IMG/VR virus record: IMGVR_UViG_3300042561_002062
Coordinates: 1 to 64,000 of that record
Length of the DNA stretch: 64,000 nucleotides
Source: a virus
Strand: one strand, 5' to 3'
Shown here: piece after piece, positions 1-64,000 of the stretch
Layout: every line of letters starts with the position of its first letter
Position numbering within the stretch: position 1 is the first letter of the stretch
The notes under the pieces: generated by a model
What the model saw: only the letters and a program-made list of their open reading frames with translations
Told to the model about the DNA's origin: nothing
Database searches by the model: none
Program-made: the position numbers and the translations under genes

Positions 1-350
1 TAGAAGATATACAAATATTACCACTTGGTAGATACCTAGCGCCTACCGGACTTAAACTAGGCATTCCAAAAGGTTACGAAGTTCAAGTTCGGACTAAAAG
101 TGGATTAGCACTAAAACAAGGTCTTGTTGTTCTTAATAGTCCAGGAACCATCGATCAGGGATATACTGGTGAGATAAAAGTTATACTTTATAACTCAAGT
201 CAAACAATTATAAGGGTAGAAAAAGGTCAAAAAATAGCTCAAGCTTGCCTATGTCCAGTTGTTAGTGGTGGTGGATTGACCTTAGAACAAGTTCAAGAAG
301 TTGAAGATAAGGAACGAGGTGACAATGGTTTCGGATCTACCGGAATCTAA
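1..350 (+). CDS. dut: dUTP diphosphatase, 5'-truncated by window edge
   Basis: Trimeric dUTPase, which hydrolyses dUTP to dUMP and pyrophosphate and keeps uracil out of replicating phage DNA. The gene enters the window from the left; the first complete codon is at position 3 and the stop is TAA at 348-350. Visible family motifs are RTKSGLA (motif 2), GTIDQGYTGEI (motif 3, with the catalytic Asp and Tyr), GQKIAQ (motif 4) and the C-terminal DNGFGSTG arm (motif 5, usually RGxGGFGSTG) that closes over the substrate. About 115 codons are present, so only the N-terminal part with motif 1 is missing. It is followed immediately by a sugar aminotransferase gene on the same strand. Confidence 0.95.
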   Translation, partial: EDIQILPLGRYLAPTGLKLGIPKGYEVQVRTKSGLALKQGLVVLNSPGTIDQGYTGEIKVILYNSSQTIIRVEKGQKIAQACLCPVVSGGGLTLEQVQEVEDKERGDNGFGSTGI

Positions 351-363
351 AAAAAATGAATAT

Positions 364-1494
364 ATGATCAATGTCTTTGGATCAAAAGTAGATGAACAAG
401 AGATTTCAAGTGTTATTCAAGTTATGAAATCTCAATGGATGGGGTATGGAAAAAAAGTAGAAGAATTTGAAGAACTCTTTAAGAAGTCCAGAGGTGTAGA
501 TAATTTTATTTTAGTAGATAGTGGATCTAACGCCTTGTTTATGGCTCTTCACCTACTAGATCTACCAAAAGGATCTGAAGTAATACTACCCTCTTTCACT
601 TGGGTATCTTGTGCACAAGCAGTTCTTATGGCTGGATGTCGGCCTGTATTTTGCGATGTAGATCTATTTTCTCATAATGTTACAGTAGATACTATTAGTG
701 AAAAAATTACAGAAAATACATCAGCTATCATGGTTGTCCATTACGCAGGAAAACCAGTAGATCTTGAACCGATAAAGACATTAGGTCTTCCTATTATTGA
801 GGATGCTGCTCATGCTGTAGATTCATACTACCGAGGAAAACTTTGTGGATCGCTAGCAGACGTCGGTATATTTAGTTTTGATGCGGTAAAAAACATAACT
901 ACTATAGAAGGTGGTGGAATTATCACTAAAAATGTAGAAATGCTCGAAAGAGCTAAAAGATTAAGGTATTGTGGTATCGGAAAATCAGGATTTGAGGCAG
1001 CTGCAAGTGGAGCATCTGAAAAAAGTAGATGGTGGGAGTATAACATTTCTGAACCTTTTATTAAAATGCTTCCAACAAATGTCGGAGCCGCTGTAGGTAT
1101 CGAACAATTGAAAAAAATAGATGAACTTCAATCTTCAAGGAAGTGGGTGTGGGATTATTATCAAGAAAATCTTCAAGAGGACTGGATTATAAATCCTGTG
1201 GAACCGTTACCTGATGAAAAACATTCCTATTTTACCTATGTAATATCTGTTAGTTGTGATAGAGATGGATTAGCTAAATATCTTCTTGATAATCAAATCT
1301 ATACTACTTTGAGATACCACCCACTTCATATGAACACTCTTTATCAAAGTGTAGATAAGCTACCGAATACGGAAAAGTTGAATCAACAAGCACTCAGTAT
1401 TCCAATACATCCGAATTTGACTAGAGAACAAGTTGTATATATTGTTGAAAAAATAAAAGAATATGGAAACAAAGATAAAAACACACGAACATAA
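364..1494 (+). CDS. DegT/DnrJ/EryC1-family sugar aminotransferase
   Basis: PLP-dependent aminotransferase of the type that aminates NDP-keto-deoxysugars. The internal-aldimine lysine is present (about K176, motif FSFDAVKNITTIEGG), as are the PLP-site motifs DSGSNAL, LPSFTWVS and IIEDAAHA, so this is a true aminotransferase, unlike the two His-type dehydrases further on. The start at ATG 364 gives the usual short N-terminus of the family (MINVFGSK). An alternative ATG at 325 is preceded by a GAGGT, but it overlaps the conserved C-terminus of dUTPase. It overlaps the next gene, an RmlC-like cupin, by 32 bp, which suggests translational coupling in a three-gene sugar cassette. Confidence 0.9.
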   Translation: MINVFGSKVDEQEISSVIQVMKSQWMGYGKKVEEFEELFKKSRGVDNFILVDSGSNALFMALHLLDLPKGSEVILPSFTWVSCAQAVLMAGCRPVFCDVDLFSHNVTVDTISEKITENTSAIMVVHYAGKPVDLEPIKTLGLPIIEDAAHAVDSYYRGKLCGSLADVGIFSFDAVKNITTIEGGGIITKNVEMLERAKRLRYCGIGKSGFEAAASGASEKSRWWEYNISEPFIKMLPTNVGAAVGIEQLKKIDELQSSRKWVWDYYQENLQEDWIINPVEPLPDEKHSYFTYVISVSCDRDGLAKYLLDNQIYTTLRYHPLHMNTLYQSVDKLPNTEKLNQQALSIPIHPNLTREQVVYIVEKIKEYGNKDKNTRT

Positions 1495-1906
1495 AAAATT
1501 CATAACAAAAGATTATTCAGGTAATGAGAATGGATTTTTAGTTCCAATTTTGAATATACATGATAATATTTTAGAAGGTGACCAGTTCCCTCAACAAGTT
1601 TATCTCTCGACTGTCCTTCCAAAACACATGAAAGGACCACATCTTCATAATATTCGTAGCGGTTATTTTACCTGTATTCGTGGTAATGTTAAAATCGTCT
1701 TAAAGGTAGATGGTAAGTATCTTGAATATTTTAGTGGTGAAGACTATAATTATCTTTCTGTTCAAGTTCCAAAAGGTGTCCCTGCGCTTGTTGTGTGTCT
1801 AGGTGATATAGAAGCTTATCTGTTGAATATGCCAAGTCCAGCTTGGACACCAGATATGAACGATGAACACACCAGTGATTTTAGTGATTATTTTTCTAAA
1901 CTATGA
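1463..1906 (+). CDS. RmlC/WxcM-like cupin, probable NDP-sugar isomerase or epimerase
   Basis: A 147-residue single-domain cupin related to dTDP-4-dehydrorhamnose 3,5-epimerases and sugar 3,4-ketoisomerases. Supporting motifs are GPHLHNIRSGYFTCI (the His-rich metal or base motif of the first cupin strand), a second cupin motif around VQVPKGVPALV, and a C-terminal NMPSPAWTPDMNDEH that I associate with RmlC-like proteins in O-antigen loci. The gene starts inside the end of the aminotransferase and overlaps the next gene by ATGA. Pairing of a ketoisomerase/epimerase with a DegT aminotransferase is typical of amino-deoxysugar synthesis. The exact substrate cannot be read from sequence. Confidence 0.8.
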   Translation: METKIKTHEHKKFITKDYSGNENGFLVPILNIHDNILEGDQFPQQVYLSTVLPKHMKGPHLHNIRSGYFTCIRGNVKIVLKVDGKYLEYFSGEDYNYLSVQVPKGVPALVVCLGDIEAYLLNMPSPAWTPDMNDEHTSDFSDYFSKL

Positions 1907-2982
1907 GCCCATATTTCTGTATTTTAGTTACTTCGCATGCAAATACTGAAGAAAAAGTTGAACTGTTGAAAAGGTGTCTAGTATCACTTCAGCCTCTCGA
2001 AACACCAATCATTCTTTCAAGTCATATACCGGTATCTGAAGAAATACAAGAACTCACATACCTAACGATTAAAGACTCATCTAATTTGATTTTAGATGAA
2101 GCTCAGATGATGTCACAACCTGTAACTCTTGAAGAACCACTCTATTATATACACGACAGTTTTGCTAATATTTTGTTTTCTTGTGGAATTTTCAAGAAAA
2201 CTTATATACCAGGTATGATGAATCATTATATCAATAGCATTCGTATTATTAAAGCTCTTGGTTTTGAGAATATACTTTATTGGGAATATGATTCTATTCT
2301 AGGACCAGATTCTTTGGTCAGACTTAAAGAATTTCAATATAGATATATTATGGAAAGGTTAGATTTTTTTGGTTTTGTATCCTATATTCAAGATATCAAA
2401 TGTCTAAATGCTATACCATCTTTATTCAATGTTGATAAAGTTCTAGAATTCCTACCACAGAAACCAATTGAATCTGCTAAAGAATACAATGAATTAGTCC
2501 ATAATAAGATAATCGAGCAATGGATGCTTGAAAATCTATCATCTAGATCACAAGGTGAACTGATTGATTTGGGTGAATGGAATCAATATTTTAGTGACAC
2601 CCAAAGGGGATTAGTTGGTTCTCAAAACGGTAACTATTTAACTCTCAATTTGAGATCAGGTATATTTTTCAACCATCTCGATAGAAGATCAATCTTTTAT
2701 GCCTTGAACACTTGGGAAGAACCTCTGACCACACAAATGGTAATAAAAAATCCACAAGATCACTCTGTTGTATATACAAGAACTGTAGAGTTAGAACCAG
2801 GTGTGTGGTTTTTTGATTATTTAGGCACTCAAATAGATATTGATTTCACTACATCAACTGGTCTTGATATAGAAGAAACTGTTATCCAACAATCTACCGG
2901 TGAAGTAAATAGTTTCAAATATAATATTTCCCAAAAGAATTTAGAGTTTGTTTCAACACTTAAGAAGTGGAAAGAACTTTAA
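1903..2982 (+). CDS. Glycosyltransferase-like protein (family shared with 27760-28842)
   Basis: Unassigned 359-residue protein with a GT-A-like feel: an N-terminal alternating strand/helix region (FCILVTSHAN), an acidic WEYDSIL motif near residue 128 that could be the metal-binding DxD equivalent, and a C-terminal beta-rich domain containing GVWFFDYLG. The protein at 27760-28842 has the same architecture: a similar N-terminal strand, a YYxHDS motif, an acidic motif before LIPENF, and GVWYMENL near the end. The protein at 31153-31824 shares the acidic CECDCIL motif. ATGA overlap with the cupin gene places it in the sugar cassette. Glycosyltransferase function is inferred from pattern and context only. 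Confidence 0.55.
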   Translation: MSPYFCILVTSHANTEEKVELLKRCLVSLQPLETPIILSSHIPVSEEIQELTYLTIKDSSNLILDEAQMMSQPVTLEEPLYYIHDSFANILFSCGIFKKTYIPGMMNHYINSIRIIKALGFENILYWEYDSILGPDSLVRLKEFQYRYIMERLDFFGFVSYIQDIKCLNAIPSLFNVDKVLEFLPQKPIESAKEYNELVHNKIIEQWMLENLSSRSQGELIDLGEWNQYFSDTQRGLVGSQNGNYLTLNLRSGIFFNHLDRRSIFYALNTWEEPLTTQMVIKNPQDHSVVYTRTVELEPGVWFFDYLGTQIDIDFTTSTGLDIEETVIQQSTGEVNSFKYNISQKNLEFVSTLKKWKEL

Positions 2983-3512
2983 CCCTCTTTTATAGTAAAA
3001 AATACCTCACCTACGGTTTTTCCTAGATCCGAAAAATCTTGATTATAATCATTTAGATCTATAAATCCATAACCCCTATCGGTATATCTACATATTTTTT
3101 TCATACCCGTTGAACGTATAAATCTATCATATTTTATCGAGGAGTGCATCTCTATAGTCTTTGTGACTCCCATAACAGAATGTGCTAGACGAGTTATAAG
3201 ATTTCCACAAAAATTTTTGAAAGGTGCGAAATCTCTAACTAACTCTTGTTTATCTACTTTTAAATGTTCAATTATTTGCATTTCAGATAAGATTTGAAAA
3301 AGATAAGGATTGGATGGTTTAAATACTCTTCTGATCATTATACCTCTTCTAAAATCATCCGGTTTAGAAAATCTATCTGTTTGGATAATTTGAGAAGTTG
3401 TTTCGGGAACTTGAGATTTTTCTAAATATTTCTCTATAGAAAGGTGTAGATCTTCCAGCCTACAAGAGAAAACTCTTTCGGTAGTAAGTTTTGTGAATCC
3501 ATCGAAGTCCAT
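2979..3512 (-). CDS. Hypothetical protein with a canonical Shine-Dalgarno start
   Basis: A 177-residue protein of unknown function, without signal peptide or membrane segment. The start is set by a textbook ribosome-binding site: AAAGGAGGT at 3522-3530, nine bases before ATG at 3512; the longer open frame starting upstream would place this site inside the coding region. The sequence is mixed alpha/beta with many basic and aromatic residues. It converges on the glycosyltransferase-like gene with a 4-bp overlap of stop regions. No family recognised. Confidence 0.75.
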   Translation of the reverse strand: MDFDGFTKLTTERVFSCRLEDLHLSIEKYLEKSQVPETTSQIIQTDRFSKPDDFRRGIMIRRVFKPSNPYLFQILSEMQIIEHLKVDKQELVRDFAPFKNFCGNLITRLAHSVMGVTKTIEMHSSIKYDRFIRSTGMKKICRYTDRGYGFIDLNDYNQDFSDLGKTVGEVFFTIKEG

Positions 3513-3521
3513 GATTAATTT

Positions 3522-3530
3522 ACCTCCTTT
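3522..3530 (-). promoter_or_regulatory. Strong Shine-Dalgarno sequence AAAGGAGGT
   Basis: Reads AAAGGAGGT on the minus strand, nine bases upstream of the ATG at 3512. It is notable because nearly every other gene in the window lacks a recognisable Shine-Dalgarno and instead has an A/T-rich leader, as is usual for Bacteroidota. Confidence 0.8.
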
Positions 3531-3587
3531 CATATTTAAGGTATATATATTAAAAAAACTTGAAAAGCTTTGAATAGTATAATAATT

Positions 3588-3980
3588 ATGAAAAAAATAA
3601 AAACAACACCATTTTCTATAGAAGATAGACCAGATCTAGTTGAACCAAAAGCTTGGGGAAAGGAGATTATCTTTGCGAATAATCCACTTTATTGTGGAAA
3701 ACTTCTATGCTTTAACGCGGGATCTAAGTTCTCAATGCACTTCCACCTAATAAAAGACGAAACTTGGTGGGTTCAATCCGGAGAGTTTATCTATAGATGG
3801 ATTGATACAGATACTGCTCAAATTTTAGAACAAAAGTTATTACCAGGTCATATTGTTCGTCAGCATCCAGGTCAGCCACATCAACTTGAAGCTATTACTG
3901 AAGGAGTTATATTTGAAGTTTCTACTGAGCATTTCGATTTTGATAGTTATCGGGTATTACCTGGTGATTCTCAAAAGTAG
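3588..3980 (+). CDS. Cupin-domain protein, mannose-6-phosphate isomerase C-terminal-like
   Basis: A 130-residue single cupin. The sequence has the PWG-like opening seen in mannose-6-phosphate isomerase/guanylyltransferase cupins (EPKAWGKEIIFANN), the first cupin motif with metal-ligand histidines (GSKFSMHFHLIKDETWWV), and a second motif around PGHIVRQHPGQPHQLEA. The ATG at 3588 is preferred over a TTG at 3570, which would add six residues to the A/T-rich leader. A TATATATA box lies in the divergent promoter region at about 3542. A role in sugar-phosphate or nucleotide-sugar supply is plausible but not shown. Confidence 0.8.
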   Translation: MKKIKTTPFSIEDRPDLVEPKAWGKEIIFANNPLYCGKLLCFNAGSKFSMHFHLIKDETWWVQSGEFIYRWIDTDTAQILEQKLLPGHIVRQHPGQPHQLEAITEGVIFEVSTEHFDFDSYRVLPGDSQK

Positions 3981-4226
3981 TTATCCTTTGTATCTATGTC
4001 TATAGAGTTTGAGTAGATAAAATTTAGCTTTTCTCATGGTATCAAAAGAAGTTAAGTAATGATTTACTGAACTTGAACATACATAGCATCTAAATTCTCT
4101 TTCGAGGTAGGTATGTGTTGAACGGCTGGTTATATCATATCGTAGATAAATCCTACCGAAGATACCACTACCAAAATCAATTAACTTTACTAGTCTTTTT
4201 GGTTTTTTACGAGACTCTTCCATCAT
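3981..4226 (-). CDS. Small basic hypothetical protein
   Basis: An 81-residue, Lys/Arg-rich protein with two cysteines in an RCYVCSSS stretch, no membrane segment and no recognised family. It is last in a minus-strand run rpiB, 4207-4464, this gene, and its start overlaps the previous gene by 20 bp. Its stop abuts the stop of the convergent cupin gene. The start may be the first or second of two adjacent ATGs (4226 or 4223). Confidence 0.6.
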   Translation of the reverse strand: MMEESRKKPKRLVKLIDFGSGIFGRIYLRYDITSRSTHTYLEREFRCYVCSSSVNHYLTSFDTMRKAKFYLLKLYRHRYKG

Positions 4227-4464
4227 TTATAAAATTTTGTAGAGGATCTTCAATTATTTCAACAATCTTATAAATATCATTGAAATCTTTTATGAGCATG
4301 CGAGTGCCTGGATCTCCAGGACTATCTAAATTTTTATACTGTATTGTAAGCCTTGAAATTTCTAAAATTTCTATCTTTTTAAGATCACTTGAGCTCTCCC
4401 ATGTGTCTTTGAGATTTTTGATTCTAGAAACAATATAAATCTGACCTTCTCTAAAATTATTCAT
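4207..4464 (-). CDS. Small hypothetical protein in the rpiB operon
   Basis: An 85-residue acidic protein of unknown function. It contains no membrane segment; the visible pattern is an alternating beta/alpha stretch (GQIYIVSRIKN, ISRLTIQYKN). Its ATG overlaps the rpiB stop codon by 4 bp, so it is probably translated by coupling to rpiB. Not recognised. Confidence 0.65.
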   Translation of the reverse strand: MNNFREGQIYIVSRIKNLKDTWESSSDLKKIEILEISRLTIQYKNLDSPGDPGTRMLIKDFNDIYKIVEIIEDPLQNFINDGRVS

Positions 4465-4889
4465 ACTTTATCTATTTTTTTAACTCTTTTTTCGTGCCTA
4501 CCACCTTCAAATTCTTGAGATAAAAACACATCTACTATTTTTTTAGCTTCGAAAGTAGATACAAATCTTGAAGGAATACAAACAATGTTTGCGTTGTTAT
4601 GTTGGCGAGCTAGTTTTGATAGGTCATCGTTCCAGCAAAGAGCAGCTCTTACACCTGGCCATTTATTGGCGGTCATAGAGACACCGTTACCACTACCACA
4701 TATTAAAATACCTATGCCCTGTTCAGATACCATACCAGACACAAGATGAGCAAAATCAGGATAATCACAAGATTCACTTGACTCGGGTCCTAGATCGAAA
4801 AGTTCATACTCGTCTTTTGAAAGATATTCAACGAGAACTTCTTTCAGATCAAACCCAGCATGATCGCTGGCTATATAAATTTTTTTCAT
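4461..4889 (-). CDS. rpiB: Ribose-5-phosphate isomerase B
   Basis: Interconverts ribose 5-phosphate and ribulose 5-phosphate. The 142-residue length is normal for RpiB/LacAB enzymes. Visible family motifs are ASDHAGFDLKE at the N-terminus (substrate binding), CDYPDFAHLV, GILICGSGNGVSMTANK with the catalytic Cys and the anion hole, and VRAALCW. It is first in a three-gene minus-strand operon. In a phage it could shift pentose phosphates toward ribose 5-phosphate and hence PRPP, which fits the phosphoribosyltransferase (40652) and PurM (60559) in the same window. The metabolic role is inference; the family assignment is firm. Confidence 0.95.
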   Translation of the reverse strand: MKKIYIASDHAGFDLKEVLVEYLSKDEYELFDLGPESSESCDYPDFAHLVSGMVSEQGIGILICGSGNGVSMTANKWPGVRAALCWNDDLSKLARQHNNANIVCIPSRFVSTFEAKKIVDVFLSQEFEGGRHEKRVKKIDKV

Positions 4890-4938
4890 AATTTTTTCAG
4901 TTCATTCTTATATATTTAGAAGAATGTTAGGTTTGAAA

Positions 4939-5352
4939 TTATTTTGAAAGAGATTTCAAGTTACCAAGATGAGTTAGAAAGCCTTCTGGTTTCACTAGTG
5001 TCATAAAGTGCATTCTTTCAATTGTCCCACTCTTTTTCATATCCTCAAGTTTAGATTCAAGTTCAGTGTCGGTCTGTTCGGTTTTAGTGTATCTTATCAT
5101 CAGACCATCTTGACCACTCAATGAAATAGACGGTTTAATGATAGTAAGTGTTGTGTCGTTTTCATCAACGTAGACCTCACATGTATCGTATTCTGTAGAG
5201 GGGTCTATTTTAGTTCGCCACTCTTGCCAGTTATCTTGAGAAACTTCCATTTTATTGTTTGTTGATACTTGAGTCTCTGGTTTTTGCTCGATCATTTCAG
5301 GTGTTTCTACGTCTTCTTTAAGAAACTGATTCCACATTTTAATATTTTTCAT
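4939..5352 (-). CDS. Putative packaged protein with capsid-targeting-like N-terminus
   Basis: A 137-residue protein whose N-terminus MKNIKMWNQFLKED matches the peptide shared by the 31.8-40.6 kb block and ends in an L-x-E site. A T/Q/E-rich linker follows (residues 18-45), then a compact domain of unknown type. A TATATATA late-type box lies at 5369-5376, about 17-24 bases before the ATG. The proposal that it is packaged with the capsid rests on analogy with T4 internal proteins, which carry a similar peptide removed by the gp21 protease. No family recognised for the body. Confidence 0.6.
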   Translation of the reverse strand: MKNIKMWNQFLKEDVETPEMIEQKPETQVSTNNKMEVSQDNWQEWRTKIDPSTEYDTCEVYVDENDTTLTIIKPSISLSGQDGLMIRYTKTEQTDTELESKLEDMKKSGTIERMHFMTLVKPEGFLTHLGNLKSLSK

Positions 5353-5368
5353 GTAATTTTTTTGTTTG

Positions 5369-5376
5369 TATATATA
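5369..5376 (-). promoter_or_regulatory. Late-type promoter box TATATATA
   Basis: TATATATA upstream of the gene at 4939-5352; same position and context as boxes before other virion-type genes in this window. Resembles the T4 late box TATAAATA. Confidence 0.5.
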
Positions 5377-5394
5377 AAAAATTTAATTTTTTTG

Positions 5395-5402
5395 TATATT
5401 TG
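5395..5402 (+). promoter_or_regulatory. Bacteroidota-type promoter box TATATTTG
   Basis: TATATTTG matches the Bacteroidota -7 element TAnnTTTG. No clear -33 TTTG at the ideal spacing. It lies about 70 bases before the membrane protein gene at 5473. Confidence 0.5.
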
Positions 5403-5472
5403 TGGTGTATGTACAAAAATATTTTCGGGTATAAAAAAATAAACATTTCAATCATTTCAATCTAAAAAAAAT

Positions 5473-5772
5473 ATGACAGAGACCTATTTACTCGTCTTTC
5501 TTTCTCAAACACTCTTCAACATTTTCAAGGTTTTAGAGATTAAACTTACCTATGAGAATAAAACCAACGCCCTAATGGTGAACTCTATTTTTATAAACTT
5601 AGTAAGTCTTACTTCAACTTATTTTTCTATAGAAAATCTCCTATCGGGTGATTTTGTGGTTATTATTTTCTATGTGTCTGGTTCAGTTTTCGGAAAATGG
5701 TTTGCGATGACTCATTTTGAGAACTATCGATCTAAACTTTTCAAGGTGTTATTTCGTAAAGATCAAGTATAA
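5473..5772 (+). CDS. Small membrane protein, paralogue of 62127-62429
   Basis: A 99-residue protein with about three hydrophobic segments (near residues 5-20, 35-52 and 60-75) and a basic C-terminus. It is clearly related to the protein at 62127: shared stretches include KVLEIKLTYENKT, INLVSL, YxSIENLL and GKWFAMT. The pattern faintly resembles N-terminal domains of UPF0316/DUF5698 membrane proteins, but this is a weak impression. Its 3' end overlaps the convergent gene 5763-6506 by 10 bp. Confidence 0.75.
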   Translation: MTETYLLVFLSQTLFNIFKVLEIKLTYENKTNALMVNSIFINLVSLTSTYFSIENLLSGDFVVIIFYVSGSVFGKWFAMTHFENYRSKLFKVLFRKDQV

Positions 5773-6506
5773 AATCCAATAGAATTAAATAGAATCTCTA
5801 ACTGTATAAGTCCTCTACACTTGAAATGTCTTCTTTTTGTACCTTTGTCAAAGTTTTGAACTTCAGTTACAAGAAAAACTTCTCTTGAAAATTTACTAAT
5901 TGTTATCTTGATTGTGTTTGGATGTTTTGGTGGTTCACCTGGTTTTGGTATAATTCTAAGAGATTTTTCAATAGGCTCAATAATATTGAAATAAATACTA
6001 TCTTGAAGATCTGCAAACGTATAAAAAGGCCCCTCATAACCATAATACGACATTTGTATGTATTCTTCTATATCGGCAAGTTCGTCACCAGACATTACTG
6101 TTCTAGTAAGTTTTTGTAAAGATTGATTATATTCATAATCTGATATTAGGTAATCTTTAGAAGGATCTTTGGATAGTTCAACAGCTGCTGGTAATTGAGG
6201 CGTAGTCGGTGGTGTCACTCTAGCTGGAAGAAGTCCGTAAAAACTACTCTTTTTCTCTTGCACCGTAAGCTCAACAACATTAGCTCCTCTTTCTTGGTAA
6301 ACATCTACTTTGGTTGTACAACCGTTGAATGTTCTAAAGTCTAAATCATCTATCGTAGTCCAGAGATTGACGAGATTATCGATCGTTGAGTTTTTTGGTA
6401 GGAATAAAAAAAATACAACAGATGTGTCGTCTATTTTTTCGTGATCATAGTCTACTCGTTTTTGTTTGAGTAGATTTTCGGCAAGTATTATTTTAGAGTC
6501 TATCAT
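5763..6506 (-). CDS. Two-domain hypothetical protein, P/T-linker family
   Basis: A 247-residue protein of unknown function, one of three relatives in the window (with 6510-7238 and 35880-36692). An N-terminal domain (about 1-90) carries the pattern LWTTIDDLDFRTFNGC-x-KVDVY. A short Pro/Thr linker (VTPPTTPQLPAA) follows, then a C-terminal domain with KITISKF and a terminal RRHFKCRGLIQLEIL segment. It starts 3 bp after the stop of 6510-7238, so the two are probably co-transcribed. No known fold recognised. Confidence 0.7.
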   Translation of the reverse strand: MIDSKIILAENLLKQKRVDYDHEKIDDTSVVFFLFLPKNSTIDNLVNLWTTIDDLDFRTFNGCTTKVDVYQERGANVVELTVQEKKSSFYGLLPARVTPPTTPQLPAAVELSKDPSKDYLISDYEYNQSLQKLTRTVMSGDELADIEEYIQMSYYGYEGPFYTFADLQDSIYFNIIEPIEKSLRIIPKPGEPPKHPNTIKITISKFSREVFLVTEVQNFDKGTKRRHFKCRGLIQLEILFNSIGFYT

Positions 6507-6509
6507 AGG

Positions 6510-7238
6510 TTAAAAGGGCACCCAATCAAAGTATTCTTTTATGAGTAAATCTATCTCAGCTAAGTTCTCACATTTGAACACTCTGGAAGGTGAATATTTT
6601 GGATAAAGTGATATAGTTACAAGATAGAGAGGGCCTCTGAACTTTTCAACTTCTACATCACATTTTATAGCTCCTCTTTCTCTTATTCGCCAGTAATAAT
6701 AATCCCAGTGTTTGTAGTTTAGAGGGCCTTCTAGATCGTCAGAAAATATTCCTTCGAAAATTTTACTCAGAAGATCAATTTGACCATCTTGAAATTCTTC
6801 ACGTATAGAATCTAATTCTATTTTATTTTTTTCACCAGTGGTAATCTCAAAACGGTGTTTCGGAGTCAGTGAGTTGGGAAAGCTATATCTCTTATAGGTT
6901 TTAGGCTCCTTCGTAGTTGTTGGTGTTATAGGTGCTGCTGGTGGTGTATAGCTTGGATAATTATAAGTAGGTGCGGCATAAGTTTTTTTACCTACTACTG
7001 AAAATTCAATAACTTTTTCTGAGTGAAGCGTATAAATATCGACTTGGCAGCTCCAGCCTCTCCATATGTTGAAATCAAGAGTATCGAGAATGCCCCATAT
7101 CTCAATCAATTTTTCTATCTCAACTTCACCACGAAGATAGATATAAATATAGGTTTTCGAGCTTAATATCTCTGTGTCAAAATCAAGACCCTTTCTATTG
7201 AGAAGATCTATTGAATCCTGTAAAAATTTCTCATCCAT
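6510..7238 (-). CDS. Two-domain hypothetical protein, P/T-linker family
   Basis: A 242-residue paralogue of 5763-6506. The N-terminal domain contains IWGILDTLDFNIWRGWSCQVDIY; the central linker is rich in Pro, Thr and Tyr (about residues 88-118); the C-terminal domain ends SRVFKCENLAEIDLLIKEYF, equivalent to the end of its partner. The gene is divergent from the ferredoxin gene with only 18 bp between the start codons, an A/T-rich stretch containing TATATATA. Function unknown. Confidence 0.7.
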   Translation of the reverse strand: MDEKFLQDSIDLLNRKGLDFDTEILSSKTYIYIYLRGEVEIEKLIEIWGILDTLDFNIWRGWSCQVDIYTLHSEKVIEFSVVGKKTYAAPTYNYPSYTPPAAPITPTTTKEPKTYKRYSFPNSLTPKHRFEITTGEKNKIELDSIREEFQDGQIDLLSKIFEGIFSDDLEGPLNYKHWDYYYWRIRERGAIKCDVEVEKFRGPLYLVTISLYPKYSPSRVFKCENLAEIDLLIKEYFDWVPF

Positions 7239-7256
7239 TTATACTATATATAAAAA

Positions 7257-7511
7257 ATGTCTCATATAATTTCTTCTCTTTGTGTAGGTGAAAAAGACGG
7301 CTCTTGTATAGAGGTTTGTCCGGTATATTGTATAGAAGACGGAGGTGATCAAATGTATATCAACCCAGATGTTTGTATTGATTGTGGTCTATGTATAAGA
7401 GTTTGTCCAGTTGATGCAATATTTGATTCAGAAGAAGTAGCACTAAAGTTTGGTCAAAGAGAATCTGTAGAAAAAAATTACGAATTTTATGGTAAAAAGT
7501 TTGGTTTTTAA
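7257..7511 (+). CDS. Ferredoxin with two Fe-S cluster motifs
   Basis: An 84-residue soluble electron carrier of the 7Fe/8Fe type, close in pattern to Azotobacter FdI N-terminal halves. Cysteines at 9, 17, 21 and 25 (SCIEVCPVYC) and the classical CIDCGLCIRVCP motif (C40, C43, C46, C50) are visible. The second Cys of the first motif seems absent (C9 then no CxxC), so one cluster may be [3Fe-4S] or have an altered ligand. A phage ferredoxin could feed a host or phage redox enzyme; no partner gene is adjacent. The ATG lies directly behind a TATATATA stretch. Confidence 0.9.
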   Translation: MSHIISSLCVGEKDGSCIEVCPVYCIEDGGDQMYINPDVCIDCGLCIRVCPVDAIFDSEEVALKFGQRESVEKNYEFYGKKFGF

Positions 7512-7531
7512 CGAAAACTTACCTATATTTG
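7500..7531 (+). promoter_or_regulatory. Bacteroidota promoter TTTG-N20-TATATTTG
   Basis: TTTG at 7500-7503 and TATATTTG at 7524-7531, separated by 20 bases, match the Bacteroidota sigma-factor consensus (-33 TTTG, -7 TAnnTTTG). It overlaps the ferredoxin 3' end and drives the 35-codon membrane peptide gene at 7550. Confidence 0.8.
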
Positions 7532-7549
7532 CACACTAAAATATTTAAT

Positions 7550-7657
7550 ATGAAAACAAGATTTTTGATTGAGTTAGTGAGTAGAATCATACTTTTTGGG
7601 CTTGGTGCCACTTTTTTGGGCGCTCTTGCCTACATTTTTTGGCTTACGATCCAATAA
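7550..7657 (+). CDS. 35-residue single-pass membrane peptide
   Basis: A very short open frame, ATG at 7550 to TAA at 7655-7657, encoding a basic N-terminus (MKTRFLIELVSR) followed by one hydrophobic helix of about 20 residues (IILFGLGATFLGALAYIFWL). It sits directly downstream of an excellent Bacteroidota promoter and upstream of another, so it has its own transcription signal. Function unknown; size and topology fit small phage membrane effectors, but that is only a resemblance. Confidence 0.6.
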   Translation: MKTRFLIELVSRIILFGLGATFLGALAYIFWLTIQ

Positions 7658-7689
7658 TTTGGATCCTATCACCTTTTCTATTATATTTG
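7658..7689 (+). promoter_or_regulatory. Bacteroidota promoter TTTG-N20-TATATTTG
   Basis: TTTG at 7658-7661 and TATATTTG at 7682-7689 with a 20-base spacer. The second perfect copy within 190 bp; it precedes the zincin-like gene at 7707. Confidence 0.8.
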
Positions 7690-7706
7690 TAGAAAAATAG
7701 GTGATT

Positions 7707-8093
7707 ATGAATCTAGAGAAAGTTAATAGAAAGTTTGTAGATCTAATTATTGATTATTGTGTATCCAATTTTGGTTATAGTAAGCATCAGAGTATATTTC
7801 CTAGAATAATTCTATATAATAGACCTTGTCTATCAGAGCCACAGAATTGTGGCTATTATGACTGGAATAAAAATGTAATATGTATCTTCAAACCATCACA
7901 TAAAAATTGTCTTGATGTAGCAAATACGATTGTTCATGAGTATGTACACTATTTACAAAGTGAGAAAAAATATTACAAGCTAGAAAAAAAGCATAAATAT
8001 AGAGACCATCCATTTGAGATAGAAGCATATGAAATCGCAAATAAACATGGAGTTCTAGCAAAAAGATACGCTAAAAAACTATTGAAAAAATAA
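7707..8093 (+). CDS. Small zincin-like metalloprotein (HExxH)
   Basis: A 128-residue protein with the zinc-protease signature HEYVHYLQ (HExxH) near residue 74 and a downstream HPFEIEAYEIA helix that may supply a third ligand, as in SprT-like and other minimal zincins. There is no signal peptide. ATG at 7707 is preferred to GTG at 7701. A perfect Bacteroidota promoter lies 18 bases upstream, indicating early or middle transcription by host polymerase. Substrate unknown; it could be a protease or a degenerate zincin fold. Confidence 0.7.
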   Translation: MNLEKVNRKFVDLIIDYCVSNFGYSKHQSIFPRIILYNRPCLSEPQNCGYYDWNKNVICIFKPSHKNCLDVANTIVHEYVHYLQSEKKYYKLEKKHKYRDHPFEIEAYEIANKHGVLAKRYAKKLLKK

Positions 8094-8107
8094 CCAATAG
8101 TTCTCAA

Positions 8108-9196
8108 CTAATCTCTTGATCTATATACAGGACTTGTTCTCGAAGGTGTATATGATGGTGTGTAGGTTCTAGGAGTTGAAGGCGTATAAGTTCTCGGTGT
8201 GTAGGTTCTAGGAGTTGAAGGGGTGTAGGTTCTTGGTGTATAAGTTCTCGGTGTCGAGGGTGTATATGATGGCGTATAAGACCTAGGTGTCGATGGAGTA
8301 TAAGAAGGCGTATATGTTCTTGGTGTTGATGGTGTATAAGACCTGGGTGTCGATGGAGTATATCTTCTTGGTGTAGATGGTGTATAAGAAGGCGTATAAG
8401 TTCTTGGAGTTCGTGGTGATGATGTAGTAGGTGCCTCTCTATGTGTTGGTCTAGACGTATATTCTCTTGATATTCTATTAGTAGCCGTATTTCTTGATTC
8501 TCTTTCTGTAGATCTAGAATAGCTTAAATTTCTATTAGTGTTTGTAGTAGTGGATGATCCTCTTCCAAAAAAACTTCGACGAGATGAAGACTCTGCTCTC
8601 CTTGGTGAGTTACCTTCCAAGGATCTACGGTATTGATACAGATTACGGCTAGATCCGAAAGTTGTTCTAGGACCTTGTCTATAAATAGAATTTTGACGAT
8701 AGATCGGGTTGTAGGCCCATCTCCAATCTCGATAGTAGGGGCCACAGAAATTTGGATATCCCCACCAGCCACCTGACCAACCCCACCAAGGGTTCGAATA
8801 GTAGTTCCAGTGCCAGGGATTAGACCAGCCGAAACTCCACGGATTATTGAAGTTCCAAAAATAATTACCTCTACCGTATCTAAAAAGAAAAGGATCCCAA
8901 TAGTAACCTAGACCAAAGTTCCAGTTATAGTAAAAGGGAAAATAATTATTTGTATAGATGTTTCTTACTCCTAGACCGACACCATCAGAAATACCATCTC
9001 TATAACCAAGAGAGTAGTTATCTGGTGTAGCTATTAAATTATTAGAAACTTGGACACTTTCTCTACTACCATCTTGATAATTACGATAAAGATCATCATG
9101 GTAACCATTAGTTCTCGCACTATCATAGTTTTTAAATGTGCAAGATGTAGTAAGAGTAAGAGAAAATAATAATATAAAAGATCCAAAATGTTTCAT
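8108..9196 (-). CDS. Repeat-rich lipoprotein
   Basis: A 362-residue exported lipoprotein. The N-terminus has a type II signal peptide with lipobox LTTSC (Cys about 19). Residues about 80-160 are rich in Trp, Tyr, Asn and Gly (NPWWGWSGGWWGYP). The remainder is Ser/Arg-rich and ends in about 15 copies of YTPS/TPR-type repeats that would be extended. A late-type box AATATATA lies at 9213-9220. Composition suggests a surface-displayed or envelope-bound protein made late in infection; the repeats make copy-number variation likely. No enzymatic domain seen. Confidence 0.75.
   Translation of the reverse strand: MKHFGSFILLFSLTLTTSCTFKNYDSARTNGYHDDLYRNYQDGSRESVQVSNNLIATPDNYSLGYRDGISDGVGLGVRNIYTNNYFPFYYNWNFGLGYYWDPFLFRYGRGNYFWNFNNPWSFGWSNPWHWNYYSNPWWGWSGGWWGYPNFCGPYYRDWRWAYNPIYRQNSIYRQGPRTTFGSSRNLYQYRRSLEGNSPRRAESSSRRSFFGRGSSTTTNTNRNLSYSRSTERESRNTATNRISREYTSRPTHREAPTTSSPRTPRTYTPSYTPSTPRRYTPSTPRSYTPSTPRTYTPSYTPSTPRSYTPSYTPSTPRTYTPRTYTPSTPRTYTPRTYTPSTPRTYTPSYTPSRTSPVYRSRD
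8140..8420 (-). repeat. Tandem repeats encoding YTPSTPR/TYTPR units
   Basis: About 280 bp of imperfect tandem repeats inside the lipoprotein gene, with units of about 21-33 bp (on the plus strand recurring GGTGTATAAGTTCTTGGTGT and close variants). The unit order is irregular, as expected from slippage and recombination. Confidence 0.85.
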
Positions 9197-9212
9197 CTTT
9201 TTTTCTTTCTTT

Positions 9213-9220
9213 TATATATT
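9213..9220 (-). promoter_or_regulatory. Late-type promoter box AATATATA
   Basis: AATATATA on the minus strand, 17 bases before the lipoprotein ATG; same arrangement as boxes before other virion genes. Confidence 0.45.
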
Positions 9221-9233
9221 ATTTCTTAAAAGT

Positions 9234-10868
9234 TCATAAATTTAACTTTATAGTAGTAAAGGGATAGTTTCTAGCTAGATAAAACTTCTGTCGTTCTATA
9301 AAGTGACGATAAAGTATGTTATTCATTTTAGTACCATCAAATACATCAACTAGATCGAAAATAGTTGCTACTTTTTTCTGTTGATGTTTTCTAAGCGCAC
9401 GACCGATAGATTGTATAATGATTTGTTCGGATTTGAATGAATCAGCAAAAACTACATTAAAAATAGCAGTGATAGACACCCCAGTTGAGAGTGTTCCGAA
9501 AGAAGCAACTAAAATTTTTACCTTATCATTTGTTATTTCCATTTGTTTTTTGATCTCTTCTCGCCTTTTACCACCAACTTCACCATCGATATAGAAAAAT
9601 TCTTTATCTGGTAATTCTTTTGATAACTTCTCAAATATTCTTGTTCCATAATCAATATTATGAAAAAGAACGAGTGTATTATCTTGGCATTTATCAACTA
9701 GTTTTTTGATAAAGTCTAGACGCTTTTCTGAAGCTTGCATAGTATCTTTTTCTATCTGAAAAGCATCTCGACCAGCTCCTAACTTTTTGATTTCGTGAAG
9801 TCGTGTATTCAGTTCTGGATCCTGATGATTTAAGATAACACCTTTGATCTGCATTTGTGTGATAGCTCCTCTCTTTATAAGCTCATCGGCTTCGATTTGA
9901 GTAACTCTTGGACCTAAAACAGATTGTATAGTAAGAATCTCTAAACTATCATCCGAGGGAAATGTTCCAGATACACCAAACCTGTTATAGGCGTGACCGA
10001 AAGTTTTTTTAAGTATTGAAGTTAGTGTTTGGGCTTTGGTCATGTGAGCTTCATCGACTGCTACGGTATGAAACTGTGTGAAAAAACTTTTGGGCCATTT
10101 ATCAAGTGATTGATAAGTTCCGATGTAGATATTTGGTTGATCAACACCTTGCCATCTTCTAGGCCTATCGGACATGATCTCTTCCATTTTAATTTTAGCC
10201 GGAGAATAATCAGGTTCAAGTTCCTTGATAGGATCAATATTCCCACTACGAAAATCACAACGAGTTTCCCAGTTAGTTAGGTAGTTAAAACCATAGTTAT
10301 ACTCCATAATATTTTCATAAAACTGAGTTACCAGAGTTATCGTTGGAACAATAATCAGAAACTTTGCATCAGGGTTTATATTTTTCAAGATATAGAAAAT
10401 AATAATCGAAAGCACGAGAGATTTACCGCCAGAGGTAGCTATCTCAGCCATACAATACCTGTTCTTTAAGACTTTGAAAGCTGTTGCTACTTGATAATCG
10501 TAAGGTTGAAAATCGATCCATTGCTCATCTTTTGTTTTGGTCTGGTGATTTTTGAAGAACTCTTTACAGAAGTTTTCTACACTCTCTAGAGTAACATCAC
10601 GATTAAGTGGAAAATCTTCTTTATTCTCGATACCAAAACCAGTTCCGACCTCTTTTAGAGCTTTGAGGCATTCTTTCCAAAGACCTAGATTAACTTTCCC
10701 ATTATCGAAGTAGGATTGGTCTCCTCTCCAGATCCCCATTTTATAGGCAGGCATATACTGGTAACCTTTAACTTTTCTTGTTAGCCAAAGATTTAACTGG
10801 TGATACTCTGTTCTAGTAGAATCAGAAACTATCAATTTTTCTGAAGCCTTGTCGTAACGAAATTTCAA
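9234..10868 (-). CDS. uvsW: UvsW-like superfamily 2 DNA helicase
   Basis: T4 UvsW-type helicase, which unwinds R-loops and branched DNA and helps convert origin-dependent to recombination-dependent replication. It has 544 residues. An N-terminal region resembles T4 UvsW residues around its YRFNPRFRYGNW motif (here YQYMPAYKMGIW, about 36-47). Helicase motifs follow: Q-motif-like FQPYDYQ (120-126), Walker A ATSGGKS (144-150), DEAH (272-275), VSGTF (motif III) and QSIGRALRK (motif VI). The start is TTG at 10868, needed to keep the UvsW-like N-terminus; no upstream ATG is available. It is expressed divergently from the small Lys-rich gene. Confidence 0.93.
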   Translation of the reverse strand: MKFRYDKASEKLIVSDSTRTEYHQLNLWLTRKVKGYQYMPAYKMGIWRGDQSYFDNGKVNLGLWKECLKALKEVGTGFGIENKEDFPLNRDVTLESVENFCKEFFKNHQTKTKDEQWIDFQPYDYQVATAFKVLKNRYCMAEIATSGGKSLVLSIIIFYILKNINPDAKFLIIVPTITLVTQFYENIMEYNYGFNYLTNWETRCDFRSGNIDPIKELEPDYSPAKIKMEEIMSDRPRRWQGVDQPNIYIGTYQSLDKWPKSFFTQFHTVAVDEAHMTKAQTLTSILKKTFGHAYNRFGVSGTFPSDDSLEILTIQSVLGPRVTQIEADELIKRGAITQMQIKGVILNHQDPELNTRLHEIKKLGAGRDAFQIEKDTMQASEKRLDFIKKLVDKCQDNTLVLFHNIDYGTRIFEKLSKELPDKEFFYIDGEVGGKRREEIKKQMEITNDKVKILVASFGTLSTGVSITAIFNVVFADSFKSEQIIIQSIGRALRKHQQKKVATIFDLVDVFDGTKMNNILYRHFIERQKFYLARNYPFTTIKLNL

Positions 10869-10950
10869 TCCGTGAGATAATTTTAAGTTATATATGAAAA
10901 AAGTGATAAAGTGTTGCCTGAAAAAAACTTTGGATGAAAAAGGAATATAT

Positions 10951-10958
10951 TATATATA
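10951..10958 (+). promoter_or_regulatory. Late-type promoter box TATATATA
   Basis: TATATATAAA, 24 bases before the ATG at 10982. It argues that the true start is 10982 rather than an earlier in-frame ATG at 10934. Confidence 0.45.
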
Positions 10959-10981
10959 AAAATAAAAAAAATAAACAACCT

Positions 10982-11326
10982 ATGAGTATTTTAAATTACT
11001 TTAAGAAAATGTTGGGTTTTCAAACTCAAGAAACTTCGCAAGAACTACCCACAGTAGAGACAGCTGTTGTAGCAGAAACTACAATAAATGTTCTTCCTTA
11101 TAAAGAAGAGAGAATTTACGAGATTAGTCCAGAACCTCTCAAAATGGAGGCAGAGCCAGCGGTTGTCAATCCACAGATTACCGATGCTGTAACTCAACAA
11201 GAGGCACCAAAAAAGAAAAAAGTAAAAAAGTCAAAACCTGTAACTGAAGAGAAAGTATCAGAAGCTAAACCAAAAGCAACTGTTGGTGAGATTAAGTCTG
11301 GGGCTAAAAAGACCGGTAAGAAATAA
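10982..11326 (+). CDS. Small Lys/Glu-rich protein
   Basis: A 114-residue protein with a short amphipathic N-terminus (MSILNYFKKMLGF), a Glu/Pro/Val-rich middle and a highly basic C-terminus (PKKKKVKKSKP, then KSGAKKTGKK). It is disordered-looking, without recognised domain. The basic tail could bind nucleic acid, as in phage internal or histone-like proteins, but nothing proves this. ATG 10982 is chosen because a TATATATA box lies between it and the upstream ATG. Confidence 0.65.
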   Translation: MSILNYFKKMLGFQTQETSQELPTVETAVVAETTINVLPYKEERIYEISPEPLKMEAEPAVVNPQITDAVTQQEAPKKKKVKKSKPVTEEKVSEAKPKATVGEIKSGAKKTGKK

Positions 11327-11743
11327 ATCTGTTGTTATATTTTGAACTAACTCAAAAAATAACTTAATGTTTTGAAATACGATTATATTGAGATAGGTAT
11401 CTCGAATACGGAAAATCTTTGCCAAAAATATCCAGATGGAATAGGAATAACCATAGAGCCACTGAAATTTTATTTTGATAGAATGAACTACACAACGACC
11501 TAAGATTGTTGTGTTTTGGGCTTATCAAAGATCTTCTTTTTAGAGGTTTTTTATATCTTTTTCTATATTTTTCTGGTATTATTTGAGATTCACATACATG
11601 ATCTGAACTTTTTATATTATTTAGATACTATTTTAGAAATTTATTATAGAAGCTAAAGACTTCTGTTGTTTCTATGACCAGACATATAAATTTTCAACTC
11701 ACTTGAACTAAAATATAAAAAAAAAATATAATACTAATAATTT
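11327..11743. other. 417-bp intergenic region before the carbohydrate island
   Basis: The longest gene-free stretch in the window. It is A/T-rich, contains a hairpin at 11490-11514 and an AGAAG...CTTCT inverted repeat near 11648-11665, and ends in an A-rich run before the first island gene. I see no tRNA cloverleaf, no convincing open frame and no clean promoter. It could hold an unidentified small RNA, or be a scar of island insertion. Confidence 0.6.
11490..11517 (+). terminator. Weak hairpin terminator candidate
   Basis: Perfect 7-bp inverted repeat ACACAAC (11490-11496) and GTTGTGT (11508-11514) with an 11-base loop and a short T run (TTTT with the last stem base). Plausible stop for transcripts from 10982-11326, but it lies about 165 bp beyond the stop codon. 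Confidence 0.35.
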
Positions 11744-12679
11744 ATGAATATAAATAAAAAGTACCTCATAACAGGATCTGATGGATTAGTGGGTTCTGCT
11801 TTGAAAAGATTATTAGGACAAGGACATATTTTTCACGAAAAAAAAGAAATAGATCTATTGAATAGAGAAGAAACAAAAGAATATTTTCGATATCACTGCG
11901 AGAATAATGGAGTAAATGCTGTTATACACTGCGCCGCAAAAGTTGGAGGTGTTCAAGCCAACATGAACAACAACAAAGATTTTTTTTTACAAAATTTTAT
12001 TATAAACAACAATGTGGTAGAATCTCTCATAGAAAATGAAGTTCCTTTTTTTGTAAATCTTCTTTCGACTTGTATTTTTCCAGATAAAAATATTCTTTAT
12101 CCATTAACATCGGACCAAATCAATATGGGTGATCCTCATCCTTCTAACCACGGATATGCATTCGCAAAGAGACTTTCTGGTGATTTAACCAAAATGATAA
12201 GAAAAATTTATGGACACAACTGGATCTCAGTGGTTCCAACGAATGTTTATGGTGAATTCGACAATTTCAACTTAGAGAACGGTCACTTGGTACCCGCTAT
12301 AATCCATAGGTCTTTTTTATCCAAAACAAGTTCACAACCTATGATTTTGTGGGGGGATGGTAGCCCTCTCAGACAACTCATTTATTCGGAAGATTTAGCT
12401 AGATTGATAATCTGGGCTCTTGAAAATTGGAATGTAGACAAACCTTTTATGGCTGTAAACCCAAAAGAACATAGTGTTTTAGAAATAGCAACAATTATTT
12501 GCGAAAAAATGGAAATATTATCTAAAGATCTCATTCTAGACCCAAATAAACCAACAGGACAATTTAAGAAAACAGCATCCACCGATGCACCCACAGATTT
12601 CAAATTCACAGATTTGCACTTAGGGATAGAAAAAACTATAACTTGGTTTAAAAAAAATTATCCCAACATTAGATCATGA
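11744..12679 (+). CDS. GDP-L-fucose/GDP-L-colitose synthase-like SDR
   Basis: Extended short-chain dehydrogenase of the Fcl (GDP-fucose synthase) family, which epimerises and reduces GDP-4-keto-6-deoxysugars; ColC of GDP-L-colitose synthesis belongs to the same family. Motifs: NAD(P)-binding TGSDGLVGSALK at the N-terminus, HCAAKVGGVQANMNN, LLSTCIFP containing the active-site Ser, the YxxxK pair in YAFAKR, and the VPTNVYGEFDNFNLENGH substrate segment. Length 311 fits. It overlaps the ColD-like gene by 4 bp and is followed by gmd. With those two partners the ColC role is favoured over simple fucose synthesis; this choice is inference. Confidence 0.85.
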   Translation: MNINKKYLITGSDGLVGSALKRLLGQGHIFHEKKEIDLLNREETKEYFRYHCENNGVNAVIHCAAKVGGVQANMNNNKDFFLQNFIINNNVVESLIENEVPFFVNLLSTCIFPDKNILYPLTSDQINMGDPHPSNHGYAFAKRLSGDLTKMIRKIYGHNWISVVPTNVYGEFDNFNLENGHLVPAIIHRSFLSKTSSQPMILWGDGSPLRQLIYSEDLARLIIWALENWNVDKPFMAVNPKEHSVLEIATIICEKMEILSKDLILDPNKPTGQFKKTASTDAPTDFKFTDLHLGIEKTITWFKKNYPNIRS

Positions 12680-13830
12680 AAAAAATTACCTTAATTAAAG
12701 ATACAATAGATGAGCATGATATCGGAAATTTAATAAACTGGTTACAAAAAAATCCTAGATTGACCAAAGGTGATTATACTATTCAATTCGAACAAGAATG
12801 GTCAAAATGGTTAGGTGTAAAATTTTCAGTTTTCGTCAATTCAGGGTCATCAGCAAATTTAGCATCAATATATTCACTTTATTTATCTGGTAAATTAAAA
12901 AACAAAAAAGTGGTAATTCCTGCTGTGTCGTGGGCTACTACAGTTTCACCAATAATTCAACTAGGCCTGGATCCAATAATGTGTGATTGTGATAGAGAAA
13001 ATTTGGGTTTGGATATAAATTCACTACAAAAAATAATAGAATTTGAAGATCCTGGTGCTATAATACTAGTTCATGTTCTTGGAGTACCCAATAAAATGGA
13101 TGAAATAATAGATATATGTAAAAAAAATAATATTTTATTGGTAGAAGATACCTGCGAATCTATTGGTTCAATGTATAGAGGCAAAAAATTAGGAAATTTC
13201 GGGGATATTTCAACTTTTTCATTTTATTTTGGTCACCATATGTCAACAATAGAAGGTGGTATGATATCTACCGATAATGAGGAATTATACCATATTTTAT
13301 TATCTATAAGATCGCATGGATGGGATAGAGATTTACCAAAATCAAAACAAAAAGATCTCAGAAAAAAATATTCTATTGATGATTTTAGTGCACTTTATAC
13401 CTTTTATTACCCTGGTTTTAATATAAGATCTACGGATCTACAAGCTTTTATAGGCCTGGAACAACTAAAAAAAATCAACGATATAATAGATAAAAGAAAT
13501 AAAAATTATGAATTTTATCACAGTCAAATAAAAAATAATTTTTGGAAAATTGAACCGCCGAATGATTCTTTTATAAGCAACTTTGCCTATCCAATAATTT
13601 CACCAAGCAGATCTAATTTAATAAAAGAGTTAGAAAAAAACAATATTGAATGTAGACCACTCATTTGTGGTTCTATGTCAAAACAACCATTCTGGTATGA
13701 AAGATATGGTCAAGGTTCTTTCCCAAATAGTAATCTTGTGCATGAATTAGGAATTTACGTGCCAAACAACCATCAACTAGAAAGTGAGGAAATAAAATTA
13801 ATAGTAGAAGTAATTAATAAATCTATATGA
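12676..13830 (+). CDS. ColD-like GDP-4-keto-6-deoxymannose 3-dehydratase
   Basis: PLP-dependent sugar 3-dehydrase of the DegT fold. The Schiff-base lysine of aminotransferases is replaced by histidine (H187 in FSFYFGHHMSTIEGG), the hallmark of ColD, which uses glutamate to form PMP and removes the C3 hydroxyl from GDP-4-keto-6-deoxymannose. Further ColD-like stretches are IPAVSWATTVSPIIQLGL, LLVEDTCES, ISTDNEELYHILLSIRSHGW and IECRPLICG. Length 384 matches ColD (about 388). It sits between a Fcl/ColC-like gene and gmd with 4-bp overlaps on both sides, completing a GDP-colitose gene set. Biochemical activity is inferred. Confidence 0.88.
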   Translation: MKKITLIKDTIDEHDIGNLINWLQKNPRLTKGDYTIQFEQEWSKWLGVKFSVFVNSGSSANLASIYSLYLSGKLKNKKVVIPAVSWATTVSPIIQLGLDPIMCDCDRENLGLDINSLQKIIEFEDPGAIILVHVLGVPNKMDEIIDICKKNNILLVEDTCESIGSMYRGKKLGNFGDISTFSFYFGHHMSTIEGGMISTDNEELYHILLSIRSHGWDRDLPKSKQKDLRKKYSIDDFSALYTFYYPGFNIRSTDLQAFIGLEQLKKINDIIDKRNKNYEFYHSQIKNNFWKIEPPNDSFISNFAYPIISPSRSNLIKELEKNNIECRPLICGSMSKQPFWYERYGQGSFPNSNLVHELGIYVPNNHQLESEEIKLIVEVINKSI

Positions 13831-14819
13831 AAAAAGTATTAATAACTGGAATAAACGGCCAAGATGGATCTTATCTGGCGGAGTTTTTATTAGAAAAAAA
13901 TTATAAGGTCTTTGGAACTTTAAAACGTAATTCGGTATCAGAAAACCAAACATACAGAATAGAAAAAATACACGATAGTGTTAATCTCGATTATGCCGAT
14001 ATGACCGATCTATCCTCGTTGATAAGTGTTATAAAAAAAGTAAAACCAGACGAAATATATAATCTTGCGGCTCAGTCACATGTTCGTATATCATTCGACC
14101 AGCCAATTTATACAGCTAACGTAACGGCCATAGGTACTCTGAATTTGTTAGAAGCAGTGAAAATTATAGATACAAACATCAAAGTTTATCAAGCCTCTTC
14201 TTCTGAAATGTTTGGAAATAATATTGATCCTGATGGTTTTCAAAGAGAAACAACACCTATGAGTCCGGTCTCACCCTATGGATGTTCCAAAGTTTTTAGC
14301 TACAATATATGTAGAAATTATAGATATTCCTATGGTTTATTTGTATCTAATGGTATATTATTTAATCACGAATCACCCAGAAGAGGAACAAATTTCGTGA
14401 CTAACAAGGTATGTAAAGAAGCAGTAAGAATTAGTCTTGGATTATCTGAAAGACTAAAACTAGGTAATCTCGAGGCCACAAGAGATTGGGGACACGCAAA
14501 AGATTATGTTAAGGCTATGTGGCTTATTTTACAATTGAAAAAGCCAGATGATTTTGTGTGCTCAACAGGTTTATCACATTCAGTTAGAGATTTGTGTGAA
14601 TATGTTTTTTCTAAATTGAAATTAGATTACAAAAACCACGTAGAAATTGATCAAAAATTCTTGAGGCCAGAAGAACTGAACCATCTGAAAGGCGATAGTA
14701 GTAAACTCATTTCAGCTACCGGTTGGAAACCCGAATATAATTTTGAGAGTATGTTGGATGAAATGATTGAATATTGGTTAGGTTTTTACAATAAACAAAC
14801 AGATAAGAATATAGAATAA
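13827..14819 (+). CDS. gmd: GDP-mannose 4,6-dehydratase
   Basis: Converts GDP-D-mannose to GDP-4-keto-6-deoxy-D-mannose, the common precursor of fucose, colitose, rhamnose and perosamine. Family motifs are GINGQDGSYLAEFL (NADP binding and Gmd signature), DEIYNLAAQSHV, ASSSEMFGN, the active-site SPYGCSK, NGILFNHESPRRG and TRDWGHAKDYVKAMW. The 330-residue length is slightly short of the usual 340-370. It overlaps the ColD-like gene by 4 bp and lies 40 bp before the GT11 transferase, so the operon order is colC-like, colD-like, gmd, transferase. No phosphomannomutase or guanylyltransferase gene is seen nearby, so GDP-mannose must come from elsewhere. Confidence 0.95.
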   Translation: MKKVLITGINGQDGSYLAEFLLEKNYKVFGTLKRNSVSENQTYRIEKIHDSVNLDYADMTDLSSLISVIKKVKPDEIYNLAAQSHVRISFDQPIYTANVTAIGTLNLLEAVKIIDTNIKVYQASSSEMFGNNIDPDGFQRETTPMSPVSPYGCSKVFSYNICRNYRYSYGLFVSNGILFNHESPRRGTNFVTNKVCKEAVRISLGLSERLKLGNLEATRDWGHAKDYVKAMWLILQLKKPDDFVCSTGLSHSVRDLCEYVFSKLKLDYKNHVEIDQKFLRPEELNHLKGDSSKLISATGWKPEYNFESMLDEMIEYWLGFYNKQTDKNIE

Positions 14820-14859
14820 TTTAAGTTCTTTAAATAGATATTAAAAATAAATTATCAAA

Positions 14860-15303
14860 ATGTCATACATAACAAAAACAAATTTAACTCTGAATGCTTT
14901 TTTCGGTTCGCAGATTACACAGTTTGCTGGTCTATATGCTGTTTCTAGACATTTAGGAATAGAAATAAAAATTTTTCGAGAATATATAAATACCATCTGG
15001 GACAATAAATGTTATCCTATTCAACTATTTAATGCCTTTGAATTAGATCATTATCTATGTTCAACCGAAGATGTCCAACCAATAGATAAAACTTATAATT
15101 TACAGAATACAATAAAAGATGATGATGTATTTAAATTGGATTCGAATTTTAATTGGGATATCCAGGGTTATTTTCATACATATCATTATTGGCATGAATA
15201 TAGGAATGATTTAATCAAAATATTGAATTTCAAAAAAGAAATTACAGAATTAGCAAAAAAAAAAATATCGAACTCATCAAAGGTAGTGATCAAATACCAA
15301 TAA
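14860..15303 (+). CDS. GT11 fucosyltransferase-like protein, N-terminal part (frameshifted)
   Basis: N-terminal half of a glycosyltransferase family 11 enzyme (alpha-1,2-fucosyltransferase type), with an opening TLNAFFGSQITQFAGLYAVS reminiscent of the family's N-terminal GNxxFQ region. The frame runs through an A11 tract (15255-15265) and stops at 15301-15303, just before the HVRRGDY donor-binding motif, which is in the -1 frame. A single -1 slip at the A tract, or one extra A, joins the two halves into a normal-length enzyme of about 280 residues. The gene may be phase-variable, expressed by slippage, or affected by a homopolymer sequencing error. Confidence 0.8.
   Translation: MSYITKTNLTLNAFFGSQITQFAGLYAVSRHLGIEIKIFREYINTIWDNKCYPIQLFNAFELDHYLCSTEDVQPIDKTYNLQNTIKDDDVFKLDSNFNWDIQGYFHTYHYWHEYRNDLIKILNFKKEITELAKKKISNSSKVVIKYQ
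15255..15265 (+). repeat. A11 homopolymer at the GT11 frameshift
   Basis: Eleven consecutive A residues inside the GT11 gene. They contain A_AAA_AAA-type slippery heptamers in the incoming frame, and the -1 frame is open directly downstream and encodes the conserved HVRRGDY motif. Confidence 0.9.
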
Positions 15304-15704
15304 TATCACTACACGTTCGTAGAGGTGATTACCTACAACTTTCATCTTTGAATTTATCACTCAACTATTTCAAAAAATCCATATCTATTTTTTCAACTTT
15401 GTTTGAAAAATTTAAAATTGTTGTTTTTTCAGATGATATATCCTGGTGTAAGGATAATATCATTAGTGAACATATATACTTTTCAGAAAATAATTCAAAT
15501 CATGTAGATATGTGTATGATGACTATGTGCGATCATAATATTATAGCAAATAGCAGTTTTAGTTTTTGGGGCGCGTATTTGAATCAACATCAAAATAAGA
15601 TTGTAATTTGTCCTAAAATGTATATTGGTCTAAGTGACCAAATTCATCAATTTATTAATTATAACTGGTATCTGAAAGAATGGATTTCTTTAGATATAAT
15701 CTGA
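15264..15704 (+). pseudogene. GT11 fucosyltransferase-like protein, C-terminal part (frameshifted)
   Basis: Continuation of the GT11 gene in the -1 frame. It reads NIELIKGSDQIPIISLHVRRGDY across 15264-15332 and on to TAA-flanked completion at 15704, including KIVVFSDDISWCK and NSSFSFWGAYLN, both typical of alpha-1,2-fucosyltransferase motifs. There is no good independent start codon before the HVRRGDY motif, so without frameshifting this half is probably not made. Annotated as a broken gene because the intact product requires a shift; it may equally be a functional phase-variable gene. By operon context the sugar transferred could be colitose rather than fucose. Confidence 0.75.
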
Positions 15705-15721
15705 AAAGTAGTAGAATTATT

Positions 15722-16507
15722 CTATTTTTTCATAGAATGGTATACATTTTTTATACCTTGTTCTGTACCAACATATTCTAAAAGCATTTGAGGAACGCCA
15801 CAATACTTTTCTGCTACTCCATGTTGTTCAATTCTAATATTAACTTTGTGACTATCTAATTCATTAATTATATTTGCAATGTCTAATAAACTATACGATT
15901 TTTGATATGAACAATCTATTTCTTTTGGTGGATTTTCATTTTGAATATAATAATCAACCAATGAAACTAAATCTTTCATATAAAAGAAATCCATAAATTT
16001 ATCTTGGTGTATAATTATTTGCTCTTTATTTATGTATCGTTTTATATTTCCTTTAATAAATCGTGTATCTAACTCATTTTCATCAAACACAGCAAATATC
16101 CTAATATTGTAAAAATTTTCTTGCTCCAATATAGATTTAGCTATTACTCTTTTACTCAACCCATATGGAGATTCTGGTTGAGTTATTTCTGCACCCGAAC
16201 CAAAGTGGATTAATTTTCCAAATCTATCCCTACAATTGAGCAGGTTATAATACATTTGAAGGTTATTATCCATATCATTGGTAATATCCTCTTTAAGTCT
16301 ACTACCACCGCTTACAGCACAATGAATTACTACATCAAAATATTTGTGTTTTAGATATGAATCCAATACTTTAAAATGATTTAAATCAAAGTTATTTCTG
16401 GTTAGTGTGGTTATTTCATATGAATTTTTCAATGAATTATATAAACTTTTAGCTATATAACCATTACCACCTGTTATTAATACTTGTCGCTTATTTTCTA
16501 TTGGCAT
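15722..16507 (-). CDS. NAD(P)-dependent SDR epimerase/reductase
   Basis: Extended SDR of 261 residues. It has the Rossmann motif ITGGNGYIAKSLYNSL, then VVIHCAVSGGS, a Ser-containing LIHFGSGAE, and a catalytic YGLSK (YxxxK). It resembles sugar nucleotide 4-reductases and epimerases of O-antigen loci, and it is short, as in reductases such as RmlD- or RmD-like enzymes. It is last in the minus-strand sugar block. It could be the final 4-keto reductase of the second sugar pathway (with RmlB, the 25947 dehydrase and the TPP enzyme), but the substrate is unproven. Confidence 0.8.
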   Translation of the reverse strand: MPIENKRQVLITGGNGYIAKSLYNSLKNSYEITTLTRNNFDLNHFKVLDSYLKHKYFDVVIHCAVSGGSRLKEDITNDMDNNLQMYYNLLNCRDRFGKLIHFGSGAEITQPESPYGLSKRVIAKSILEQENFYNIRIFAVFDENELDTRFIKGNIKRYINKEQIIIHQDKFMDFFYMKDLVSLVDYYIQNENPPKEIDCSYQKSYSLLDIANIINELDSHKVNIRIEQHGVAEKYCGVPQMLLEYVGTEQGIKNVYHSMKK

Positions 16508-16548
16508 ATATTAGATTATATATGTAATAAACTCTTTTATTTTTTTGT

Positions 16549-17304
16549 TTATTTTTTTCTAAATACAGCTAAATAATTTACTAATTGTTTGTCTAAAACC
16601 ATTTCTACAAGTTCAAAACTATCTTGAAGTTCTTGGTTTTGTTTATCATGTAAAAAATGAGATTTAATTACTCCAGTATGTTCAGCCATTAAAAGATCTT
16701 CTGTAAGTAATGAATTGTCATATTTAAATTTACCTCGTGTATATCTTGGATTTTGTAAGTCTTCCATAAAATAATATCCACCTGATTTAATAATATCTTT
16801 GGCTTGCCATAAACTTACAATCATATGATTAGGCCAATGACTACCATCTTCTACAAAGAAATCAAAATCATTAGGGCATTCTTGTTTAATTTCATTCCAA
16901 TCACAAAAATTTCCTTGATCAGCATATATAAAATTAACTCCCCATTCATTAATCATATTGATTTCTTCTATTTTATCTGTCAAATATGAGCCCCAAAAAT
17001 TATCAACACAATATAAATCAATATCTTTAAAATAAGAAAGCCACATTTTAGGAGAGGCATAAGGAAATCTTTTATCGCAAATCCCTATTTCAAATAATTT
17101 AATAGAGGTTTGTCTGTATGGAGCCATATATTTTTCATAAGTTTCTGTGTAACCCCAACATATGTGTTCCGGCCAGTCTTTTCCCCATGAAAGAGTAGCC
17201 TTATCAGCTGTACCTTTATCTGTTTCTAGATTATTAGCTATCTCTGTTAGAGTTTTACTTTTATCAAAAAAAGTATTGTTTTTTGTTTTTTTAAAAAATT
17301 GCAT
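16549..17304 (-). CDS. Class I SAM-dependent methyltransferase-like protein
   Basis: A 251-residue protein. An early LETDKGT segment, an LFEIGI motif (motif I region), a VDNF acidic strand end and FFVEDGSHWPNHMIVSLWQ fit MycE/TylE-like sugar O-methyltransferases and related cephalosporin-hydroxylase-type methyltransferases. The DGSH motif supplies metal and catalytic residues in that group. Located in the sugar block between an SDR and an Ldh_2 oxidoreductase, it probably methylates a sugar. An 84-bp gap separates it from the preceding gene; nothing is seen there. Confidence 0.7.
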   Translation of the reverse strand: MQFFKKTKNNTFFDKSKTLTEIANNLETDKGTADKATLSWGKDWPEHICWGYTETYEKYMAPYRQTSIKLFEIGICDKRFPYASPKMWLSYFKDIDLYCVDNFWGSYLTDKIEEINMINEWGVNFIYADQGNFCDWNEIKQECPNDFDFFVEDGSHWPNHMIVSLWQAKDIIKSGGYYFMEDLQNPRYTRGKFKYDNSLLTEDLLMAEHTGVIKSHFLHDKQNQELQDSFELVEMVLDKQLVNYLAVFRKK

Positions 17305-17388
17305 ATTATTATTGGTTTATCGGTTTAAAATTTAGTGTGGAGTATAAGCTTTTTATAATATAATTGTTACCTCTTGTGATTAATATTT

Positions 17389-18429
17389 TCATAAAATAGT
17401 GTGATTAAACTTATTTGAAATTAAAAGAAATTCCAATAATATAGAATCTTCTATAGGTATACCATTAATCTTTCTATGTTCATATGACATTTTTTCTTTA
17501 TCACCTGCTATCATAACATCATTTGTTCCCACTTTTGGTAAATTCCTAATTTGAGTAGCCATATCTGAAAGATAACCTTTAAACCAATCAACAGATACAA
17601 ACTTAGAGATATCTAACGCCATAAAAAAGTGGCTTATATTTCTATCATATGTTATGGATAAGTCATAAAGGGGTGCAATCTGCTTACTCATTGGGCCCGT
17701 GGTCAGTCCTGAACATAATATTTCAATAAACATTCCTAGTCCAAATCCTTTATAGCCGCCAACACTATTGAGTGATACGGCTTGATGAGGATCTATAGTT
17801 GGTTGTCCATTATTATCATAGGCCCATTCTAATTTTAGGGGCTTATTTTGTCTTTTATAATTTTTAACTTTATTCCAAGGTATTGTAGAAGTTGCCATAT
17901 CTAAACAATAAGGATTTTCATCTCTCATTGGGGCTGAAAAAGCTATTGGATTAGTTCCAAAAAAAGTTTCTTTGCTACCATAAGCATTGACCAATGCTTC
18001 AGTATTAGTTAATGCCAACCCAATCATTTCATATCTTGCAGCAATATCAGTAAAGTACCAAGCTGCACCGAAATGTGTTGAGTTCTTTACACTAACAACC
18101 CCAATTCCAGTATGTTGTGCTAATTGAATTGCTTCTAACATAGCTTTTTTTCCAGCAAAATGTCCAAATGTATTTTTAGCATCTAGTATAGATACAGAAG
18201 GACTTTTTTGCTTTATTTCAATGTTAGAATTCTTGTTGAGCCTATTAAGATTTAATTCCTTATAATAGTGTGGAAATAAGTGAATACCATGAGAGTCAAC
18301 ACCTTTTAAAGAGGTTTCAATTAGCGATTCAGTTACTGTATTAGCAACTTCAGCCTCAACACCAGTTGATAACATACACTCATACATTACTGCTCTGAAT
18401 TTGTTAGAATCAATTAAAACCATTCTCAA
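17389..18429 (-). CDS. Ldh_2 (malate/L-lactate dehydrogenase) family oxidoreductase
   Basis: NAD(P)-dependent 2-hydroxyacid/2-keto acid oxidoreductase with the Ldh_2 fold (YlbC/DlgD relatives), not the classical LDH fold. Motifs: GVDSHGIHLFPHYYKE (catalytic His region), VKNSTHFGAAWYF, GTNPIAFSAP, MATSTIPWNKV and GGYKGFGLGMFIEIL. The length of 346 is normal. It overlaps the HAD gene by about 20 bp in a tightly coupled run DJ-1, cupin, HAD, Ldh_2. In this context it may reduce a keto acid or keto sugar used for glycan decoration; the pyruvate-using TPP enzyme nearby is suggestive but not proof. Confidence 0.88.
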   Translation of the reverse strand: MRMVLIDSNKFRAVMYECMLSTGVEAEVANTVTESLIETSLKGVDSHGIHLFPHYYKELNLNRLNKNSNIEIKQKSPSVSILDAKNTFGHFAGKKAMLEAIQLAQHTGIGVVSVKNSTHFGAAWYFTDIAARYEMIGLALTNTEALVNAYGSKETFFGTNPIAFSAPMRDENPYCLDMATSTIPWNKVKNYKRQNKPLKLEWAYDNNGQPTIDPHQAVSLNSVGGYKGFGLGMFIEILCSGLTTGPMSKQIAPLYDLSITYDRNISHFFMALDISKFVSVDWFKGYLSDMATQIRNLPKVGTNDVMIAGDKEKMSYEHRKINGIPIEDSILLEFLLISNKFNHTIL

Positions 18430-18799
18430 TAAAGTTTAAAGTATCATTCCAATTATTAAATCTATAACCATTATCATCTATGTATAAAAAGGCCCTAGGT
18501 TTCTCTGATGTTATTTCTGAGATGTAATCTAATATATTGTGCTTCTCTAACCACTCAGATACAAGTTGAGTGCCAGTCTTACCATTTACTAGTGGTCGGT
18601 TTGGTTTTGCCTTGGCGGTAAATATGATTATGTTGTATTGTGTAGCTAGTTTTTTAATAGCATCTAGTGATCCAGGTAAAGGTTCACCATAACAGGTGCC
18701 ATCGTGAAAACCCTTGTCGAAGTTGTGAATGACCCCATCAAAGTCAATCGCAATGTTATTGACATCATTTTCAAATCCAGGTGGGAATTTATCTATCAT
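18410..18799 (-). CDS. HAD-like phosphatase
   Basis: A small 129-residue haloacid-dehalogenase fold protein. Motif I is AIDFDGVIHNFDKG (nucleophile and acid/base Asp), motif II is near IIFTAKAK, and motif III/IV is FLYIDDNGYRF. No cap domain is evident, so macromolecular or simple sugar-phosphate substrates are possible. It overlaps both neighbours (11 bp with the cupin, about 20 bp with Ldh_2), so all three are probably translated together. Specific substrate unknown. Confidence 0.85.
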   Translation of the reverse strand: MIDKFPPGFENDVNNIAIDFDGVIHNFDKGFHDGTCYGEPLPGSLDAIKKLATQYNIIIFTAKAKPNRPLVNGKTGTQLVSEWLEKHNILDYISEITSEKPRAFLYIDDNGYRFNNWNDTLNFIENGFN

Positions 18800-19469
18800 A
18801 CTTTTGTATTGTCATTATAATAGTATTGTCAGTCACACCATCTAGTTGACTTGATACTTGTTTAATAATATTTGCGAAACCTACATCACCAGGAATAGTG
18901 ACTAGGTGAGCTCTGTTGTTGATGTTTCGAACTAAACCACCTCTAAGAAATATGAGTAGATCTGTGTCTTTTTTTTTGTTTATAACATCTATGTCATTTA
19001 TGTTTTCTACTGTAAGAGTGTTCCCACCAAAATCGTAGATGTATGATTGGTTAAGTTCCGGTTCTTTGATCCAAAGGCAATCAGACTCTTTCGGATACTC
19101 AAAGCTATTATTCTCATATGGTTTAGACTCTCTTCCATATTTATCAAACAATCGAACCAGGTCATGTTTATCTTTTGGAGTCTCAATCTCAAGTAATAAT
19201 ACCTGGTCGGATAATGCTTTAGTTTGATGAAACAATCCTCTACGGATCATAACCTTATCTAAACCTTGTAGTATTCTCTTATCACTTAAAAAAGATATCT
19301 CTGCAATTCCGTCTAAAAGAACTAATCCTGTGGTTTTAGTTGGGTGGCAATGCATTGAGGTACTTTGATCTTTCTTAATATTAAGAAACCACAAACCTAC
19401 TTCCTCATTCTCATAAGCAAGATACTCATACCCCCATGGTTTTTTTACAATGTTTTTATTATGACTCAT
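18789..19469 (-). CDS. Cupin protein, sugar-isomerase-like
   Basis: A 226-residue protein with a cupin in its first half: KKPWGYEYLAYENE, the metal-binding MHCHPTKTTGLVLLDG, and a second motif IRRGLFHQTKAL. The PWGYE opening is shared with mannose-6-phosphate isomerase-type cupins. The second half (from about residue 130) looks like a second, degenerate beta domain. It overlaps the DJ-1 gene by 11 bp and the HAD gene by 11 bp. It probably acts on sugar phosphates or nucleotide sugars, by analogy only. Confidence 0.8.
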   Translation of the reverse strand: MSHNKNIVKKPWGYEYLAYENEEVGLWFLNIKKDQSTSMHCHPTKTTGLVLLDGIAEISFLSDKRILQGLDKVMIRRGLFHQTKALSDQVLLLEIETPKDKHDLVRLFDKYGRESKPYENNSFEYPKESDCLWIKEPELNQSYIYDFGGNTLTVENINDIDVINKKKDTDLLIFLRGGLVRNINNRAHLVTIPGDVGFANIIKQVSSQLDGVTDNTIIMTIQKYDR

Positions 19470-20013
19470 GACTTAACTTATTATAGGTTTCTATTAACTC
19501 TTTCATCCAATGGCCAACCCATTTATAGTGTGGACTACTTATAATATTATTATCAACTACTGCGGGTGCATCAACAAATATAGCTCCGGCATTCCAAATA
19601 TCTTGTTCCATGCTATAATAAGCAGACACTTTTCTTCCTTGTAAGATTTTTGCTGTGATAAGCATTTGCGCACCAGAACAGATGCTTCCAATAATCTTGC
19701 CTAGTTTATTCCATTTAATAATAAACTTAACTGCTGTAACTTCTAAACGAAGCTTTTCTAATGATATTACACCACCTGGGATGATAAGAATATCATATTC
19801 GTTTAGGAATTTTTCAAACTTGTCTAGATCTTGTAGATCCTTAAGCAAAAAATGACTTGGAATTGATCCTCCTAATATTCCTTTTACCTTATTGATAGTA
19901 TTTGATATAACATCTACTTGAAATCCTTCTTCGAGTAGACGATAGTATGGATAAATGGCTTCGTAGTCTTTATAACCTTCATAGGTCATTATTAATGCTT
20001 TATTTTGTTTCAT
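19459..20013 (-). CDS. DJ-1/PfpI family protein
   Basis: A 184-residue class I glutamine amidotransferase-like fold. The nucleophile-elbow Cys is in GSICSGAQML, the strand motif LIIPGGV precedes it, and the N-terminal ALIMTYEGYKDYEAIYPYYRL is typical of DJ-1/PfpI proteins (glyoxalases, chaperone-like proteins, hydratases). It is first in the overlapping run with cupin, HAD and Ldh_2. The family is functionally diverse and its role in a sugar locus is unclear. Confidence 0.85.
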   Translation of the reverse strand: MKQNKALIMTYEGYKDYEAIYPYYRLLEEGFQVDVISNTINKVKGILGGSIPSHFLLKDLQDLDKFEKFLNEYDILIIPGGVISLEKLRLEVTAVKFIIKWNKLGKIIGSICSGAQMLITAKILQGRKVSAYYSMEQDIWNAGAIFVDAPAVVDNNIISSPHYKWVGHWMKELIETYNKLSHES

Positions 20014-20031
20014 GTTGCTTTTATATTTTTA

Positions 20032-21783
20032 TTATTTGTATATTGGTATGATCATTTCCTTCTCATATATTTCTTTTGGCAAAAACGGAAACATATTTTC
20101 AAGAGGCTGGGATATTAGTTTTCCATCATCTGTTTGTAGTGTAGCAGAAGTTGGGTAAATTTCTTCATTAGGGGGGCATATTATTTCGCATAAATAATAT
20201 CCTTTATAATTGATAATTGTTTCTAGTTTTGCTTTTAGTTCATTTATATCGTTAATTCGAGTAAATGGAAATCCGTATGCATAAGCAATTTTTTCAGCAT
20301 CAGGGAAGGATATTCCTGAAGATGGGCTTTCTCCAGATAGTCTTTGATTAAAGAATTTAATTTGAGTATTTCTAATAGATAGATAACCCCCATTATTTAA
20401 TATAAACAATTTTATAGGTAACTTATTTTCAACAATAGTTTGTAATTCTTGGATATTAAATTGAAAGGAACCCTCCCCTGTAACACCAATAATAGTTGAG
20501 TTTGGATTAGCAAAGCATGCTCCTATGGCAGCTGGCAATGCAAACCCCATTTCTCCTTGAGCTGAGGGGATTATAAGTTTATTATTAATTAAAGATTGAG
20601 CTAATACATAGTAAGATGAACCAGCATCTGTTATCACAATTGAATCTTTAGATATTTCAGATAACTCTTTAGAAAAGGAATACATATTTAATTGGTTGAT
20701 ATCATCTCTATCAAAAACAGGCCACATATTTTTCCAATTAATACATTTACTTATCCACTCTTGATTATTATTTATATAATTCGAAGAGTCAGTTGCAAAA
20801 AAATTTGTCAAATCATCTTCAATTATTTGTTCAATTTTTACAGTTTCTTTAAGATGTTCATTTTTATCAATATCAACAACTACAATTTTAGCTTTTCGAC
20901 CGAATAAATGATATTGATAACCAGTTGCTGGTATGCTCAATGATGTTCCCAATCCTATAATAAGATCTGAGTTGGCTACAGCAAAATTTCCTGCTCTAGT
21001 ACCTTTTAAACCTATTCTGCCAACATATAGCGGGTGGTTTTCAGGGAGAAGATTAGTTCCTAGAAAAGTTACAGCTACTGGTATTTGGTGCTTCTCAACA
21101 AATTTTTTAAATGCTTGTTTGGTATTTGATAAGTTTATACCATTACCTGCTATAATAATAGGGCGTTTTGAATCATTTAAGTATCTCATAAGTACAGATA
21201 CAGATTTATTATCTATTATTATATCATCAGGAGTATAATGATGTAGATTATTTTCATCAATTAAAGTAGATTGTATATCTAGGGGGATATCAATCCAAAC
21301 AGGGCCTGGTCTGTTTGAAGTACATAAATGATATGCCTTTTCTAGCTCGTATGCTATATCCTCAGCACTTTCAATCATAACGGCATATTTGGTAATAGAT
21401 TCAACAATTTTAATTATATTTGCTTCTTGAACTCCTAATTTTCTTAAGGAAACTTTTTTTAAAAAAGTTGTATCTTTTTTATTAACTTGCCCAGATATAA
21501 ACATAACTTTATGACTATCTTGCCAAGCATCTAAAAGTCCGGTTATTGTATTTGTGCTTCCACACCCTGTTGTTGGGATTACTACAGAAACATCATTAGT
21601 AACTTTAGTATAACCAACTGCTGCCATAGCACATGCTTGTTCATGATGGCAGAATACAGGTTTAATATTACTTTGGGCAATAGCATCATTCAAAAACATA
21701 GCCCCACCTCCTGTTACTTCAAATACATGTTTAATATTTTTTTGTTCTAAAAATGATGCTACATAATCGGCCACTCTTACCAT
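20032..21783 (-). CDS. TPP-dependent acetolactate synthase-like enzyme
   Basis: A 583-residue thiamine-diphosphate enzyme of the acetohydroxyacid synthase family. The catalytic Glu is at about E48 (CHHEQACAMAA), the central domain has PIIIAGNGI, and the TPP/Mg motif is GEGSFQFNIQELQTIVENKL followed by NNGGYLSIRN. It overlaps the RmlB gene by 7 bp. Homologues in O-antigen loci include YerE-type enzymes that attach a two-carbon unit from pyruvate to a keto-deoxysugar; the RmlB and 3-dehydrase in the same block make a branched-chain sugar route conceivable. Other uses, such as simple acetolactate formation, cannot be excluded. Confidence 0.88.
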   Translation of the reverse strand: MVRVADYVASFLEQKNIKHVFEVTGGGAMFLNDAIAQSNIKPVFCHHEQACAMAAVGYTKVTNDVSVVIPTTGCGSTNTITGLLDAWQDSHKVMFISGQVNKKDTTFLKKVSLRKLGVQEANIIKIVESITKYAVMIESAEDIAYELEKAYHLCTSNRPGPVWIDIPLDIQSTLIDENNLHHYTPDDIIIDNKSVSVLMRYLNDSKRPIIIAGNGINLSNTKQAFKKFVEKHQIPVAVTFLGTNLLPENHPLYVGRIGLKGTRAGNFAVANSDLIIGLGTSLSIPATGYQYHLFGRKAKIVVVDIDKNEHLKETVKIEQIIEDDLTNFFATDSSNYINNNQEWISKCINWKNMWPVFDRDDINQLNMYSFSKELSEISKDSIVITDAGSSYYVLAQSLINNKLIIPSAQGEMGFALPAAIGACFANPNSTIIGVTGEGSFQFNIQELQTIVENKLPIKLFILNNGGYLSIRNTQIKFFNQRLSGESPSSGISFPDAEKIAYAYGFPFTRINDINELKAKLETIINYKGYYLCEIICPPNEEIYPTSATLQTDDGKLISQPLENMFPFLPKEIYEKEMIIPIYK

Positions 21784-22727
21784 ATAAACTTATTTTTATA
21801 ATAATCGACAATCTGTGGAAGTTCATTATCAAATTCTTTTTTTGGTTTCCATCCTAACTTTTGTAATTTAGAATCATCTAAAGCGTATCTAACATCTTGT
21901 CCTTGTCTTATATAAGAAAAATCAATATAATTATCCAACTCTTCTAAATTTTTATTGTCTAATATACAAATTTTTTTCACAGTTTCCAAATTATTTTGCT
22001 CAAATCCGCCACAAATATTATAAATTTCGTTTTTAACTCCTGCGTTTACAATTGTGATTATCGCATCAGCAGTATCTTGTGCGTGCAACCAATTTCGTAT
22101 TGGTGTCCCACCATTATGTAGTGGAACTTTTCTACCTAACTTTAGATATTTGCAAGTTTTTGGTATTAACTTTTCAACATACTGGCCAATACCGTAATTA
22201 TTTGTAGGCCTTACTATGATATATGGTAATCCATATGTTCTTCCCCACGCCATAATTAACATATCAGCGGCTGCCTTTGTAGCCGAGTATGGGTTTGATG
22301 GTTTTAATAAATCTGTTTCAATATGCTCACCCTTTTCAATATCACCATAAACTTCATCGGTACTAAAATGTAATAATGTTGGTTTACTTATATTTTCTCC
22401 TCTATGATTTTTAATTAGTTCTAACAAATTATGAACTCCATTTATATTGGAGTGAATAAAATCATCACTGTTTGCTACTGAATTACCGACATGAGTTTCT
22501 GCCGCGGTATTTATTAAATAATCACAATCGTATAAAAATTTCAAATCATTTATGTCACATTGAACAAATGAAAAATTTGGATATTTTTTAAATTGTGTTA
22601 ATAAATCTCTATTTGCTGCATAAGTTATTTTATCCACACCTTTAACATACCAACCCAAATCTAAACAAGTTTTAGTTACATATGAACCTATGAAACCTAG
22701 ACAACCCGTCACGTATACGATCCTCAT
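21777..22727 (-). CDS. rmlB: dTDP-glucose 4,6-dehydratase-like
   Basis: NAD-dependent sugar nucleotide 4,6-dehydratase. Motifs: VTGCLGFIGSYVTK, NTAAETHVGNSV, HFSTDEVYGDI (catalytic TDE), NPYSATKAAADML (YxxxK), RPTNNYGIGQYVEKLIP and PIRNWLHAQDTADAI. All are diagnostic of RmlB, so the substrate is probably dTDP-glucose. The start is taken at ATG 22727; a GTG at 22742 would add five residues. It overlaps the TPP enzyme gene. No RmlA, RmlC or RmlD partner is adjacent, so the 4-keto product is likely used by another branch, such as the 3-dehydrase at 25947. Confidence 0.92.
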   Translation of the reverse strand: MRIVYVTGCLGFIGSYVTKTCLDLGWYVKGVDKITYAANRDLLTQFKKYPNFSFVQCDINDLKFLYDCDYLINTAAETHVGNSVANSDDFIHSNINGVHNLLELIKNHRGENISKPTLLHFSTDEVYGDIEKGEHIETDLLKPSNPYSATKAAADMLIMAWGRTYGLPYIIVRPTNNYGIGQYVEKLIPKTCKYLKLGRKVPLHNGGTPIRNWLHAQDTADAIITIVNAGVKNEIYNICGGFEQNNLETVKKICILDNKNLEELDNYIDFSYIRQGQDVRYALDDSKLQKLGWKPKKEFDNELPQIVDYYKNKFIW

Positions 22728-22780
22728 ATTTATTCTATTCACGAAAATTATATAAGTTTTACATTTTGTATCGTATATTT

Positions 22781-23536
22781 TCAGTAATCATGATAATGGA
22801 TGTGTTTATCTATTTGTTCAAATTTTATTTGAGGATTCAACATCAAAGAATATCCGGAAACATTACTAGATGTGACAATTATCTCTTCACATCTAGATAG
22901 TGAAATAGCCTCTATCATAATTTCTTCTGCTAGTCCGTCGATATTTTCTAAATGTTTGTAGTGTATCGGATTTTCATCATCACTTCTATAAATATTTTCA
23001 TTTAACATTATTAGATCTCCATATTTTGATACAAATTCTTTTACTACTTTATTCTCATCGGTAATAAGTAAAATATTTTTATAATTATTTTCTTGAAGTT
23101 TATTATCAATTACTTTATAATAAAAATCGTTATCTAAAAATTCTCCGTGTAGATGATGATCTGTTCTTCTTACATGAACTCCTAGTGAATTTTCTCTAGA
23201 TATACATAACTCACTACATTTTTTACATACAGCATTGTCAAAATGACCATATTTTATTAATATTTTATTTAGTGTCTTGCATAATTCAATATTATGAATA
23301 AACTCATAGATATTCCCTACTTTCATAGTATCTATATTAATAATATCTTCTGGATTGTGGTTGTCTATGGGTTTTTGGTTGAAAAAAAATTTGTCGAAAA
23401 GATTTTTATTATCAGTTTGGTATAATATATTATTCCATTTTATGTAAAAATCAACTATTGAGTTATCTTCCAACCATTTAAGACAACCAACAATTATATT
23501 GAAACTGGAAAAATCCACATTCTCTATTTTGTTCAA
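22781..23536 (-). CDS. Fucosyltransferase-like protein (GT11/GT-B)
   Basis: A 251-residue protein with LGVHVRRTDHHLHGEF, the H-x-R-R-x-D donor-binding motif shared by GT11, GT23 and protein O-fucosyltransferases. It is followed by NILLITDENK and a C-terminal VTSSNVSGYSLML segment equivalent to the S-S-x-F/Y-S motif near the nucleotide. Probably transfers a deoxysugar from a GDP donor. The annotated start is TTG at 23536 because no in-frame ATG exists near the 5' end; it lies 14 bp after the previous gene. Donor identity is inferred from the gmd operon. Confidence 0.7.
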   Translation of the reverse strand: MNKIENVDFSSFNIIVGCLKWLEDNSIVDFYIKWNNILYQTDNKNLFDKFFFNQKPIDNHNPEDIINIDTMKVGNIYEFIHNIELCKTLNKILIKYGHFDNAVCKKCSELCISRENSLGVHVRRTDHHLHGEFLDNDFYYKVIDNKLQENNYKNILLITDENKVVKEFVSKYGDLIMLNENIYRSDDENPIHYKHLENIDGLAEEIMIEAISLSRCEEIIVTSSNVSGYSLMLNPQIKFEQIDKHIHYHDY

Positions 23537-23549
23537 AAAAATATTTCAT

Positions 23550-24236
23550 TTAAAGTAAGAATTTTTGGAAATTATTAGTAATTATGTCGACTCTGTCTAG
23601 ATTGGTGATGCCTGTAAAATGTGCTAAAAAAGAATTTTCGTTCCATGGAAAAGTAATCGACGGACGACCCTGCCAAATTCCAGTTTCACTAACATAATTA
23701 GGAACAGAATTCAAATATTTGTGTTCTAAAATTTTGAAGTATTTAGTAAACTCGGGTAGGGAAAACATGTCATTCAATACTCCCTGTTCTTGCACATCAC
23801 TATTCAATTGGTTTTGTGAAATATCTAGAAAGCTTTTTCTAAGAAATTCATTATCTTCGCTAGATTTCAATATAAAATTTCCAGAGCTGAAACATATATG
23901 ATTATGCCCTGGTCCAGTGAACCAATCATAAGAGAAGAAAAAATTTTCTTCACCTTTTACAAAATCATTTATATTATAACTGTCATTAGTAATTATGGAA
24001 TCACCATCTATCCACATAACATAATCATAATGACTGAGTAGTTCCATTGCGTGGAGGAATCTTGAAAATCCAATATGTCTATCGTCCATACCATACTGAG
24101 AGTAAACTTTGAATGAATTAATCAATAAGAAGTCATAATTCCATTTTTTTGCGTAATTCAATTTAGAAGGAATCGTTAGATTGAAAACATCTTTCATTTT
24201 TTCATCAGCGCCCGTAAAGACCAATACTTTTTTCAT
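23550..24236 (-). CDS. GT34-like glycosyltransferase
   Basis: A 228-residue GT-A glycosyltransferase resembling galactosyl transferase GMA12/MNN10 (GT34) proteins. Evidence: the DxD motif in YVMWIDGDSIITND, preceded by LHAMELLSHYD, with HICFSSGNFILKSS further on; this layout is characteristic. N-terminal VLVFTGADEKMKDV is the first Rossmann-like strand. Probably retaining transfer of a hexose in glycan assembly. It lies in an unbroken minus-strand row of glycosyltransferases. Confidence 0.75.
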   Translation of the reverse strand: MKKVLVFTGADEKMKDVFNLTIPSKLNYAKKWNYDFLLINSFKVYSQYGMDDRHIGFSRFLHAMELLSHYDYVMWIDGDSIITNDSYNINDFVKGEENFFFSYDWFTGPGHNHICFSSGNFILKSSEDNEFLRKSFLDISQNQLNSDVQEQGVLNDMFSLPEFTKYFKILEHKYLNSVPNYVSETGIWQGRPSITFPWNENSFLAHFTGITNLDRVDIITNNFQKFLL

Positions 24237-24258
24237 TTTTTGTTTTTATTATTTTTTT

Positions 24259-25932
24259 TTATTTGATTAAATGCCTCAAATACTTATCAAAATATATATC
24301 ATTATTCCAATACCAAGACAATGCAGTATTGAAGTTATTTTCAATATACTCTTGTTTAGATCTGTAAAGATTATAGTCTAGACCTTTAATTATATCCAAT
24401 AATTCTTCCAGAGTTTCAAAAATAATTATTCCACGAATATCGAAAAATTCTTCTATATTTGGACAACCTTTGTATATGGGTATAGTTCCTGTGAGAAAAC
24501 AATCTAAAATTTTTTCTGTAAATAAGTTTTTGTGTGAACCGTTTTCTATAGCAATTGAAAATGAGTAATCCTTCAATCCATCTAATTTAGCTCTAACTTC
24601 ATTGTATCCAACACCGAATAAATCAACTTTCATATGGTTATCGGATAAAAAATTTACACAATTTACCCTAAATCTATGAAAATCAGTGTTTGATTTATTA
24701 CTAGTAATAAAAGATACTAATTTGTTTTTAGAATATAGTGAATAAAGATTTTCATCAGCTAGATTTGGCCACCCATCTACATAATGAACACAGTGATTAT
24801 AATACCAATGAATAGGCCACTCTGTTTTATGTACATTTTTGTTTAGAACTACTTCACCCCCTAAGTTCCTAAATTTTGCGTTTGGTAACTGGAGAAGACT
24901 TTCGTCATATGTCAATATCAAATCAAACTTTTTATAATTTTTCTTCACTAAATTATAAACTTCAAGTTGGTCAAATAGGTATGGTGGTTCGTGTATATCT
25001 GCAACTATTTTCCCTCTTTTGATGATTATTTCTCCATTGAGATATTTGAGTATGTTAGAATCTTCTAATACAGTTAGATCAAACTCACCATCAGAGAGAT
25101 TATATACATAAGAAAATTTTTTTGGAATACTATTAGCTTCTCTAAAAGTAAAGCTGTTAACTTGGGGAACTTTTTCCCCGGAAAAATCTTCTTTGTAGTG
25201 TTTTTTATTTCTGATCTCTAGTTCGTATACCATATTATCAGAAGTTTCTCTTTCTAGTGTTCTCTCATTTACATTTGGTAGTCGATTTAGCACATATGTG
25301 GGAAAATTAACAACACCTATCTTTTCTTTTTTACACATTTCTAAAAGTGGATAAACAATTGCTAAATCAATAGCGTGTGTGAACCATTTTCCGTTTTTTT
25401 TAGAAATCAGATCTACTAGGTTTAATTTCTTTATTAGAAATCCTCTTGACGTAAATAGATGACTGGCTCGCCAAACATCTCTTCTATACAATTTATATTC
25501 GTGAACAAAATCTGGATAGCATGTATTTTGAGGATGTCCCTCCTTCAGATCGTATGATTCATCCTGTATATAATATTTACCATATGTTAACCAATAATCA
25601 TTAAGATTGTAAAAATTATTTAAGTTTTCTAATACTTTTTCATCATAAAGCCAATCATCTCCACATACAGCCATATAGATATCATTATCATCTAAATATT
25701 CAAAAAAACTTAAAATTCCATAAGGATATGTATTTTCTGTTTTTTTTATAATCGTGAACTTAGGATTGTTACCCACTAAATTTTTTACTATTTCATAAGT
25801 ATTATCCGTAGATGCATCATCTAAATAATAAACATGGTAGTTCTGATAGGTCTGTGAAATTAAACTAGACAAATTATATTCAACCCAATCTTGATTGTTA
25901 TAGGATGGCACAAGTATTTTAAAAAAGTTCAT
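24259..25932 (-). CDS. Bifunctional GT2-GT10 glycosyltransferase fusion
   Basis: A 557-residue protein with two transferase modules. Residues 1-230 are a GT2 domain: FKILVPSYNNQDWVEYNLSS, YYLDDASTDNTYE and VCGDDWL. Residues about 270-550 look like GT10 (alpha-1,3/4-fucosyltransferase) with IAIENGSHKNLFTEKILDC and TGTIPIYKGCPNIEEFF, the E-N-x...T-E-K and P-I-x-x-G donor motif. The fusion suggests consecutive addition of two sugars, the second perhaps a fucose-like deoxysugar from GDP. I do not recall this domain pair as a common arrangement. Confidence 0.8.
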   Translation of the reverse strand: MNFFKILVPSYNNQDWVEYNLSSLISQTYQNYHVYYLDDASTDNTYEIVKNLVGNNPKFTIIKKTENTYPYGILSFFEYLDDNDIYMAVCGDDWLYDEKVLENLNNFYNLNDYWLTYGKYYIQDESYDLKEGHPQNTCYPDFVHEYKLYRRDVWRASHLFTSRGFLIKKLNLVDLISKKNGKWFTHAIDLAIVYPLLEMCKKEKIGVVNFPTYVLNRLPNVNERTLERETSDNMVYELEIRNKKHYKEDFSGEKVPQVNSFTFREANSIPKKFSYVYNLSDGEFDLTVLEDSNILKYLNGEIIIKRGKIVADIHEPPYLFDQLEVYNLVKKNYKKFDLILTYDESLLQLPNAKFRNLGGEVVLNKNVHKTEWPIHWYYNHCVHYVDGWPNLADENLYSLYSKNKLVSFITSNKSNTDFHRFRVNCVNFLSDNHMKVDLFGVGYNEVRAKLDGLKDYSFSIAIENGSHKNLFTEKILDCFLTGTIPIYKGCPNIEEFFDIRGIIIFETLEELLDIIKGLDYNLYRSKQEYIENNFNTALSWYWNNDIYFDKYLRHLIK

Positions 25933-25946
25933 TTCCTGTAAAATTT

Positions 25947-27095
25947 CTACTTAACAAAAAATTCTTTTATCTTATCACAAACATAATCTACATCTTCGGT
26001 TGTCATACCGTGATGTGCTCCCAATAAAAATCCATTTTTCATAATAGTATCTGAATTTTGGAATGGTTGTAAATATTCTCTATAGACTGGATGGCGGGTT
26101 ACATTCCCCGCAAAGGTTACTCTTGTTTGAATATTATTATCTTCTAAAAAGTGAAGCAACTCATATCTCTTTTCAGTTTGTAGCGGGATTGCTAACCAAT
26201 TTGGTTTAATACTATCATCCGGTAGCAATATTTCCTCTACATCTTTCAGATTTTCCAAATATCTTTCAATATTATCTCTTCTGATTTTTTCAAACTCACT
26301 AAACCTATCTAATTGAACAAGTCCAAATGCAGCATTCATTTCTGATGATTTCATATTATAACCTAATACACCGTATAAAAATTTATAATCGTATGGTATT
26401 CCATCAACATTATGATTGAATCTATCTGACATCTCTTCTGAGTTATCACCAATCCTGCCCCAATCTCTAAATTGTAAGCAAGTATTACGATGTTTTTCTT
26501 CATTAAACATCACCATACCACCTGATCCTCCGGCAGTAATAACGTGTGACGCATAAAAGCTTGTAGTAGCAATATCCGTTTCTGGTGTGTGGGTAACTGT
26601 ATCTGCTGAATCTTCAATTAAGATAATATCCTCTCTACCCATAGCAATTAAACCTTCTTTGATTTTTTTCCAATCAGGCTTATTACCAATTAAATTAGGT
26701 AACATCAGAACTTTAACATCATCGGTTATTACACCTAACACCTCATCTACATTTACTACATAAGTATTCAAATCAACATCTACAAATACTGGCACTAAAC
26801 CCAACTGGATTATTGGTGCAAGAGTTGTTGAAAAAGTACAAGCAGGTGTAACCACTTTAGTTCCTTTTGGAAGGAGTAAACTTGCCAAAGCAAGCAAACA
26901 TGCTGATGAGCCTGAGTTTACAAAAACACCATATTTTTTTCCAAAATGTTTTGAAATCCGTTGTTCAAATTCAATTGACTTTGGACCAAATCCTGCTAAC
27001 CAACCAGATCGTAGGCAATCAACTACTGCTTGAATTTCTTGTTCCCCATACGATTCAAATTTGTTGGGTGCATACCATACTTTTTTCCTATTCAT
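25947..27095 (-). CDS. RfbH-like PLP-dependent sugar 3-dehydrase without the Fe-S cysteines
   Basis: A 382-residue DegT-fold enzyme with H184 replacing the Schiff-base Lys (TTSFYASHVITAGGSGG), as in ColD and RfbH/E1 3-dehydrases. It shares with RfbH the FRDWGRIG and YDYKFLYGVLGYNMKSSEMNAAFG stretches, which in RfbH surround a Cys-rich [2Fe-2S] ligand segment. Those cysteines are absent here, so a ColD-like PMP-only mechanism is expected. N-terminal VNSGSSA and TPACTFSTT are the cofactor-phosphate loops. It probably removes the 3-hydroxyl of a 4-keto-6-deoxysugar made by RmlB. The substrate is inferred from gene neighbours. Confidence 0.85.
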   Translation of the reverse strand: MNRKKVWYAPNKFESYGEQEIQAVVDCLRSGWLAGFGPKSIEFEQRISKHFGKKYGVFVNSGSSACLLALASLLLPKGTKVVTPACTFSTTLAPIIQLGLVPVFVDVDLNTYVVNVDEVLGVITDDVKVLMLPNLIGNKPDWKKIKEGLIAMGREDIILIEDSADTVTHTPETDIATTSFYASHVITAGGSGGMVMFNEEKHRNTCLQFRDWGRIGDNSEEMSDRFNHNVDGIPYDYKFLYGVLGYNMKSSEMNAAFGLVQLDRFSEFEKIRRDNIERYLENLKDVEEILLPDDSIKPNWLAIPLQTEKRYELLHFLEDNNIQTRVTFAGNVTRHPVYREYLQPFQNSDTIMKNGFLLGAHHGMTTEDVDYVCDKIKEFFVK

Positions 27096-27111
27096 TTCAT
27101 CATATTTATTT

Positions 27112-27672
27112 TCAATGTCTGACTTTATATAAAATCTCTTTGGCGACTGTGTAATTTTTAGTTAGATTTTTCATTTTTTCTAGAAAAAAATAGTCTTCTC
27201 CTCTGATACTATTATCAAAAAATATTTTGCTTAATTTTTTTTGATTATAACAAAATGAAATTCCAACACGCTCCCAAATTATTTCATCACTTTCAAGAGG
27301 TGGCATTATAATACCATCAGAAAAAATCATTCGCCAAACAACAAAATCATAATCAAGATATTCATCAGATAAAGTTTGAACATAATTCCTATCTAGGGTA
27401 TCATCATCATCTAAAAAACCAATCCAATCTGTATTACAGAGAGCAATTCCAATATTTCTGACTAGTCCTGATTCGCCACCATAGTTAGCCATACTACCTA
27501 ATTTTTTAGAATCTATTGTTTGTATACGTGGATCAGAAAAAGATATACCACTAACACCATCATAAACTATAATACATCTCCAATCTTCATTAGTTTGATT
27601 AAGTAGTGATTCTACAGAAGTAGATAGAGTGTCTCTGTTTAGTGATGGTATTATAAAAGTGATTAGTGACAT
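27112..27672 (-). CDS. Short GT2 glycosyltransferase
   Basis: A 186-residue GT2-type glycosyltransferase: TFIIPSLNRDTLSTSVESLL, IIVYDGVSG, GLVRNIGIALCNTDW and the DxD motif FLDDDDTLD. GT2 enzymes are often 230 residues or longer, so this one has a minimal C-terminus with an EDYFF motif that may stand in for the usual catalytic ED. It is first in the minus-strand glycan block. Acceptor and donor unknown. Confidence 0.8.
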   Translation of the reverse strand: MSLITFIIPSLNRDTLSTSVESLLNQTNEDWRCIIVYDGVSGISFSDPRIQTIDSKKLGSMANYGGESGLVRNIGIALCNTDWIGFLDDDDTLDRNYVQTLSDEYLDYDFVVWRMIFSDGIIMPPLESDEIIWERVGISFCYNQKKLSKIFFDNSIRGEDYFFLEKMKNLTKNYTVAKEILYKVRH

Positions 27673-27759
27673 GTAGATTATATTGTTTTTTTGAGTTTTA
27701 GTTTTTCATTTCATTTTTTCATTCAAACAAAATCAACAAAAAATAATAAAATAGCACAG

Positions 27760-28842
27760 ATGAAATTCGCACTAATTTTAGATAGTTATCCCTCGCGCGA
27801 AGAGGATCAAGATATACTACTAAAAAATATAACTACATTAAAATCTCAAAATATTGACGTTTTTCTTACTAGTCATCATAGATGTAATAGCGAAATAATA
27901 GAAAAATGTGATTATTTTTTATTTGAGAAATGTAATCAGTATTATTTTCATGATTCGCACATTATAAATGAAAATATAGAAGGTATAACTGATCCTATTT
28001 TTCAAAAATATTTGAATATTTGGGATCTAATTTTTTTAGACAGAGTAATTTTTACTGGTTGGTCGGTAAGTATATTTTCTCAATTTTCATCTGCTATAAA
28101 TTTCTTGATGAATAAAGGGTATAATTACGCCTTTTATTTGGTGGGTGATTGCTTAATACCAGAAAATTTCGGGGAAAAACTAGAAAAAATTTTAGAACAA
28201 TCTATCGAATACGATAATTACTTCATAAAAAATTCTTCACAATTTTCAAATTGGTTTTTACCACACTTCTTCGGATTTTCTATTACTCAAAAATTAGCTA
28301 GCAAAATACCTAAAGAGGATTTTTCAGATAATAAAATATTCCAAAAGTATTACCCAAATCATTCATTTGAGGATATTATCTTGAAGTTATTCGGCCAAGA
28401 TAAAAATAATATACAAAATCATGAAGTGATGAATGAAATATTTGGCCCGGGGAATTGGAATTTTTCTTCTGGATCTCCAAAAACTGATGATTTTTGTATT
28501 CATTACTATACTACGTCGTCTATTTATTGCTCAGAATCAGCCGAACAATTAATTTTATTACTTTATGTTTTTGCAGATTGTCCATTTGATACTATAGATT
28601 TTACAATTAGCATCTCTGATAAAAATAACGTAGTCATATATAACAAAAAAATTAACTTAAGTAAAGGCGTTTGGTATATGGAAAATCTAGATCATATATT
28701 TAACAATCTTGAATCTATTACCTTCGATAAAAAACTAGTGGTTGTAGACAATTCTACTATACCATACACAGACACATTCAACATAGAAAAGAAAAATATA
28801 GATAAATATTCCATCTTGAAAAGATTTGTAAAAAATATCTGA
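27760..28842 (+). CDS. Glycosyltransferase-like protein, paralogue of 1903-2982
   Basis: A 360-residue protein with the same layout as that at 1903-2982: N-terminal FALILDSYPSREED, a YYFHDSH motif, an acidic FYLVGDCLIPENF near residue 127 (candidate DxD region), and a C-terminal GVWYMENLDHIF segment matching GVWFFDYLG in the other copy. The start is set at ATG 27760; the longer frame from 27691 would begin with a repetitive S/F-rich stretch. The family is unassigned; glycosyltransferase function is inferred from context. Confidence 0.55.
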   Translation: MKFALILDSYPSREEDQDILLKNITTLKSQNIDVFLTSHHRCNSEIIEKCDYFLFEKCNQYYFHDSHIINENIEGITDPIFQKYLNIWDLIFLDRVIFTGWSVSIFSQFSSAINFLMNKGYNYAFYLVGDCLIPENFGEKLEKILEQSIEYDNYFIKNSSQFSNWFLPHFFGFSITQKLASKIPKEDFSDNKIFQKYYPNHSFEDIILKLFGQDKNNIQNHEVMNEIFGPGNWNFSSGSPKTDDFCIHYYTTSSIYCSESAEQLILLLYVFADCPFDTIDFTISISDKNNVVIYNKKINLSKGVWYMENLDHIFNNLESITFDKKLVVVDNSTIPYTDTFNIEKKNIDKYSILKRFVKNI

Positions 28843-28874
28843 GATTTATAAACCAAAATAAAAAAATTTATCTA

Positions 28875-29786
28875 ATGATTACACTCGATTTTATTTTTCC
28901 CGAAAAAAACGGAATACAGTTTACAAGTCATTTTACCGAACCACGACAATTGACTGCAAAATTTATAGATACCTATACACAATTGTGTTTCTGGGCTACA
29001 GAAATGGAAGTATATCCTTATGGTTCTTTCTTCATTTCTTATCCTAGAACTACTCAAATTATGACTTTTTTAGTAGAAGATAGTTTAACACATGAAATCT
29101 TTCTAAAAATATGTGATTTTACTGGTAGTTTTCCAAACGATATCAAAAAACTAGATATTTTTGGGAAATTAGAAAATATAGGTAAAAAAATATCAAACAC
29201 TGATCTCTGGTCAGGACTCACTTTGTATGAAATTTTTTTAGAAAATGCGTATGAACATCCACTCTGCAAAATAAGTGATGGTGATGTTGTGGTGGATATA
29301 GGCGCAAATTTAGGCCTATTTTCTTATTGGAGCATTCTCAGTGGCGCGTCTGTTGTGCATTCTTTCGAGCCTACACCATTTTTATCGAAAGTTATCAGAG
29401 AGACGTTTGAGGATTTACCCATTGATAGTCACAATCTTGCAGTGTGGTCTAATGAGAAATTACTCACGCTCAATACTAGTAGAATTTCGATATTTAATTC
29501 AATCTATGTATCCGTAAATAATCAAGTTGAATCGATTGAATGTCAGGGTGTCATATTAGAAAATTGGGCTAGAGAATCAGATATAAAAATAGATTTTTTG
29601 AAAATAGATTGTGAGGGATGCGAATGGGAAATTTTACCAACTATGAATCCTGAATTTTTACAATCTATCTCTAAAATAGTATTGGAATATCATATACACC
29701 AGCCCGATAAGTTACTGGAAATTTTTTCAGATAATGGTTTTACTACAGAACACAATCATAATATGATCTGGGCTTGGCGTGAATAA
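28875..29786 (+). CDS. FkbM-family methyltransferase
   Basis: A 303-residue class I SAM methyltransferase. The FkbM domain fills the C-terminal two thirds: VVVDIGANLGLFSYWSIL (motif I, SAM binding), VHSFEPTPFLSKVI, NLAVWSNEK, and IDFLKIDCEGCEWEILP (the D-x-E-G motif). The first 110 residues are a separate beta-rich region. FkbM proteins O-methylate sugars and other small molecules, so methylation of glycan sugars is likely. A second FkbM copy lies at the right end of the window. Confidence 0.88.
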   Translation: MITLDFIFPEKNGIQFTSHFTEPRQLTAKFIDTYTQLCFWATEMEVYPYGSFFISYPRTTQIMTFLVEDSLTHEIFLKICDFTGSFPNDIKKLDIFGKLENIGKKISNTDLWSGLTLYEIFLENAYEHPLCKISDGDVVVDIGANLGLFSYWSILSGASVVHSFEPTPFLSKVIRETFEDLPIDSHNLAVWSNEKLLTLNTSRISIFNSIYVSVNNQVESIECQGVILENWARESDIKIDFLKIDCEGCEWEILPTMNPEFLQSISKIVLEYHIHQPDKLLEIFSDNGFTTEHNHNMIWAWRE

Positions 29787-29848
29787 GAACTAATCAACTC
29801 CCTTCACATATAATGTTACACAATAAGAGTAGATCACACACCGAAAGG

Positions 29849-29856
29849 TATAAATA
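29849..29856 (+). promoter_or_regulatory. T4-consensus late promoter TATAAATA
   Basis: Exact TATAAATA, the T4 late promoter -10 octamer, 13 bases before the GNAT start codon at 29870. Confidence 0.6.
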
Positions 29857-29869
29857 ATTGGTTGAATAC

Positions 29870-30334
29870 ATGAAAAAACATCAAATAATTCTATCAAAAA
29901 ATCTTCTAAGAGAAATAACTAAAGATGATCTAGATCTTTTGAGAACACAGAAAAACTTGAACAAAAAGTCTTTTTTCTATCAGGATGATATCACACCAGA
30001 GGATCAAATAAGTTGGTATGAAAAATATTTAGAAAGACCGGAAGACTGGATGATGCTTTCTCATCATGAAAATAGTACTATTTGGGGTATTATGGGTTGT
30101 AGAAAATTAGACGAACAAACATTGGACTTTTATAATATTATCAGGGTTAAGAATATCGAAAAAACCTCTATGAAAAATGTTTTTTTAGAATTTGTTGAAT
30201 ATATGAAACTTCTGTATATAGATCATAATATTCAAGTTGAAGTTTTGTCAAATAATCCAGCAATTAGTTGGTATGAAAAATGTGGATTCAAGAAAACAAA
30301 AATCTTAGAAAGTAGTGTTATCATGAATTTTTAG
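29870..30334 (+). CDS. GNAT N-acetyltransferase
   Basis: A 154-residue GNAT-fold protein. It has the LLREITKDDLDLLRTQ N-terminus, QISWYEKYLERPEDWMM, a central strand with WGIMGCRKL and the C-terminal NNPAISWYEKCGFKK acetyl-CoA/acceptor motif typical of ribosomal-protein or amino-sugar acetyltransferases. The usual R/Q-x-x-G-x-G/A pyrophosphate loop is degenerate. Because it follows the sugar island it may N-acetylate an aminosugar. Start at ATG 29870, preceded by an exact TATAAATA late promoter; a TTG at 29858 is less likely. Confidence 0.75.
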   Translation: MKKHQIILSKNLLREITKDDLDLLRTQKNLNKKSFFYQDDITPEDQISWYEKYLERPEDWMMLSHHENSTIWGIMGCRKLDEQTLDFYNIIRVKNIEKTSMKNVFLEFVEYMKLLYIDHNIQVEVLSNNPAISWYEKCGFKKTKILESSVIMNF

Positions 30335-30345
30335 ATATATAATTT

Positions 30346-31146
30346 ATGAGATTTACTTTACTTTTAACTTTATTGTTCTTATCTAGTTGTCAAGTTCTTC
30401 GTAGAATGAGAGATACTAAGAGTATAATAAAAATAGATAATCAAGATAATAATTTTGTTTTTGATGCCATACAAAGAGATCCTATACACGAACAGACAAG
30501 AAATATTATTTACGACACTATATCTTCGATGCCCAGCTTTAGAAGATTGCAAATAGAAGATAATCATAATAATTCTGTAAATCTGATAAGACAAAAATCA
30601 CTCGTTGTAGAAAATAAACAAAATAAAAGAAATACCACTACATCAGGTGGCCAAATAATCTATTCTGTTCCTGATACTATGCAAGTTGCTAAAAACTATC
30701 AAGTATTGGTAAGAATCTCATCTTGTCAAAAAAATATAGAAATAGAAGAGAATATTTCGGGTAGGGTAGTTAGAAAATCAATCAAAACTTCTGCTAGAAT
30801 GCAAGTGGAACTAGTAGATCCGAACGAGGGTGTTTTCATAATAAAACCAATCACTACACAGAAACAAATTATTGATAGTTCTTTTACAGAGTGGAGATGG
30901 AGTGTCTTGCCGAAAAAATCAGGTGACTATAGCCTGGATCTAGTTGTATCAATAATAATCGGTGATGATGTGAAACAAACAGTTCTTTCTGATAGAATAT
31001 GGATAAGATCGAATACCTCGGCTGTTGTAAAAAACTTCTGGTATGAAAATTGGAAGTGGTCTTTCGAAAAAATACTAATACCATTTATCGTATGGATCTC
31101 TGGGATATTCATTGGAAAAAAACTTAATGCTAAAAAAATAATATAA
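30346..31146 (+). CDS. Lipoprotein with C-terminal membrane anchor, candidate unimolecular spanin
   Basis: A 266-residue protein with an N-terminal lipoprotein signal peptide (LLFLSSC lipobox, Cys about 15) and one C-terminal transmembrane helix (ILIPFIVWISGIFIG) followed by a short basic tail. That is the topology of a unimolecular spanin, which is anchored in both outer and inner membranes and disrupts the outer membrane at lysis. The central region is beta-rich with WRWSVLPKKSGDYSLDL. It is longer than classical T1 gp11 (131 residues), so this is a topology-based suggestion. It lies 11 bp after the GNAT gene. Confidence 0.55.
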   Translation: MRFTLLLTLLFLSSCQVLRRMRDTKSIIKIDNQDNNFVFDAIQRDPIHEQTRNIIYDTISSMPSFRRLQIEDNHNNSVNLIRQKSLVVENKQNKRNTTTSGGQIIYSVPDTMQVAKNYQVLVRISSCQKNIEIEENISGRVVRKSIKTSARMQVELVDPNEGVFIIKPITTQKQIIDSSFTEWRWSVLPKKSGDYSLDLVVSIIIGDDVKQTVLSDRIWIRSNTSAVVKNFWYENWKWSFEKILIPFIVWISGIFIGKKLNAKKII

Positions 31147-31152
31147 AAAAGA

Positions 31153-31824
31153 GTGAAAAAGATAAAACTAGTTCATATACTCACCGACATCTCCAGTGAA
31201 AGAGAAAGAGCTTCTATCGATCACTTGATGTGTGTAGAAGATTATGGTATAAAATATAACCCTCGTGTAAATGAAATATACCAAGGTGATGAGTGGTTGG
31301 ATGTAGTTCCGATAACTGGTGGAGATCCATCTCTTTATAAAAAAGGTCATTACGGGGCTTTTCAATCATTCAAATCTGCTTTTTTAGAAGAATTTACCGA
31401 AGATTTAGATGCTATAGTATTATGTGAATGTGATTGTATCCTATCGGTATCAACTGAAGATTTTGTTGGGATTGTCAATAGAGGTATTGATTTTTGCAAT
31501 AAACATTCAATCAAATATCTTTCACTTGGAAATACGCATGTAGGGGGTGAAATACAATCAATTGTTTATGATCTAGATGATGAGTTTGAAGAGTTTCAAA
31601 TAACTACAAAAGTTATATTAGCACACTGTGTTGTTATACCACGTCACGCACTTGAATATTTTACCTTCTGTTTTAATAACTATTCGTGGGAATCTCCCGA
31701 TATATGGTTTAACGAGGCTATTTGGCGTTCAGGAGTTTCATCTCATGCTATAATAAAAAAACCCGTGGCTTTTCAGCACGCGGGTTTTTCTCTAATCGAT
31801 CAAACTTGGAAAGATTTACAATAG
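31153..31824 (+). CDS. Glycosyltransferase-like protein
   Basis: A 223-residue protein starting at GTG 31153, just after the spanin-like gene. It has N-terminal IKLVHILTDISSERER, an acidic LCECDCILSVS motif near residue 92 (comparable to WEYDSIL at 1903 and the equivalent in 27760), and C-terminal VAFQHAGFSLID. The acidic motif and the overall GT-A-like layout suggest a transferase, but no family is recognised. Its 3' end contains a bidirectional terminator that it must read through as coding sequence. Confidence 0.5.
   Translation: MKKIKLVHILTDISSERERASIDHLMCVEDYGIKYNPRVNEIYQGDEWLDVVPITGGDPSLYKKGHYGAFQSFKSAFLEEFTEDLDAIVLCECDCILSVSTEDFVGIVNRGIDFCNKHSIKYLSLGNTHVGGEIQSIVYDLDDEFEEFQITTKVILAHCVVIPRHALEYFTFCFNNYSWESPDIWFNEAIWRSGVSSHAIIKKPVAFQHAGFSLIDQTWKDLQ
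31758..31789. terminator. Bidirectional terminator embedded in the end of a CDS
   Basis: AAACCCGTG (31758-31766) pairs with CACGCGGGTTT (31776-31786) around a short loop, with a 2-nt bulge; both flanks are runs of T or A (TTTTT downstream; seven A upstream, read as T7 on the other strand). It is one of the few G/C-rich spots in the region and lies at the meeting point of two convergent genes whose stop codons abut at 31824/31825. Confidence 0.85.
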
Positions 31825-32703
31825 TTATCTTTTAAGGTCTAGAGTTATTTTGTCACCAGCTACTTGAGCTACATCTCCTTTACCTGATTGGTTGGAAATT
31901 TTGTTCAAATGAGCTTTGATTGATTCTCTTTCTTTAGTATCACTTCCTGCACTAGTTAAACCATCAGTTATTGTGCTGTTTAGGAAGTCTTGTAATCCAC
32001 CCTCAATATTATCATCCAAGTCTAGAATATCAGAGTAATTTTGAAGTCCTTTGATACATTGAACTATCAAACCTTCATCTGGATTTATATTCATACCTTT
32101 AGCTTTTCTCAGTGAATTAGCTAATTGATTTATAGTTTCTGTAGAGAGTCCATTTATAAGGAACTCGTTAACTTGTATTCTTCCATATCTTTCCCACCAA
32201 TTTGGTTCTTTTTTGGTTGTATCTATCCAATTTAAATCTGTTGTTGATGGTTTGTATTTTTGGTCATCAACAATCAACATAAGAGCTTTATCTTGTCTCA
32301 AATTACCACCAGCAGCAGTTTCATTAAGTGTTTCAATAAGTAAATCTCTCATAGACTTCAATCTTCCCTCTGCTACTTGACGGTTGATGGTGCCACCACC
32401 TGTATGTGAAGTTCCAACTTCAATTAAGAAAATTGGTGGAACTTTATTCGAATTAGAATCACCTAGAAATTTTATAAGTTGCCCGAAATTTTGAAATCTA
32501 GCGATCATCTTTTTAAGAGATTCTTTAAGACTTGTCTTCAAGTTTGCCGTAAGTTCAAATTTTCCTTCGCCGAACATAACGTCAATACCATGACCTTCAC
32601 CAGTTAAAACTACTTCTTCACCAGGAACTGGTGCGGTTTCTGCTGATTGCACTTCTTCTTGAGCTTCCTTAATGAATCTCAAATAGTTTTTTATTCTTTT
32701 CAT
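31825..32703 (-). CDS. Putative packaged protein with OmpA-like region
   Basis: A 292-residue protein. The N-terminus MKRIKNYLRFIKEAQEE has an I-x-E followed by Ala, the same arrangement as the T4 internal-protein peptide cleaved by the prohead protease. Residues about 97-135 (IEVGTSHTGGG then VAEGRLKSMRDLL) faintly resemble the OmpA-like peptidoglycan-binding loop and helix. The rest is helical and unrecognised. A late-type box lies at 32722-32729. The proposal that it is packaged and matured is inference; virion proteomics would settle it. Confidence 0.6.
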   Translation of the reverse strand: MKRIKNYLRFIKEAQEEVQSAETAPVPGEEVVLTGEGHGIDVMFGEGKFELTANLKTSLKESLKKMIARFQNFGQLIKFLGDSNSNKVPPIFLIEVGTSHTGGGTINRQVAEGRLKSMRDLLIETLNETAAGGNLRQDKALMLIVDDQKYKPSTTDLNWIDTTKKEPNWWERYGRIQVNEFLINGLSTETINQLANSLRKAKGMNINPDEGLIVQCIKGLQNYSDILDLDDNIEGGLQDFLNSTITDGLTSAGSDTKERESIKAHLNKISNQSGKGDVAQVAGDKITLDLKR

Positions 32704-32721
32704 ATTATATGTTTTTTTTTG

Positions 32722-32729
32722 TATATATT
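32722..32729 (-). promoter_or_regulatory. Late-type promoter box AATATATA
   Basis: AATATATAC on the minus strand, about 20 bases upstream of the ATG at 32703; followed by an A-rich leader, as in the boxes at 35530 and 38690. Confidence 0.5.
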
Positions 32730-32735
32730 ATTTTT

Positions 32736-33431
32736 TTAACTTGTTTTTTCTACTTTAGTAGGTGATATAGGTTTCAATGTGATAAAATCATCTAACTTTT
32801 CTCTTTTCTGCACTCCGTGTGGTGGTATGTGATCTCCTAATTTTTTTGATAAAACTTCTGATGTTATAGGACCATAAACACCATCGGAAGGTTTGATGTT
32901 GTTGTCCCGTTGAAACTGTATAATAGCCCCTAGAGTAGAGCAACCATATTGACCATCTATACCATCTTTATTTGGTCCAAAATTACCGAGTATCTTTTTA
33001 TATTTCCCACCATCTACTTGTGAAAGAGCTCTCTGTATTGTTTTTATTGATTCTATATCTTTACCTTGTGGAATATATTTTGATTTTGGAATAACACAAT
33101 CTGTATCAATTAGTTTTATTGATAGTTTTTTTGTTGTATTATCGTCATATTTAAGATCCAGAATTACAAGATTATTGGATTTTTGAGAATTAACAAGGGT
33201 TCCCATTTTGTTGGTATTCATTTCTTTGAATCTAGTAACACCCTTATCATTTTTTGTGTAAAAATACCCATCCCAGATATTTTCTATTACAACTTTTATA
33301 GCTGTTATTTTTCCACTACGAGTAGTCCAGGTTTCTATATGCGCTTTTTGGTTTTCGAGTAGATTAATTAGACCATCATCAAAATTATGATAATCTTGTG
33401 AAAAATATTCAAACAATTTTATGTATTTCAT
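32736..33431 (-). CDS. Peptidoglycan-binding-domain protein with targeting-like N-terminus
   Basis: A 231-residue protein. N-terminus MKYIKLFEYFSQDY belongs to the shared-peptide group. The C-terminal half (about 135-205) is a PG_binding_1 domain: IKTIQRALSQ, DGIDGQYGCSTLGAIIQFQ, then a second D-G-V-Y-G-P-I-T motif. Such domains bind peptidoglycan in lysins and cell-wall enzymes. Here no catalytic domain accompanies it, so it may anchor a complex to the host wall. It is 13 bp from the large upstream gene. Confidence 0.75.
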   Translation of the reverse strand: MKYIKLFEYFSQDYHNFDDGLINLLENQKAHIETWTTRSGKITAIKVVIENIWDGYFYTKNDKGVTRFKEMNTNKMGTLVNSQKSNNLVILDLKYDDNTTKKLSIKLIDTDCVIPKSKYIPQGKDIESIKTIQRALSQVDGGKYKKILGNFGPNKDGIDGQYGCSTLGAIIQFQRDNNIKPSDGVYGPITSEVLSKKLGDHIPPHGVQKREKLDDFITLKPISPTKVEKTS

Positions 33432-33443
33432 ATAATTATTTTT

Positions 33444-35513
33444 TTATTCTTCTTTACCTACGAGCCACCTAGCGTAAGATTTAATATTTTCTTTTCTCCT
33501 TTCTCTTCTCTCCTTTTTATCAGATTTATTTTTTTCTTCTTCATCTTTAATTTCTTCTTCTGAATCTTGAGACTCATTTTCTGCAGGTAAAGTTTCTAGA
33601 TAGCTCTCTAAATAATTCCTAAAATCAGGATCTCCAGTTTTTTCATATAAAGCTTCTATCGTCTTTTGATCTAATCTTCCAGAATCTTTAAGGTTATTAT
33701 TTCTCTGAAATTCAGAAAGTGGCCAACTATAATCAGCAAATTTCATATTTTCATCTGCCGGCAAATCTATTGATGAGTCTATACTATCTAGAATTTTCCA
33801 GACTACTGTATTTATATCAAGTTGTGAAGGCAGCAAAGAATTTCTGTCTATTTCAGTAGTTCTTACAACTTCTGCTATATCTGATCTCTCTTCACTAGTA
33901 AGGTCGCCATAGGTAGGATCATTTTCATCCATAAGATCTGAACCACTACCCTCTATATTATCCATCATTTCTTCTATTTGTTCATCTGTGAGATTGTCTA
34001 ATTGTTTAGCATCTTCAATTGTCATTTCCTCATCTTGTTCTGATGCATTTTCTTCACTATCCTTAGAATCAAATATTGGACCTAGAAGAAACTTATAGAG
34101 CGCGGCGAATGGTTTGAATAGTGCGGCATTTAGTTTGATAGCATTTTCATGTGTTTTATAAAAAGTTTGAACAAAATCTGATTTATCTATTTCTTTTATA
34201 AAACTATTATTAACTTGAGTATCGACCCAATATCTTTTATAAGCATCTAGATCCGAACCACTTAATTCCCTACCTCTTAATGCTCCTGAAGGATAAACAG
34301 GTTTATCGTATTTACCAGAAGACATAGCATCATCAAATTGTTTTTCCCAGAAAGTTTTTAATTCACCACGCATAGCCGAGTTTGTGCCAGGTCCAGAACC
34401 TCTACCAACTACAACACGAGCTTTATTAGATCCTTTATTGAGATCCATCAAAACAAATTCATCTGAATTCATTTTTACACCCCCTGTTCTAAATAATTTA
34501 TTACTTCCACCTCTACTAGATTTTATTATACCTTTTTCTGATTGTAGTGCTGAAAATTTTTCAAAGAGATTATCAAACAATCCAATTTTTTTAGTTCTTG
34601 GAAAACCCGGGAGCCTACGAAGAAAGGCTTTATATAATCTACCTAATGTATTTTGAGAAACAAATTTTATGACTTTTAAAGGTATTTTTACACCATATTT
34701 TACAAAACTAGAACTACTTCCTGCTATTATTTGTTTCAATTTTCTGAATGGCCAAAGAGCCATGTCCAGCATACGTTTGAAAAAACCTTTAATATTCGAC
34801 AATACTGTTTTCAAAAAAGGAAACTTATCTACACGTTCTTTTAACCAGTCTTCAAATTTTCTCATCCAACTTTTAGAACCACCACTACTTATTTCATCAC
34901 CTAATTCCTTCTCGACTGTATCGAAATTCTTTGACACCAAATCTACGAATTTTTTTAGCGATTGATTCTTGGAAAGGTACTCAGATATAACCTTTGCAGA
35001 AGCGCCTGAACTTAGCCTTTTCAATAATTCTCTGAATGGCTTAGAAATAGCTTTGAACAGGAATTGAATTGGATTCAAAGCAGGATGTGCGAATAATAAA
35101 GTTATCATACCAAAGGTAACATATTCACTTCTTTTTTCTGGGTCTTCAACAAAATATGATTGAAGAAAATAAACACCCGCATGAAAAATATCAATAGCGG
35201 CACCGACGCCGGGATAGATAAAATCTCCAACAATACCTCCTACGTCAGCAACAGTATGTAAAATATTTTCCAAAGACCAATCACCATCCGATGTTGTTCC
35301 AGTAGCGGTTTTGAGACCATTCCAGAAACTACCTAATCCACCAGACAAATCATCCCAAGCTTCCCCTGCCCAACTCAAAACTGATTCGTTAATATCTTCA
35401 AATTGATATCTATTTTCCAGATATTTGAGAGATGAAATGTTTTCTCTATAAGATGTTTGATTCTCAAAGATGTATCCTTCTCTAAACTGATCAAATCTTA
35501 AAATATTACTCAT
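33444..35513 (-). CDS. Large putative packaged protein with hydrophobic region and PG-binding-like end
   Basis: A 689-residue protein. N-terminus MSNILRFDQFREGYIFEN belongs to the shared-peptide group. Residues about 88-170 hold hydrophobic segments (GIVGDFIYPGVGAAIDIFHAG, then TFGMITLLFAHPAL) that could insert in a membrane. The middle is Lys/Arg-rich and helical. Residues about 580-630 look like half of a peptidoglycan-binding domain (WPLSEFQRNNNLKDSGRLD, KTIEALYE). The C-terminus is highly charged (EEEIKDEEEKNKSDKKERR). Together with the next gene this suggests a host-envelope-interacting, possibly ejected protein. Function is not known. Confidence 0.6.
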   Translation of the reverse strand: MSNILRFDQFREGYIFENQTSYRENISSLKYLENRYQFEDINESVLSWAGEAWDDLSGGLGSFWNGLKTATGTTSDGDWSLENILHTVADVGGIVGDFIYPGVGAAIDIFHAGVYFLQSYFVEDPEKRSEYVTFGMITLLFAHPALNPIQFLFKAISKPFRELLKRLSSGASAKVISEYLSKNQSLKKFVDLVSKNFDTVEKELGDEISSGGSKSWMRKFEDWLKERVDKFPFLKTVLSNIKGFFKRMLDMALWPFRKLKQIIAGSSSSFVKYGVKIPLKVIKFVSQNTLGRLYKAFLRRLPGFPRTKKIGLFDNLFEKFSALQSEKGIIKSSRGGSNKLFRTGGVKMNSDEFVLMDLNKGSNKARVVVGRGSGPGTNSAMRGELKTFWEKQFDDAMSSGKYDKPVYPSGALRGRELSGSDLDAYKRYWVDTQVNNSFIKEIDKSDFVQTFYKTHENAIKLNAALFKPFAALYKFLLGPIFDSKDSEENASEQDEEMTIEDAKQLDNLTDEQIEEMMDNIEGSGSDLMDENDPTYGDLTSEERSDIAEVVRTTEIDRNSLLPSQLDINTVVWKILDSIDSSIDLPADENMKFADYSWPLSEFQRNNNLKDSGRLDQKTIEALYEKTGDPDFRNYLESYLETLPAENESQDSEEEIKDEEEKNKSDKKERRERRKENIKSYARWLVGKEE

Positions 35514-35529
35514 AAAAGTTTTTTTTTTG

Positions 35530-35537
35530 TATATATT
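35530..35537 (-). promoter_or_regulatory. Late-type promoter box AATATATA
   Basis: AATATATAC on the minus strand, 16 bases before the start codon at 35513, in the same A-rich context as the 32722 box. Confidence 0.5.
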
Positions 35538-35543
35538 ATTTTT

Positions 35544-35876
35544 TCAATCTAACAATCCTTCAACTGCTATCAGATAGGCGTCTTCGTAGGTTGGGGCAAT
35601 ACCGTCTGAGCTTGCAAAAATGAATTGTGGATGTCCATCTTCTCCTCTTAGAAAATATTCAATTGTTACTTGAATTTGACCTCTATTATTTTTGAATGAT
35701 TTTATCTGACAATCTCTACTCATTAAGTAGTCTTCTTCATAGACAAGTAACTTATTTTCTCTATCAAATTTTCTAAAATCTGATTTAGTTCCTATACCTC
35801 TTGTTTTCGTATATTTTTCTTCGAAATCGCGCTGTGTAATATCTTCGTTGGTTGTGAATGGTTTGATGTGTTTCAT
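35544..35876 (-). CDS. Small hypothetical protein of the shared N-terminus group
   Basis: A 110-residue protein beginning MKHIKPFTTNEDITQRD, a weak version of the shared N-terminal peptide. The body has a strand-rich pattern (QIKSFKNNRGQIQVTIEYFLRG) and a terminal YEDAYLIAVEGLLD helix. It starts 3 bp after the end of the 35880-36692 gene. No family recognised. Confidence 0.65.
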   Translation of the reverse strand: MKHIKPFTTNEDITQRDFEEKYTKTRGIGTKSDFRKFDRENKLLVYEEDYLMSRDCQIKSFKNNRGQIQVTIEYFLRGEDGHPQFIFASSDGIAPTYEDAYLIAVEGLLD

Positions 35877-35879
35877 AGT

Positions 35880-36692
35880 TTAATAAAATGACATTTTTCT
35901 AAGGTCGTTAAATGTTGTAAGAAGGTAACTAACTTCCTTTTTTGTTGATTTGAATAAAATATCAACGATGTAGCAGGTATAATGAGGTGTTGTGGGTGTT
36001 ATCGGCACAATATTTCTAGTTGTTATGTTTATCGGGGCCGATATCTTATAAATAGTAATGGTTTTACTTGAAGTAGTCCAATATTTGGAACCCTGGTTTC
36101 CGGGCAAACTATTAGGCCCCTTCAAACTGGGTGTTTCCTCTGAATACATTCTATCACTTATAATTCTAGTCATATGTGAGAGTTCATTTTCAATCATAGG
36201 TATAACTCTGGAAGCATATAAAATCTCTTGTCTTTTTTCTTTTGAGATAATAAATTTATTCGAGGCATTGTTGTAAAATTCTGATTCCCAGTCTCCTTCC
36301 TCTTCTTGTGTGGATGAAGAAGGATACGAAGGTGTTGTTGGTTTTGCTGTTTGCCAGGCGGTCGATGATGGTGAGTTCTTAGCGGTCGATGCTGCTGGAT
36401 AGGTATAAGACCCCGGATTATAACTATAAGAATAGGTTCTTGGGCTAAATTTAGCTAAAAGATAAAAAACATTCTTATCTTCTCGAATAGAAACTTTACA
36501 ATCGTGATTTCTTAGAGAGCCAAAGCACATATCATCTAGAACCTTGAAAGTTTTTTCTAAATATTCAACATTCTCTTCTTCAAGAAAATAGATTTGTATC
36601 CACCATTCTTTATCAATAGCAATCACATCGAATTCTTCTATATTAGCTCTTTCGAGATCTAATTTTATTTTATCTTCTATTTCTGTAGTCAT
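35880..36692 (-). CDS. Two-domain hypothetical protein, P/S/T-linker family
   Basis: Third member of the family at 5763-7238 and the only one in the virion-type block. N-terminal domain (1-95): FKVLDDMCFGSLRNHDCKVSI, equivalent to LDTLDFNIWRGWSCQVDIY. A longer Ser/Thr/Pro/Tyr-rich linker (about 95-135) follows, then a C-terminal domain with KTITIYKISAPINI and a terminal LLTTFNDLRKM. It is separated by only 3-16 bp from its neighbours, which suggests co-expression with virion proteins. Function unknown. Confidence 0.65.
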   Translation of the reverse strand: MTTEIEDKIKLDLERANIEEFDVIAIDKEWWIQIYFLEEENVEYLEKTFKVLDDMCFGSLRNHDCKVSIREDKNVFYLLAKFSPRTYSYSYNPGSYTYPAASTAKNSPSSTAWQTAKPTTPSYPSSSTQEEEGDWESEFYNNASNKFIISKEKRQEILYASRVIPMIENELSHMTRIISDRMYSEETPSLKGPNSLPGNQGSKYWTTSSKTITIYKISAPINITTRNIVPITPTTPHYTCYIVDILFKSTKKEVSYLLTTFNDLRKMSFY

Positions 36693-36708
36693 TTATAGTC
36701 TCTTTTCA

Positions 36709-37470
36709 TTATTTTTTTAATAACTCCATAGCTTCTTTGTCTTTCTTTCTTATTTGGTTGAGAACATATAAAATTTTTGTGTATCTCACTTTTCCATCAT
36801 CACCCTTAATTTCTTCACCACCTAATATTTTGTATAGATTATCAACTTGACTTGGATAAATTAGTTTTAATACTTCTTTATTTTTATAATCTTTGAAAGT
36901 ATTGACAAAACTCCAATCTTCTTCGATTAAATCGACAAATAACTTCATTTTTTTTATCCATTGTTTGGAATATTCGTTAGCCCAATTATTCAATTCAGAA
37001 TTTCCTGCTTTTTTCCAAGCCTCTTGTAATATTCCTGGTCTTTGAGTTACATCTTGAATACATCTATCTAGAAGTGTAACATAATCCATAGACGAATAAA
37101 CGATAGTCTTATAAAAAGATTTACAGATCACATCTCCACTTTTACCACCTTCCCATTCATAATCAAATCTCTTCTTCCAATTCATTATACATTCAGAAGT
37201 TAAATCATCCCATTCACCATTGGATAACCCATTATAACCAGTTACCCTAACTCTATTTCGCATATAGCTCTGTATTTCAGCTATAAGTGCTTCATAAATA
37301 TTTGAAGATTTAGTTTCGGAACGTGTAATGGTAAGTTTATCATTATAAGAATTCTCCAATACTCTCCACCAAGAAATATTATCATTAGAGGCGTAATAAT
37401 ATTCTTCCTTAATTGATCTTAGTGGGGATTTAAGATTTTCGTTTTTGAAATTATTGAAATGTTTTATCAT
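36709..37470 (-). CDS. Hypothetical protein of the shared N-terminus group
   Basis: A 253-residue, largely helical protein beginning MIKHFNNFKNENLKSP; an I-K-E site follows at about residue 20. Trp- and Lys-rich body with no recognised domain. It overlaps the upstream gene by 4 bp. No further function can be read. Confidence 0.6.
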   Translation of the reverse strand: MIKHFNNFKNENLKSPLRSIKEEYYYASNDNISWWRVLENSYNDKLTITRSETKSSNIYEALIAEIQSYMRNRVRVTGYNGLSNGEWDDLTSECIMNWKKRFDYEWEGGKSGDVICKSFYKTIVYSSMDYVTLLDRCIQDVTQRPGILQEAWKKAGNSELNNWANEYSKQWIKKMKLFVDLIEEDWSFVNTFKDYKNKEVLKLIYPSQVDNLYKILGGEEIKGDDGKVRYTKILYVLNQIRKKDKEAMELLKK

Positions 37471-38672
37471 ATATGATTAGTGAATTGTTTGAAACTATGA
37501 ATTTTTTTGGATTCTTTAGTAAGTTCGTATTTGATCTCGTATCTATATTTTCCGTCTGGTAGCTGGTAAGCTTTTTGGTCAATAATTTTTTTAGTCCTAC
37601 CATCTATACCATCAAGTTTATTATATTTCTGCATTGCTTTTCTTTGAGCTGCAGCTTGATCTTTTGATGTATCTTCTAAAGTTCCAACAGAAGAATTTTT
37701 ATCTTCTTTTTTCTCTTGTTGCTGACCTGGTTGATTATTTTGATTATCTGCTTTTTCTTTTTCTACATACTTTACTGCTGGTTTATAGATAAGTGCTTGT
37801 GCGAATTCTTCAACCTTTTTCAAAGTTTCGGGAGAGACTTCAACACCTTTCAATTTGAACCTTTTACCAAGTCCAAATAGTCCTCTTTTCTTTAGTTGAC
37901 CAGCATAATAAAAGTGTAAAAAATAACTTAAATGATTATTTTCTTTAAGTGGAACATCTTCTGTGCATTCATTTGACTCTGGAATAAATTTGTAGTAGTG
38001 AATTTTATCACCTCTTTTTATTTGATTGTCCTTTTGATTTTTCAATGAGGGTGCCCCGGCTTCTAGACCAGCACCTTTAAAATATAATTCCAAAATTCTA
38101 CTATCATTATCGCTGATAGGCAATTTAGACTTAACTACTATATCTACTTTTTTGACGTATTTAGAATTTCTATCATCTCTGTAATTTAGGTAAATATCAC
38201 CACTCTTCACCATTTCTAAAATAGTATTATCTACTGATTTTTCATCACCAGAAGAAAACATCTTAGATTCTTCAGTTTTTTGAGCTTGTGCTTTTGGTTT
38301 TTCAGATGAAGGTGTTGTTGGTGTGGTGGTTGTTGGTGTCGTGGTTGTTGGTGCGTTGTTGTTAGTTGCTGGTGTTGCCCCTGCTGTTTTTTCTTGAGCT
38401 TTTTCACCTGATTCTTGGCATTCTTTCCTTTTTGGCGCATCAGAAGTTCTGGCATTGGGAAACTCTTTATCTAATATACAGATAGATTTTTGATATTTTT
38501 CTATAAAATCTTCACCTGATATGTTGTACCATTTTTTTGTTCCTTTTCTTTTAGCGTGCCAATTATCTGAAACTACTTTATATTCGAAAGGGTCACCTGC
38601 TCTAGTGTATATTTTAGATTCTTCAACCTCTTCGTTTATAGATCTCAAGAAATCATTCCATTTACTTATCAT
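37467..38672 (-). CDS. Putative packaged protein with Thr/Pro linker
   Basis: A 401-residue protein. N-terminus MISKWNDFLRSINEEVEE contains an I-N-E site. Residues about 95-130 are an Ala/Thr/Pro linker with tandem TTTTPTTTTP. The central domain (about 135-305) and a Gln/Asn/Lys-rich segment (about 310-340) lead to a C-terminal KSKKIHSFKQFTNHI-like end, where HSFKQFTNH echoes the N-terminal peptide pattern. Late-type box at 38690. No known family. Confidence 0.6.
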   Translation of the reverse strand: MISKWNDFLRSINEEVEESKIYTRAGDPFEYKVVSDNWHAKRKGTKKWYNISGEDFIEKYQKSICILDKEFPNARTSDAPKRKECQESGEKAQEKTAGATPATNNNAPTTTTPTTTTPTTPSSEKPKAQAQKTEESKMFSSGDEKSVDNTILEMVKSGDIYLNYRDDRNSKYVKKVDIVVKSKLPISDNDSRILELYFKGAGLEAGAPSLKNQKDNQIKRGDKIHYYKFIPESNECTEDVPLKENNHLSYFLHFYYAGQLKKRGLFGLGKRFKLKGVEVSPETLKKVEEFAQALIYKPAVKYVEKEKADNQNNQPGQQQEKKEDKNSSVGTLEDTSKDQAAAQRKAMQKYNKLDGIDGRTKKIIDQKAYQLPDGKYRYEIKYELTKESKKIHSFKQFTNHI

Positions 38673-38689
38673 ATAGATTTATTTTTTTT

Positions 38690-38697
38690 TATATATT
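38690..38697 (-). promoter_or_regulatory. Late-type promoter box AATATATA
   Basis: AATATATA on the minus strand, 17 bases before the start codon at 38672, followed by an A9 stretch. Confidence 0.5.
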
Positions 38698-38707
38698 AAA
38701 ATTTTTA

Positions 38708-39904
38708 TCAGAAATCTGTATCTATTTCGACATCTATTTTGTACTTCTTCGATAAATCTTGTAATCTAAACTCAACAGTATCGTAAAGGTCAAAATTACC
38801 CCTCATTTTCTCGATAATTTTACCCAACAATTCTCTATCTATTCTGTCTATCTGATTTTTGTAATACTGCTTAGCTGATGGATTGGCATAATTATAACCA
38901 TCGACTTTTGTCTTGAGTGGATCGAATATATTTTTTTTCATATAGATTCTTTGTGCTTCCAACCAATTGGCAGCTGCGGTGTCGTCATCATTGAGTGTAC
39001 CTTCAAATGAGCTCCAAACATCTTTAGAACCATCTTTAAAAAGCCCATCAATTAATAAAACTATATTCTTCAGGGCTACAAATATATCTGATGGGTCTAA
39101 TTCTTTTACGTCAGCAGCAGCCGCTTCTTTTGCTTTTTTCCACGCTTCTTTGTCTACGGAGATGTATTTATCTTCACTTGATGGTGGGTCTCCAACACCA
39201 AAGTCGGCATCAACATCAATTTCATAACTAGTTTCCCCTGTTTTATCTAACCATAGATATCTGTTATCACCACTAAGTGTGGCTTTTCTTAGTTCTGGCC
39301 AGACTTCTGTCAATAATTTTATGCCTACCATTTGATGATTCTTATTTTTGGAATTTCCAGAATCTATTGCACTTTGTATAAATTTTAAATCTTTACCTTT
39401 TTCTTTAGCTTGTATTAGTCCGTAGTTTTCACCATCTATAGTTATTGTAATATGTTTTGATATCTTTTCAGTTACATTACCATACCACCAACTATTTTTA
39501 TCAAATTGATTTTTTCCGAAAAAAGCTTCTACGGCCTCTTCTTCTTTATCATGACGTATAAGAAAAGTAAAAATACTTGTCCATGCGCTAACGGCATATG
39601 GTCTGAAAAAATATTCGGAACTCGATTCGTCATAAGATTTATTTATACTAGAAAAAATCTCATTCAAAATAGTATCCAGACCTTCATTAGAGGGTTCAGT
39701 TTTTGTTTCATCACTCTTCTTATTATCAGATTTACTGTTTTCTGAACTTGATTGAGTTTCTTTTGTTTCACCAGATACTTCTTTTTCTTCCTCTGCTGCT
39801 TTGTCTATCCAATCAGCAGGTTTAGGATCGAAAGCTGGAATTTCTCCTAAATTTTCACCTTCTATTTCTTCTAAGAAAAGTCTATATTTTGCAAGATATC
39901 TCAT
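38708..39904 (-). CDS. Putative packaged protein
   Basis: A 398-residue acidic protein. N-terminus MRYLAKYRLFLEEIEGE, with LEE and later LGE sites as for prohead-protease cleavage. A Ser/Glu/Lys-rich disordered stretch (about 40-75) precedes a helical core without recognised motif. The C-terminus ends in a short acidic beta stretch (KIDVEIDTDF). It lies 9 bp after the YwqK-like gene on the same strand. Confidence 0.6.
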   Translation of the reverse strand: MRYLAKYRLFLEEIEGENLGEIPAFDPKPADWIDKAAEEEKEVSGETKETQSSSENSKSDNKKSDETKTEPSNEGLDTILNEIFSSINKSYDESSSEYFFRPYAVSAWTSIFTFLIRHDKEEEAVEAFFGKNQFDKNSWWYGNVTEKISKHITITIDGENYGLIQAKEKGKDLKFIQSAIDSGNSKNKNHQMVGIKLLTEVWPELRKATLSGDNRYLWLDKTGETSYEIDVDADFGVGDPPSSEDKYISVDKEAWKKAKEAAAADVKELDPSDIFVALKNIVLLIDGLFKDGSKDVWSSFEGTLNDDDTAAANWLEAQRIYMKKNIFDPLKTKVDGYNYANPSAKQYYKNQIDRIDRELLGKIIEKMRGNFDLYDTVEFRLQDLSKKYKIDVEIDTDF

Positions 39905-39913
39905 AATTTTTTT

Positions 39914-40594
39914 TTATTTTTTTGGGATAGTTCCCTTTATTTTATTTCCAGATGGATCTTCTCCCCAACCTTTTGGTTGGCCCTGATAATAATACATACT
40001 CGATAAAAATTCTCCATTTTCATACCATCTCCAAATTCCTTCTCTTTTTCCAGAATTAATTATACCTTCTTCTGAAATTTTACCTCTAGTATCAAACATA
40101 CGAACTCGGTATTTATCAGGTTTCCCATCCTCAAATTCTTTACTCATCTTACGACCATCCCTATAAAAAGTATCTCTACGGATAATAGTTCCATCTTCCC
40201 AATCCTCAACTTCTTTCTCAATCGGTCCAGTTTCAAAAGTTGTTACTACCAATCCATCCAACTTATCATTTACATAATATTTTTTTGTTTGAGATTTATT
40301 TTCATAATTCCATTCCTGCCAAAGTAAAATTTTATTGTTATTTGCATCATATTTTCCCCTTTTTATCGGTAATTTATTGCCTTTAGAATCTACTATTGTT
40401 TTATGGTAAGTTGTTTCTACTCTTGTTTTTTTGTTAAATTCAACTGGATTGCCCTCACTATCTTTAGAATATTCAATATCCGGATTTGTAGTATTTGGGT
40501 CATTAGCTTCTGATTCTAGAACTGATAATCTGGAGGTAGGTCTAGGTTCTCCAAAAGTTTTGTTCCAAATATACCAATTTGTTAAAAATTTCAT
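39914..40594 (-). CDS. MORN/YwqK-like repeat protein
   Basis: A 226-residue protein with MORN-like repeats in its C-terminal two thirds, for example DKLDGLVVTTFETG, GRKMSKEFEDGKP and GKREGIWRWYENGEFLSSMYYYQG, similar to the YwqK toxin-antitoxin-associated repeat. N-terminus MKFLTNWYIWNKTFGE fits the shared-peptide group. The start is ATG 40594, placed after the AATATATA box; the longer frame to 40657 would overlap the divergent phosphoribosyltransferase promoter. Repeat proteins of this type usually mediate protein or membrane contacts. Confidence 0.65.
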   Translation of the reverse strand: MKFLTNWYIWNKTFGEPRPTSRLSVLESEANDPNTTNPDIEYSKDSEGNPVEFNKKTRVETTYHKTIVDSKGNKLPIKRGKYDANNNKILLWQEWNYENKSQTKKYYVNDKLDGLVVTTFETGPIEKEVEDWEDGTIIRRDTFYRDGRKMSKEFEDGKPDKYRVRMFDTRGKISEEGIINSGKREGIWRWYENGEFLSSMYYYQGQPKGWGEDPSGNKIKGTIPKK

Positions 40595-40602
40595 ACAATT
40601 GA

Positions 40603-40610
40603 TATATATT
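40603..40610 (-). promoter_or_regulatory. Late-type promoter box AATATATA
   Basis: AATATATATC on the minus strand, 8-16 bases before ATG 40594; it supports that start and overlaps the divergent early-promoter region. Confidence 0.45.
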
Positions 40611-40623
40611 AAAAACTTTTTTG

Positions 40624-40631
40624 TATATTTG
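40624..40631 (+). promoter_or_regulatory. Bacteroidota-type promoter box TATATTTG
   Basis: TATATTTG matching TAnnTTTG, 20 bases before the phosphoribosyltransferase ATG at 40652. Only a partial -33 element (TTG near 40599) is seen. Confidence 0.55.
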
Positions 40632-40651
40632 CTTATAGAAAAAAAGAACCT

Positions 40652-41158
40652 ATGCAAACTCTATTCACCGAATCTGAAATCAAAAGAATAATCAATATTC
40701 TCTCTCAAAAGATCAAAGCACAAAAACATGATAGACCACCAATTATTATTTGTATCTTGAATAGTGCTGTATTTTTCTTTACTGATTTAGTTCGAGAACT
40801 TGGTGCTGTTGAGATTGATTTCGTCAGAGTATCCTATACAGATAAGAAAGATTTGAGTAGTTACTACCTCTCCCTAGCACCCTACGTGGATATAGAAAAT
40901 AGAGATGTTTACCTAGTTGATGATTTGATCAATACCGGTAGAACGATGAATTTTGCTCTATCTGAACTTTTCCAAAAGAATCCAAAGTCACTTACACCAG
41001 TTGCTCTTTTTGCAAAATATCCCCACAATTTTACAGAGCTTCATCTTGGTCAGCCAATTCAAGATGAAATTATTATGGCTGGTTACGGTGTTGATGGTAG
41101 AGATGGAATCGGTAGAAATCTACGGGATATACACGGAGTGCATATCGAGGTGGATTGA
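40652..41158 (+). CDS. Hypoxanthine/guanine phosphoribosyltransferase-like enzyme
   Basis: Type I phosphoribosyltransferase of 168 residues. The PRPP-binding loop is VYLVDDLINTGRTMNF; an N-terminal IIICILNSAVFFFTDLVREL holds the flexible pyrophosphate region, and DEIIMAGYGVDGRDG near the C-terminus is the base-binding hood typical of HPRTs. It likely salvages a purine base to the nucleotide, consuming PRPP. It has its own Bacteroidota-type promoter, so it is probably expressed early, unlike the divergent late-type block. It links functionally with RpiB (PRPP supply) and PurM in this window. Confidence 0.88.
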   Translation: MQTLFTESEIKRIINILSQKIKAQKHDRPPIIICILNSAVFFFTDLVRELGAVEIDFVRVSYTDKKDLSSYYLSLAPYVDIENRDVYLVDDLINTGRTMNFALSELFQKNPKSLTPVALFAKYPHNFTELHLGQPIQDEIIMAGYGVDGRDGIGRNLRDIHGVHIEVD

Positions 41159-41165
41159 TATTTTG

Positions 41166-41212
41166 AAAAATGATATATAAGATAGAAACTCTATCAAAAA
41201 AATATCATTTTT
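41166..41212 (+). promoter_or_regulatory. Two-tier hairpin immediately before a start codon
   Basis: AAAAATGATAT (41166-41176) pairs perfectly over 11 bp with ATATCATTTTT (41202-41212), and inside it GATAGA (41181-41186) pairs with TCTATC (41190-41195) around a 3-base loop. The 3' arm ends one base before ATG 41213. It could be a terminator for the PRTase gene, a translation-control hairpin for the membrane protein, or an RNase III site. Confidence 0.7.
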
Positions 41213-41524
41213 ATGAAATCTATACAAAAAACTAAATACTTTTTCGGTTGGGAAAACTGGAAATGGCTTATCAAAGAACTAGTTCATATCTATACAAATA
41301 AATCTAGTTTTTTCTCTAAAAAAAGAATTGAATCCAGTATTGCTTTTATTATTGGTCAGGTTGGTATGTTGTGGTTTTTATACGAACATATCCCCCAGTT
41401 AACTATATCAGATATTGTTTTATGGTCAGGTGTTGAATTTGCGATGGCTGGGTATATTGTAAATCAAATACAGAAAGAGAAAAAAACTGAAACTGTGGAA
41501 GAACCAAAACCAGAAGATATTTAA
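41213..41524 (+). CDS. Small membrane protein, holin-like topology
   Basis: A 103-residue protein with two predicted hydrophobic helices (about residues 43-62, IAFIIGQVGMLWFLYEHI, and 67-85, LWSGVEFAMAGYIV), a basic N-terminus and a charged Glu/Lys tail. Such topology and size fit class II holins, and it is convergent with the M15 peptidase gene, but there is no direct holin motif. Preceded by a perfect hairpin. Its stop overlaps the peptidase stop by 4 bp. Confidence 0.55.
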   Translation: MKSIQKTKYFFGWENWKWLIKELVHIYTNKSSFFSKKRIESSIAFIIGQVGMLWFLYEHIPQLTISDIVLWSGVEFAMAGYIVNQIQKEKKTETVEEPKPEDI

Positions 41525-42474
41525 GTATTCGGTCTAGATGGTTGCTGTTTGAGTTTAGGTAAAAGTGTTGAACTATTAAGATTTCTAAATCTAGAGATGT
41601 TAGGTGCAGTTGGTTTTGAAATTATTTTAGATGGTTGAACTCCGGTAGTTGTGGGCCCAGGGGGTTTTGTTAAGTATTCACTACTTTCAAAAGTGCCACC
41701 ACTATCTAAAATATTCTGTAAATCTTCTTTTGTAAAATCACCTAAATATCGAGCAGGGAGAGGTTTGTCCTGAACTACTGGACCCGATGAAGATTTTACA
41801 GGTCGGTATTCCCAGTGCCACCACTCATCGGTTGATTTGAAATCTCTAAGAACACTCGGGTTTACCCATCCACATTTTGGAGCGTTTTCAAAAAACCATC
41901 TATATACTGGATGTTTAAAAGCCGAGGCAATCAAAGAACGATTTCTATTCATCGAAGGTGGAACCCCCCAATGTATATCAACGGCTAAACCCCAACCATG
42001 ATTCGATCGGCCAGCTCTTGCTGCATTTCTAGTTTTTTTTCTAAGTGCTACCTGTCTTTCTAGACTTCGATAGGCATCTGTAAAAAAAAGTGGTTGCTTA
42101 CCATCAAACTTAGCTTCTTCATATAACTTCATGAGTTTATCCAACGCCTTTGAAGCGTCGAGCATTAGATAGGGAGCATCCCCTCCTAGATCTTTTGAAA
42201 GATGTTCATTTTTGACCATTTTATCAAGTGGAACTCTTCCATTTCTAAAGTTTCCTACTGTTAGTGTTTTTATGCCATTTTCATTGATAGTATCCAAAAT
42301 ATAGTTCACGGGTATCTTATCGTTTGTGTATTCTGGGATGCCTGTTACTGATCTCTTTTTCAATTTGAATTTTGGGGGAGAGATCTTCGTAAGTGGATTC
42401 TTTAGAGTGATATTTGGTTTGAGACCACCGAGAGCTTTTGTCGGATCAAAAGAATTAACGAGATTTTGTATCAT
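41521..42474 (-). CDS. M15-family peptidase (D-Ala-D-Ala carboxypeptidase/endopeptidase-like)
   Basis: Tail-linked or lytic cell-wall peptidase. Its VanY-type M15 motif is visible: SNHGWGLAVDIHWG (zinc ligands His and Asp) and DEWWHWEYRP (catalytic Glu-like Asp/Glu and third His ligand), with DAYRSLERQ before them. The C-terminus (about 245-317) is a Pro/Thr/Ser-rich tail. The gene starts 13 codons in, at ATG 42474, or at an alternative upstream codon at 42513; both overlap the spike gene. In T4 the spike carries its own lysozyme, whereas here the wall-cleaving activity seems to be a separate gene next to the spike. Confidence 0.85.
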   Translation of the reverse strand: MIQNLVNSFDPTKALGGLKPNITLKNPLTKISPPKFKLKKRSVTGIPEYTNDKIPVNYILDTINENGIKTLTVGNFRNGRVPLDKMVKNEHLSKDLGGDAPYLMLDASKALDKLMKLYEEAKFDGKQPLFFTDAYRSLERQVALRKKTRNAARAGRSNHGWGLAVDIHWGVPPSMNRNRSLIASAFKHPVYRWFFENAPKCGWVNPSVLRDFKSTDEWWHWEYRPVKSSSGPVVQDKPLPARYLGDFTKEDLQNILDSGGTFESSEYLTKPPGPTTTGVQPSKIISKPTAPNISRFRNLNSSTLLPKLKQQPSRPNT

Positions 42475-43225
42475 TCGGATTATTCTTTTTTTGTGTAGTT
42501 GACCAATTGTCACCCTTCTGATCTAAACTTTCTCTTTGCTGCTCTTTTATCGTTCTATTTGTTGGAACTCTCACGTGGTTGGATAAAAACTTATCTAATC
42601 GTAATGCTTGATATTTTAATAATACTTCAACAATATTTGGTAGAGGAACCACTGGACCAGCAGCGTTTGAATAGGGGCTAGACAAAAGTGCGTTAACCAA
42701 ACTATCCATCCAATCCATAAAATCAGTTCCTAATACAACTTGTTGATCGGCATCAGGGCTTCCAAGATTGAGTTTAGCTAAGTTATCTCTAAGATTGACA
42801 TTGATATTTCCATTTTTTGTAATATTAATATTTGAGAATTCATGATCTATTTTAAGACCCTCTGACTCACTTCGATAGATTTGTGTTTTATCATCTAAAA
42901 AAAGAGCCTTGAATGTAGGATAATCTGATTGCTTCAGACTTTTGAGTTTATTTTCTAGATTGATATTGAAGTGCTCGGCATAGATATATTCAGGTAAGTA
43001 GGGATTACCCTGATCGAATACAACCGACACTATTTTACCCACATCTGGGGCTGAAAATTCATTACCATTCAGATCTTTCCAAGGTGTAGCCCAGGGTATA
43101 TTTTCGGTAGCTATATTTTCAAAATAGAGTGGTATTCTTACTTTAACTCGACCAAGTCTTTTGGGATCGTTGTTGTCTTCTACAACACCTAAAAAAATCT
43201 TATTTGATATCTCTGGATTATGCAT
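42455..43225 (-). CDS. gp5-like baseplate spike protein with N-terminal OB fold
   Basis: A 256-residue protein whose N-terminus (about 1-85) has the gp5/VgrG OB-fold pattern: KIFLGVVEDNNDPKRLGRVKVRIPL, IPWATPWKDLNG and GKIVSVVFDQGNPYLPEYI. This is how T4 gp5 sits on the gp27 hub. The later part is Ile/Asn-rich with LNLGSPDADQQVVLGTDFMDW, as in other gp5-type spike proteins. There is no lysozyme domain; the neighbouring M15 peptidase may supply the cell-wall activity. Stop region overlaps the peptidase gene. Confidence 0.82.
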   Translation of the reverse strand: MHNPEISNKIFLGVVEDNNDPKRLGRVKVRIPLYFENIATENIPWATPWKDLNGNEFSAPDVGKIVSVVFDQGNPYLPEYIYAEHFNINLENKLKSLKQSDYPTFKALFLDDKTQIYRSESEGLKIDHEFSNINITKNGNINVNLRDNLAKLNLGSPDADQQVVLGTDFMDWMDSLVNALLSSPYSNAAGPVVPLPNIVEVLLKYQALRLDKFLSNHVRVPTNRTIKEQQRESLDQKGDNWSTTQKKNNPNDTKSR

Positions 43226-43241
43226 TTGTTTCCATATCTAT

Positions 43242-45518
43242 TTATAGAGATGTTCCCCTTTGTGAAGATGAAGAACTTGGTGTAAGATTTGAAACAAAAG
43301 GATTGACCCTTGTTGAAGAATTAGCTGATTGTGGTATTCTAGATGCTGGAATTTGGCGTGAATTTGTATTACCTAAAAAAGAACCTATTCTTCTTCTTAC
43401 ATAAATATTTCTTGGAGCTGTAATTTGTGAAGCTCTTAGACGACTAATTGTTCTAGATGCAGTTGGTCGATAAATACTAGTTTTTCTGAAAGGACCTCCT
43501 TGTCTTTGCGGTAGAAAACCATTATTCGCTTCTGAGGTATTGACTGGTCTTGAGAAAAATCTACCTAGACTTCTACCAACGAATCCTCGAACTGCATTTG
43601 AGAGTTCGTTTCGAAGTCGATTACCAGGATTATAGACATTTCTGGGATTTTGAATAGTATTCAAAGAAATTTGAAGTTCTGATCTACTCAACCTTTCATT
43701 TATAGCTTTATTCACTAAATTGAATCTTGATGATATTTCTCTGTTTATGGCATCTGCTCCTGCTCTTACAACATTACCAACTAAATTTCTTACCAATCCA
43801 CCAACAAAACTATTAGCCAAGTTTCCTAAATTTGCTCTACCCAAAGGACTTCTATCTCGATCATTGAGTGGATACCCCGATTTTGGATACTTATCAATTT
43901 CTATAGTAGTTTGTATAGGATCCAAAAAAGATATACTCGAAAGTCTTCTAAGAGACTCTGGTGTTTGTTCAGTATTTTCAAAACTTTCATTTAGGGTATC
44001 TTGACTTGCGATCAAAGCTCTACCAGTATCAAGAGATCTAAGTCGTTTTGGATCTATAAATTCATCGTTGTATCTTGTCTTTGTGAAATAGGGATCTTTA
44101 TTTCCATTGAAATTAAATTTATGAAACTCAGAGCTAACAAATTTATAGTTGAATGATATAGAAAAATTTGATACCGGAGTTAGTTGATCATTCATTCTAA
44201 TCCCATTTCCATGAGTTAGTTTATTGAATGAAAACTCACATTCATATAAGTTATATTCTTTTTTTGAAATTAAATCATTTAAAACTTTATACTGGTCATC
44301 TCTTAGTGGAATTCTCGGAGGAACAACACGATTGTAGTTTCTAACCTCGGATATAATAATTCTACAATTGAATCTAAGTAGATTTTGTGGAATAATTCTT
44401 CTACCTTCTATTCTTGATCTTGATAATGTATTATAAAGATACGAAAGATAGGATATATTCTGCTCAACATCTTCATTCATAAATAATTCTATTTTATCAC
44501 TAGGAAAATTTGTGAATAGTTTTGGCCCCTCTGAACCTGTTTCTTCTCCTTTTACATGACCAAATTTATCTAAACCTGTTATTTGTGTAATATAATAATT
44601 TTTAATGGAATTATTGCTCTCTGTGTTTTGAAGAAAATTAACGTTTGTTTGAAAAAATTTCTTAAACTGAGCAACGAATTCTTCGTATATTTCTTTTCTT
44701 GAAGAAATCTCTGAAATACTATTATCTCCTGAACCATATTTGTTTATGAAATCAAGTATAGAACCATTGAATAGTGGTGATGTTACCTCGTCTATTTCGA
44801 TGTCAAATCCTAGAATTGTTGGATCTTCATTTCCGGTTATAGTCTTTGTAAAACTTTGTAGAGGTATAACACCTTTTGGACTTTGAAGTCCAGCATGTGT
44901 TTCTAAATCATTATCACTTATTTTTTTGAATACATGATCTATCTCTAAAACTTTTGAATTTTCATTTAGACCGAAACTGAATTTTTTAGTTCTAGGATCT
45001 CTTCTACCAAGAATATCCTTTCGATAATCGAGAGCATTTGGAATAGTAAGAAGATAGTTATCACCGAAACTTTCTGGTCTAAAAGCCATGGGTTGCTGGC
45101 CTCTAGTTATTTCTATTTCTGTATTGATTCCGTATTTTTCGAAAGGTCTCCAAGTTTTGGATCTTTCACCATTTTTTTTATTCAAAAAAGCGTAAGGTGG
45201 TGTAAAACCAGGTGGGTGACTTTTGGATGAATATTTTGTATTTTCGTAAGGCCACTTTTTTACTGAAATAGCATCGATAGAATCACCACCAAATAGACGA
45301 CCTCTGAAAAGATTGTTAAATGTTCTAACACCCTCTCCAACAACCTGCCCAGCGGATCCAGGATGACCTTTGCGCTCTCCACGACCAGTGAAAAGCCCAC
45401 CAATAGTTCGAGCTAATCTCGAATTGCCGAAGTTGATACCTACACGAGGTAGAATACCACGATTATTACCAAAAAGATTTAGAGAATTGGTGTTACGATT
45501 GAATTGAAATACCGGCAT
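43242..45518 (-). CDS. Large putative baseplate protein
   Basis: A 758-residue protein between the hub and spike genes. Arg/Asn-rich N- and C-termini with repetitive turns (RNTNSLNLFGNNRGILPR; the last 60 residues Ser/Arg/Thr-rich) flank a beta-rich middle. No domain is recognised, but position and co-orientation suggest a baseplate hub or wedge component. It may fold only in the assembled baseplate. A late-type box is at 45533. Confidence 0.6.
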   Translation of the reverse strand: MPVFQFNRNTNSLNLFGNNRGILPRVGINFGNSRLARTIGGLFTGRGERKGHPGSAGQVVGEGVRTFNNLFRGRLFGGDSIDAISVKKWPYENTKYSSKSHPPGFTPPYAFLNKKNGERSKTWRPFEKYGINTEIEITRGQQPMAFRPESFGDNYLLTIPNALDYRKDILGRRDPRTKKFSFGLNENSKVLEIDHVFKKISDNDLETHAGLQSPKGVIPLQSFTKTITGNEDPTILGFDIEIDEVTSPLFNGSILDFINKYGSGDNSISEISSRKEIYEEFVAQFKKFFQTNVNFLQNTESNNSIKNYYITQITGLDKFGHVKGEETGSEGPKLFTNFPSDKIELFMNEDVEQNISYLSYLYNTLSRSRIEGRRIIPQNLLRFNCRIIISEVRNYNRVVPPRIPLRDDQYKVLNDLISKKEYNLYECEFSFNKLTHGNGIRMNDQLTPVSNFSISFNYKFVSSEFHKFNFNGNKDPYFTKTRYNDEFIDPKRLRSLDTGRALIASQDTLNESFENTEQTPESLRRLSSISFLDPIQTTIEIDKYPKSGYPLNDRDRSPLGRANLGNLANSFVGGLVRNLVGNVVRAGADAINREISSRFNLVNKAINERLSRSELQISLNTIQNPRNVYNPGNRLRNELSNAVRGFVGRSLGRFFSRPVNTSEANNGFLPQRQGGPFRKTSIYRPTASRTISRLRASQITAPRNIYVRRRIGSFLGNTNSRQIPASRIPQSANSSTRVNPFVSNLTPSSSSSQRGTSL

Positions 45519-45532
45519 AGTTTTATTACTAT

Positions 45533-45540
45533 TATATATT
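45533..45540 (-). promoter_or_regulatory. Late-type promoter box AATATATA
   Basis: AATATATAA on the minus strand, 14 bases before the start codon at 45518. Confidence 0.45.
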
Positions 45541-45564
45541 TAGATTCTAATCATTCAGTTAAAA

Positions 45565-46884
45565 TTATCTACTTTCTAAATCTGATAAAGTAAGATCTCT
45601 TCTTGATAGATGAATTATTTGTATCATTCTACCGGACGAGTATTCGAATTTTATATTTGTTATTAAATAATTACCAGTAAGTCTTTCGTTCAAAATACTA
45701 TTGAAAGCGTCCGATGTTAAGTTTATAAATACAACCTTTATTTTTTGAAATACATACAAAGAAAAATTTGGATTAGGTAGGTTAGCAATTACGGTAATTT
45801 TTTCTAATTCTTGTAGATTTCTATTATTTAGAAAATCAGCGTAATTATAATTTGGATGCATATTATCAATATCTAATTTACCAATATATTCTTGAGTAAA
45901 ATTACTCTTATAAAATTCTTTACCACCAGGTCCAGGACTTTTAAGTGATACTAGATTTTTTTGATTGGTATTATCTGTTAGGGTATCTAATTCAAATATT
46001 AATTTTTCTTTCTTTTGATTATCGTAATAAAAAACGGTTTTAAGATACCCCTCTTGTATAGATATACTTGTTGAATTATTCAATATAGAAAAATCTTCGA
46101 TGTATAGATTACTATGACTAATTGATTTATCGGTAGTTAATTGTGCTGGTATTTTCAGAGGTGGTGATTTTTGATCAACAACAGCTTCTGGCAAAAAATT
46201 ATCTTGAATTACTTCATCATTTGTAACATCTCGTAATAATTCTTTTTGAATATTAACATAATTTAAATTATAGTAATAATCAATATAATAAGAGCAAAAA
46301 TCATTATCTGAAATATAACCATTGTTCGCAACATATTTAAGAAATTGATAGACTTTTCTACCATAATTCAACCAATTCATTCTATCGTTAGTAACATTGA
46401 TGTTTGAGCTGAATCCTAGTCCTAGTTGTTTTGATACTTTTTTAAGAACATCGATAGATGAAGATTTAGGAAAAGATTCATAGTTTAACGTGTAAAGATC
46501 ATCTATATCTATAGCACCTTTCAATGTAAAAACCAATCCAGACTCTCTTTTTACGTTAATTATTTTAAATTGAATAAAAATAGTTCGAGATTCATCAGAT
46601 CTACTATTGATAAAAACTTTAAGTTTTGTATTATCAATTGGAAATCCTCTCTGGCCGATAACACCGGTTGTATCGTTAAAAGTTATTTTAACTTGTGGTA
46701 TGTTTTCCTTGAGAAATAATTGAAAATAAATTAGATCTTTTTGACCAATTTGAAGTTCGTTATAATATACCAGGGGAATATATCCTAAATGTTGAATAAA
46801 TTCTTTTCGAACACCCCCATCTACTGGAAAAGGTAGTTCGATTTCTTTTGGTCGATTGGTGCTTCTAAAAATATTTGTAAACAT
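45565..46884 (-). CDS. gp27-like baseplate hub protein
   Basis: A 439-residue protein that seems related to gp27/gpD-type hub subunits. Evidence: two beta-barrel-like N-terminal regions with IPQVKITFNDTTGVIGQRGF and SDESRTIFIQFKI; GAIDIDDLYTLNYESFPKSSSIDVLKKVSKQLGLGF, a classical hub-domain stretch; and a C-terminal LTGNYLITNIKFEYSSGRMIQIIHLSR, typical of hub proteins that bind the tail-tube axis. It forms a chain with gp53-like and spike genes. Assignment rests on these patterns without alignment. Confidence 0.75.
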   Translation of the reverse strand: MFTNIFRSTNRPKEIELPFPVDGGVRKEFIQHLGYIPLVYYNELQIGQKDLIYFQLFLKENIPQVKITFNDTTGVIGQRGFPIDNTKLKVFINSRSDESRTIFIQFKIINVKRESGLVFTLKGAIDIDDLYTLNYESFPKSSSIDVLKKVSKQLGLGFSSNINVTNDRMNWLNYGRKVYQFLKYVANNGYISDNDFCSYYIDYYYNLNYVNIQKELLRDVTNDEVIQDNFLPEAVVDQKSPPLKIPAQLTTDKSISHSNLYIEDFSILNNSTSISIQEGYLKTVFYYDNQKKEKLIFELDTLTDNTNQKNLVSLKSPGPGGKEFYKSNFTQEYIGKLDIDNMHPNYNYADFLNNRNLQELEKITVIANLPNPNFSLYVFQKIKVVFINLTSDAFNSILNERLTGNYLITNIKFEYSSGRMIQIIHLSRRDLTLSDLESR

Positions 46885-46886
46885 AT

Positions 46887-47336
46887 TTATTCTCTATTTC
46901 CTATTACAATTACACCATCACGATCAACAACTTGTTGAACAGGTCTCGTATTAAAGGTTGGATTAGTTGATTTATTGAGATAATCAAGTCTATTGGAATC
47001 TGGTCTAGTTCCACGATTGAGATTTTGTAGAAATTCAATTCTTGTTCTATCATCAGCTGAAATTTTTAAACTATCTACCAGAGATATATCCACATATTTA
47101 ATTCTATCACCTGATTTAATATTGAGAGGGTTATCAATGTTATTAAAATACATTAAAAAACCTACCTGATCTACATTATTATAAATAGAATTACAAACCA
47201 AATCGATTCTCATTTCTTCTGTTCTATCAACTATGTATTCAAAAAAAGGAACATCTGGACCGTAATCAAAAGTTCTCTGATCGAGATCATATTCATCTCC
47301 TGTTTTTTGTAAAATACTAAGATCGTAAATATTCAT
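46887..47336 (-). CDS. gp53-like baseplate wedge protein
   Basis: A 149-residue protein. The stretch from EEMRIDLVCNSIYNNVDQ through FLMYFNNIDNPLNIKSGDRIKY matches the T4 gp53/LysM-like wedge motif, in which Tyr-xxx-Trp/Phe and N-x-x-D/N-P-x-x-I-x-x-G-D-x-I form the conserved turn. The C-terminal 40 residues are Thr/Asn/Arg-rich. A start at ATG 47336 is preferred to a TTG at 47342. It overlaps 47317-47595. Confidence 0.8.
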   Translation of the reverse strand: MNIYDLSILQKTGDEYDLDQRTFDYGPDVPFFEYIVDRTEEMRIDLVCNSIYNNVDQVGFLMYFNNIDNPLNIKSGDRIKYVDISLVDSLKISADDRTRIEFLQNLNRGTRPDSNRLDYLNKSTNPTFNTRPVQQVVDRDGVIVIGNRE

Positions 47337-47595
47337 CTCCAACTAATATTTTTTTTCTACTAGGCCTAGAAGATACTGGTTGAACATATTCTCCTGTTTT
47401 CGGATAGAATATTCCATTTCTATATATGCCTGTTGAGTTGAGTCTATTTTTTATTCCTGAAAGTTCTTGTTCGACCGAAGATTTATTTGAGTATATTTCT
47501 ATAATTTCTTGCTGTCCGAAATTATTTCTTACTACAATTCTAATATCATCAGGATTTGTTACTACCTCATAAAAATATACAACTTGAATTAGCAT
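47317..47595 (-). CDS. Small protein upstream of the gp53-like gene
   Basis: A 92-residue beta-rich protein, IQVVYFYEVVTN then IRIVVRNNFGQQEIIEI, with a C-terminal Arg/Lys-rich turn. Its end overlaps the gp53-like gene start by 20 bp, so it is translationally coupled with the baseplate genes. Function unknown; a baseplate accessory is likely by position. Confidence 0.6.
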   Translation of the reverse strand: MLIQVVYFYEVVTNPDDIRIVVRNNFGQQEIIEIYSNKSSVEQELSGIKNRLNSTGIYRNGIFYPKTGEYVQPVSSRPSRKKILVGDEYLRS

Positions 47596-47609
47596 AATCT
47601 GGATTTAAT

Positions 47610-49430
47610 TTATGGAATTATACCACTCAAAAAATTAGGGACCGGAACTGGACTTGATGTTGTTGTTCTTGGTCTATTGATATTTGATGAGAGTATAAGA
47701 TTTTTTTCCTCACGAAGATAGTCTGTATCTATGTTAAACTTATCTTCAGCTTGGCGTATCGGAGCGGGACTGAATTTTTTATATATTTCTTGAAGACCAC
47801 AGGGTCTAGCATTTTTCAATTTACAAGAAAATTTTATTGTAGTAGGTAGATTATTATATCCTAGTTCAGGACCTAGTGTTATTTTCATCGGGCCCTCGGG
47901 TACCAAATCACCAGAGGCAAAAAGAGGCCTCAGTGGATTTCCAATAGTTACATGATAAATACCGGATGGAGATCCCGTAAGGGCATTGATAATTCCTAAA
48001 AATTTTATTCTATATTTTTTTATTTGAGAACTTAAAAGCGCTTCGGTTCTTGTTGGAGAATTACCACCAACACCAGAACCTAGGGTGCCCAGAACAAAAT
48101 CTTTTACGGTATCCGCGATTGATGCGGTTGTTTTTAAAAGACCACCTAAAAGGTCACCTAATTGCTGCATGACTGTAGTGAAATCTCCACTGGATAGGTT
48201 ATCTATTATTTCCCTAGCTTTTTGACTAAATCTTCCATCGAACTGAAATTGACTTTCAGAAGTTCCGAAACTCAGCAAATTTGAAATAATATCAAAATAT
48301 ATCAGAGTTGGATCAACTCCATCGATATACTTGATTTCATACTCATTATTAATATCTATTGTAAAAGTATAATTAAGACCACTAAATTCTGCGCCCGATT
48401 CGAAAACTGGACGGGTCATACTTTTTCTAATAATGTTTGGATTTCCAGTTGGTAGGAGTTTAAGATTGTTCGGATCTGTAATCTTTATCTCCTTAAATAG
48501 ATAATATTGTAACCATTCGGTAAAACCAGGTAGAGTAAATATACCCGCGCCTGTCTCCAACATATTTTTTACTGCATCGCTTTTAAAATTCCAACTCTCA
48601 AGACCTTTACCGGTTGTACCTGCAAGATCGACGCTAGTAACGGGATTCCATACTTCATTAAAAGTGATATCAACAAAATTTTTCCCATCTTCTATCCAAG
48701 AAGGAACTACTGATAGAGGACTGTTTTTATAGGATAAAAGATCATCACCCACCCCAACTGGAAATCTTCTAGCTACTATCATTCTGTTTGAAGGATAAAC
48801 ACCTAATTTTTTAAGGTAAGCAAAATCTGAATATTTCAATTTTATCGAATCTAAACTAAAACTTTGAGCACCACCAGTTCCTTTTTGCTCAACCATTTGG
48901 TTGATACGTCCAATAATAGCAGTAATAGAGCTATATTGATCGATATAATTTGAATTATAATATTTTGTATCTGTACTTGTAATGTAATCTATCAAAGAAA
49001 TCTTACCATCTTCATCTTCACCTTCACCGTGTCCCTTGTGCTTCTCTCTATTATAGTAGGCATAAAAGGTTCTTGGCATTTTATCATTATCGGTAAAAAT
49101 TGTTCTTTTATCACCAAATGTTTGATAACCTAAACCAAAATCAAGAGTTAATTTTTTTACAGTGTCACCAGGCTGTGTAGGTTCCTGTGCTCCTCCTGTG
49201 GGAGCTGTGAAGTTAGTTTTGCTGAAAACTTTTCTGTTTTTATCTACTGCCACACTCTCATCGACATCTTTGCTTGTGAAATTCTCATGTGGTTTTATAA
49301 ATCTTGCATTACCACCACCACCAGTTGAGGGTTGTTGCGCACCACCACTATTTTGTGTTGAACTAGATGTATTCGCACCTCCAGAAAAAAAGGCAAGACC
49401 TAAAGGAGAAGAACCAAGTAATTTAGACAT
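47610..49430 (-). CDS. Putative baseplate/tail protein
   Basis: A 606-residue structural-type protein. The N-terminal 60 residues are Gly/Ser/Asn-rich and disordered (STQNSGGAQQPSTGGGGN). A central domain and the C-terminal GIYHVTIGNPLRPLFASGDLV, EGPMKITLGPELGYNNLPT and CKLKNARPCGLQEIYKKFSP stretches recall tail-tube junction or wedge proteins, but no family is certain. First in the baseplate row; late-type boxes lie at 49439 and 49493. Confidence 0.6.
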   Translation of the reverse strand: MSKLLGSSPLGLAFFSGGANTSSSTQNSGGAQQPSTGGGGNARFIKPHENFTSKDVDESVAVDKNRKVFSKTNFTAPTGGAQEPTQPGDTVKKLTLDFGLGYQTFGDKRTIFTDNDKMPRTFYAYYNREKHKGHGEGEDEDGKISLIDYITSTDTKYYNSNYIDQYSSITAIIGRINQMVEQKGTGGAQSFSLDSIKLKYSDFAYLKKLGVYPSNRMIVARRFPVGVGDDLLSYKNSPLSVVPSWIEDGKNFVDITFNEVWNPVTSVDLAGTTGKGLESWNFKSDAVKNMLETGAGIFTLPGFTEWLQYYLFKEIKITDPNNLKLLPTGNPNIIRKSMTRPVFESGAEFSGLNYTFTIDINNEYEIKYIDGVDPTLIYFDIISNLLSFGTSESQFQFDGRFSQKAREIIDNLSSGDFTTVMQQLGDLLGGLLKTTASIADTVKDFVLGTLGSGVGGNSPTRTEALLSSQIKKYRIKFLGIINALTGSPSGIYHVTIGNPLRPLFASGDLVPEGPMKITLGPELGYNNLPTTIKFSCKLKNARPCGLQEIYKKFSPAPIRQAEDKFNIDTDYLREEKNLILSSNINRPRTTTSSPVPVPNFLSGIIP

Positions 49431-49438
49431 AACAGAAA

Positions 49439-49446
49439 TATATATA
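49439..49446 (-). promoter_or_regulatory. Late-type promoter box TATATATA
   Basis: Palindromic TATATATA 8-16 bases before the start codon at 49430; may head the whole baseplate transcript. Confidence 0.45.
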
Positions 49447-49492
49447 AAACATACCTCTTTTCTAGGTTTCTAGAAGGAGCAACTACTTTTAC

Positions 49493-49500
49493 TATAAATA
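49493..49500 (+). promoter_or_regulatory. T4-consensus late promoter TATAAATA
   Basis: Exact TATAAATA octamer about 30 bases before ATG 49530; the second exact T4 late box in the window. Confidence 0.6.
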
Positions 49501-49529
49501 ACTTAAATAACAAATTTTTACACCACTTG

Positions 49530-49925
49530 ATGAATTTCTTTTGTGTTTATACGAAAACTAGAAAAAAAATTGATAAATTTTTTAAAGTTAATAATATCAA
49601 AAACAAATATGTTATTGATATACCTAAACTTGTATCAGAAGAAGAGATTGAAAATTACGAAGACGAGAAAACATTCCTCAAAATATTAATCTTTCAGAAA
49701 GTTCAATCAGCTATTGAAAGAGGTAAAGATGTTTATTATATTCCTGATTTTGATAGAGAGTTTTCGATTGAAAAACTTTTCAATCTAAAAAAACTTCTAG
49801 GTTCTGAAAATAACTTTAATATCTTGATATTCTATAATGAGTTCAGAAGAGATCCCCAGATACTAGATGATATTCTCGAAAATCTTTCTAAATTCTCAAA
49901 TTCACAAATAATCAAAGATTATTAG
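49530..49925 (+). CDS. Hypothetical protein
   Basis: A 131-residue alpha/beta protein (NNIKNKYVIDIPKLVSEEEIEN, KDVYYIPDFD, NFNILIFYNEF). The pattern recalls the C-terminal half of phage kinases, but there is no P-loop and no catalytic motif, so this is not an assignment. ATG 49530 is chosen rather than TTG at 49527. An exact late box lies upstream. Confidence 0.55.
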   Translation: MNFFCVYTKTRKKIDKFFKVNNIKNKYVIDIPKLVSEEEIENYEDEKTFLKILIFQKVQSAIERGKDVYYIPDFDREFSIEKLFNLKKLLGSENNFNILIFYNEFRRDPQILDDILENLSKFSNSQIIKDY

Positions 49926-49935
49926 GAAATATTTT

Positions 49936-49943
49936 TATATATA
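49936..49943 (+). promoter_or_regulatory. Late-type promoter box TATATATA
   Basis: TATATATACC about 25 bases before the ATG of the DHH-family gene at 49965. Confidence 0.45.
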
Positions 49944-49964
49944 CCTAAAAAAATAGGTTATTCA

Positions 49965-51434
49965 ATGAAAAAATTACGAAGATTAAACGAGGAATATGCA
50001 AGTCCTAAAATTCCAGTATCAGAAAGTTATTGGCTAAAAAGAGGAAAAATTGGAAAAGTCGTAGCTCTTTACACACACGACGATATGGATGGTATATTCT
50101 CAGCTATAGAAGTAAAGAAATATCTTTTAGATAAAGGATTTGAGATAAAAAAATACGGAATCCTAAATTATTCTGAAGGTTGGAGATATACTACACTCGA
50201 TCCGGCGCTTATAAATATTGTTCTGGATTTTGCTAATATGCCTGGTGATGATAGAGATGATTTGATTGATTATTATCTAGATCACCATGGACTCTTTTCT
50301 GAAGAGCAGCTACAAAGATATAAAAAATCACCGGTTCAGAAAAAGAAAACTGGTTCAGCCTACGAGGCTATTTGTGATGCGCTAGGTGTTCGTAAAGATG
50401 AAATGATATTATCTGTTATTGATATGATAGATTCGGCTAAATACCAAGATTATGGTATATCCTGGCAAAGACTACTAGACTATAATGTTCAAGATATGAT
50501 AGCTTCTCCTAAAAGAAGACTTGAGTTTGCAGCTGCTTTTAATCAATTCTTGAAAAGATCCGATACCCAAACTCTTATTGAGGTTATTCATAATACAAAA
50601 GATTGCTCGATTTTTGGAATTTTCCAAATGATGAAAAGACTATACCCCGAAAATAATACTCACACTTCAGGCACTAGAAGAGGCCAAGGTAAAGATTTTG
50701 TTGAAGATTCTATTGAAAGACAATCTATTATGAAGGGAAGAACCAGAGGATCGAGTAATATTAAAAAAGTTTATACAGATTATAGAGATTTTCGTAGAGA
50801 TTGGGCCCCTGATGGAACCGTCACTAGAATAGATGGTTACCAAGCTATTGGTAATCTAGTTTTTGTGCCATCAGGAACCTGGGCAAACACCCTGAAAGCT
50901 CGTTCAATCATTCAAAAAGATTCAACAGAATCACGTTTTGATCTTGAAAATTACGCGCCGAAATTCATACTTATTCAATACGGTGCTACTCTTCAAGTTT
51001 GTGCCTACAACAAAATAGAAGAAACCGAAGATTTACCCATTCTCAAATCCGGTCAAAAAGTAGATAATCTAGGAAAGTATATGACTGATCTATTGAAGAA
51101 TTTCCAAAAAGTTTTAGGGTATTATGACCCTGATACTTCAACAGGCCAAGATGAAATCACCGTATCAGGTGGTCACGGTGGTATTGGAACTATCTCAAAT
51201 ATTTTTGGCCGTTGTAAAAACGGTGGTCCATTTGACGGTATGAAATGGCTCGATTTATTTAAGAATAAAATAATCTCTGATCTATCGGGAGTTCCCTTTG
51301 ATATGAACTTGATCTGGAGTGGTGAAGATTCTAAAAACCTTCGTGAGCCAGAGATGGATAACAAGGTAAGGAATATTGAAGACGTGAAAAGAGTATCACC
51401 AGAAGGTCGTATTTTACGTTACGGTGAATTTTAA
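49965..51434 (+). CDS. DHH/DHHA1-family phosphoesterase-like protein
   Basis: A 489-residue protein with RecJ/NrnA-like motifs: ALYTHDDMDGIFSAIEVKKYL (D-x-D metal motif), DYYLDHHGLF (DHH motif near residue 108) and, near the C-terminus, VSGGHGGIGTISNIFGRC (DHHA1 G-G-H motif). Such enzymes hydrolyse short oligonucleotides, cyclic dinucleotides or single-stranded DNA. The N-terminus MKKLRRLNEEYAS also fits the shared L-x-E peptide pattern, raising the chance that it is packaged. The central insertion (about 230-290) is Arg-rich. It could degrade host nucleic acid or anti-phage cyclic nucleotide signals; this is speculation. Confidence 0.75.
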   Translation: MKKLRRLNEEYASPKIPVSESYWLKRGKIGKVVALYTHDDMDGIFSAIEVKKYLLDKGFEIKKYGILNYSEGWRYTTLDPALINIVLDFANMPGDDRDDLIDYYLDHHGLFSEEQLQRYKKSPVQKKKTGSAYEAICDALGVRKDEMILSVIDMIDSAKYQDYGISWQRLLDYNVQDMIASPKRRLEFAAAFNQFLKRSDTQTLIEVIHNTKDCSIFGIFQMMKRLYPENNTHTSGTRRGQGKDFVEDSIERQSIMKGRTRGSSNIKKVYTDYRDFRRDWAPDGTVTRIDGYQAIGNLVFVPSGTWANTLKARSIIQKDSTESRFDLENYAPKFILIQYGATLQVCAYNKIEETEDLPILKSGQKVDNLGKYMTDLLKNFQKVLGYYDPDTSTGQDEITVSGGHGGIGTISNIFGRCKNGGPFDGMKWLDLFKNKIISDLSGVPFDMNLIWSGEDSKNLREPEMDNKVRNIEDVKRVSPEGRILRYGEF

Positions 51435-52828
51435 GGAGTCTTCTTGAAGACTTTAACACTTCTTGCCATTTTAGTATCTTTATAATACTGATCATCATCA
51501 AACTCAGTATCGAAGAAATTATCCGATTGAGAAATAATTTTTGTTTCTGGTGATATTTGTGAGTTGGGTCCAAGTCTACCTGAGCGAAATACACCACCAG
51601 TCATTTGACTATCTAAAAGACCACCCATAAAAAAGCACCCGTCGAGATTCGAAGCTTCACAAGTGGTATTGAGAACTTTTGAACCTTTTATCTGACATCC
51701 CCACATCTTACTACGAATGATCTGTGAGTTTGTAATGTTGGTATTAATAAAGTTACAATCTTCAAAAATACCCTCGCTAATAGTTGAGTTGATAAAATCA
51801 AAACCTGAAATATTAAGTTGTGGTATAATACTACCACCAACCACTTCGATGCGGTGTTCTTTCGTTACGAAATTAACAATACAATCTTTCAAATCTTTAG
51901 TAGAATCTACCAGTGTAAAAATTTTGTCCTTGATCTTGGGAAAATAAGCCGACACAACATCGTAGTGGTTTATTTGATCGACCTGGATAACTACGCCTGG
52001 ATATTCAACGATAAAACTATCGTAATTCGAGAAGTTTTTCATGTTATCGATGTTCTGTGAAAGATAATCGTTCAATACACTAATATCACGACTATCAAAA
52101 TCAGTATCAATACATTCCCAGGCGTCGATAATAAACTTATCCATGAAATAAAGTAATCTTCCAACATTTTGTGGATAATCTTTACCACCGATATACCGGT
52201 ATTCTAATCTTTGCTCTTCGTGTGGTTTGTTGATATGTAAAAAGTTGATACCATAGTATTTATCTGAAGGTAATCTCAGATTATTTTTAATCGAATAAAC
52301 AGAAATATCCTTGAAGTCGTAATCTTTGAAAGGTATTATTTTTTTAATAGATTTAGCATAAACATTACCTTTTCTTCCAGGGAAAGCTCTGAATATTTCA
52401 TCTTCGTCAGTTCTCAAGATAAGCTTTAAAATGTTAAGATCATTGAGGTCTTTTTCACCTTCGTTGGCAAAAGAAATATTAAAGTGAATAGCGGCCTTTG
52501 AGGTCGCGTATCCGAAATCGTTGATGAACTTTACTATCTTGATTAAGTAGTATTTCGCTGAAAAATAATCAAGTGGCCCAGTAATAATCTCACAACCATT
52601 CGATCCAAGAGAGAGATCCGGTTCAAGCTTGAAATTTTTTTCATCTGGTGCAAAATCCGAGTGGTATTGACGAAATCCCCAGACTTTTACCGGTGAAAGA
52701 ACTTGGTTAAGTAATTCAAGGGTTTTATAATAAGAAAGATCCTTCATATAGAGCTCGAACTCAAAACCAATTTTAGCTCCTGCTAAAATAGAAGACTTTT
52801 GTATAAATCTTTCAGAATATTTTCTCAT
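51431..52828 (-). CDS. Amidoligase-like protein with pentapeptide-like repeats
   Basis: A 465-residue protein. Residues about 18-130 resemble the amidoligase (PF12224-like ATP-grasp) family: GFEFELYMKD, FKLEPDLSLGSNGCEIITGPL, and the D-F-G-Y-A-T-S-K-A-A-I-H-F-N pattern. Such proteins are predicted to make amide bonds in peptide or cell-wall modification. Residues about 330-410 are pentapeptide-like repeats (GFDFINSTISEGIFEDCNFIN), a right-handed beta-helix. The C-terminus is Asp/Lys-rich. The stop overlaps the DHH gene stop by 4 bp. The combined architecture is unusual; the function is inference. Confidence 0.65.
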   Translation of the reverse strand: MRKYSERFIQKSSILAGAKIGFEFELYMKDLSYYKTLELLNQVLSPVKVWGFRQYHSDFAPDEKNFKLEPDLSLGSNGCEIITGPLDYFSAKYYLIKIVKFINDFGYATSKAAIHFNISFANEGEKDLNDLNILKLILRTDEDEIFRAFPGRKGNVYAKSIKKIIPFKDYDFKDISVYSIKNNLRLPSDKYYGINFLHINKPHEEQRLEYRYIGGKDYPQNVGRLLYFMDKFIIDAWECIDTDFDSRDISVLNDYLSQNIDNMKNFSNYDSFIVEYPGVVIQVDQINHYDVVSAYFPKIKDKIFTLVDSTKDLKDCIVNFVTKEHRIEVVGGSIIPQLNISGFDFINSTISEGIFEDCNFINTNITNSQIIRSKMWGCQIKGSKVLNTTCEASNLDGCFFMGGLLDSQMTGGVFRSGRLGPNSQISPETKIISQSDNFFDTEFDDDQYYKDTKMARSVKVFKKTP

Positions 52829-52837
52829 ACAACATTG

Positions 52838-52845
52838 TATATATA
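52838..52845. promoter_or_regulatory. Bidirectional late-type box TATATATA
   Basis: Palindromic TATATATA in the 25-bp space between divergent genes 51431-52828 and 52854-53303; could serve both. Confidence 0.45.
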
Positions 52846-52853
52846 AAAACTAA

Positions 52854-53303
52854 ATGATCCTAAATAGTATTATCGACCAAACAATAGATAACTACCTCTC
52901 TGATTCTGAGCAATACTCAAAAGCTACTATTGAACTAGAGCAGTTTTTGGATAGTATTCTTTTTGATACAAAAACCTACAGTCGTTTTACAAGATTTATT
53001 ATGAGTGAAGGTATATTTTTGAAAATACTTGTAACTAGTGATTATTTTACAAGAAGTATTGGGGATGTTTCAATCAATACTAAAATCAGAGTAGGTTTTT
53101 ATAAACGAATTATGGTTTTAGTAGATATTATGCAAGAAGACCATATTCTTATTTTCAAGAACTCCAAAAAAAGAATGCGTGATAATAAAATAGATCAGAT
53201 AATATCAAATACAACACCTATACCACCAGTTTTTGTTCTCGATCTCAAAAAAGTGTTTCAAAGCTCAAGTGACGATACTTCACCACAAGACACAAAGGAA
53301 TAA
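52854..53303 (+). CDS. Hypothetical protein
   Basis: A 149-residue mixed helical/strand protein without signal peptide or known domain; basic C-terminal half. It is convergent with the gene at 53258, overlapping by 46 bp at the 3' ends. No function can be proposed. Confidence 0.6.
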   Translation: MILNSIIDQTIDNYLSDSEQYSKATIELEQFLDSILFDTKTYSRFTRFIMSEGIFLKILVTSDYFTRSIGDVSINTKIRVGFYKRIMVLVDIMQEDHILIFKNSKKRMRDNKIDQIISNTTPIPPVFVLDLKKVFQSSSDDTSPQDTKE

Positions 53304-54016
53304 TCCACTCCTATAGAAAAACTACCGGAATCACCCTGTATTTTTTTAATATCGAACTTCTTTTTTAGAAGAAGATGAACCGAGTCTTGATTACCGAAGT
53401 ATAGTTTATTTTCTTCTATTTCAGTAGAAGTATAAACTCTGATTGAAAAGTTATCCATCTTTATGAAACCTCTATGGATAACACCACAGCAATCGTTTCC
53501 GATTTCAGAGAAAAAGAAAGTAGATTTTTCAATTTTTTTAAACACATCCTCGTGCATAATAGTCCAATCCCATTTAACTCCGGTCTCTATTATTTTTTTC
53601 ATAAGAGTTTTTGGGTTCCTTCCCAGTAAAGTTCTTGCTAATTTTGATCTATCGTGATAGGACCACTTACAAATATTGGATTTATTTTCTGAGAGATGCC
53701 CTAAAAACTGACGATTTAATCTCTCTGATACATATTCACAGATTTTTTTATCTAATAAAATTGTATCTCCACCAGTTTCATCTGTTATAATAATTGAGTA
53801 TTTGCTTGTATCTTTATAGATAATTTGTGTTTTTTTAAGGTGTATCTGATGATCGACCGTCTTTGAGGTCTCGATTCCCTCTATCTTTTTTGTTTCGCGA
53901 AGTTTTATTAAACTCTCATCGCCTGATATAAAGGTTGTCGAGACGAGCTCATCAATAAGTGAAAGTTTTTTGATTCTATCAATAAGACCTCTTTCTATAC
54001 CAGTGATTGTTGCCAT
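53258..54016 (-). CDS. Hypothetical protein
   Basis: A 252-residue protein with Ile/Lys-rich alternating strands (IIYKDTSKYSIIITDETGG) and a central NDCCGVIHRGFIKM. No known family. It follows 54024-54542 by 7 bp on the same strand and overlaps its convergent neighbour at the 3' end by 46 bp, which suggests the two ends are functionally flexible. Confidence 0.6.
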   Translation of the reverse strand: MATITGIERGLIDRIKKLSLIDELVSTTFISGDESLIKLRETKKIEGIETSKTVDHQIHLKKTQIIYKDTSKYSIIITDETGGDTILLDKKICEYVSERLNRQFLGHLSENKSNICKWSYHDRSKLARTLLGRNPKTLMKKIIETGVKWDWTIMHEDVFKKIEKSTFFFSEIGNDCCGVIHRGFIKMDNFSIRVYTSTEIEENKLYFGNQDSVHLLLKKKFDIKKIQGDSGSFSIGVDYSFVSCGEVSSLEL

Positions 54017-54023
54017 AAAAATC

Positions 54024-54542
54024 TTACGAGTTCTTTAATCTATCAAGATAATTAGTCTTGAGGTTTTGTAGTTGAAGTTTAATGCCTTCCCATTTTTGGG
54101 AACTTATCATTAAATCAAGAGTGTGTAGTCTTTTATTTAGTTCTTCACCGCTTAGATTGCCTAGTTTAAGTTTAATGCCAACTTCTTTTGACTCGTAAAT
54201 TTTTACAATATTTAGTATTTTGGATATTTGATTTTTGTATTCACTTTCTAAAAGTGTTTCCCTGATATCTCTATCGCCTGTTTGAGATTTATCTTTTGGA
54301 TTTTCTCCTTGTAGAATCAAATTCACAATTGCTGAGGCTAGATCTTCTTTTCCATCGATTATAACATGGGGTAATATGGATTTTCTAGCAGCTCCAACTG
54401 AACGAATTCTCAAAAAGTCATCTATCATAGAGAGGACTTTTGTCTGTAAAACCTCTTGGTGAGATGGTCCAGTGAAATCAGTTTCGTTGGTATCCTTTTC
54501 ACCAACTTGAACTCCTGTTATTTTAGAGAATTTTTTCAACAT
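54024..54542 (-). CDS. Hypothetical protein
   Basis: A 172-residue, largely helical protein (QEVLQTKVLSMIDDFLRI, then a Lys/Glu-rich helix SEYKNQISKILNIVKIYESK and an amphipathic C-terminal helix). Begins MLKKFSKITGVQ, a weak match to the shared N-terminal peptide. A TATATATA box lies at 54557. No family recognised. Confidence 0.6.
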   Translation of the reverse strand: MLKKFSKITGVQVGEKDTNETDFTGPSHQEVLQTKVLSMIDDFLRIRSVGAARKSILPHVIIDGKEDLASAIVNLILQGENPKDKSQTGDRDIRETLLESEYKNQISKILNIVKIYESKEVGIKLKLGNLSGEELNKRLHTLDLMISSQKWEGIKLQLQNLKTNYLDRLKNS

Positions 54543-54556
54543 TTTTTTATTTTATG

Positions 54557-54564
54557 TATATATA
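54557..54564 (-). promoter_or_regulatory. Late-type promoter box TATATATA
   Basis: TATATATAC on the minus strand, about 15-22 bases before the start codon at 54542, with A-rich leader. Confidence 0.45.
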
Positions 54565-54571
54565 AATTTTT

Positions 54572-55201
54572 TTATATTATTTTTACCAAAAGACCTTTAG
54601 TTTTGATTAAATTTTCTAAATCGTCTTTCTTTAGAACTTTTTTAAAATCTTTATCTAACTTATCAAGATTTTGTAAATACCACTCATTTGCATTGGATGT
54701 ATAATAAATCCACCTCGAATCGGTATTTGAGAGCTCGATAGTTTTAGAGGTTAGCTTATCATAAAACTTTTTTACTTCATTTTGAAGTTTTCTTAATCGA
54801 ACTTCATCCCATTTTTCGAGAGGTTCGTTCCAAACCTGGTAGATAATATAGAGAGGTTCTTCGAGATCGGTTGATTCTATTGGATAAATAAAACAAAATC
54901 TCATCGTTCTTTTCAAGAAAGTTTGATAATCGTCTGTATTTTGTAGTTGTGATTTTTTCAATCCTATCGAACGAAGAGAATTAAGAAAGAAAGGATCATC
55001 TAGAAGATTTTCTAAATTATCAGTAGATATTTGTGATTCTATAAGGTTAAACGTTTCAATCAGGTCAATATCTTCTTTCGAAAGCGCGTCAAGAACCAAT
55101 TCATGCAGAACAGAAAGACTTTCATTTAGATCGATAATATCAGTAGAAAGGTTTATTTCTAAACTTTCTAAAAAATCTTGGTAGCCGAGTAATGTTTTCA
55201 T
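54572..55201 (-). CDS. Hypothetical protein of the shared N-terminus group
   Basis: A 209-residue helical protein beginning MKTLLGYQDFLESLEIN, very like the shared peptide (with LES rather than L-x-E). Leu-rich amphipathic helices fill the first 80 residues; aromatic-rich WIYYTSNANEWYLQNLDKL near the end. No known fold. It is divergent from 55229-56596 across a palindromic AATATATATATT box. Confidence 0.6.
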   Translation of the reverse strand: MKTLLGYQDFLESLEINLSTDIIDLNESLSVLHELVLDALSKEDIDLIETFNLIESQISTDNLENLLDDPFFLNSLRSIGLKKSQLQNTDDYQTFLKRTMRFCFIYPIESTDLEEPLYIIYQVWNEPLEKWDEVRLRKLQNEVKKFYDKLTSKTIELSNTDSRWIYYTSNANEWYLQNLDKLDKDFKKVLKKDDLENLIKTKGLLVKII

Positions 55202-55211
55202 AAATAGATTT

Positions 55212-55223
55212 AATATATATATT
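55212..55223. promoter_or_regulatory. Bidirectional late-type box AATATATATATT
   Basis: A 12-bp palindrome exactly between the two divergent start codons at 55201 and 55229; resembles two overlapping late boxes. Confidence 0.45.
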
Positions 55224-55228
55224 CTATT

Positions 55229-56596
55229 ATGCTTAGCAACTTTGAACTTTTTTTAGAATCTCTATCCCAAACTACCTATACGAATAAGAATATCGTGAAG
55301 GAAATATCGGTTGCGATGTGTATTATCAACCCAGAATTCCTAGATAAAATCCTTGATCTAGGTCTTAGAGCTCGATATACTGAAAATTCATCGATTTATC
55401 TTACAGACTTGAAATCTTTACTTCTAAATAAAAACAGATTGAAACTAGGAAAATTTGTTGAAGATAAATGTCAAGAAGATACCGAAATATCCAAAATAAA
55501 CTCTCTTTTTGAGGGTGTAGATTTTTCTTTCGAGAATGATTTCGGTGTGATATCTGATTCTAGGACTTGTAGTAGAAATATTTGTGATAAACTTATTCTA
55601 CCTGACAAGCTAACGCCCCAGATGGTCTCTTGTGTTTATTGGATTGGACCTAATAAAACAAAAGATTTCTCAGAAGATCTAGTAGTAGAGTTAGTAGATG
55701 GTCGTCAGTTTTCACTCTTTTTAGATAAAAACTTTTCAGCTACCAAAAGTTCTTCTTTTCAGACCTTTACAGATCAAATTATACCTAAAGAAGTAAGTAA
55801 TCTTTATTCAGAGAGTTATATCGCAGGATGGAATAAACTTGTTCAAACACTTGTTGGTATTATCTACAAATACGCCACCTCAAATAACAAAGCTCATATA
55901 CAGAAGTTTATCGCGCCTGATAGAATACCCACTCTTGATTGGTTTGGATATTTCAATATCAAACATTCTGATAAGAGATATCAAATTTTAGGTGAATATC
56001 TTCGTGAGTTCGATAAAAATGTAGTATGGTTTTCTGATCTTATCAACTTGATATGGAAAAACGGAGAAAGTGCTCTTTCTGATTACAAATCTGCCAGATC
56101 TGAATGGATACGTGCAAAATCAATCATCTTAAACTCAAGAATACTCGAACATACCTTAACACAATCCTTAACTCGTCATAATCGTCAAGATATCTCAAGA
56201 CTCAAATCAGGCATGAAACTCGCTAAAGGGGTAGCAAAAATGAAGTTTGTTAAAACAATAGTTGAAAAACTAGGATGTCTTGAAAGAGATGTTATCTTTG
56301 TTGGAAAAAAAGGTGATGATTTTACTCACGTTCCAAGTAGATCTTTCTTTAGAGAGCGTTACGAAGATCTAGATATTAAGTTTGATTACCACGTTAATCT
56401 TACTTCACTCGATACACAGACAGATGGTGATTTCAAGTTTTTAGTTCAACTTTTCTTAAAAAGAAAAAAACTTCTTGATCTAGAGATAAGTATAGGATTC
56501 ACCGGATATCTTTCAGAAAAACTAAGAGCTCGTTTTTCATTCACACCAGTAAGTGATTTCAACCTTAAAGTTTCATCCAATCCATCAGAAGATTGA
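55229..56596 (+). CDS. Hypothetical protein of the shared N-terminus group
   Basis: A 455-residue protein beginning MLSNFELFLESLSQTTY (shared-peptide style). The central part has WNKLVQTLVGIIYKYA, NIKHSDKRYQILGEYL and a basic RSEWIRAKSIILNSRIL segment; the C-terminus ends in LLDLEISIGFTGYLSEKLRARF strands. No enzyme motif or membrane span is seen. Position and promoter suggest a virion-associated protein. Confidence 0.6.
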   Translation: MLSNFELFLESLSQTTYTNKNIVKEISVAMCIINPEFLDKILDLGLRARYTENSSIYLTDLKSLLLNKNRLKLGKFVEDKCQEDTEISKINSLFEGVDFSFENDFGVISDSRTCSRNICDKLILPDKLTPQMVSCVYWIGPNKTKDFSEDLVVELVDGRQFSLFLDKNFSATKSSSFQTFTDQIIPKEVSNLYSESYIAGWNKLVQTLVGIIYKYATSNNKAHIQKFIAPDRIPTLDWFGYFNIKHSDKRYQILGEYLREFDKNVVWFSDLINLIWKNGESALSDYKSARSEWIRAKSIILNSRILEHTLTQSLTRHNRQDISRLKSGMKLAKGVAKMKFVKTIVEKLGCLERDVIFVGKKGDDFTHVPSRSFFRERYEDLDIKFDYHVNLTSLDTQTDGDFKFLVQLFLKRKKLLDLEISIGFTGYLSEKLRARFSFTPVSDFNLKVSSNPSED

Positions 56597-56635
56597 ACTT
56601 TTTCTCTGTTTTTCTTATAATCAAGAAAAATATTT

Positions 56636-56854
56636 ATGGGAAAGAAAGCCAAAGAACATCGTAAAAAAGTTCAGAAAAGAAATCAAAAAATTGCAGAAGC
56701 TAAAAATCAGTTTCAGAAGGTGCAAAAAAACTTCCTAGAACAAATGATTGAAAATCAAAAGCTTCAAGGTCAGGATCCTCATACACTTCCCTCTGAAGCG
56801 ATGCCACAAAAAGTAGAAGTGAATCCATTTGAAATACAAGGACCACAGATCTAA
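56636..56854 (+). CDS. Small basic coiled-coil protein
   Basis: A 72-residue protein: basic N-terminus (MGKKAKEHRKKVQKRNQK), a helical Gln/Lys/Glu-rich middle and an acidic/Pro tail (VNPFEIQGPQI). Such small basic proteins occur among phage scaffold and DNA-associated proteins, but no family is identified. It starts 39 bp after the preceding gene and 2 bp before the AAA ATPase gene. Confidence 0.6.
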   Translation: MGKKAKEHRKKVQKRNQKIAEAKNQFQKVQKNFLEQMIENQKLQGQDPHTLPSEAMPQKVEVNPFEIQGPQI

Positions 56855-56856
56855 TA

Positions 56857-57918
56857 ATGACCTATATAAATACACCACTCAACTTAAACTTTCCTTCAGA
56901 AGATTACCTTACTAACGAGAGTATGTTAGTTTGGAATTTTCTAGGGAAAAAACCTCTTAAAAAAGGTTATAGCGGATTGTTTTCTATTGAACCTATCGAA
57001 GAACTTCTATCTAAATATAATATATTTATAGTATCAGATGAAAAGTTTTTCGATACTACTGAAGAAGAAAATCACGTAAAAAGAGTTGTTAGATTGGATG
57101 AATCACTTGTTCTTGGTTATCAATACCTTGAAAAAAAGGATCAAGAAACTCTAGTTCCAATATTTACTTTTTATTATCTTGATAGATCGGAAGAGAGTAT
57201 AGAAGAGCTTTGTAGTAGTATTTTAAAATCTTCAACCCAGCAAGATATCGAGCTAGAAGAACCGGTAAAGAGAGCTTGTTTTTTATCACTTTCACCTGCT
57301 ACTGGATTCACACTCGAAGATATTGAAATACCAAAAGTTGATTGGAAAAACCTTTGGAAGTTTTATTCAACATCTGTAGAATCTGGTTACAGGAATCTTC
57401 TTGAATTATTATCTCAAAAGAATCAAACCGTTTCTATGATTGTTGGAGGTCCAAGTAGTGGTAAAACGAATCTATCTAGATCTTTGTGGGAAAAGTTTGA
57501 TGGAGATACTATTTATCTACCACCTTCTATAGTTGAATTATGTCTATCGAGTCCTGAGTTTCCTAGTTTTTGTAATACACTTGAATCTTCACTAATAATT
57601 TTAGACCGTTTAGATACTTTATTTGATTCTCCAGGTAGAAATCCATCTCTACTACTTTCTACTATACAGAATCTTACATCTGGTTTTTTCAAAGGGATTT
57701 TAGATATTCACTTTTTAATTATTTTAGAAGATTCAAGATTGATTCATCAAATAGAAAAACATTTGCATGTTGATTTTATTCTTGAGCTAGAAGATCTAGA
57801 GCCAAAAAGAGCAACAAACTTAGCAAAAATTCTAGGTAAGACTTCTAAATTCACTCGACCAACACCTCTATCTACTATTATCCGCAATAAGAACTATGAA
57901 AAATCCATGGGATTTTAA
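56857..57918 (+). CDS. AAA-type ATPase
   Basis: A 353-residue P-loop ATPase. The Walker A motif is VGGPSSGKTNLSRS (about residue 197) and Walker B is SLIILDRLDTLFD (about 247); a C-terminal LEPKRATNLAKILGK helix follows as in AAA+ lid regions. The N-terminal 180 residues form a separate domain without recognised family. It is followed by coiled-coil and membrane proteins, so an assembly or membrane-linked ATPase is plausible. Function is unproven. Confidence 0.8.
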   Translation: MTYINTPLNLNFPSEDYLTNESMLVWNFLGKKPLKKGYSGLFSIEPIEELLSKYNIFIVSDEKFFDTTEEENHVKRVVRLDESLVLGYQYLEKKDQETLVPIFTFYYLDRSEESIEELCSSILKSSTQQDIELEEPVKRACFLSLSPATGFTLEDIEIPKVDWKNLWKFYSTSVESGYRNLLELLSQKNQTVSMIVGGPSSGKTNLSRSLWEKFDGDTIYLPPSIVELCLSSPEFPSFCNTLESSLIILDRLDTLFDSPGRNPSLLLSTIQNLTSGFFKGILDIHFLIILEDSRLIHQIEKHLHVDFILELEDLEPKRATNLAKILGKTSKFTRPTPLSTIIRNKNYEKSMGF

Positions 57919-57934
57919 AAAAGAATATATATAA

Positions 57935-58267
57935 ATGATATTTGGAAATACCCGAGAAGAAGTTCTTGATTTTCTTATGTGGTCTGACTTTGAAGAAGGT
58001 CTATCCAGAGAAGAGTTCAAGTTTTTACTCAAAAGGATGCAGTATCATCTTAAAGAGGAAAAACTTAAAAGAGAAGGTCTTCGTAGGGTATTAGAAGAAA
58101 AAGAAAACGAAATCGAAAAACTAAAAATGATCACTATAGAAAATAGGGAACATTCACAGAGATGTGACCAAAGACTATCTCAAGTGGAGGATGATCTGAA
58201 AAATCTTAGAGCAAGAAGACTTACTCTAGGTGAAAGAATCTTTGGAAAAATTAAAACAAAATCATGA
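57935..58267 (+). CDS. Coiled-coil protein
   Basis: A 110-residue, strongly helical protein. Residues about 25-95 form a long coiled coil (YHLKEEKLKREGLRRVLEEK, then IEKLKMITIEN and LSQVEDDLKNLRARR), ending in a basic tail. The ATG lies one base behind a TATATATA stretch, with no spacer for a usual leader. Its end overlaps the membrane-protein gene by 4 bp (ATGA). Confidence 0.75.
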   Translation: MIFGNTREEVLDFLMWSDFEEGLSREEFKFLLKRMQYHLKEEKLKREGLRRVLEEKENEIEKLKMITIENREHSQRCDQRLSQVEDDLKNLRARRLTLGERIFGKIKTKS

Positions 58268-59385
58268 AAATATCAGAATACAAAGAACTTGAAGAAAAAG
58301 TAAAAAACAACGATTTTTACAAAAACTACCAAAACATCAATAAATTGATGTTTTTTATGAGTATTTTCGGGCATATCTCATCTATTTTTTTAGCCTACTT
58401 CTTGCTTGTAAAGATTATATCTTCAACGGTGATTAGTAGCCTATTTTTCGCCGGTGCGGCCTCGGTGGTAATGCTTATCGGTCTTGAGCTTCTTAAAAGA
58501 GAAGTTTTTGATAAATTTACAATAGCCTATCTCAAAGAAAAAATAATATCAAACAAAATTTTACCACTACTTATTTTTAGTCTTTCTCTTTTCGGTATGT
58601 CTTTTTACGCTACTATCAATGGTGCTAAAGAGTTTTCATCAAAAGAAAAAGAGATCGTTCAACTTGAAGAAACGAAAGTTCAGAGTGTAGAAGATTCACT
58701 CACTACTCTTTATTCAACTAAAATATCTAAAATTGAGAGTGAGATTGATAGTCTCAAAGGTATATCAGCTGAAAAAGATAGAGAGCAAACTGATTTAGCT
58801 GCTATTCCACAAAATCGTTCAACTCGTCAGCGTATAGGTGACTTGAAAGGTGAAAAAGCTGCTATTCGTTCAGAAATTGTATCTACAGAAGCCAAACTCA
58901 AAGAAACAAAGTTAGAAAGAGATTCAGAAATACAAAAGTTAAAAGATAGAATACTTTCTAAAACCGGTGAAGAGAAAAAGCAGAATAAATCCAATACATT
59001 ATTCTTTATTATTCTTTCTACAATTATTGAGCTCCTGATTATTACAGGTGTTTATTTCAACGAGTATTATAAGTTTAGAAGCTATAATGAATATCGTCAA
59101 AGACTTGAAAAAGATCCAAATTTCCAAAGATGGTATCTTTACAACTCTATTTTAGATGCGATGATAACTCCAGAAGCTAAAATGAATGATAAACTTGATA
59201 ATATTAAGAATATCACGGCTCTTTGTAAGCTACAGGGCATCAATCTTCTTCAGAAAGACTTGACCGAGATGCTCAAACTCTATACCAGTCTTGGTATTTT
59301 AAGAACTTCAGGTTCAGTTAAATACGTAGCTAAGACTAAAGAAGCAGCACAAGAACTATTAAAGAAACATTTCGGTGTTGAGTAA
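58264..59385 (+). CDS. Multi-pass membrane protein with coiled coil and C-terminal winged-helix-like end
   Basis: A 373-residue protein with about four hydrophobic segments (near residues 28-48, 52-72, 98-117 and 246-263). Between the third and fourth lies a soluble coiled coil of about 110 residues (EIVQLEETKVQSVEDSLTTL, then ISKIESEIDSLKGI). The C-terminal ~90 residues end in a helix-turn-helix-like LLQKDLTEMLKLYTSLGILR. This could link the AAA ATPase system to a membrane. No known family; the overlap by 4 bp suggests coupling to the coiled-coil gene. Confidence 0.7.
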   Translation: MKISEYKELEEKVKNNDFYKNYQNINKLMFFMSIFGHISSIFLAYFLLVKIISSTVISSLFFAGAASVVMLIGLELLKREVFDKFTIAYLKEKIISNKILPLLIFSLSLFGMSFYATINGAKEFSSKEKEIVQLEETKVQSVEDSLTTLYSTKISKIESEIDSLKGISAEKDREQTDLAAIPQNRSTRQRIGDLKGEKAAIRSEIVSTEAKLKETKLERDSEIQKLKDRILSKTGEEKKQNKSNTLFFIILSTIIELLIITGVYFNEYYKFRSYNEYRQRLEKDPNFQRWYLYNSILDAMITPEAKMNDKLDNIKNITALCKLQGINLLQKDLTEMLKLYTSLGILRTSGSVKYVAKTKEAAQELLKKHFGVE

Positions 59386-59414
59386 AAAAACTTTCTTTTT
59401 CACCAAAATTCTAT

Positions 59415-59422
59415 TATCTTTG
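59415..59422 (+). promoter_or_regulatory. Bacteroidota-type promoter box TATCTTTG
   Basis: TATCTTTG matches TAnnTTTG, 24 bases before the ATG at 59446. It appears to start a run of six co-oriented genes from 59446 to 62100. Confidence 0.55.
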
Positions 59423-59445
59423 CTACACTAAACAAAGAAATATAT

Positions 59446-59631
59446 ATGAATCTAGCTAAGGTGTCCCGTGCGGTTGAACTTCAAAAAAGAATTGATCTTC
59501 AACTACTTCATTTTGGTCAAATCGATGGATTTAGCCTTGAAATGCTAACTGATTTGATGAATACTCTTTCTGATGAAGAGTTACAGAAAATCGATGAGTT
59601 TTACTTCAATGAAACAATCCCTGTAAATTGA
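59446..59631 (+). CDS. Small hypothetical protein
   Basis: A 61-residue acidic protein, first gene after a Bacteroidota-type promoter. Two amphipathic helices are predicted (AVELQKRIDLQLLHF and LEMLTDLMNTL). It is 3 bp before the next small gene. No family recognised; the small size and early promoter fit a phage accessory gene. Confidence 0.6.
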   Translation: MNLAKVSRAVELQKRIDLQLLHFGQIDGFSLEMLTDLMNTLSDEELQKIDEFYFNETIPVN

Positions 59632-59634
59632 AAT

Positions 59635-59838
59635 ATGGAAGAAAACTATTATTTAGTTTCAGAAATCACCAATTGCCTTTCAGCTTCGCTAATTGAGAAG
59701 GCGAACTTTTTTCTTACTTCGCATGTTGATATTACAGGTCGAGAATTTTTTTCAGAGACAAAATTGAAAACTATTCTACCAAAAGATATTTTTCACGTAA
59801 TTGAAACAACTTGTAATAAGCACACACTAAACTACTAA
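59635..59838 (+). CDS. Small hypothetical protein
   Basis: A 67-residue protein, alpha/beta-like (YYLVSEITNCLSASLIEKAN). It contains no membrane segment or known motif. It lies between 59446-59631 and the phosphatase gene with 3-4 bp spacing, so it is likely co-transcribed with both. Not recognised. Confidence 0.6.
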   Translation: MEENYYLVSEITNCLSASLIEKANFFLTSHVDITGREFFSETKLKTILPKDIFHVIETTCNKHTLNY

Positions 59839-59842
59839 AAAT

Positions 59843-60562
59843 ATGAAAACGATTATAATCGGTGATATACACGGAAGAAATATTTGGAAAGAAATTGTTT
59901 CTAAAGAATCTTACGATCGCGTTATTTTCGTAGGTGATTACTTTGATAGTTTTGATATACCGGGTATTGATCAAATCCATAACTTTAAGGAGATCTGTAA
60001 TTTTGCTAAAAGTTCCGAAAAAGAAGTAGTTCTACTAGTTGGAAATCACGATCTTCATTATATGAATATTGGTCAAAAATATTCTGGTTTTCAACCTGGT
60101 TTTCAGTTTGATATATCCAGTATTCTATCTGAAAATAATAATCTCCTTCAAATGATCTATCGTTTTGATAATGTCATAGCGACTCACGCTGGGGTGTCAC
60201 CCGTATGGATGGATGAAAATTTTGGTGATAGTTGGTCTTTTGATGATTTGGCAGATAAGATAAATGAACTTTTTAGATATAGGCCTAGAAGTTTTAGATT
60301 TTCGGGATTCGATCCTTATGGTGATGATCCTAGACAATCACCTGTTTGGATAAGACCGTCATCACTACTAAAGTCTAATACTCGAAATAAATCTCTTATC
60401 AAAGATCACTTTATACAAGTTTTCGGACATACATCGATGTCTCAAGAACAAATATCGAATCGTGATAAATGGTTAGGTCCAAGATTTTTTGGTGTAGATA
60501 CTTTAGAAATTGGTTATTATTTGATACATCAAAATCAAAATTTTGAGTATAATAAAGTATGA
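59843..60562 (+). CDS. PPP-type serine/threonine phosphatase-like metallophosphoesterase
   Basis: A 239-residue metallophosphoesterase close to the lambda-phosphatase group. Motifs: IIGDIHGRNIW (GDxHG), FVGDYFDSFD (GDxxD), LLVGNHDLHYMN (GNHD), THAGVSPVW and VFGHTSM (GH motif). All metal ligands appear present. It may remove phosphate from proteins or small molecules, for example to alter host signalling. Overlaps PurM by 4 bp. Confidence 0.9.
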   Translation: MKTIIIGDIHGRNIWKEIVSKESYDRVIFVGDYFDSFDIPGIDQIHNFKEICNFAKSSEKEVVLLVGNHDLHYMNIGQKYSGFQPGFQFDISSILSENNNLLQMIYRFDNVIATHAGVSPVWMDENFGDSWSFDDLADKINELFRYRPRSFRFSGFDPYGDDPRQSPVWIRPSSLLKSNTRNKSLIKDHFIQVFGHTSMSQEQISNRDKWLGPRFFGVDTLEIGYYLIHQNQNFEYNKV

Positions 60563-61731
60563 GTGAATATCTACGACGCGGTGTTTCCCCCACAAAAGAC
60601 GAAGTTCATCGAGCTATCAAGGGGTTAGATAAGGGTTTATATCCTAAATCATTTTGTAAGATCTTACCCGATTATCTCGGGCAAGATCCCCAGTGGTGTT
60701 CTATAATCCACGCAGATGGCGCGGGAAGTAAAACTTCCCTTGCCTATGCTTATTGGCGAGAGACCGGAGATCTGAGTGTTTGGAGAAACATCGCCGTAGA
60801 TGCACTTGTGATGAATCTAGATGATCTTCTTTGTGTTGGATCGACCGGACCGTTTCTTCTTTCATCTACTATTTGTAGGAACTCCAGGCTAATACCCGGA
60901 GAAGTTCTCGAAGCTATTATAGGTGGAACTCTTGATTTTATTGAACATATGAAAAGTTTCGGCATCGAAATTATTCACGGTGGTGGTGAAACAGCAGATT
61001 TAGGTGATCTCGTTAGAACCGTAGTAGTTGATGCGACTTTCACAACTCGTATGCCAAAGAAAGATCTTATTACGAATGAAAAAATTAACGAAGGTGACGT
61101 AGTTGTAGGTCTTTGTTCTTTTGGTCAATCTTCTTACGAAGGGGAATACAACGGTGGTATGGGCTCAAACGGATTGACATCTGCTAGACACGATATCTTC
61201 AATCGAACAATCAAAAGAGATTATCCTGAAACTTTCGATCCGCAAATGCCTGAAGACTTGGTTTATAGAGGTGAAATGAACTTGTTGGACCAAGTAGAAG
61301 ATACACCACTCAACGCCGGAAAACTTGTGCTCTCTCCAACAAGAACTTACGCTCCAGTTTTAGCACCTATTCTAAGAGAAAAAAGTTTAGATATCCACGG
61401 TATGATACACTGCACTGGTGGTGGTCAAACAAAAGTATTAAACTTTTTAGAAGGACTTCAGGTAGTAAAAGATAATCTTTTTCCACTTCCGCCCCTGTTC
61501 AGATTAATAAAAACTCTATCGGGTAGTAGTGAAATGGAGCTCTATCAAGTTTTCAACATGGGTCACCGCCTAGAGGTTTATCTTCCAGATTCAGATAGTG
61601 AGATACTGATTGATAGGGCGTTATCTTTAGGTGTTGATGCTAGAAAAATAGGTCGAGTCGAAAAATCACCAAGACCACAAGTTCTTATTCAAACAGAGGA
61701 TCAAAATTTTCTCTGCTATAATAAGGATTAA
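60559..61731 (+). CDS. purM: Phosphoribosylformylglycinamidine cyclo-ligase (AIR synthetase)
   Basis: Catalyses ATP-dependent ring closure of FGAM to AIR in purine synthesis. It has 390 residues, longer than the usual ~345. Family motifs: HADGAGSKTSLAY, the AVDALVMNLDDLLCVGSTGP segment (normally aligned with D-x-x-x-M-x-x-N-D), GIEIIHGGGETADLGDL, MGSNGLTSARHDIF and HCTGGGQTKV. The G-G-G-E-T-A and S-N-G-x-x-S motifs that coordinate substrate are intact. It suggests that this phage tops up purine synthesis, with RpiB and the PRTase. Confidence 0.93.
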   Translation: MSEYLRRGVSPTKDEVHRAIKGLDKGLYPKSFCKILPDYLGQDPQWCSIIHADGAGSKTSLAYAYWRETGDLSVWRNIAVDALVMNLDDLLCVGSTGPFLLSSTICRNSRLIPGEVLEAIIGGTLDFIEHMKSFGIEIIHGGGETADLGDLVRTVVVDATFTTRMPKKDLITNEKINEGDVVVGLCSFGQSSYEGEYNGGMGSNGLTSARHDIFNRTIKRDYPETFDPQMPEDLVYRGEMNLLDQVEDTPLNAGKLVLSPTRTYAPVLAPILREKSLDIHGMIHCTGGGQTKVLNFLEGLQVVKDNLFPLPPLFRLIKTLSGSSEMELYQVFNMGHRLEVYLPDSDSEILIDRALSLGVDARKIGRVEKSPRPQVLIQTEDQNFLCYNKD

Positions 61732-61737
61732 GTAGAT

Positions 61738-62100
61738 ATGGATTCTCAAGAAAAAAATCCAGCACTTCTACCCTACGGAAATAGTGTTTCGGCTCCAAGA
61801 ATAGAGCCTATTGATCTAACAAGTTGGAAATCTCAAAACATTCATAAAGCTAATAAAGAAATATCAGCTAAGTGGGAAGAAATAAAAAGGGAATACCTTA
61901 AACTTTTAGAAGAAACCGAATGGACTCAACAGGTCTATCAATCACATTTCAACTTTGAGCCTATTGTCGGTGAGATTTATCATCTTTATCTATCAAGAGA
62001 AGAAAAACCATTTCTTTCTCTTATTTCACCAGACCAGTGGAATAAACCTTATTTAGGTAGTTTTCGCCTGGAAACAGGTAGGAAATGGATAAAAATTTAA
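61738..62100 (+). CDS. DUF2452-family protein
   Basis: A 120-residue protein with the DUF2452 pattern: early NPALLPYGNSVSAPRIEPID, a central helix KWEEIKREYLKLLEET, HFNFEPIVGEIYHLYLS and a terminal SLISPDQWNKPYLGSFRLE. Function of this domain is not established. It is 6 bp after PurM, and it may be part of the same transcript. Confidence 0.8.
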   Translation: MDSQEKNPALLPYGNSVSAPRIEPIDLTSWKSQNIHKANKEISAKWEEIKREYLKLLEETEWTQQVYQSHFNFEPIVGEIYHLYLSREEKPFLSLISPDQWNKPYLGSFRLETGRKWIKI

Positions 62101-62126
62101 ATAAAAAAAATACTAATATATAGAGT

Positions 62127-62429
62127 ATGATCTATTTATTAGTATTTTTATCACAAATGTTTTTCAATGTAGGTAAAGTTTTAGAGATTAAACTTACCTA
62201 TGAAAACAAAACACGTGGTCTAATTATCAATACCATTCTAATAAACTTAGTTAGTTTAATTTCGGTGTATTACTCTATTGAAAACCTTCTCAAAGGTGAT
62301 ACTCTTATTATATTGTTTTATGTAGCTGGTTCAGTTGTAGGTAAATGGTTTGCTATGACGCAAATCGAAAACTATCGACATAAAATTTTATCAATTTTCA
62401 AAAGTGGAAATAAGAACTACGAAGTTTGA
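62127..62429 (+). CDS. Small membrane protein, paralogue of 5473-5772
   Basis: A 100-residue protein with about three hydrophobic segments, clearly related to 5473-5772: KVLEIKLTYENKT is identical, as are the following spaced residues NLVSL, SIENLL, GS-V-GKWFAMT and ENYR. The C-terminus differs (SIFKSGNKNYEV). Preceded by TAATATATA. It overlaps the GNAT gene by 26 bp. Function unknown; duplicated genes kept 57 kb apart suggest distinct roles. Confidence 0.75.
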   Translation: MIYLLVFLSQMFFNVGKVLEIKLTYENKTRGLIINTILINLVSLISVYYSIENLLKGDTLIILFYVAGSVVGKWFAMTQIENYRHKILSIFKSGNKNYEV

Positions 62430-62757
62430 AGAAGTTGAAAGAGAACTTTCACATCTCAAACCCGATATACTCGATGTATCGGCTACTTACCAAGGTGCTT
62501 ATTTCAGAGATAAGCTCGTTGGTGTGGTTTCGTATGTTGAACACCCAAACCACATCTATCTAGGACACGCCTATGTAGTTGAAGAGCACAGAGGTAAAGG
62601 CATCTACAAGTTACTTTGGGAATACAGAAATATGAAAGTAAAGGAACTCGGAAAACCACTCATAGCTCATTGTAATGTTTCTAGTCTAAAACATTTCCTA
62701 AACAACGGTTTCACCCTAGATAAAGGTCTATTCATGGTGATAAAAGAAAACGACTAG
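62404..62757 (+). CDS. GNAT N-acetyltransferase
   Basis: A 117-residue minimal GNAT-fold protein. The acetyl-CoA pyrophosphate loop is EEHRGKGIYKLLWEYRN, and a C-terminal VSSLKHFLNNGFTLDKGLF holds the family's beta-bulge and N-G-F motif. The start is GTG at 62404, inside the end of the membrane-protein gene (26 bp overlap). Substrate unknown; its stop codon lies within a perfect bidirectional terminator hairpin. Confidence 0.85.
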   Translation: MEIRTTKFEEVERELSHLKPDILDVSATYQGAYFRDKLVGVVSYVEHPNHIYLGHAYVVEEHRGKGIYKLLWEYRNMKVKELGKPLIAHCNVSSLKHFLNNGFTLDKGLFMVIKEND

Positions 62758-62772
62758 ATTCAGTCGTTTTCT
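62745..62772. terminator. Bidirectional terminator between convergent genes
   Basis: Perfect 11-bp inverted repeat AGAAAACGACT (62745-62755) and AGTCGTTTTCT (62762-62772) around a 6-base loop. It overlaps the stop codons of both the GNAT (62757) and the phosphoesterase (62771), so both coding ends form part of the hairpin. Confidence 0.85.
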
Positions 62773-63364
62773 AGTGGTGGTGATAAGATGATCTTTCTCT
62801 CATAATCTCTGATACCTGATTGAATGATATTGGAGTATAATCAATCAAGTTACATCCAACGTCCATAACCCTTCCTCTGTAATAATCAGGATTTGTTCTA
62901 AGTAGATTTCCGTGGCAGTGACCGTGTAGGTGAAAACTTCCGTGGTGAGCTCTATTCCAACTTAAGATAGGATAGTGTGAAAGAACGACGTGTCGGTAAC
63001 CCTGATTTCTTCTGAGCTCTGGAGAATTATCATCCCGAATATCGATACCTACACCATAGGGATAGATATTCTCGAATCTTCTTAGTCTTCGTATTTGATC
63101 TTCTCTATCGTGATTGCCAAGAACACAGGATATTCTACCACGAACATTGTTTAGGAACCACACCGCAGTATCTATTCTAGAGAAAAAAAGGTCACCCAAA
63201 AAATACACGATATCGTCATCACCTACTACAGAGTTCCATCTTTCTACAAGAGTGCTGTGCATTTCATCCACATTCGCAAATGGTCGGTTATCGTAACGTA
63301 GAACATTCGTGTGACCTAAGTGAAGATCACTTATGAAGAAAATATTTTGTGATTCGTGTCTCAT
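62771..63364 (-). CDS. Calcineurin-like metallophosphoesterase
   Basis: A 197-residue metallophosphoesterase of the type common in phages. Motifs: FFISDLHLGHTNVLR (D-x-H), VYFLGDLFF (GD), SCVLGNHDRED (GNHD), HVVLSHYPILSW and HLHGHCHGNL (GHxH). All metal-ligand residues are present. Length and motif order differ from the PPP-type protein at 59843, so these are two unrelated phosphoesterases only about 2 kb apart. It probably acts on nucleotides or phosphodiester bonds. A promoter box lies at 63373-63380. Confidence 0.9.
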   Translation of the reverse strand: MRHESQNIFFISDLHLGHTNVLRYDNRPFANVDEMHSTLVERWNSVVGDDDIVYFLGDLFFSRIDTAVWFLNNVRGRISCVLGNHDREDQIRRLRRFENIYPYGVGIDIRDDNSPELRRNQGYRHVVLSHYPILSWNRAHHGSFHLHGHCHGNLLRTNPDYYRGRVMDVGCNLIDYTPISFNQVSEIMRERSSYHHH

Positions 63365-63372
63365 ATCTTTAG

Positions 63373-63380
63373 CAAAGATA
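63373..63380 (-). promoter_or_regulatory. Bacteroidota-type promoter box TATCTTTG
   Basis: TATCTTTG on the minus strand, about 9 bases before the phosphoesterase ATG (63364); the same variant box as at 59415. No -33 element at ideal spacing. Confidence 0.5.
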
Positions 63381-63400
63381 GAAATTATTTTTCAAATTTT

Positions 63401-64000
63401 CTAATTATTTTTCAAGCAGATTGTATCTATACCAAAATTCAAAAAATTATTGAAACCATGATTTTTTAATCTTTCATTTATTTGGAAAATTTGTTCAGAT
63501 GTTATATTCATATTTTCATAAACCATCATTTTCAATCTTATTAAAATATCCGGTCTGATCGACATAATAACATCGTGATCACTTCCTTCAATATCAATTC
63601 TGATCCAATCCAAATCATTATCAAAATGCTTATCTATTATAGAATTTATAGAAAAGGACGGAACATATATTGGATTTATATCAACACCCGGAAAAAACTT
63701 TTCTACAACTTTTTTATCCATAGAACTCACCTGGTTGAAGGGTGCTATCCAAAAATTAACAAGACCATCAGTTGATGATACAACACAATTTTCTATTTTA
63801 ACATTTTTCCTGTCTTTGTGTGTTTTTAATAATATTTCTTGATTGATGGGGTCTCCTTCTACTAGTACTACAAAACATTCATTATTAAAAACTGGCAAAA
63901 GCCACTCACCCCATCTTCCAGTGCCTGCTCCTAGAACTAGTCCATTTGATCTAGATTTTGATTTAACCCAAATATTAAAAAACTCTTCTATATCCCCACC
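63401..64000 (-). CDS. FkbM-family methyltransferase, 5'-truncated by window edge
   Basis: The reading frame continues without a stop to the right edge, so the N-terminus lies outside. Motifs: GLVLGAGTGRWGEWLLPVFNN (SAM motif I), CFVVLVEGDPIN, ENCVVSSTDG, DLDWIRIDIEGSDHDVIM (the D-x-E-G pattern) and YENMN. This is a class I SAM methyltransferase of the FkbM type, related in family to 28875-29786 but only moderately similar. It may methylate a sugar; its context is beyond the window. Confidence 0.85.
   Translation of the reverse strand, partial: GGDIEEFFNIWVKSKSRSNGLVLGAGTGRWGEWLLPVFNNECFVVLVEGDPINQEILLKTHKDRKNVKIENCVVSSTDGLVNFWIAPFNQVSSMDKKVVEKFFPGVDINPIYVPSFSINSIIDKHFDNDLDWIRIDIEGSDHDVIMSIRPDILIRLKMMVYENMNITSEQIFQINERLKNHGFNNFLNFGIDTICLKNN

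Follow-up and report, generated by a model that had tools for sequence, protein, structure and literature searches.

A phage-encoded operon for Gmd, a ColD-type 3-dehydratase and an epimerase/reductase, with a proposed GDP-3,6-dideoxyhexose product

The operon and its proposed pathway

Colitose is a sugar found in a few O-antigens. Could a phage encode its own route to it? The locus that raises this question lies in the 64-kb window that opens a 149.5-kb IMG/VR record, and the sequence-only reading had described it as a GDP-colitose operon of three overlapping genes followed by a GT11 transferase gene. The source of the record is a large T4-like phage: phage core genes are present in the record, including a gp23-type capsid gene (major head protein), genes for an RNA ligase and NAMPT, an endolysin-like gene and a UvsW-type helicase gene at 9234-10868. 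The terminase model PF03237 gave zero matches. T4-type hydroxymethylcytosine glycosylation was considered and is unsupported, no thymidylate-synthase-family gene having been detected in the record, which may be incomplete. A lipoprotein-like ORF on the minus strand (8108-9196) carries a long TYTPS repeat tail, encoded by imperfect tandem DNA repeats.

All three genes of the operon are on the plus strand. The frames are intact, open exactly at 11744, 12676 and 13827 as had been described, and overlap their neighbours by 4 bp (12676-12679 and 13827-13830); colC and colD of E. coli O111 likewise overlap by 4 bp. The gene at 11744..12679 encodes an Fcl-type GDP-4-keto-6-deoxymannose 5-epimerase/4-reductase, that at 12676..13830 a ColD-type PLP/PMP-dependent GDP-4-keto-6-deoxy-mannose 3-dehydratase, and that at 13827..14819 Gmd, the GDP-mannose 4,6-dehydratase. 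The assignment of Gmd, also made in the sequence-only reading, was borne out by scores of 390 bits for Pfam GDP_Man_Dehyd and 392 bits for TIGR01472, the latter slightly below the model's 415-bit cut-off, and by 44% identity to E. coli Gmd. In a PDB search this protein matched 1n7g at 2e-98, whereas the GDP-heptose dehydratase 7us5 was matched far more weakly (9e-37); the protein is thus much closer to GDP-mannose dehydratases, and a GDP-heptose reading was rejected. A phage-encoded operon of Gmd, a ColD-type 3-dehydratase and an epimerase/reductase is well supported.

In the proposed pathway, Gmd would convert GDP-mannose into GDP-4-keto-6-deoxymannose. From this the 12676 enzyme would make GDP-4-keto-3,6-dideoxymannose by eliminating the hydroxyl at C3, with PMP renewed from glutamate and His187 serving as acid/base, and the 11744 enzyme would epimerise C5 and reduce C4 with NADPH, yielding GDP-L-colitose (3-deoxy-L-fucose). 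The GT11 enzyme, whose gene is frameshifted here, would transfer the sugar onto a glycan. No sugar nucleotidyltransferase (PF00483) was detected across the 149.5-kb record, implying that the pathway probably needs GDP-mannose from the host. We consider it probable (roughly 0.6) that host GDP-mannose is channelled by the operon into a GDP-3,6-dideoxyhexose, GDP-L-colitose being the likeliest product. Strong homology backs the reactions predicted for Gmd and the 12676 protein. The third step is proposed less firmly because Fcl-type enzymes normally yield GDP-L-fucose; the 11744 enzyme might accept the 3-deoxy substrate, in which case colitose would be the end product. The sugar might decorate the virion or the host envelope.

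The synthase, the glycan region and the GT11 gene

The 11744 protein scored 177 bits with NF047922, and its best PDB match was human GDP-L-fucose synthase (4e5y, 1e-63). It keeps the invariant catalytic set of Ser, Cys, Tyr-x3-Lys and His, as Ser108, Cys110, Tyr138, Lys142 and His181. It had been called ColC-like, and this part of the sequence-only reading did not survive: in a tree of 114 synthase rows, the protein fell into a 17-row, FX-type clade with human FX, while ColC of E. coli O111 belonged to a 20-row clade whose other synthases are mostly neighbours of E. coli-type ColDs. An AU test rejected a ColC clade that included the 11744 protein (p 5e-79), and identity was 28% to ColC and 28% to E. 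coli Fcl. A ColC identity is thereby ruled out and, since the protein lies outside the ColC clade, it should not carry the name ColC. The protein could make GDP-L-fucose only.

This bears on a rival view with two branches, in which Gmd and the Fcl-type enzyme would make GDP-L-fucose, and the product of the ColD-type enzyme would pass through another reductase to some other GDP-3,6-dideoxyhexose or to a branched sugar. The grouping of the synthase with human GDP-fucose synthase agrees with it, as do the phages in which Gmd and Fcl occur without an adjacent ColD, the RmlD-like SDR (15722-16507) and TPP enzyme (20032-21783) encoded in the window, and the GT10 and FUT8-like fucosyltransferase domains there. 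Against it, the 3-dehydratase gene overlaps both partner genes here and, in many phages and bacteria, an Fcl-type partner adjoins the 3-dehydratase even though its type is swapped. Among phages, the swap is between FX-type and bacterial-type synthases, the latter being present in ACG-2014f, S-CAM7, L006 and L008. That the partner is often still adjacent after such swaps suggests, but does not prove, that the 3-dehydratase and the Fcl-type enzyme work as a pair. Two separate branches are therefore a possible but unlikely arrangement, and a single route to a GDP-3,6-dideoxyhexose is preferred.

The operon adjoins a glycan region in which a second deoxysugar module is found together with GT2/GT10, FUT8-like and GT34-like genes, and because of this position a phage-directed glycan is likely. 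Several other genes of the window were recorded. An ORF on the minus strand (24259-25932) encodes a GT2 domain fused to a C-terminal GT10 fucosyltransferase domain, the FUT8 similarity (22781-23536) is weak, and a gene of the malate/L-lactate (ureidoglycolate, sulfolactate-like) dehydrogenase family lies within the glycan region (17389-18429, minus strand). Another DegT protein of the His type is encoded at 25947-27095 on the minus strand. Its closest match is E1 (4e-59), but the stretch that holds three or four Cys residues in E1 types has a single one in this protein; the TPP enzyme gene and a dTDP-glucose 4,6-dehydratase-like gene (21777-22742) are nearby, and this neighbourhood may be a second 3,6-dideoxy sugar module, for a branched sugar. 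Another amino-sugar module, consisting of a PseC/WecE-like Lys-type aminotransferase gene and then an FdtA-like gene, is found at 301-1906 on the plus strand.

The GT11 family includes alpha-1,2-fucosyltransferases and also holds colitosyltransferases. Its member here, at 14860..15704 (plus strand), was identified from Pfam Glyco_transf_11, the reading frames and intact relatives, and consists of two ORFs, 14860-15303 and 15348-15704, each covering only part of the family profile. The 3' part matched Glyco_transf_11 at 5e-21 and contains the HVRRGDY motif, downstream of the frameshift. The frame changes at a homopolymer of 11 A residues (15255..15265, plus strand), while in relatives the gene is a single ORF, mostly of 238-303 aa. 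Over 13,152 bases, the A run included, the sequence is 100% identical to that of another contig (L005, 142 kb), which makes a chance sequencing error confined to a single assembly unlikely. The gene may be a pseudogene, or the A run may vary in length or allow slippage. The GT11 gene noted earlier behind the operon thus has the expected family match and motif, but it is split at the A run and is not intact. This frameshift, occurring in two contigs, could be taken to mean that the operon is decaying cargo, brought in and non-functional in the source phage. We regard that as quite improbable, since the three upstream genes are intact and retain every catalytic residue, relatives carry intact sets, and the A run may be bypassed by slippage or differ in length among genomes.

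The ColD-type 3-dehydratase

The 12676 protein belongs to the DegT family. In a sequence alignment, His187, the first His of GHHMSTIEGG, aligned with His188 of E. coli ColD, a position anchored by the ColD mutant chains 3b8x (H188N), 2r0t (H188K) and 3gr9 (H188K/S187N); a His in place of the Schiff-base Lys had been read correctly from the sequence. ColD (2gms, 1e-71) came first in the PDB sequence search, ahead of E1 (1e-45) and perosamine synthase (1e-35). An AlphaFold2 model of the protein had a mean pLDDT of 96.8, and in a Foldseek search with it the top 12 chains were ColD, ahead of all others. ColD and the phage proteins share six residues (Trp86, Glu161, Thr191, Arg251, Pro328 and Asn364) that E1 and the Lys-type aminotransferases do not have. 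His occupied the Schiff-base position in 166/166 proteins with strong ColD-profile scores, while E1-type relatives, which retain a cysteine-rich stretch, scored lower. ColD renews its PMP by means of glutamate and has no Fe-S cluster, in contrast to E1 and SpnQ, both of which contain one (PMC8987622). The [2Fe-2S] cysteine cluster of E1 is absent from the aligned 12676 protein, which in this respect fits ColD rather than E1 or SpnQ.

In a tree of 187 proteins, the 12676 protein fell inside a 166-row ColD-like group. E. coli ColD was placed in a separate 21-row bacterial clade and the 12676 protein in a 100-row sister clade made up mostly of viral contigs; a constraint placing it among the relatives of E. 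coli ColD in that bacterial clade was weakly rejected by the AU test (p 0.038), and identity to E. coli O111 ColD was 34%. The name ColD given to it earlier thus holds for the enzyme type and not for the clade. Together these comparisons argue strongly for a 3-dehydratase of the ColD type. Because relatives of ColD can use GDP-heptoses as substrates (PMC10440746), the substrate is not fixed by family alone. A perosamine-type aminotransferase was ruled out by His187 and the tree, and an E1/CDP enzyme by the missing Fe-S cysteines and E1-specific residues. That the protein is nonetheless an E1-type dehydratase of CDP or dTDP sugars, or has regained transamination like perosamine synthase, is highly improbable: the DegT superfamily is common to all of these and the matching Pfam, NCBIfam and PHROG models are named for aminotransferases, RfbH or PseC (all NCBIfam matches lying below their curated cut-offs), but His replaces Lys, the Fe-S cysteines are absent, the ColD-specific residues are present, the tree sets the protein apart from the E1 clade, and the neighbours are GDP-sugar genes.

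Phage-borne E1/RfbH-type 3-dehydratases with Fe-S-type cysteines were seen separately in L006 (8106-9407) and L012 (5869-7164), the former immediately after a ColD-type gene and an Fcl gene.

Spread among phages and comparison with known systems

A homologue search for phage hits with trees, proposed in the sequence-only reading, was carried out and gave many viral 3-dehydratases in a largely viral clade. A profile scan of IMG/VR returned at least 583 candidate relatives, some of which are perhaps not His-type, and at least 120 stretches matched a strict pattern written at the DNA level for GHHM[ST]T[IV]EGG; a ColD-profile protein was encoded at all 79 of the 79 newly fetched loci with this motif. 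These profile and motif matches rule out a cassette unique to the source phage. ColD, Fcl and Gmd occurred together within the fetched flanks at 39/82 viral loci, with GT11 as well at 17/82. Where viral loci had enough flank, Fcl or Gmd lay directly beside the 3-dehydratase gene at 42/69 and all three were contiguous at 21/69, most often with a 4-bp overlap between contiguous genes; for bacterial loci the corresponding counts were 36/60 and 25/60.

In GenBank, the cultured Synechococcus phages ACG-2014f and S-CAM7 carry consecutive Gmd, Fcl, ColD and GT11 genes, whose entries bear the generic names epimerase, aminotransferase or hypothetical protein, and glycosyltransferase; in two records of S-CAM7 the 3-dehydratase is labelled CDP-4-keto-6-deoxy-D-glucose-3-dehydrase. 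The open literature, to which the search was confined, yielded no description of a colitose pathway in a phage, cyanophage or virus. The earlier remark that no phage pathway had been described agrees with this literature, but the genes had already been deposited, unrecognised, from cultured cyanophages. The enzymes are of known kinds; that phages combine them, and how widely, appears to have gone unrecognised. We give about even odds to the wider proposal that a colitose-type route to a GDP-3,6-dideoxyhexose, with a 3-dehydratase clade of its own that is mostly viral, is widespread and unrecognised among aquatic phages and serves to attach a rare terminal sugar to their virions or to the surface of infected cells. 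If it holds, viruses themselves, both cultured cyanophages and the sources of many environmental phage contigs, make rare terminal sugars, and receptor recognition, superinfection or virion surface chemistry could be altered. Phage database entries now misleadingly named "aminotransferase" or "CDP-sugar dehydrase" would also be corrected. ACG-2014f and S-CAM7 exist as sequenced isolates, which opens the idea to enzyme work and to sugar analysis of virions.

Among known systems, the T4-like cyanophages S-SCSM1, for which GDP-L-fucose genes have been published (PMC9602691), DSL-LC03 and S-SRM01 resemble the present phage in having Gmd, Fcl and fucosyltransferases. No ColD-type 3-dehydratase is among the S-SCSM1 genes named in that paper or in the DSL-LC03 and S-SRM01 stretches examined, so a 6-deoxy rather than a 3,6-dideoxy sugar is expected from them. 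The GDP-3,6-dideoxy-heptose pathway of C. jejuni HS:5 (PMC10440746) also uses a GDP-linked PLP C3-dehydratase followed by epimerisation and reduction; it differs in starting from a GDP-heptose and in having a separate epimerase and reductase. E. coli O55/O111 and Y. pseudotuberculosis make GDP-L-colitose by means of Gmd, ColD and ColC, and their pathway shares with the phage operon the three enzyme types, the gene overlap, the His at the Schiff-base position, the ColD-type active-site residues and a 3-dehydratase free of Fe-S; in contrast, the present genes are phage-borne, with a 3-dehydratase of a separate clade (34% identity), an FX-type synthase and a record without a detected sugar nucleotidyltransferase. 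Finally, gp223-226 of cyanophage ACG-2014f and gp232-229 of S-CAM7 form, as here, a contiguous set of Gmd, Fcl, a His-type 3-dehydratase and GT11; their 3-dehydratases are 36-37% identical to the one described here, their synthases are of the bacterial type, and their GT11 genes are intact.
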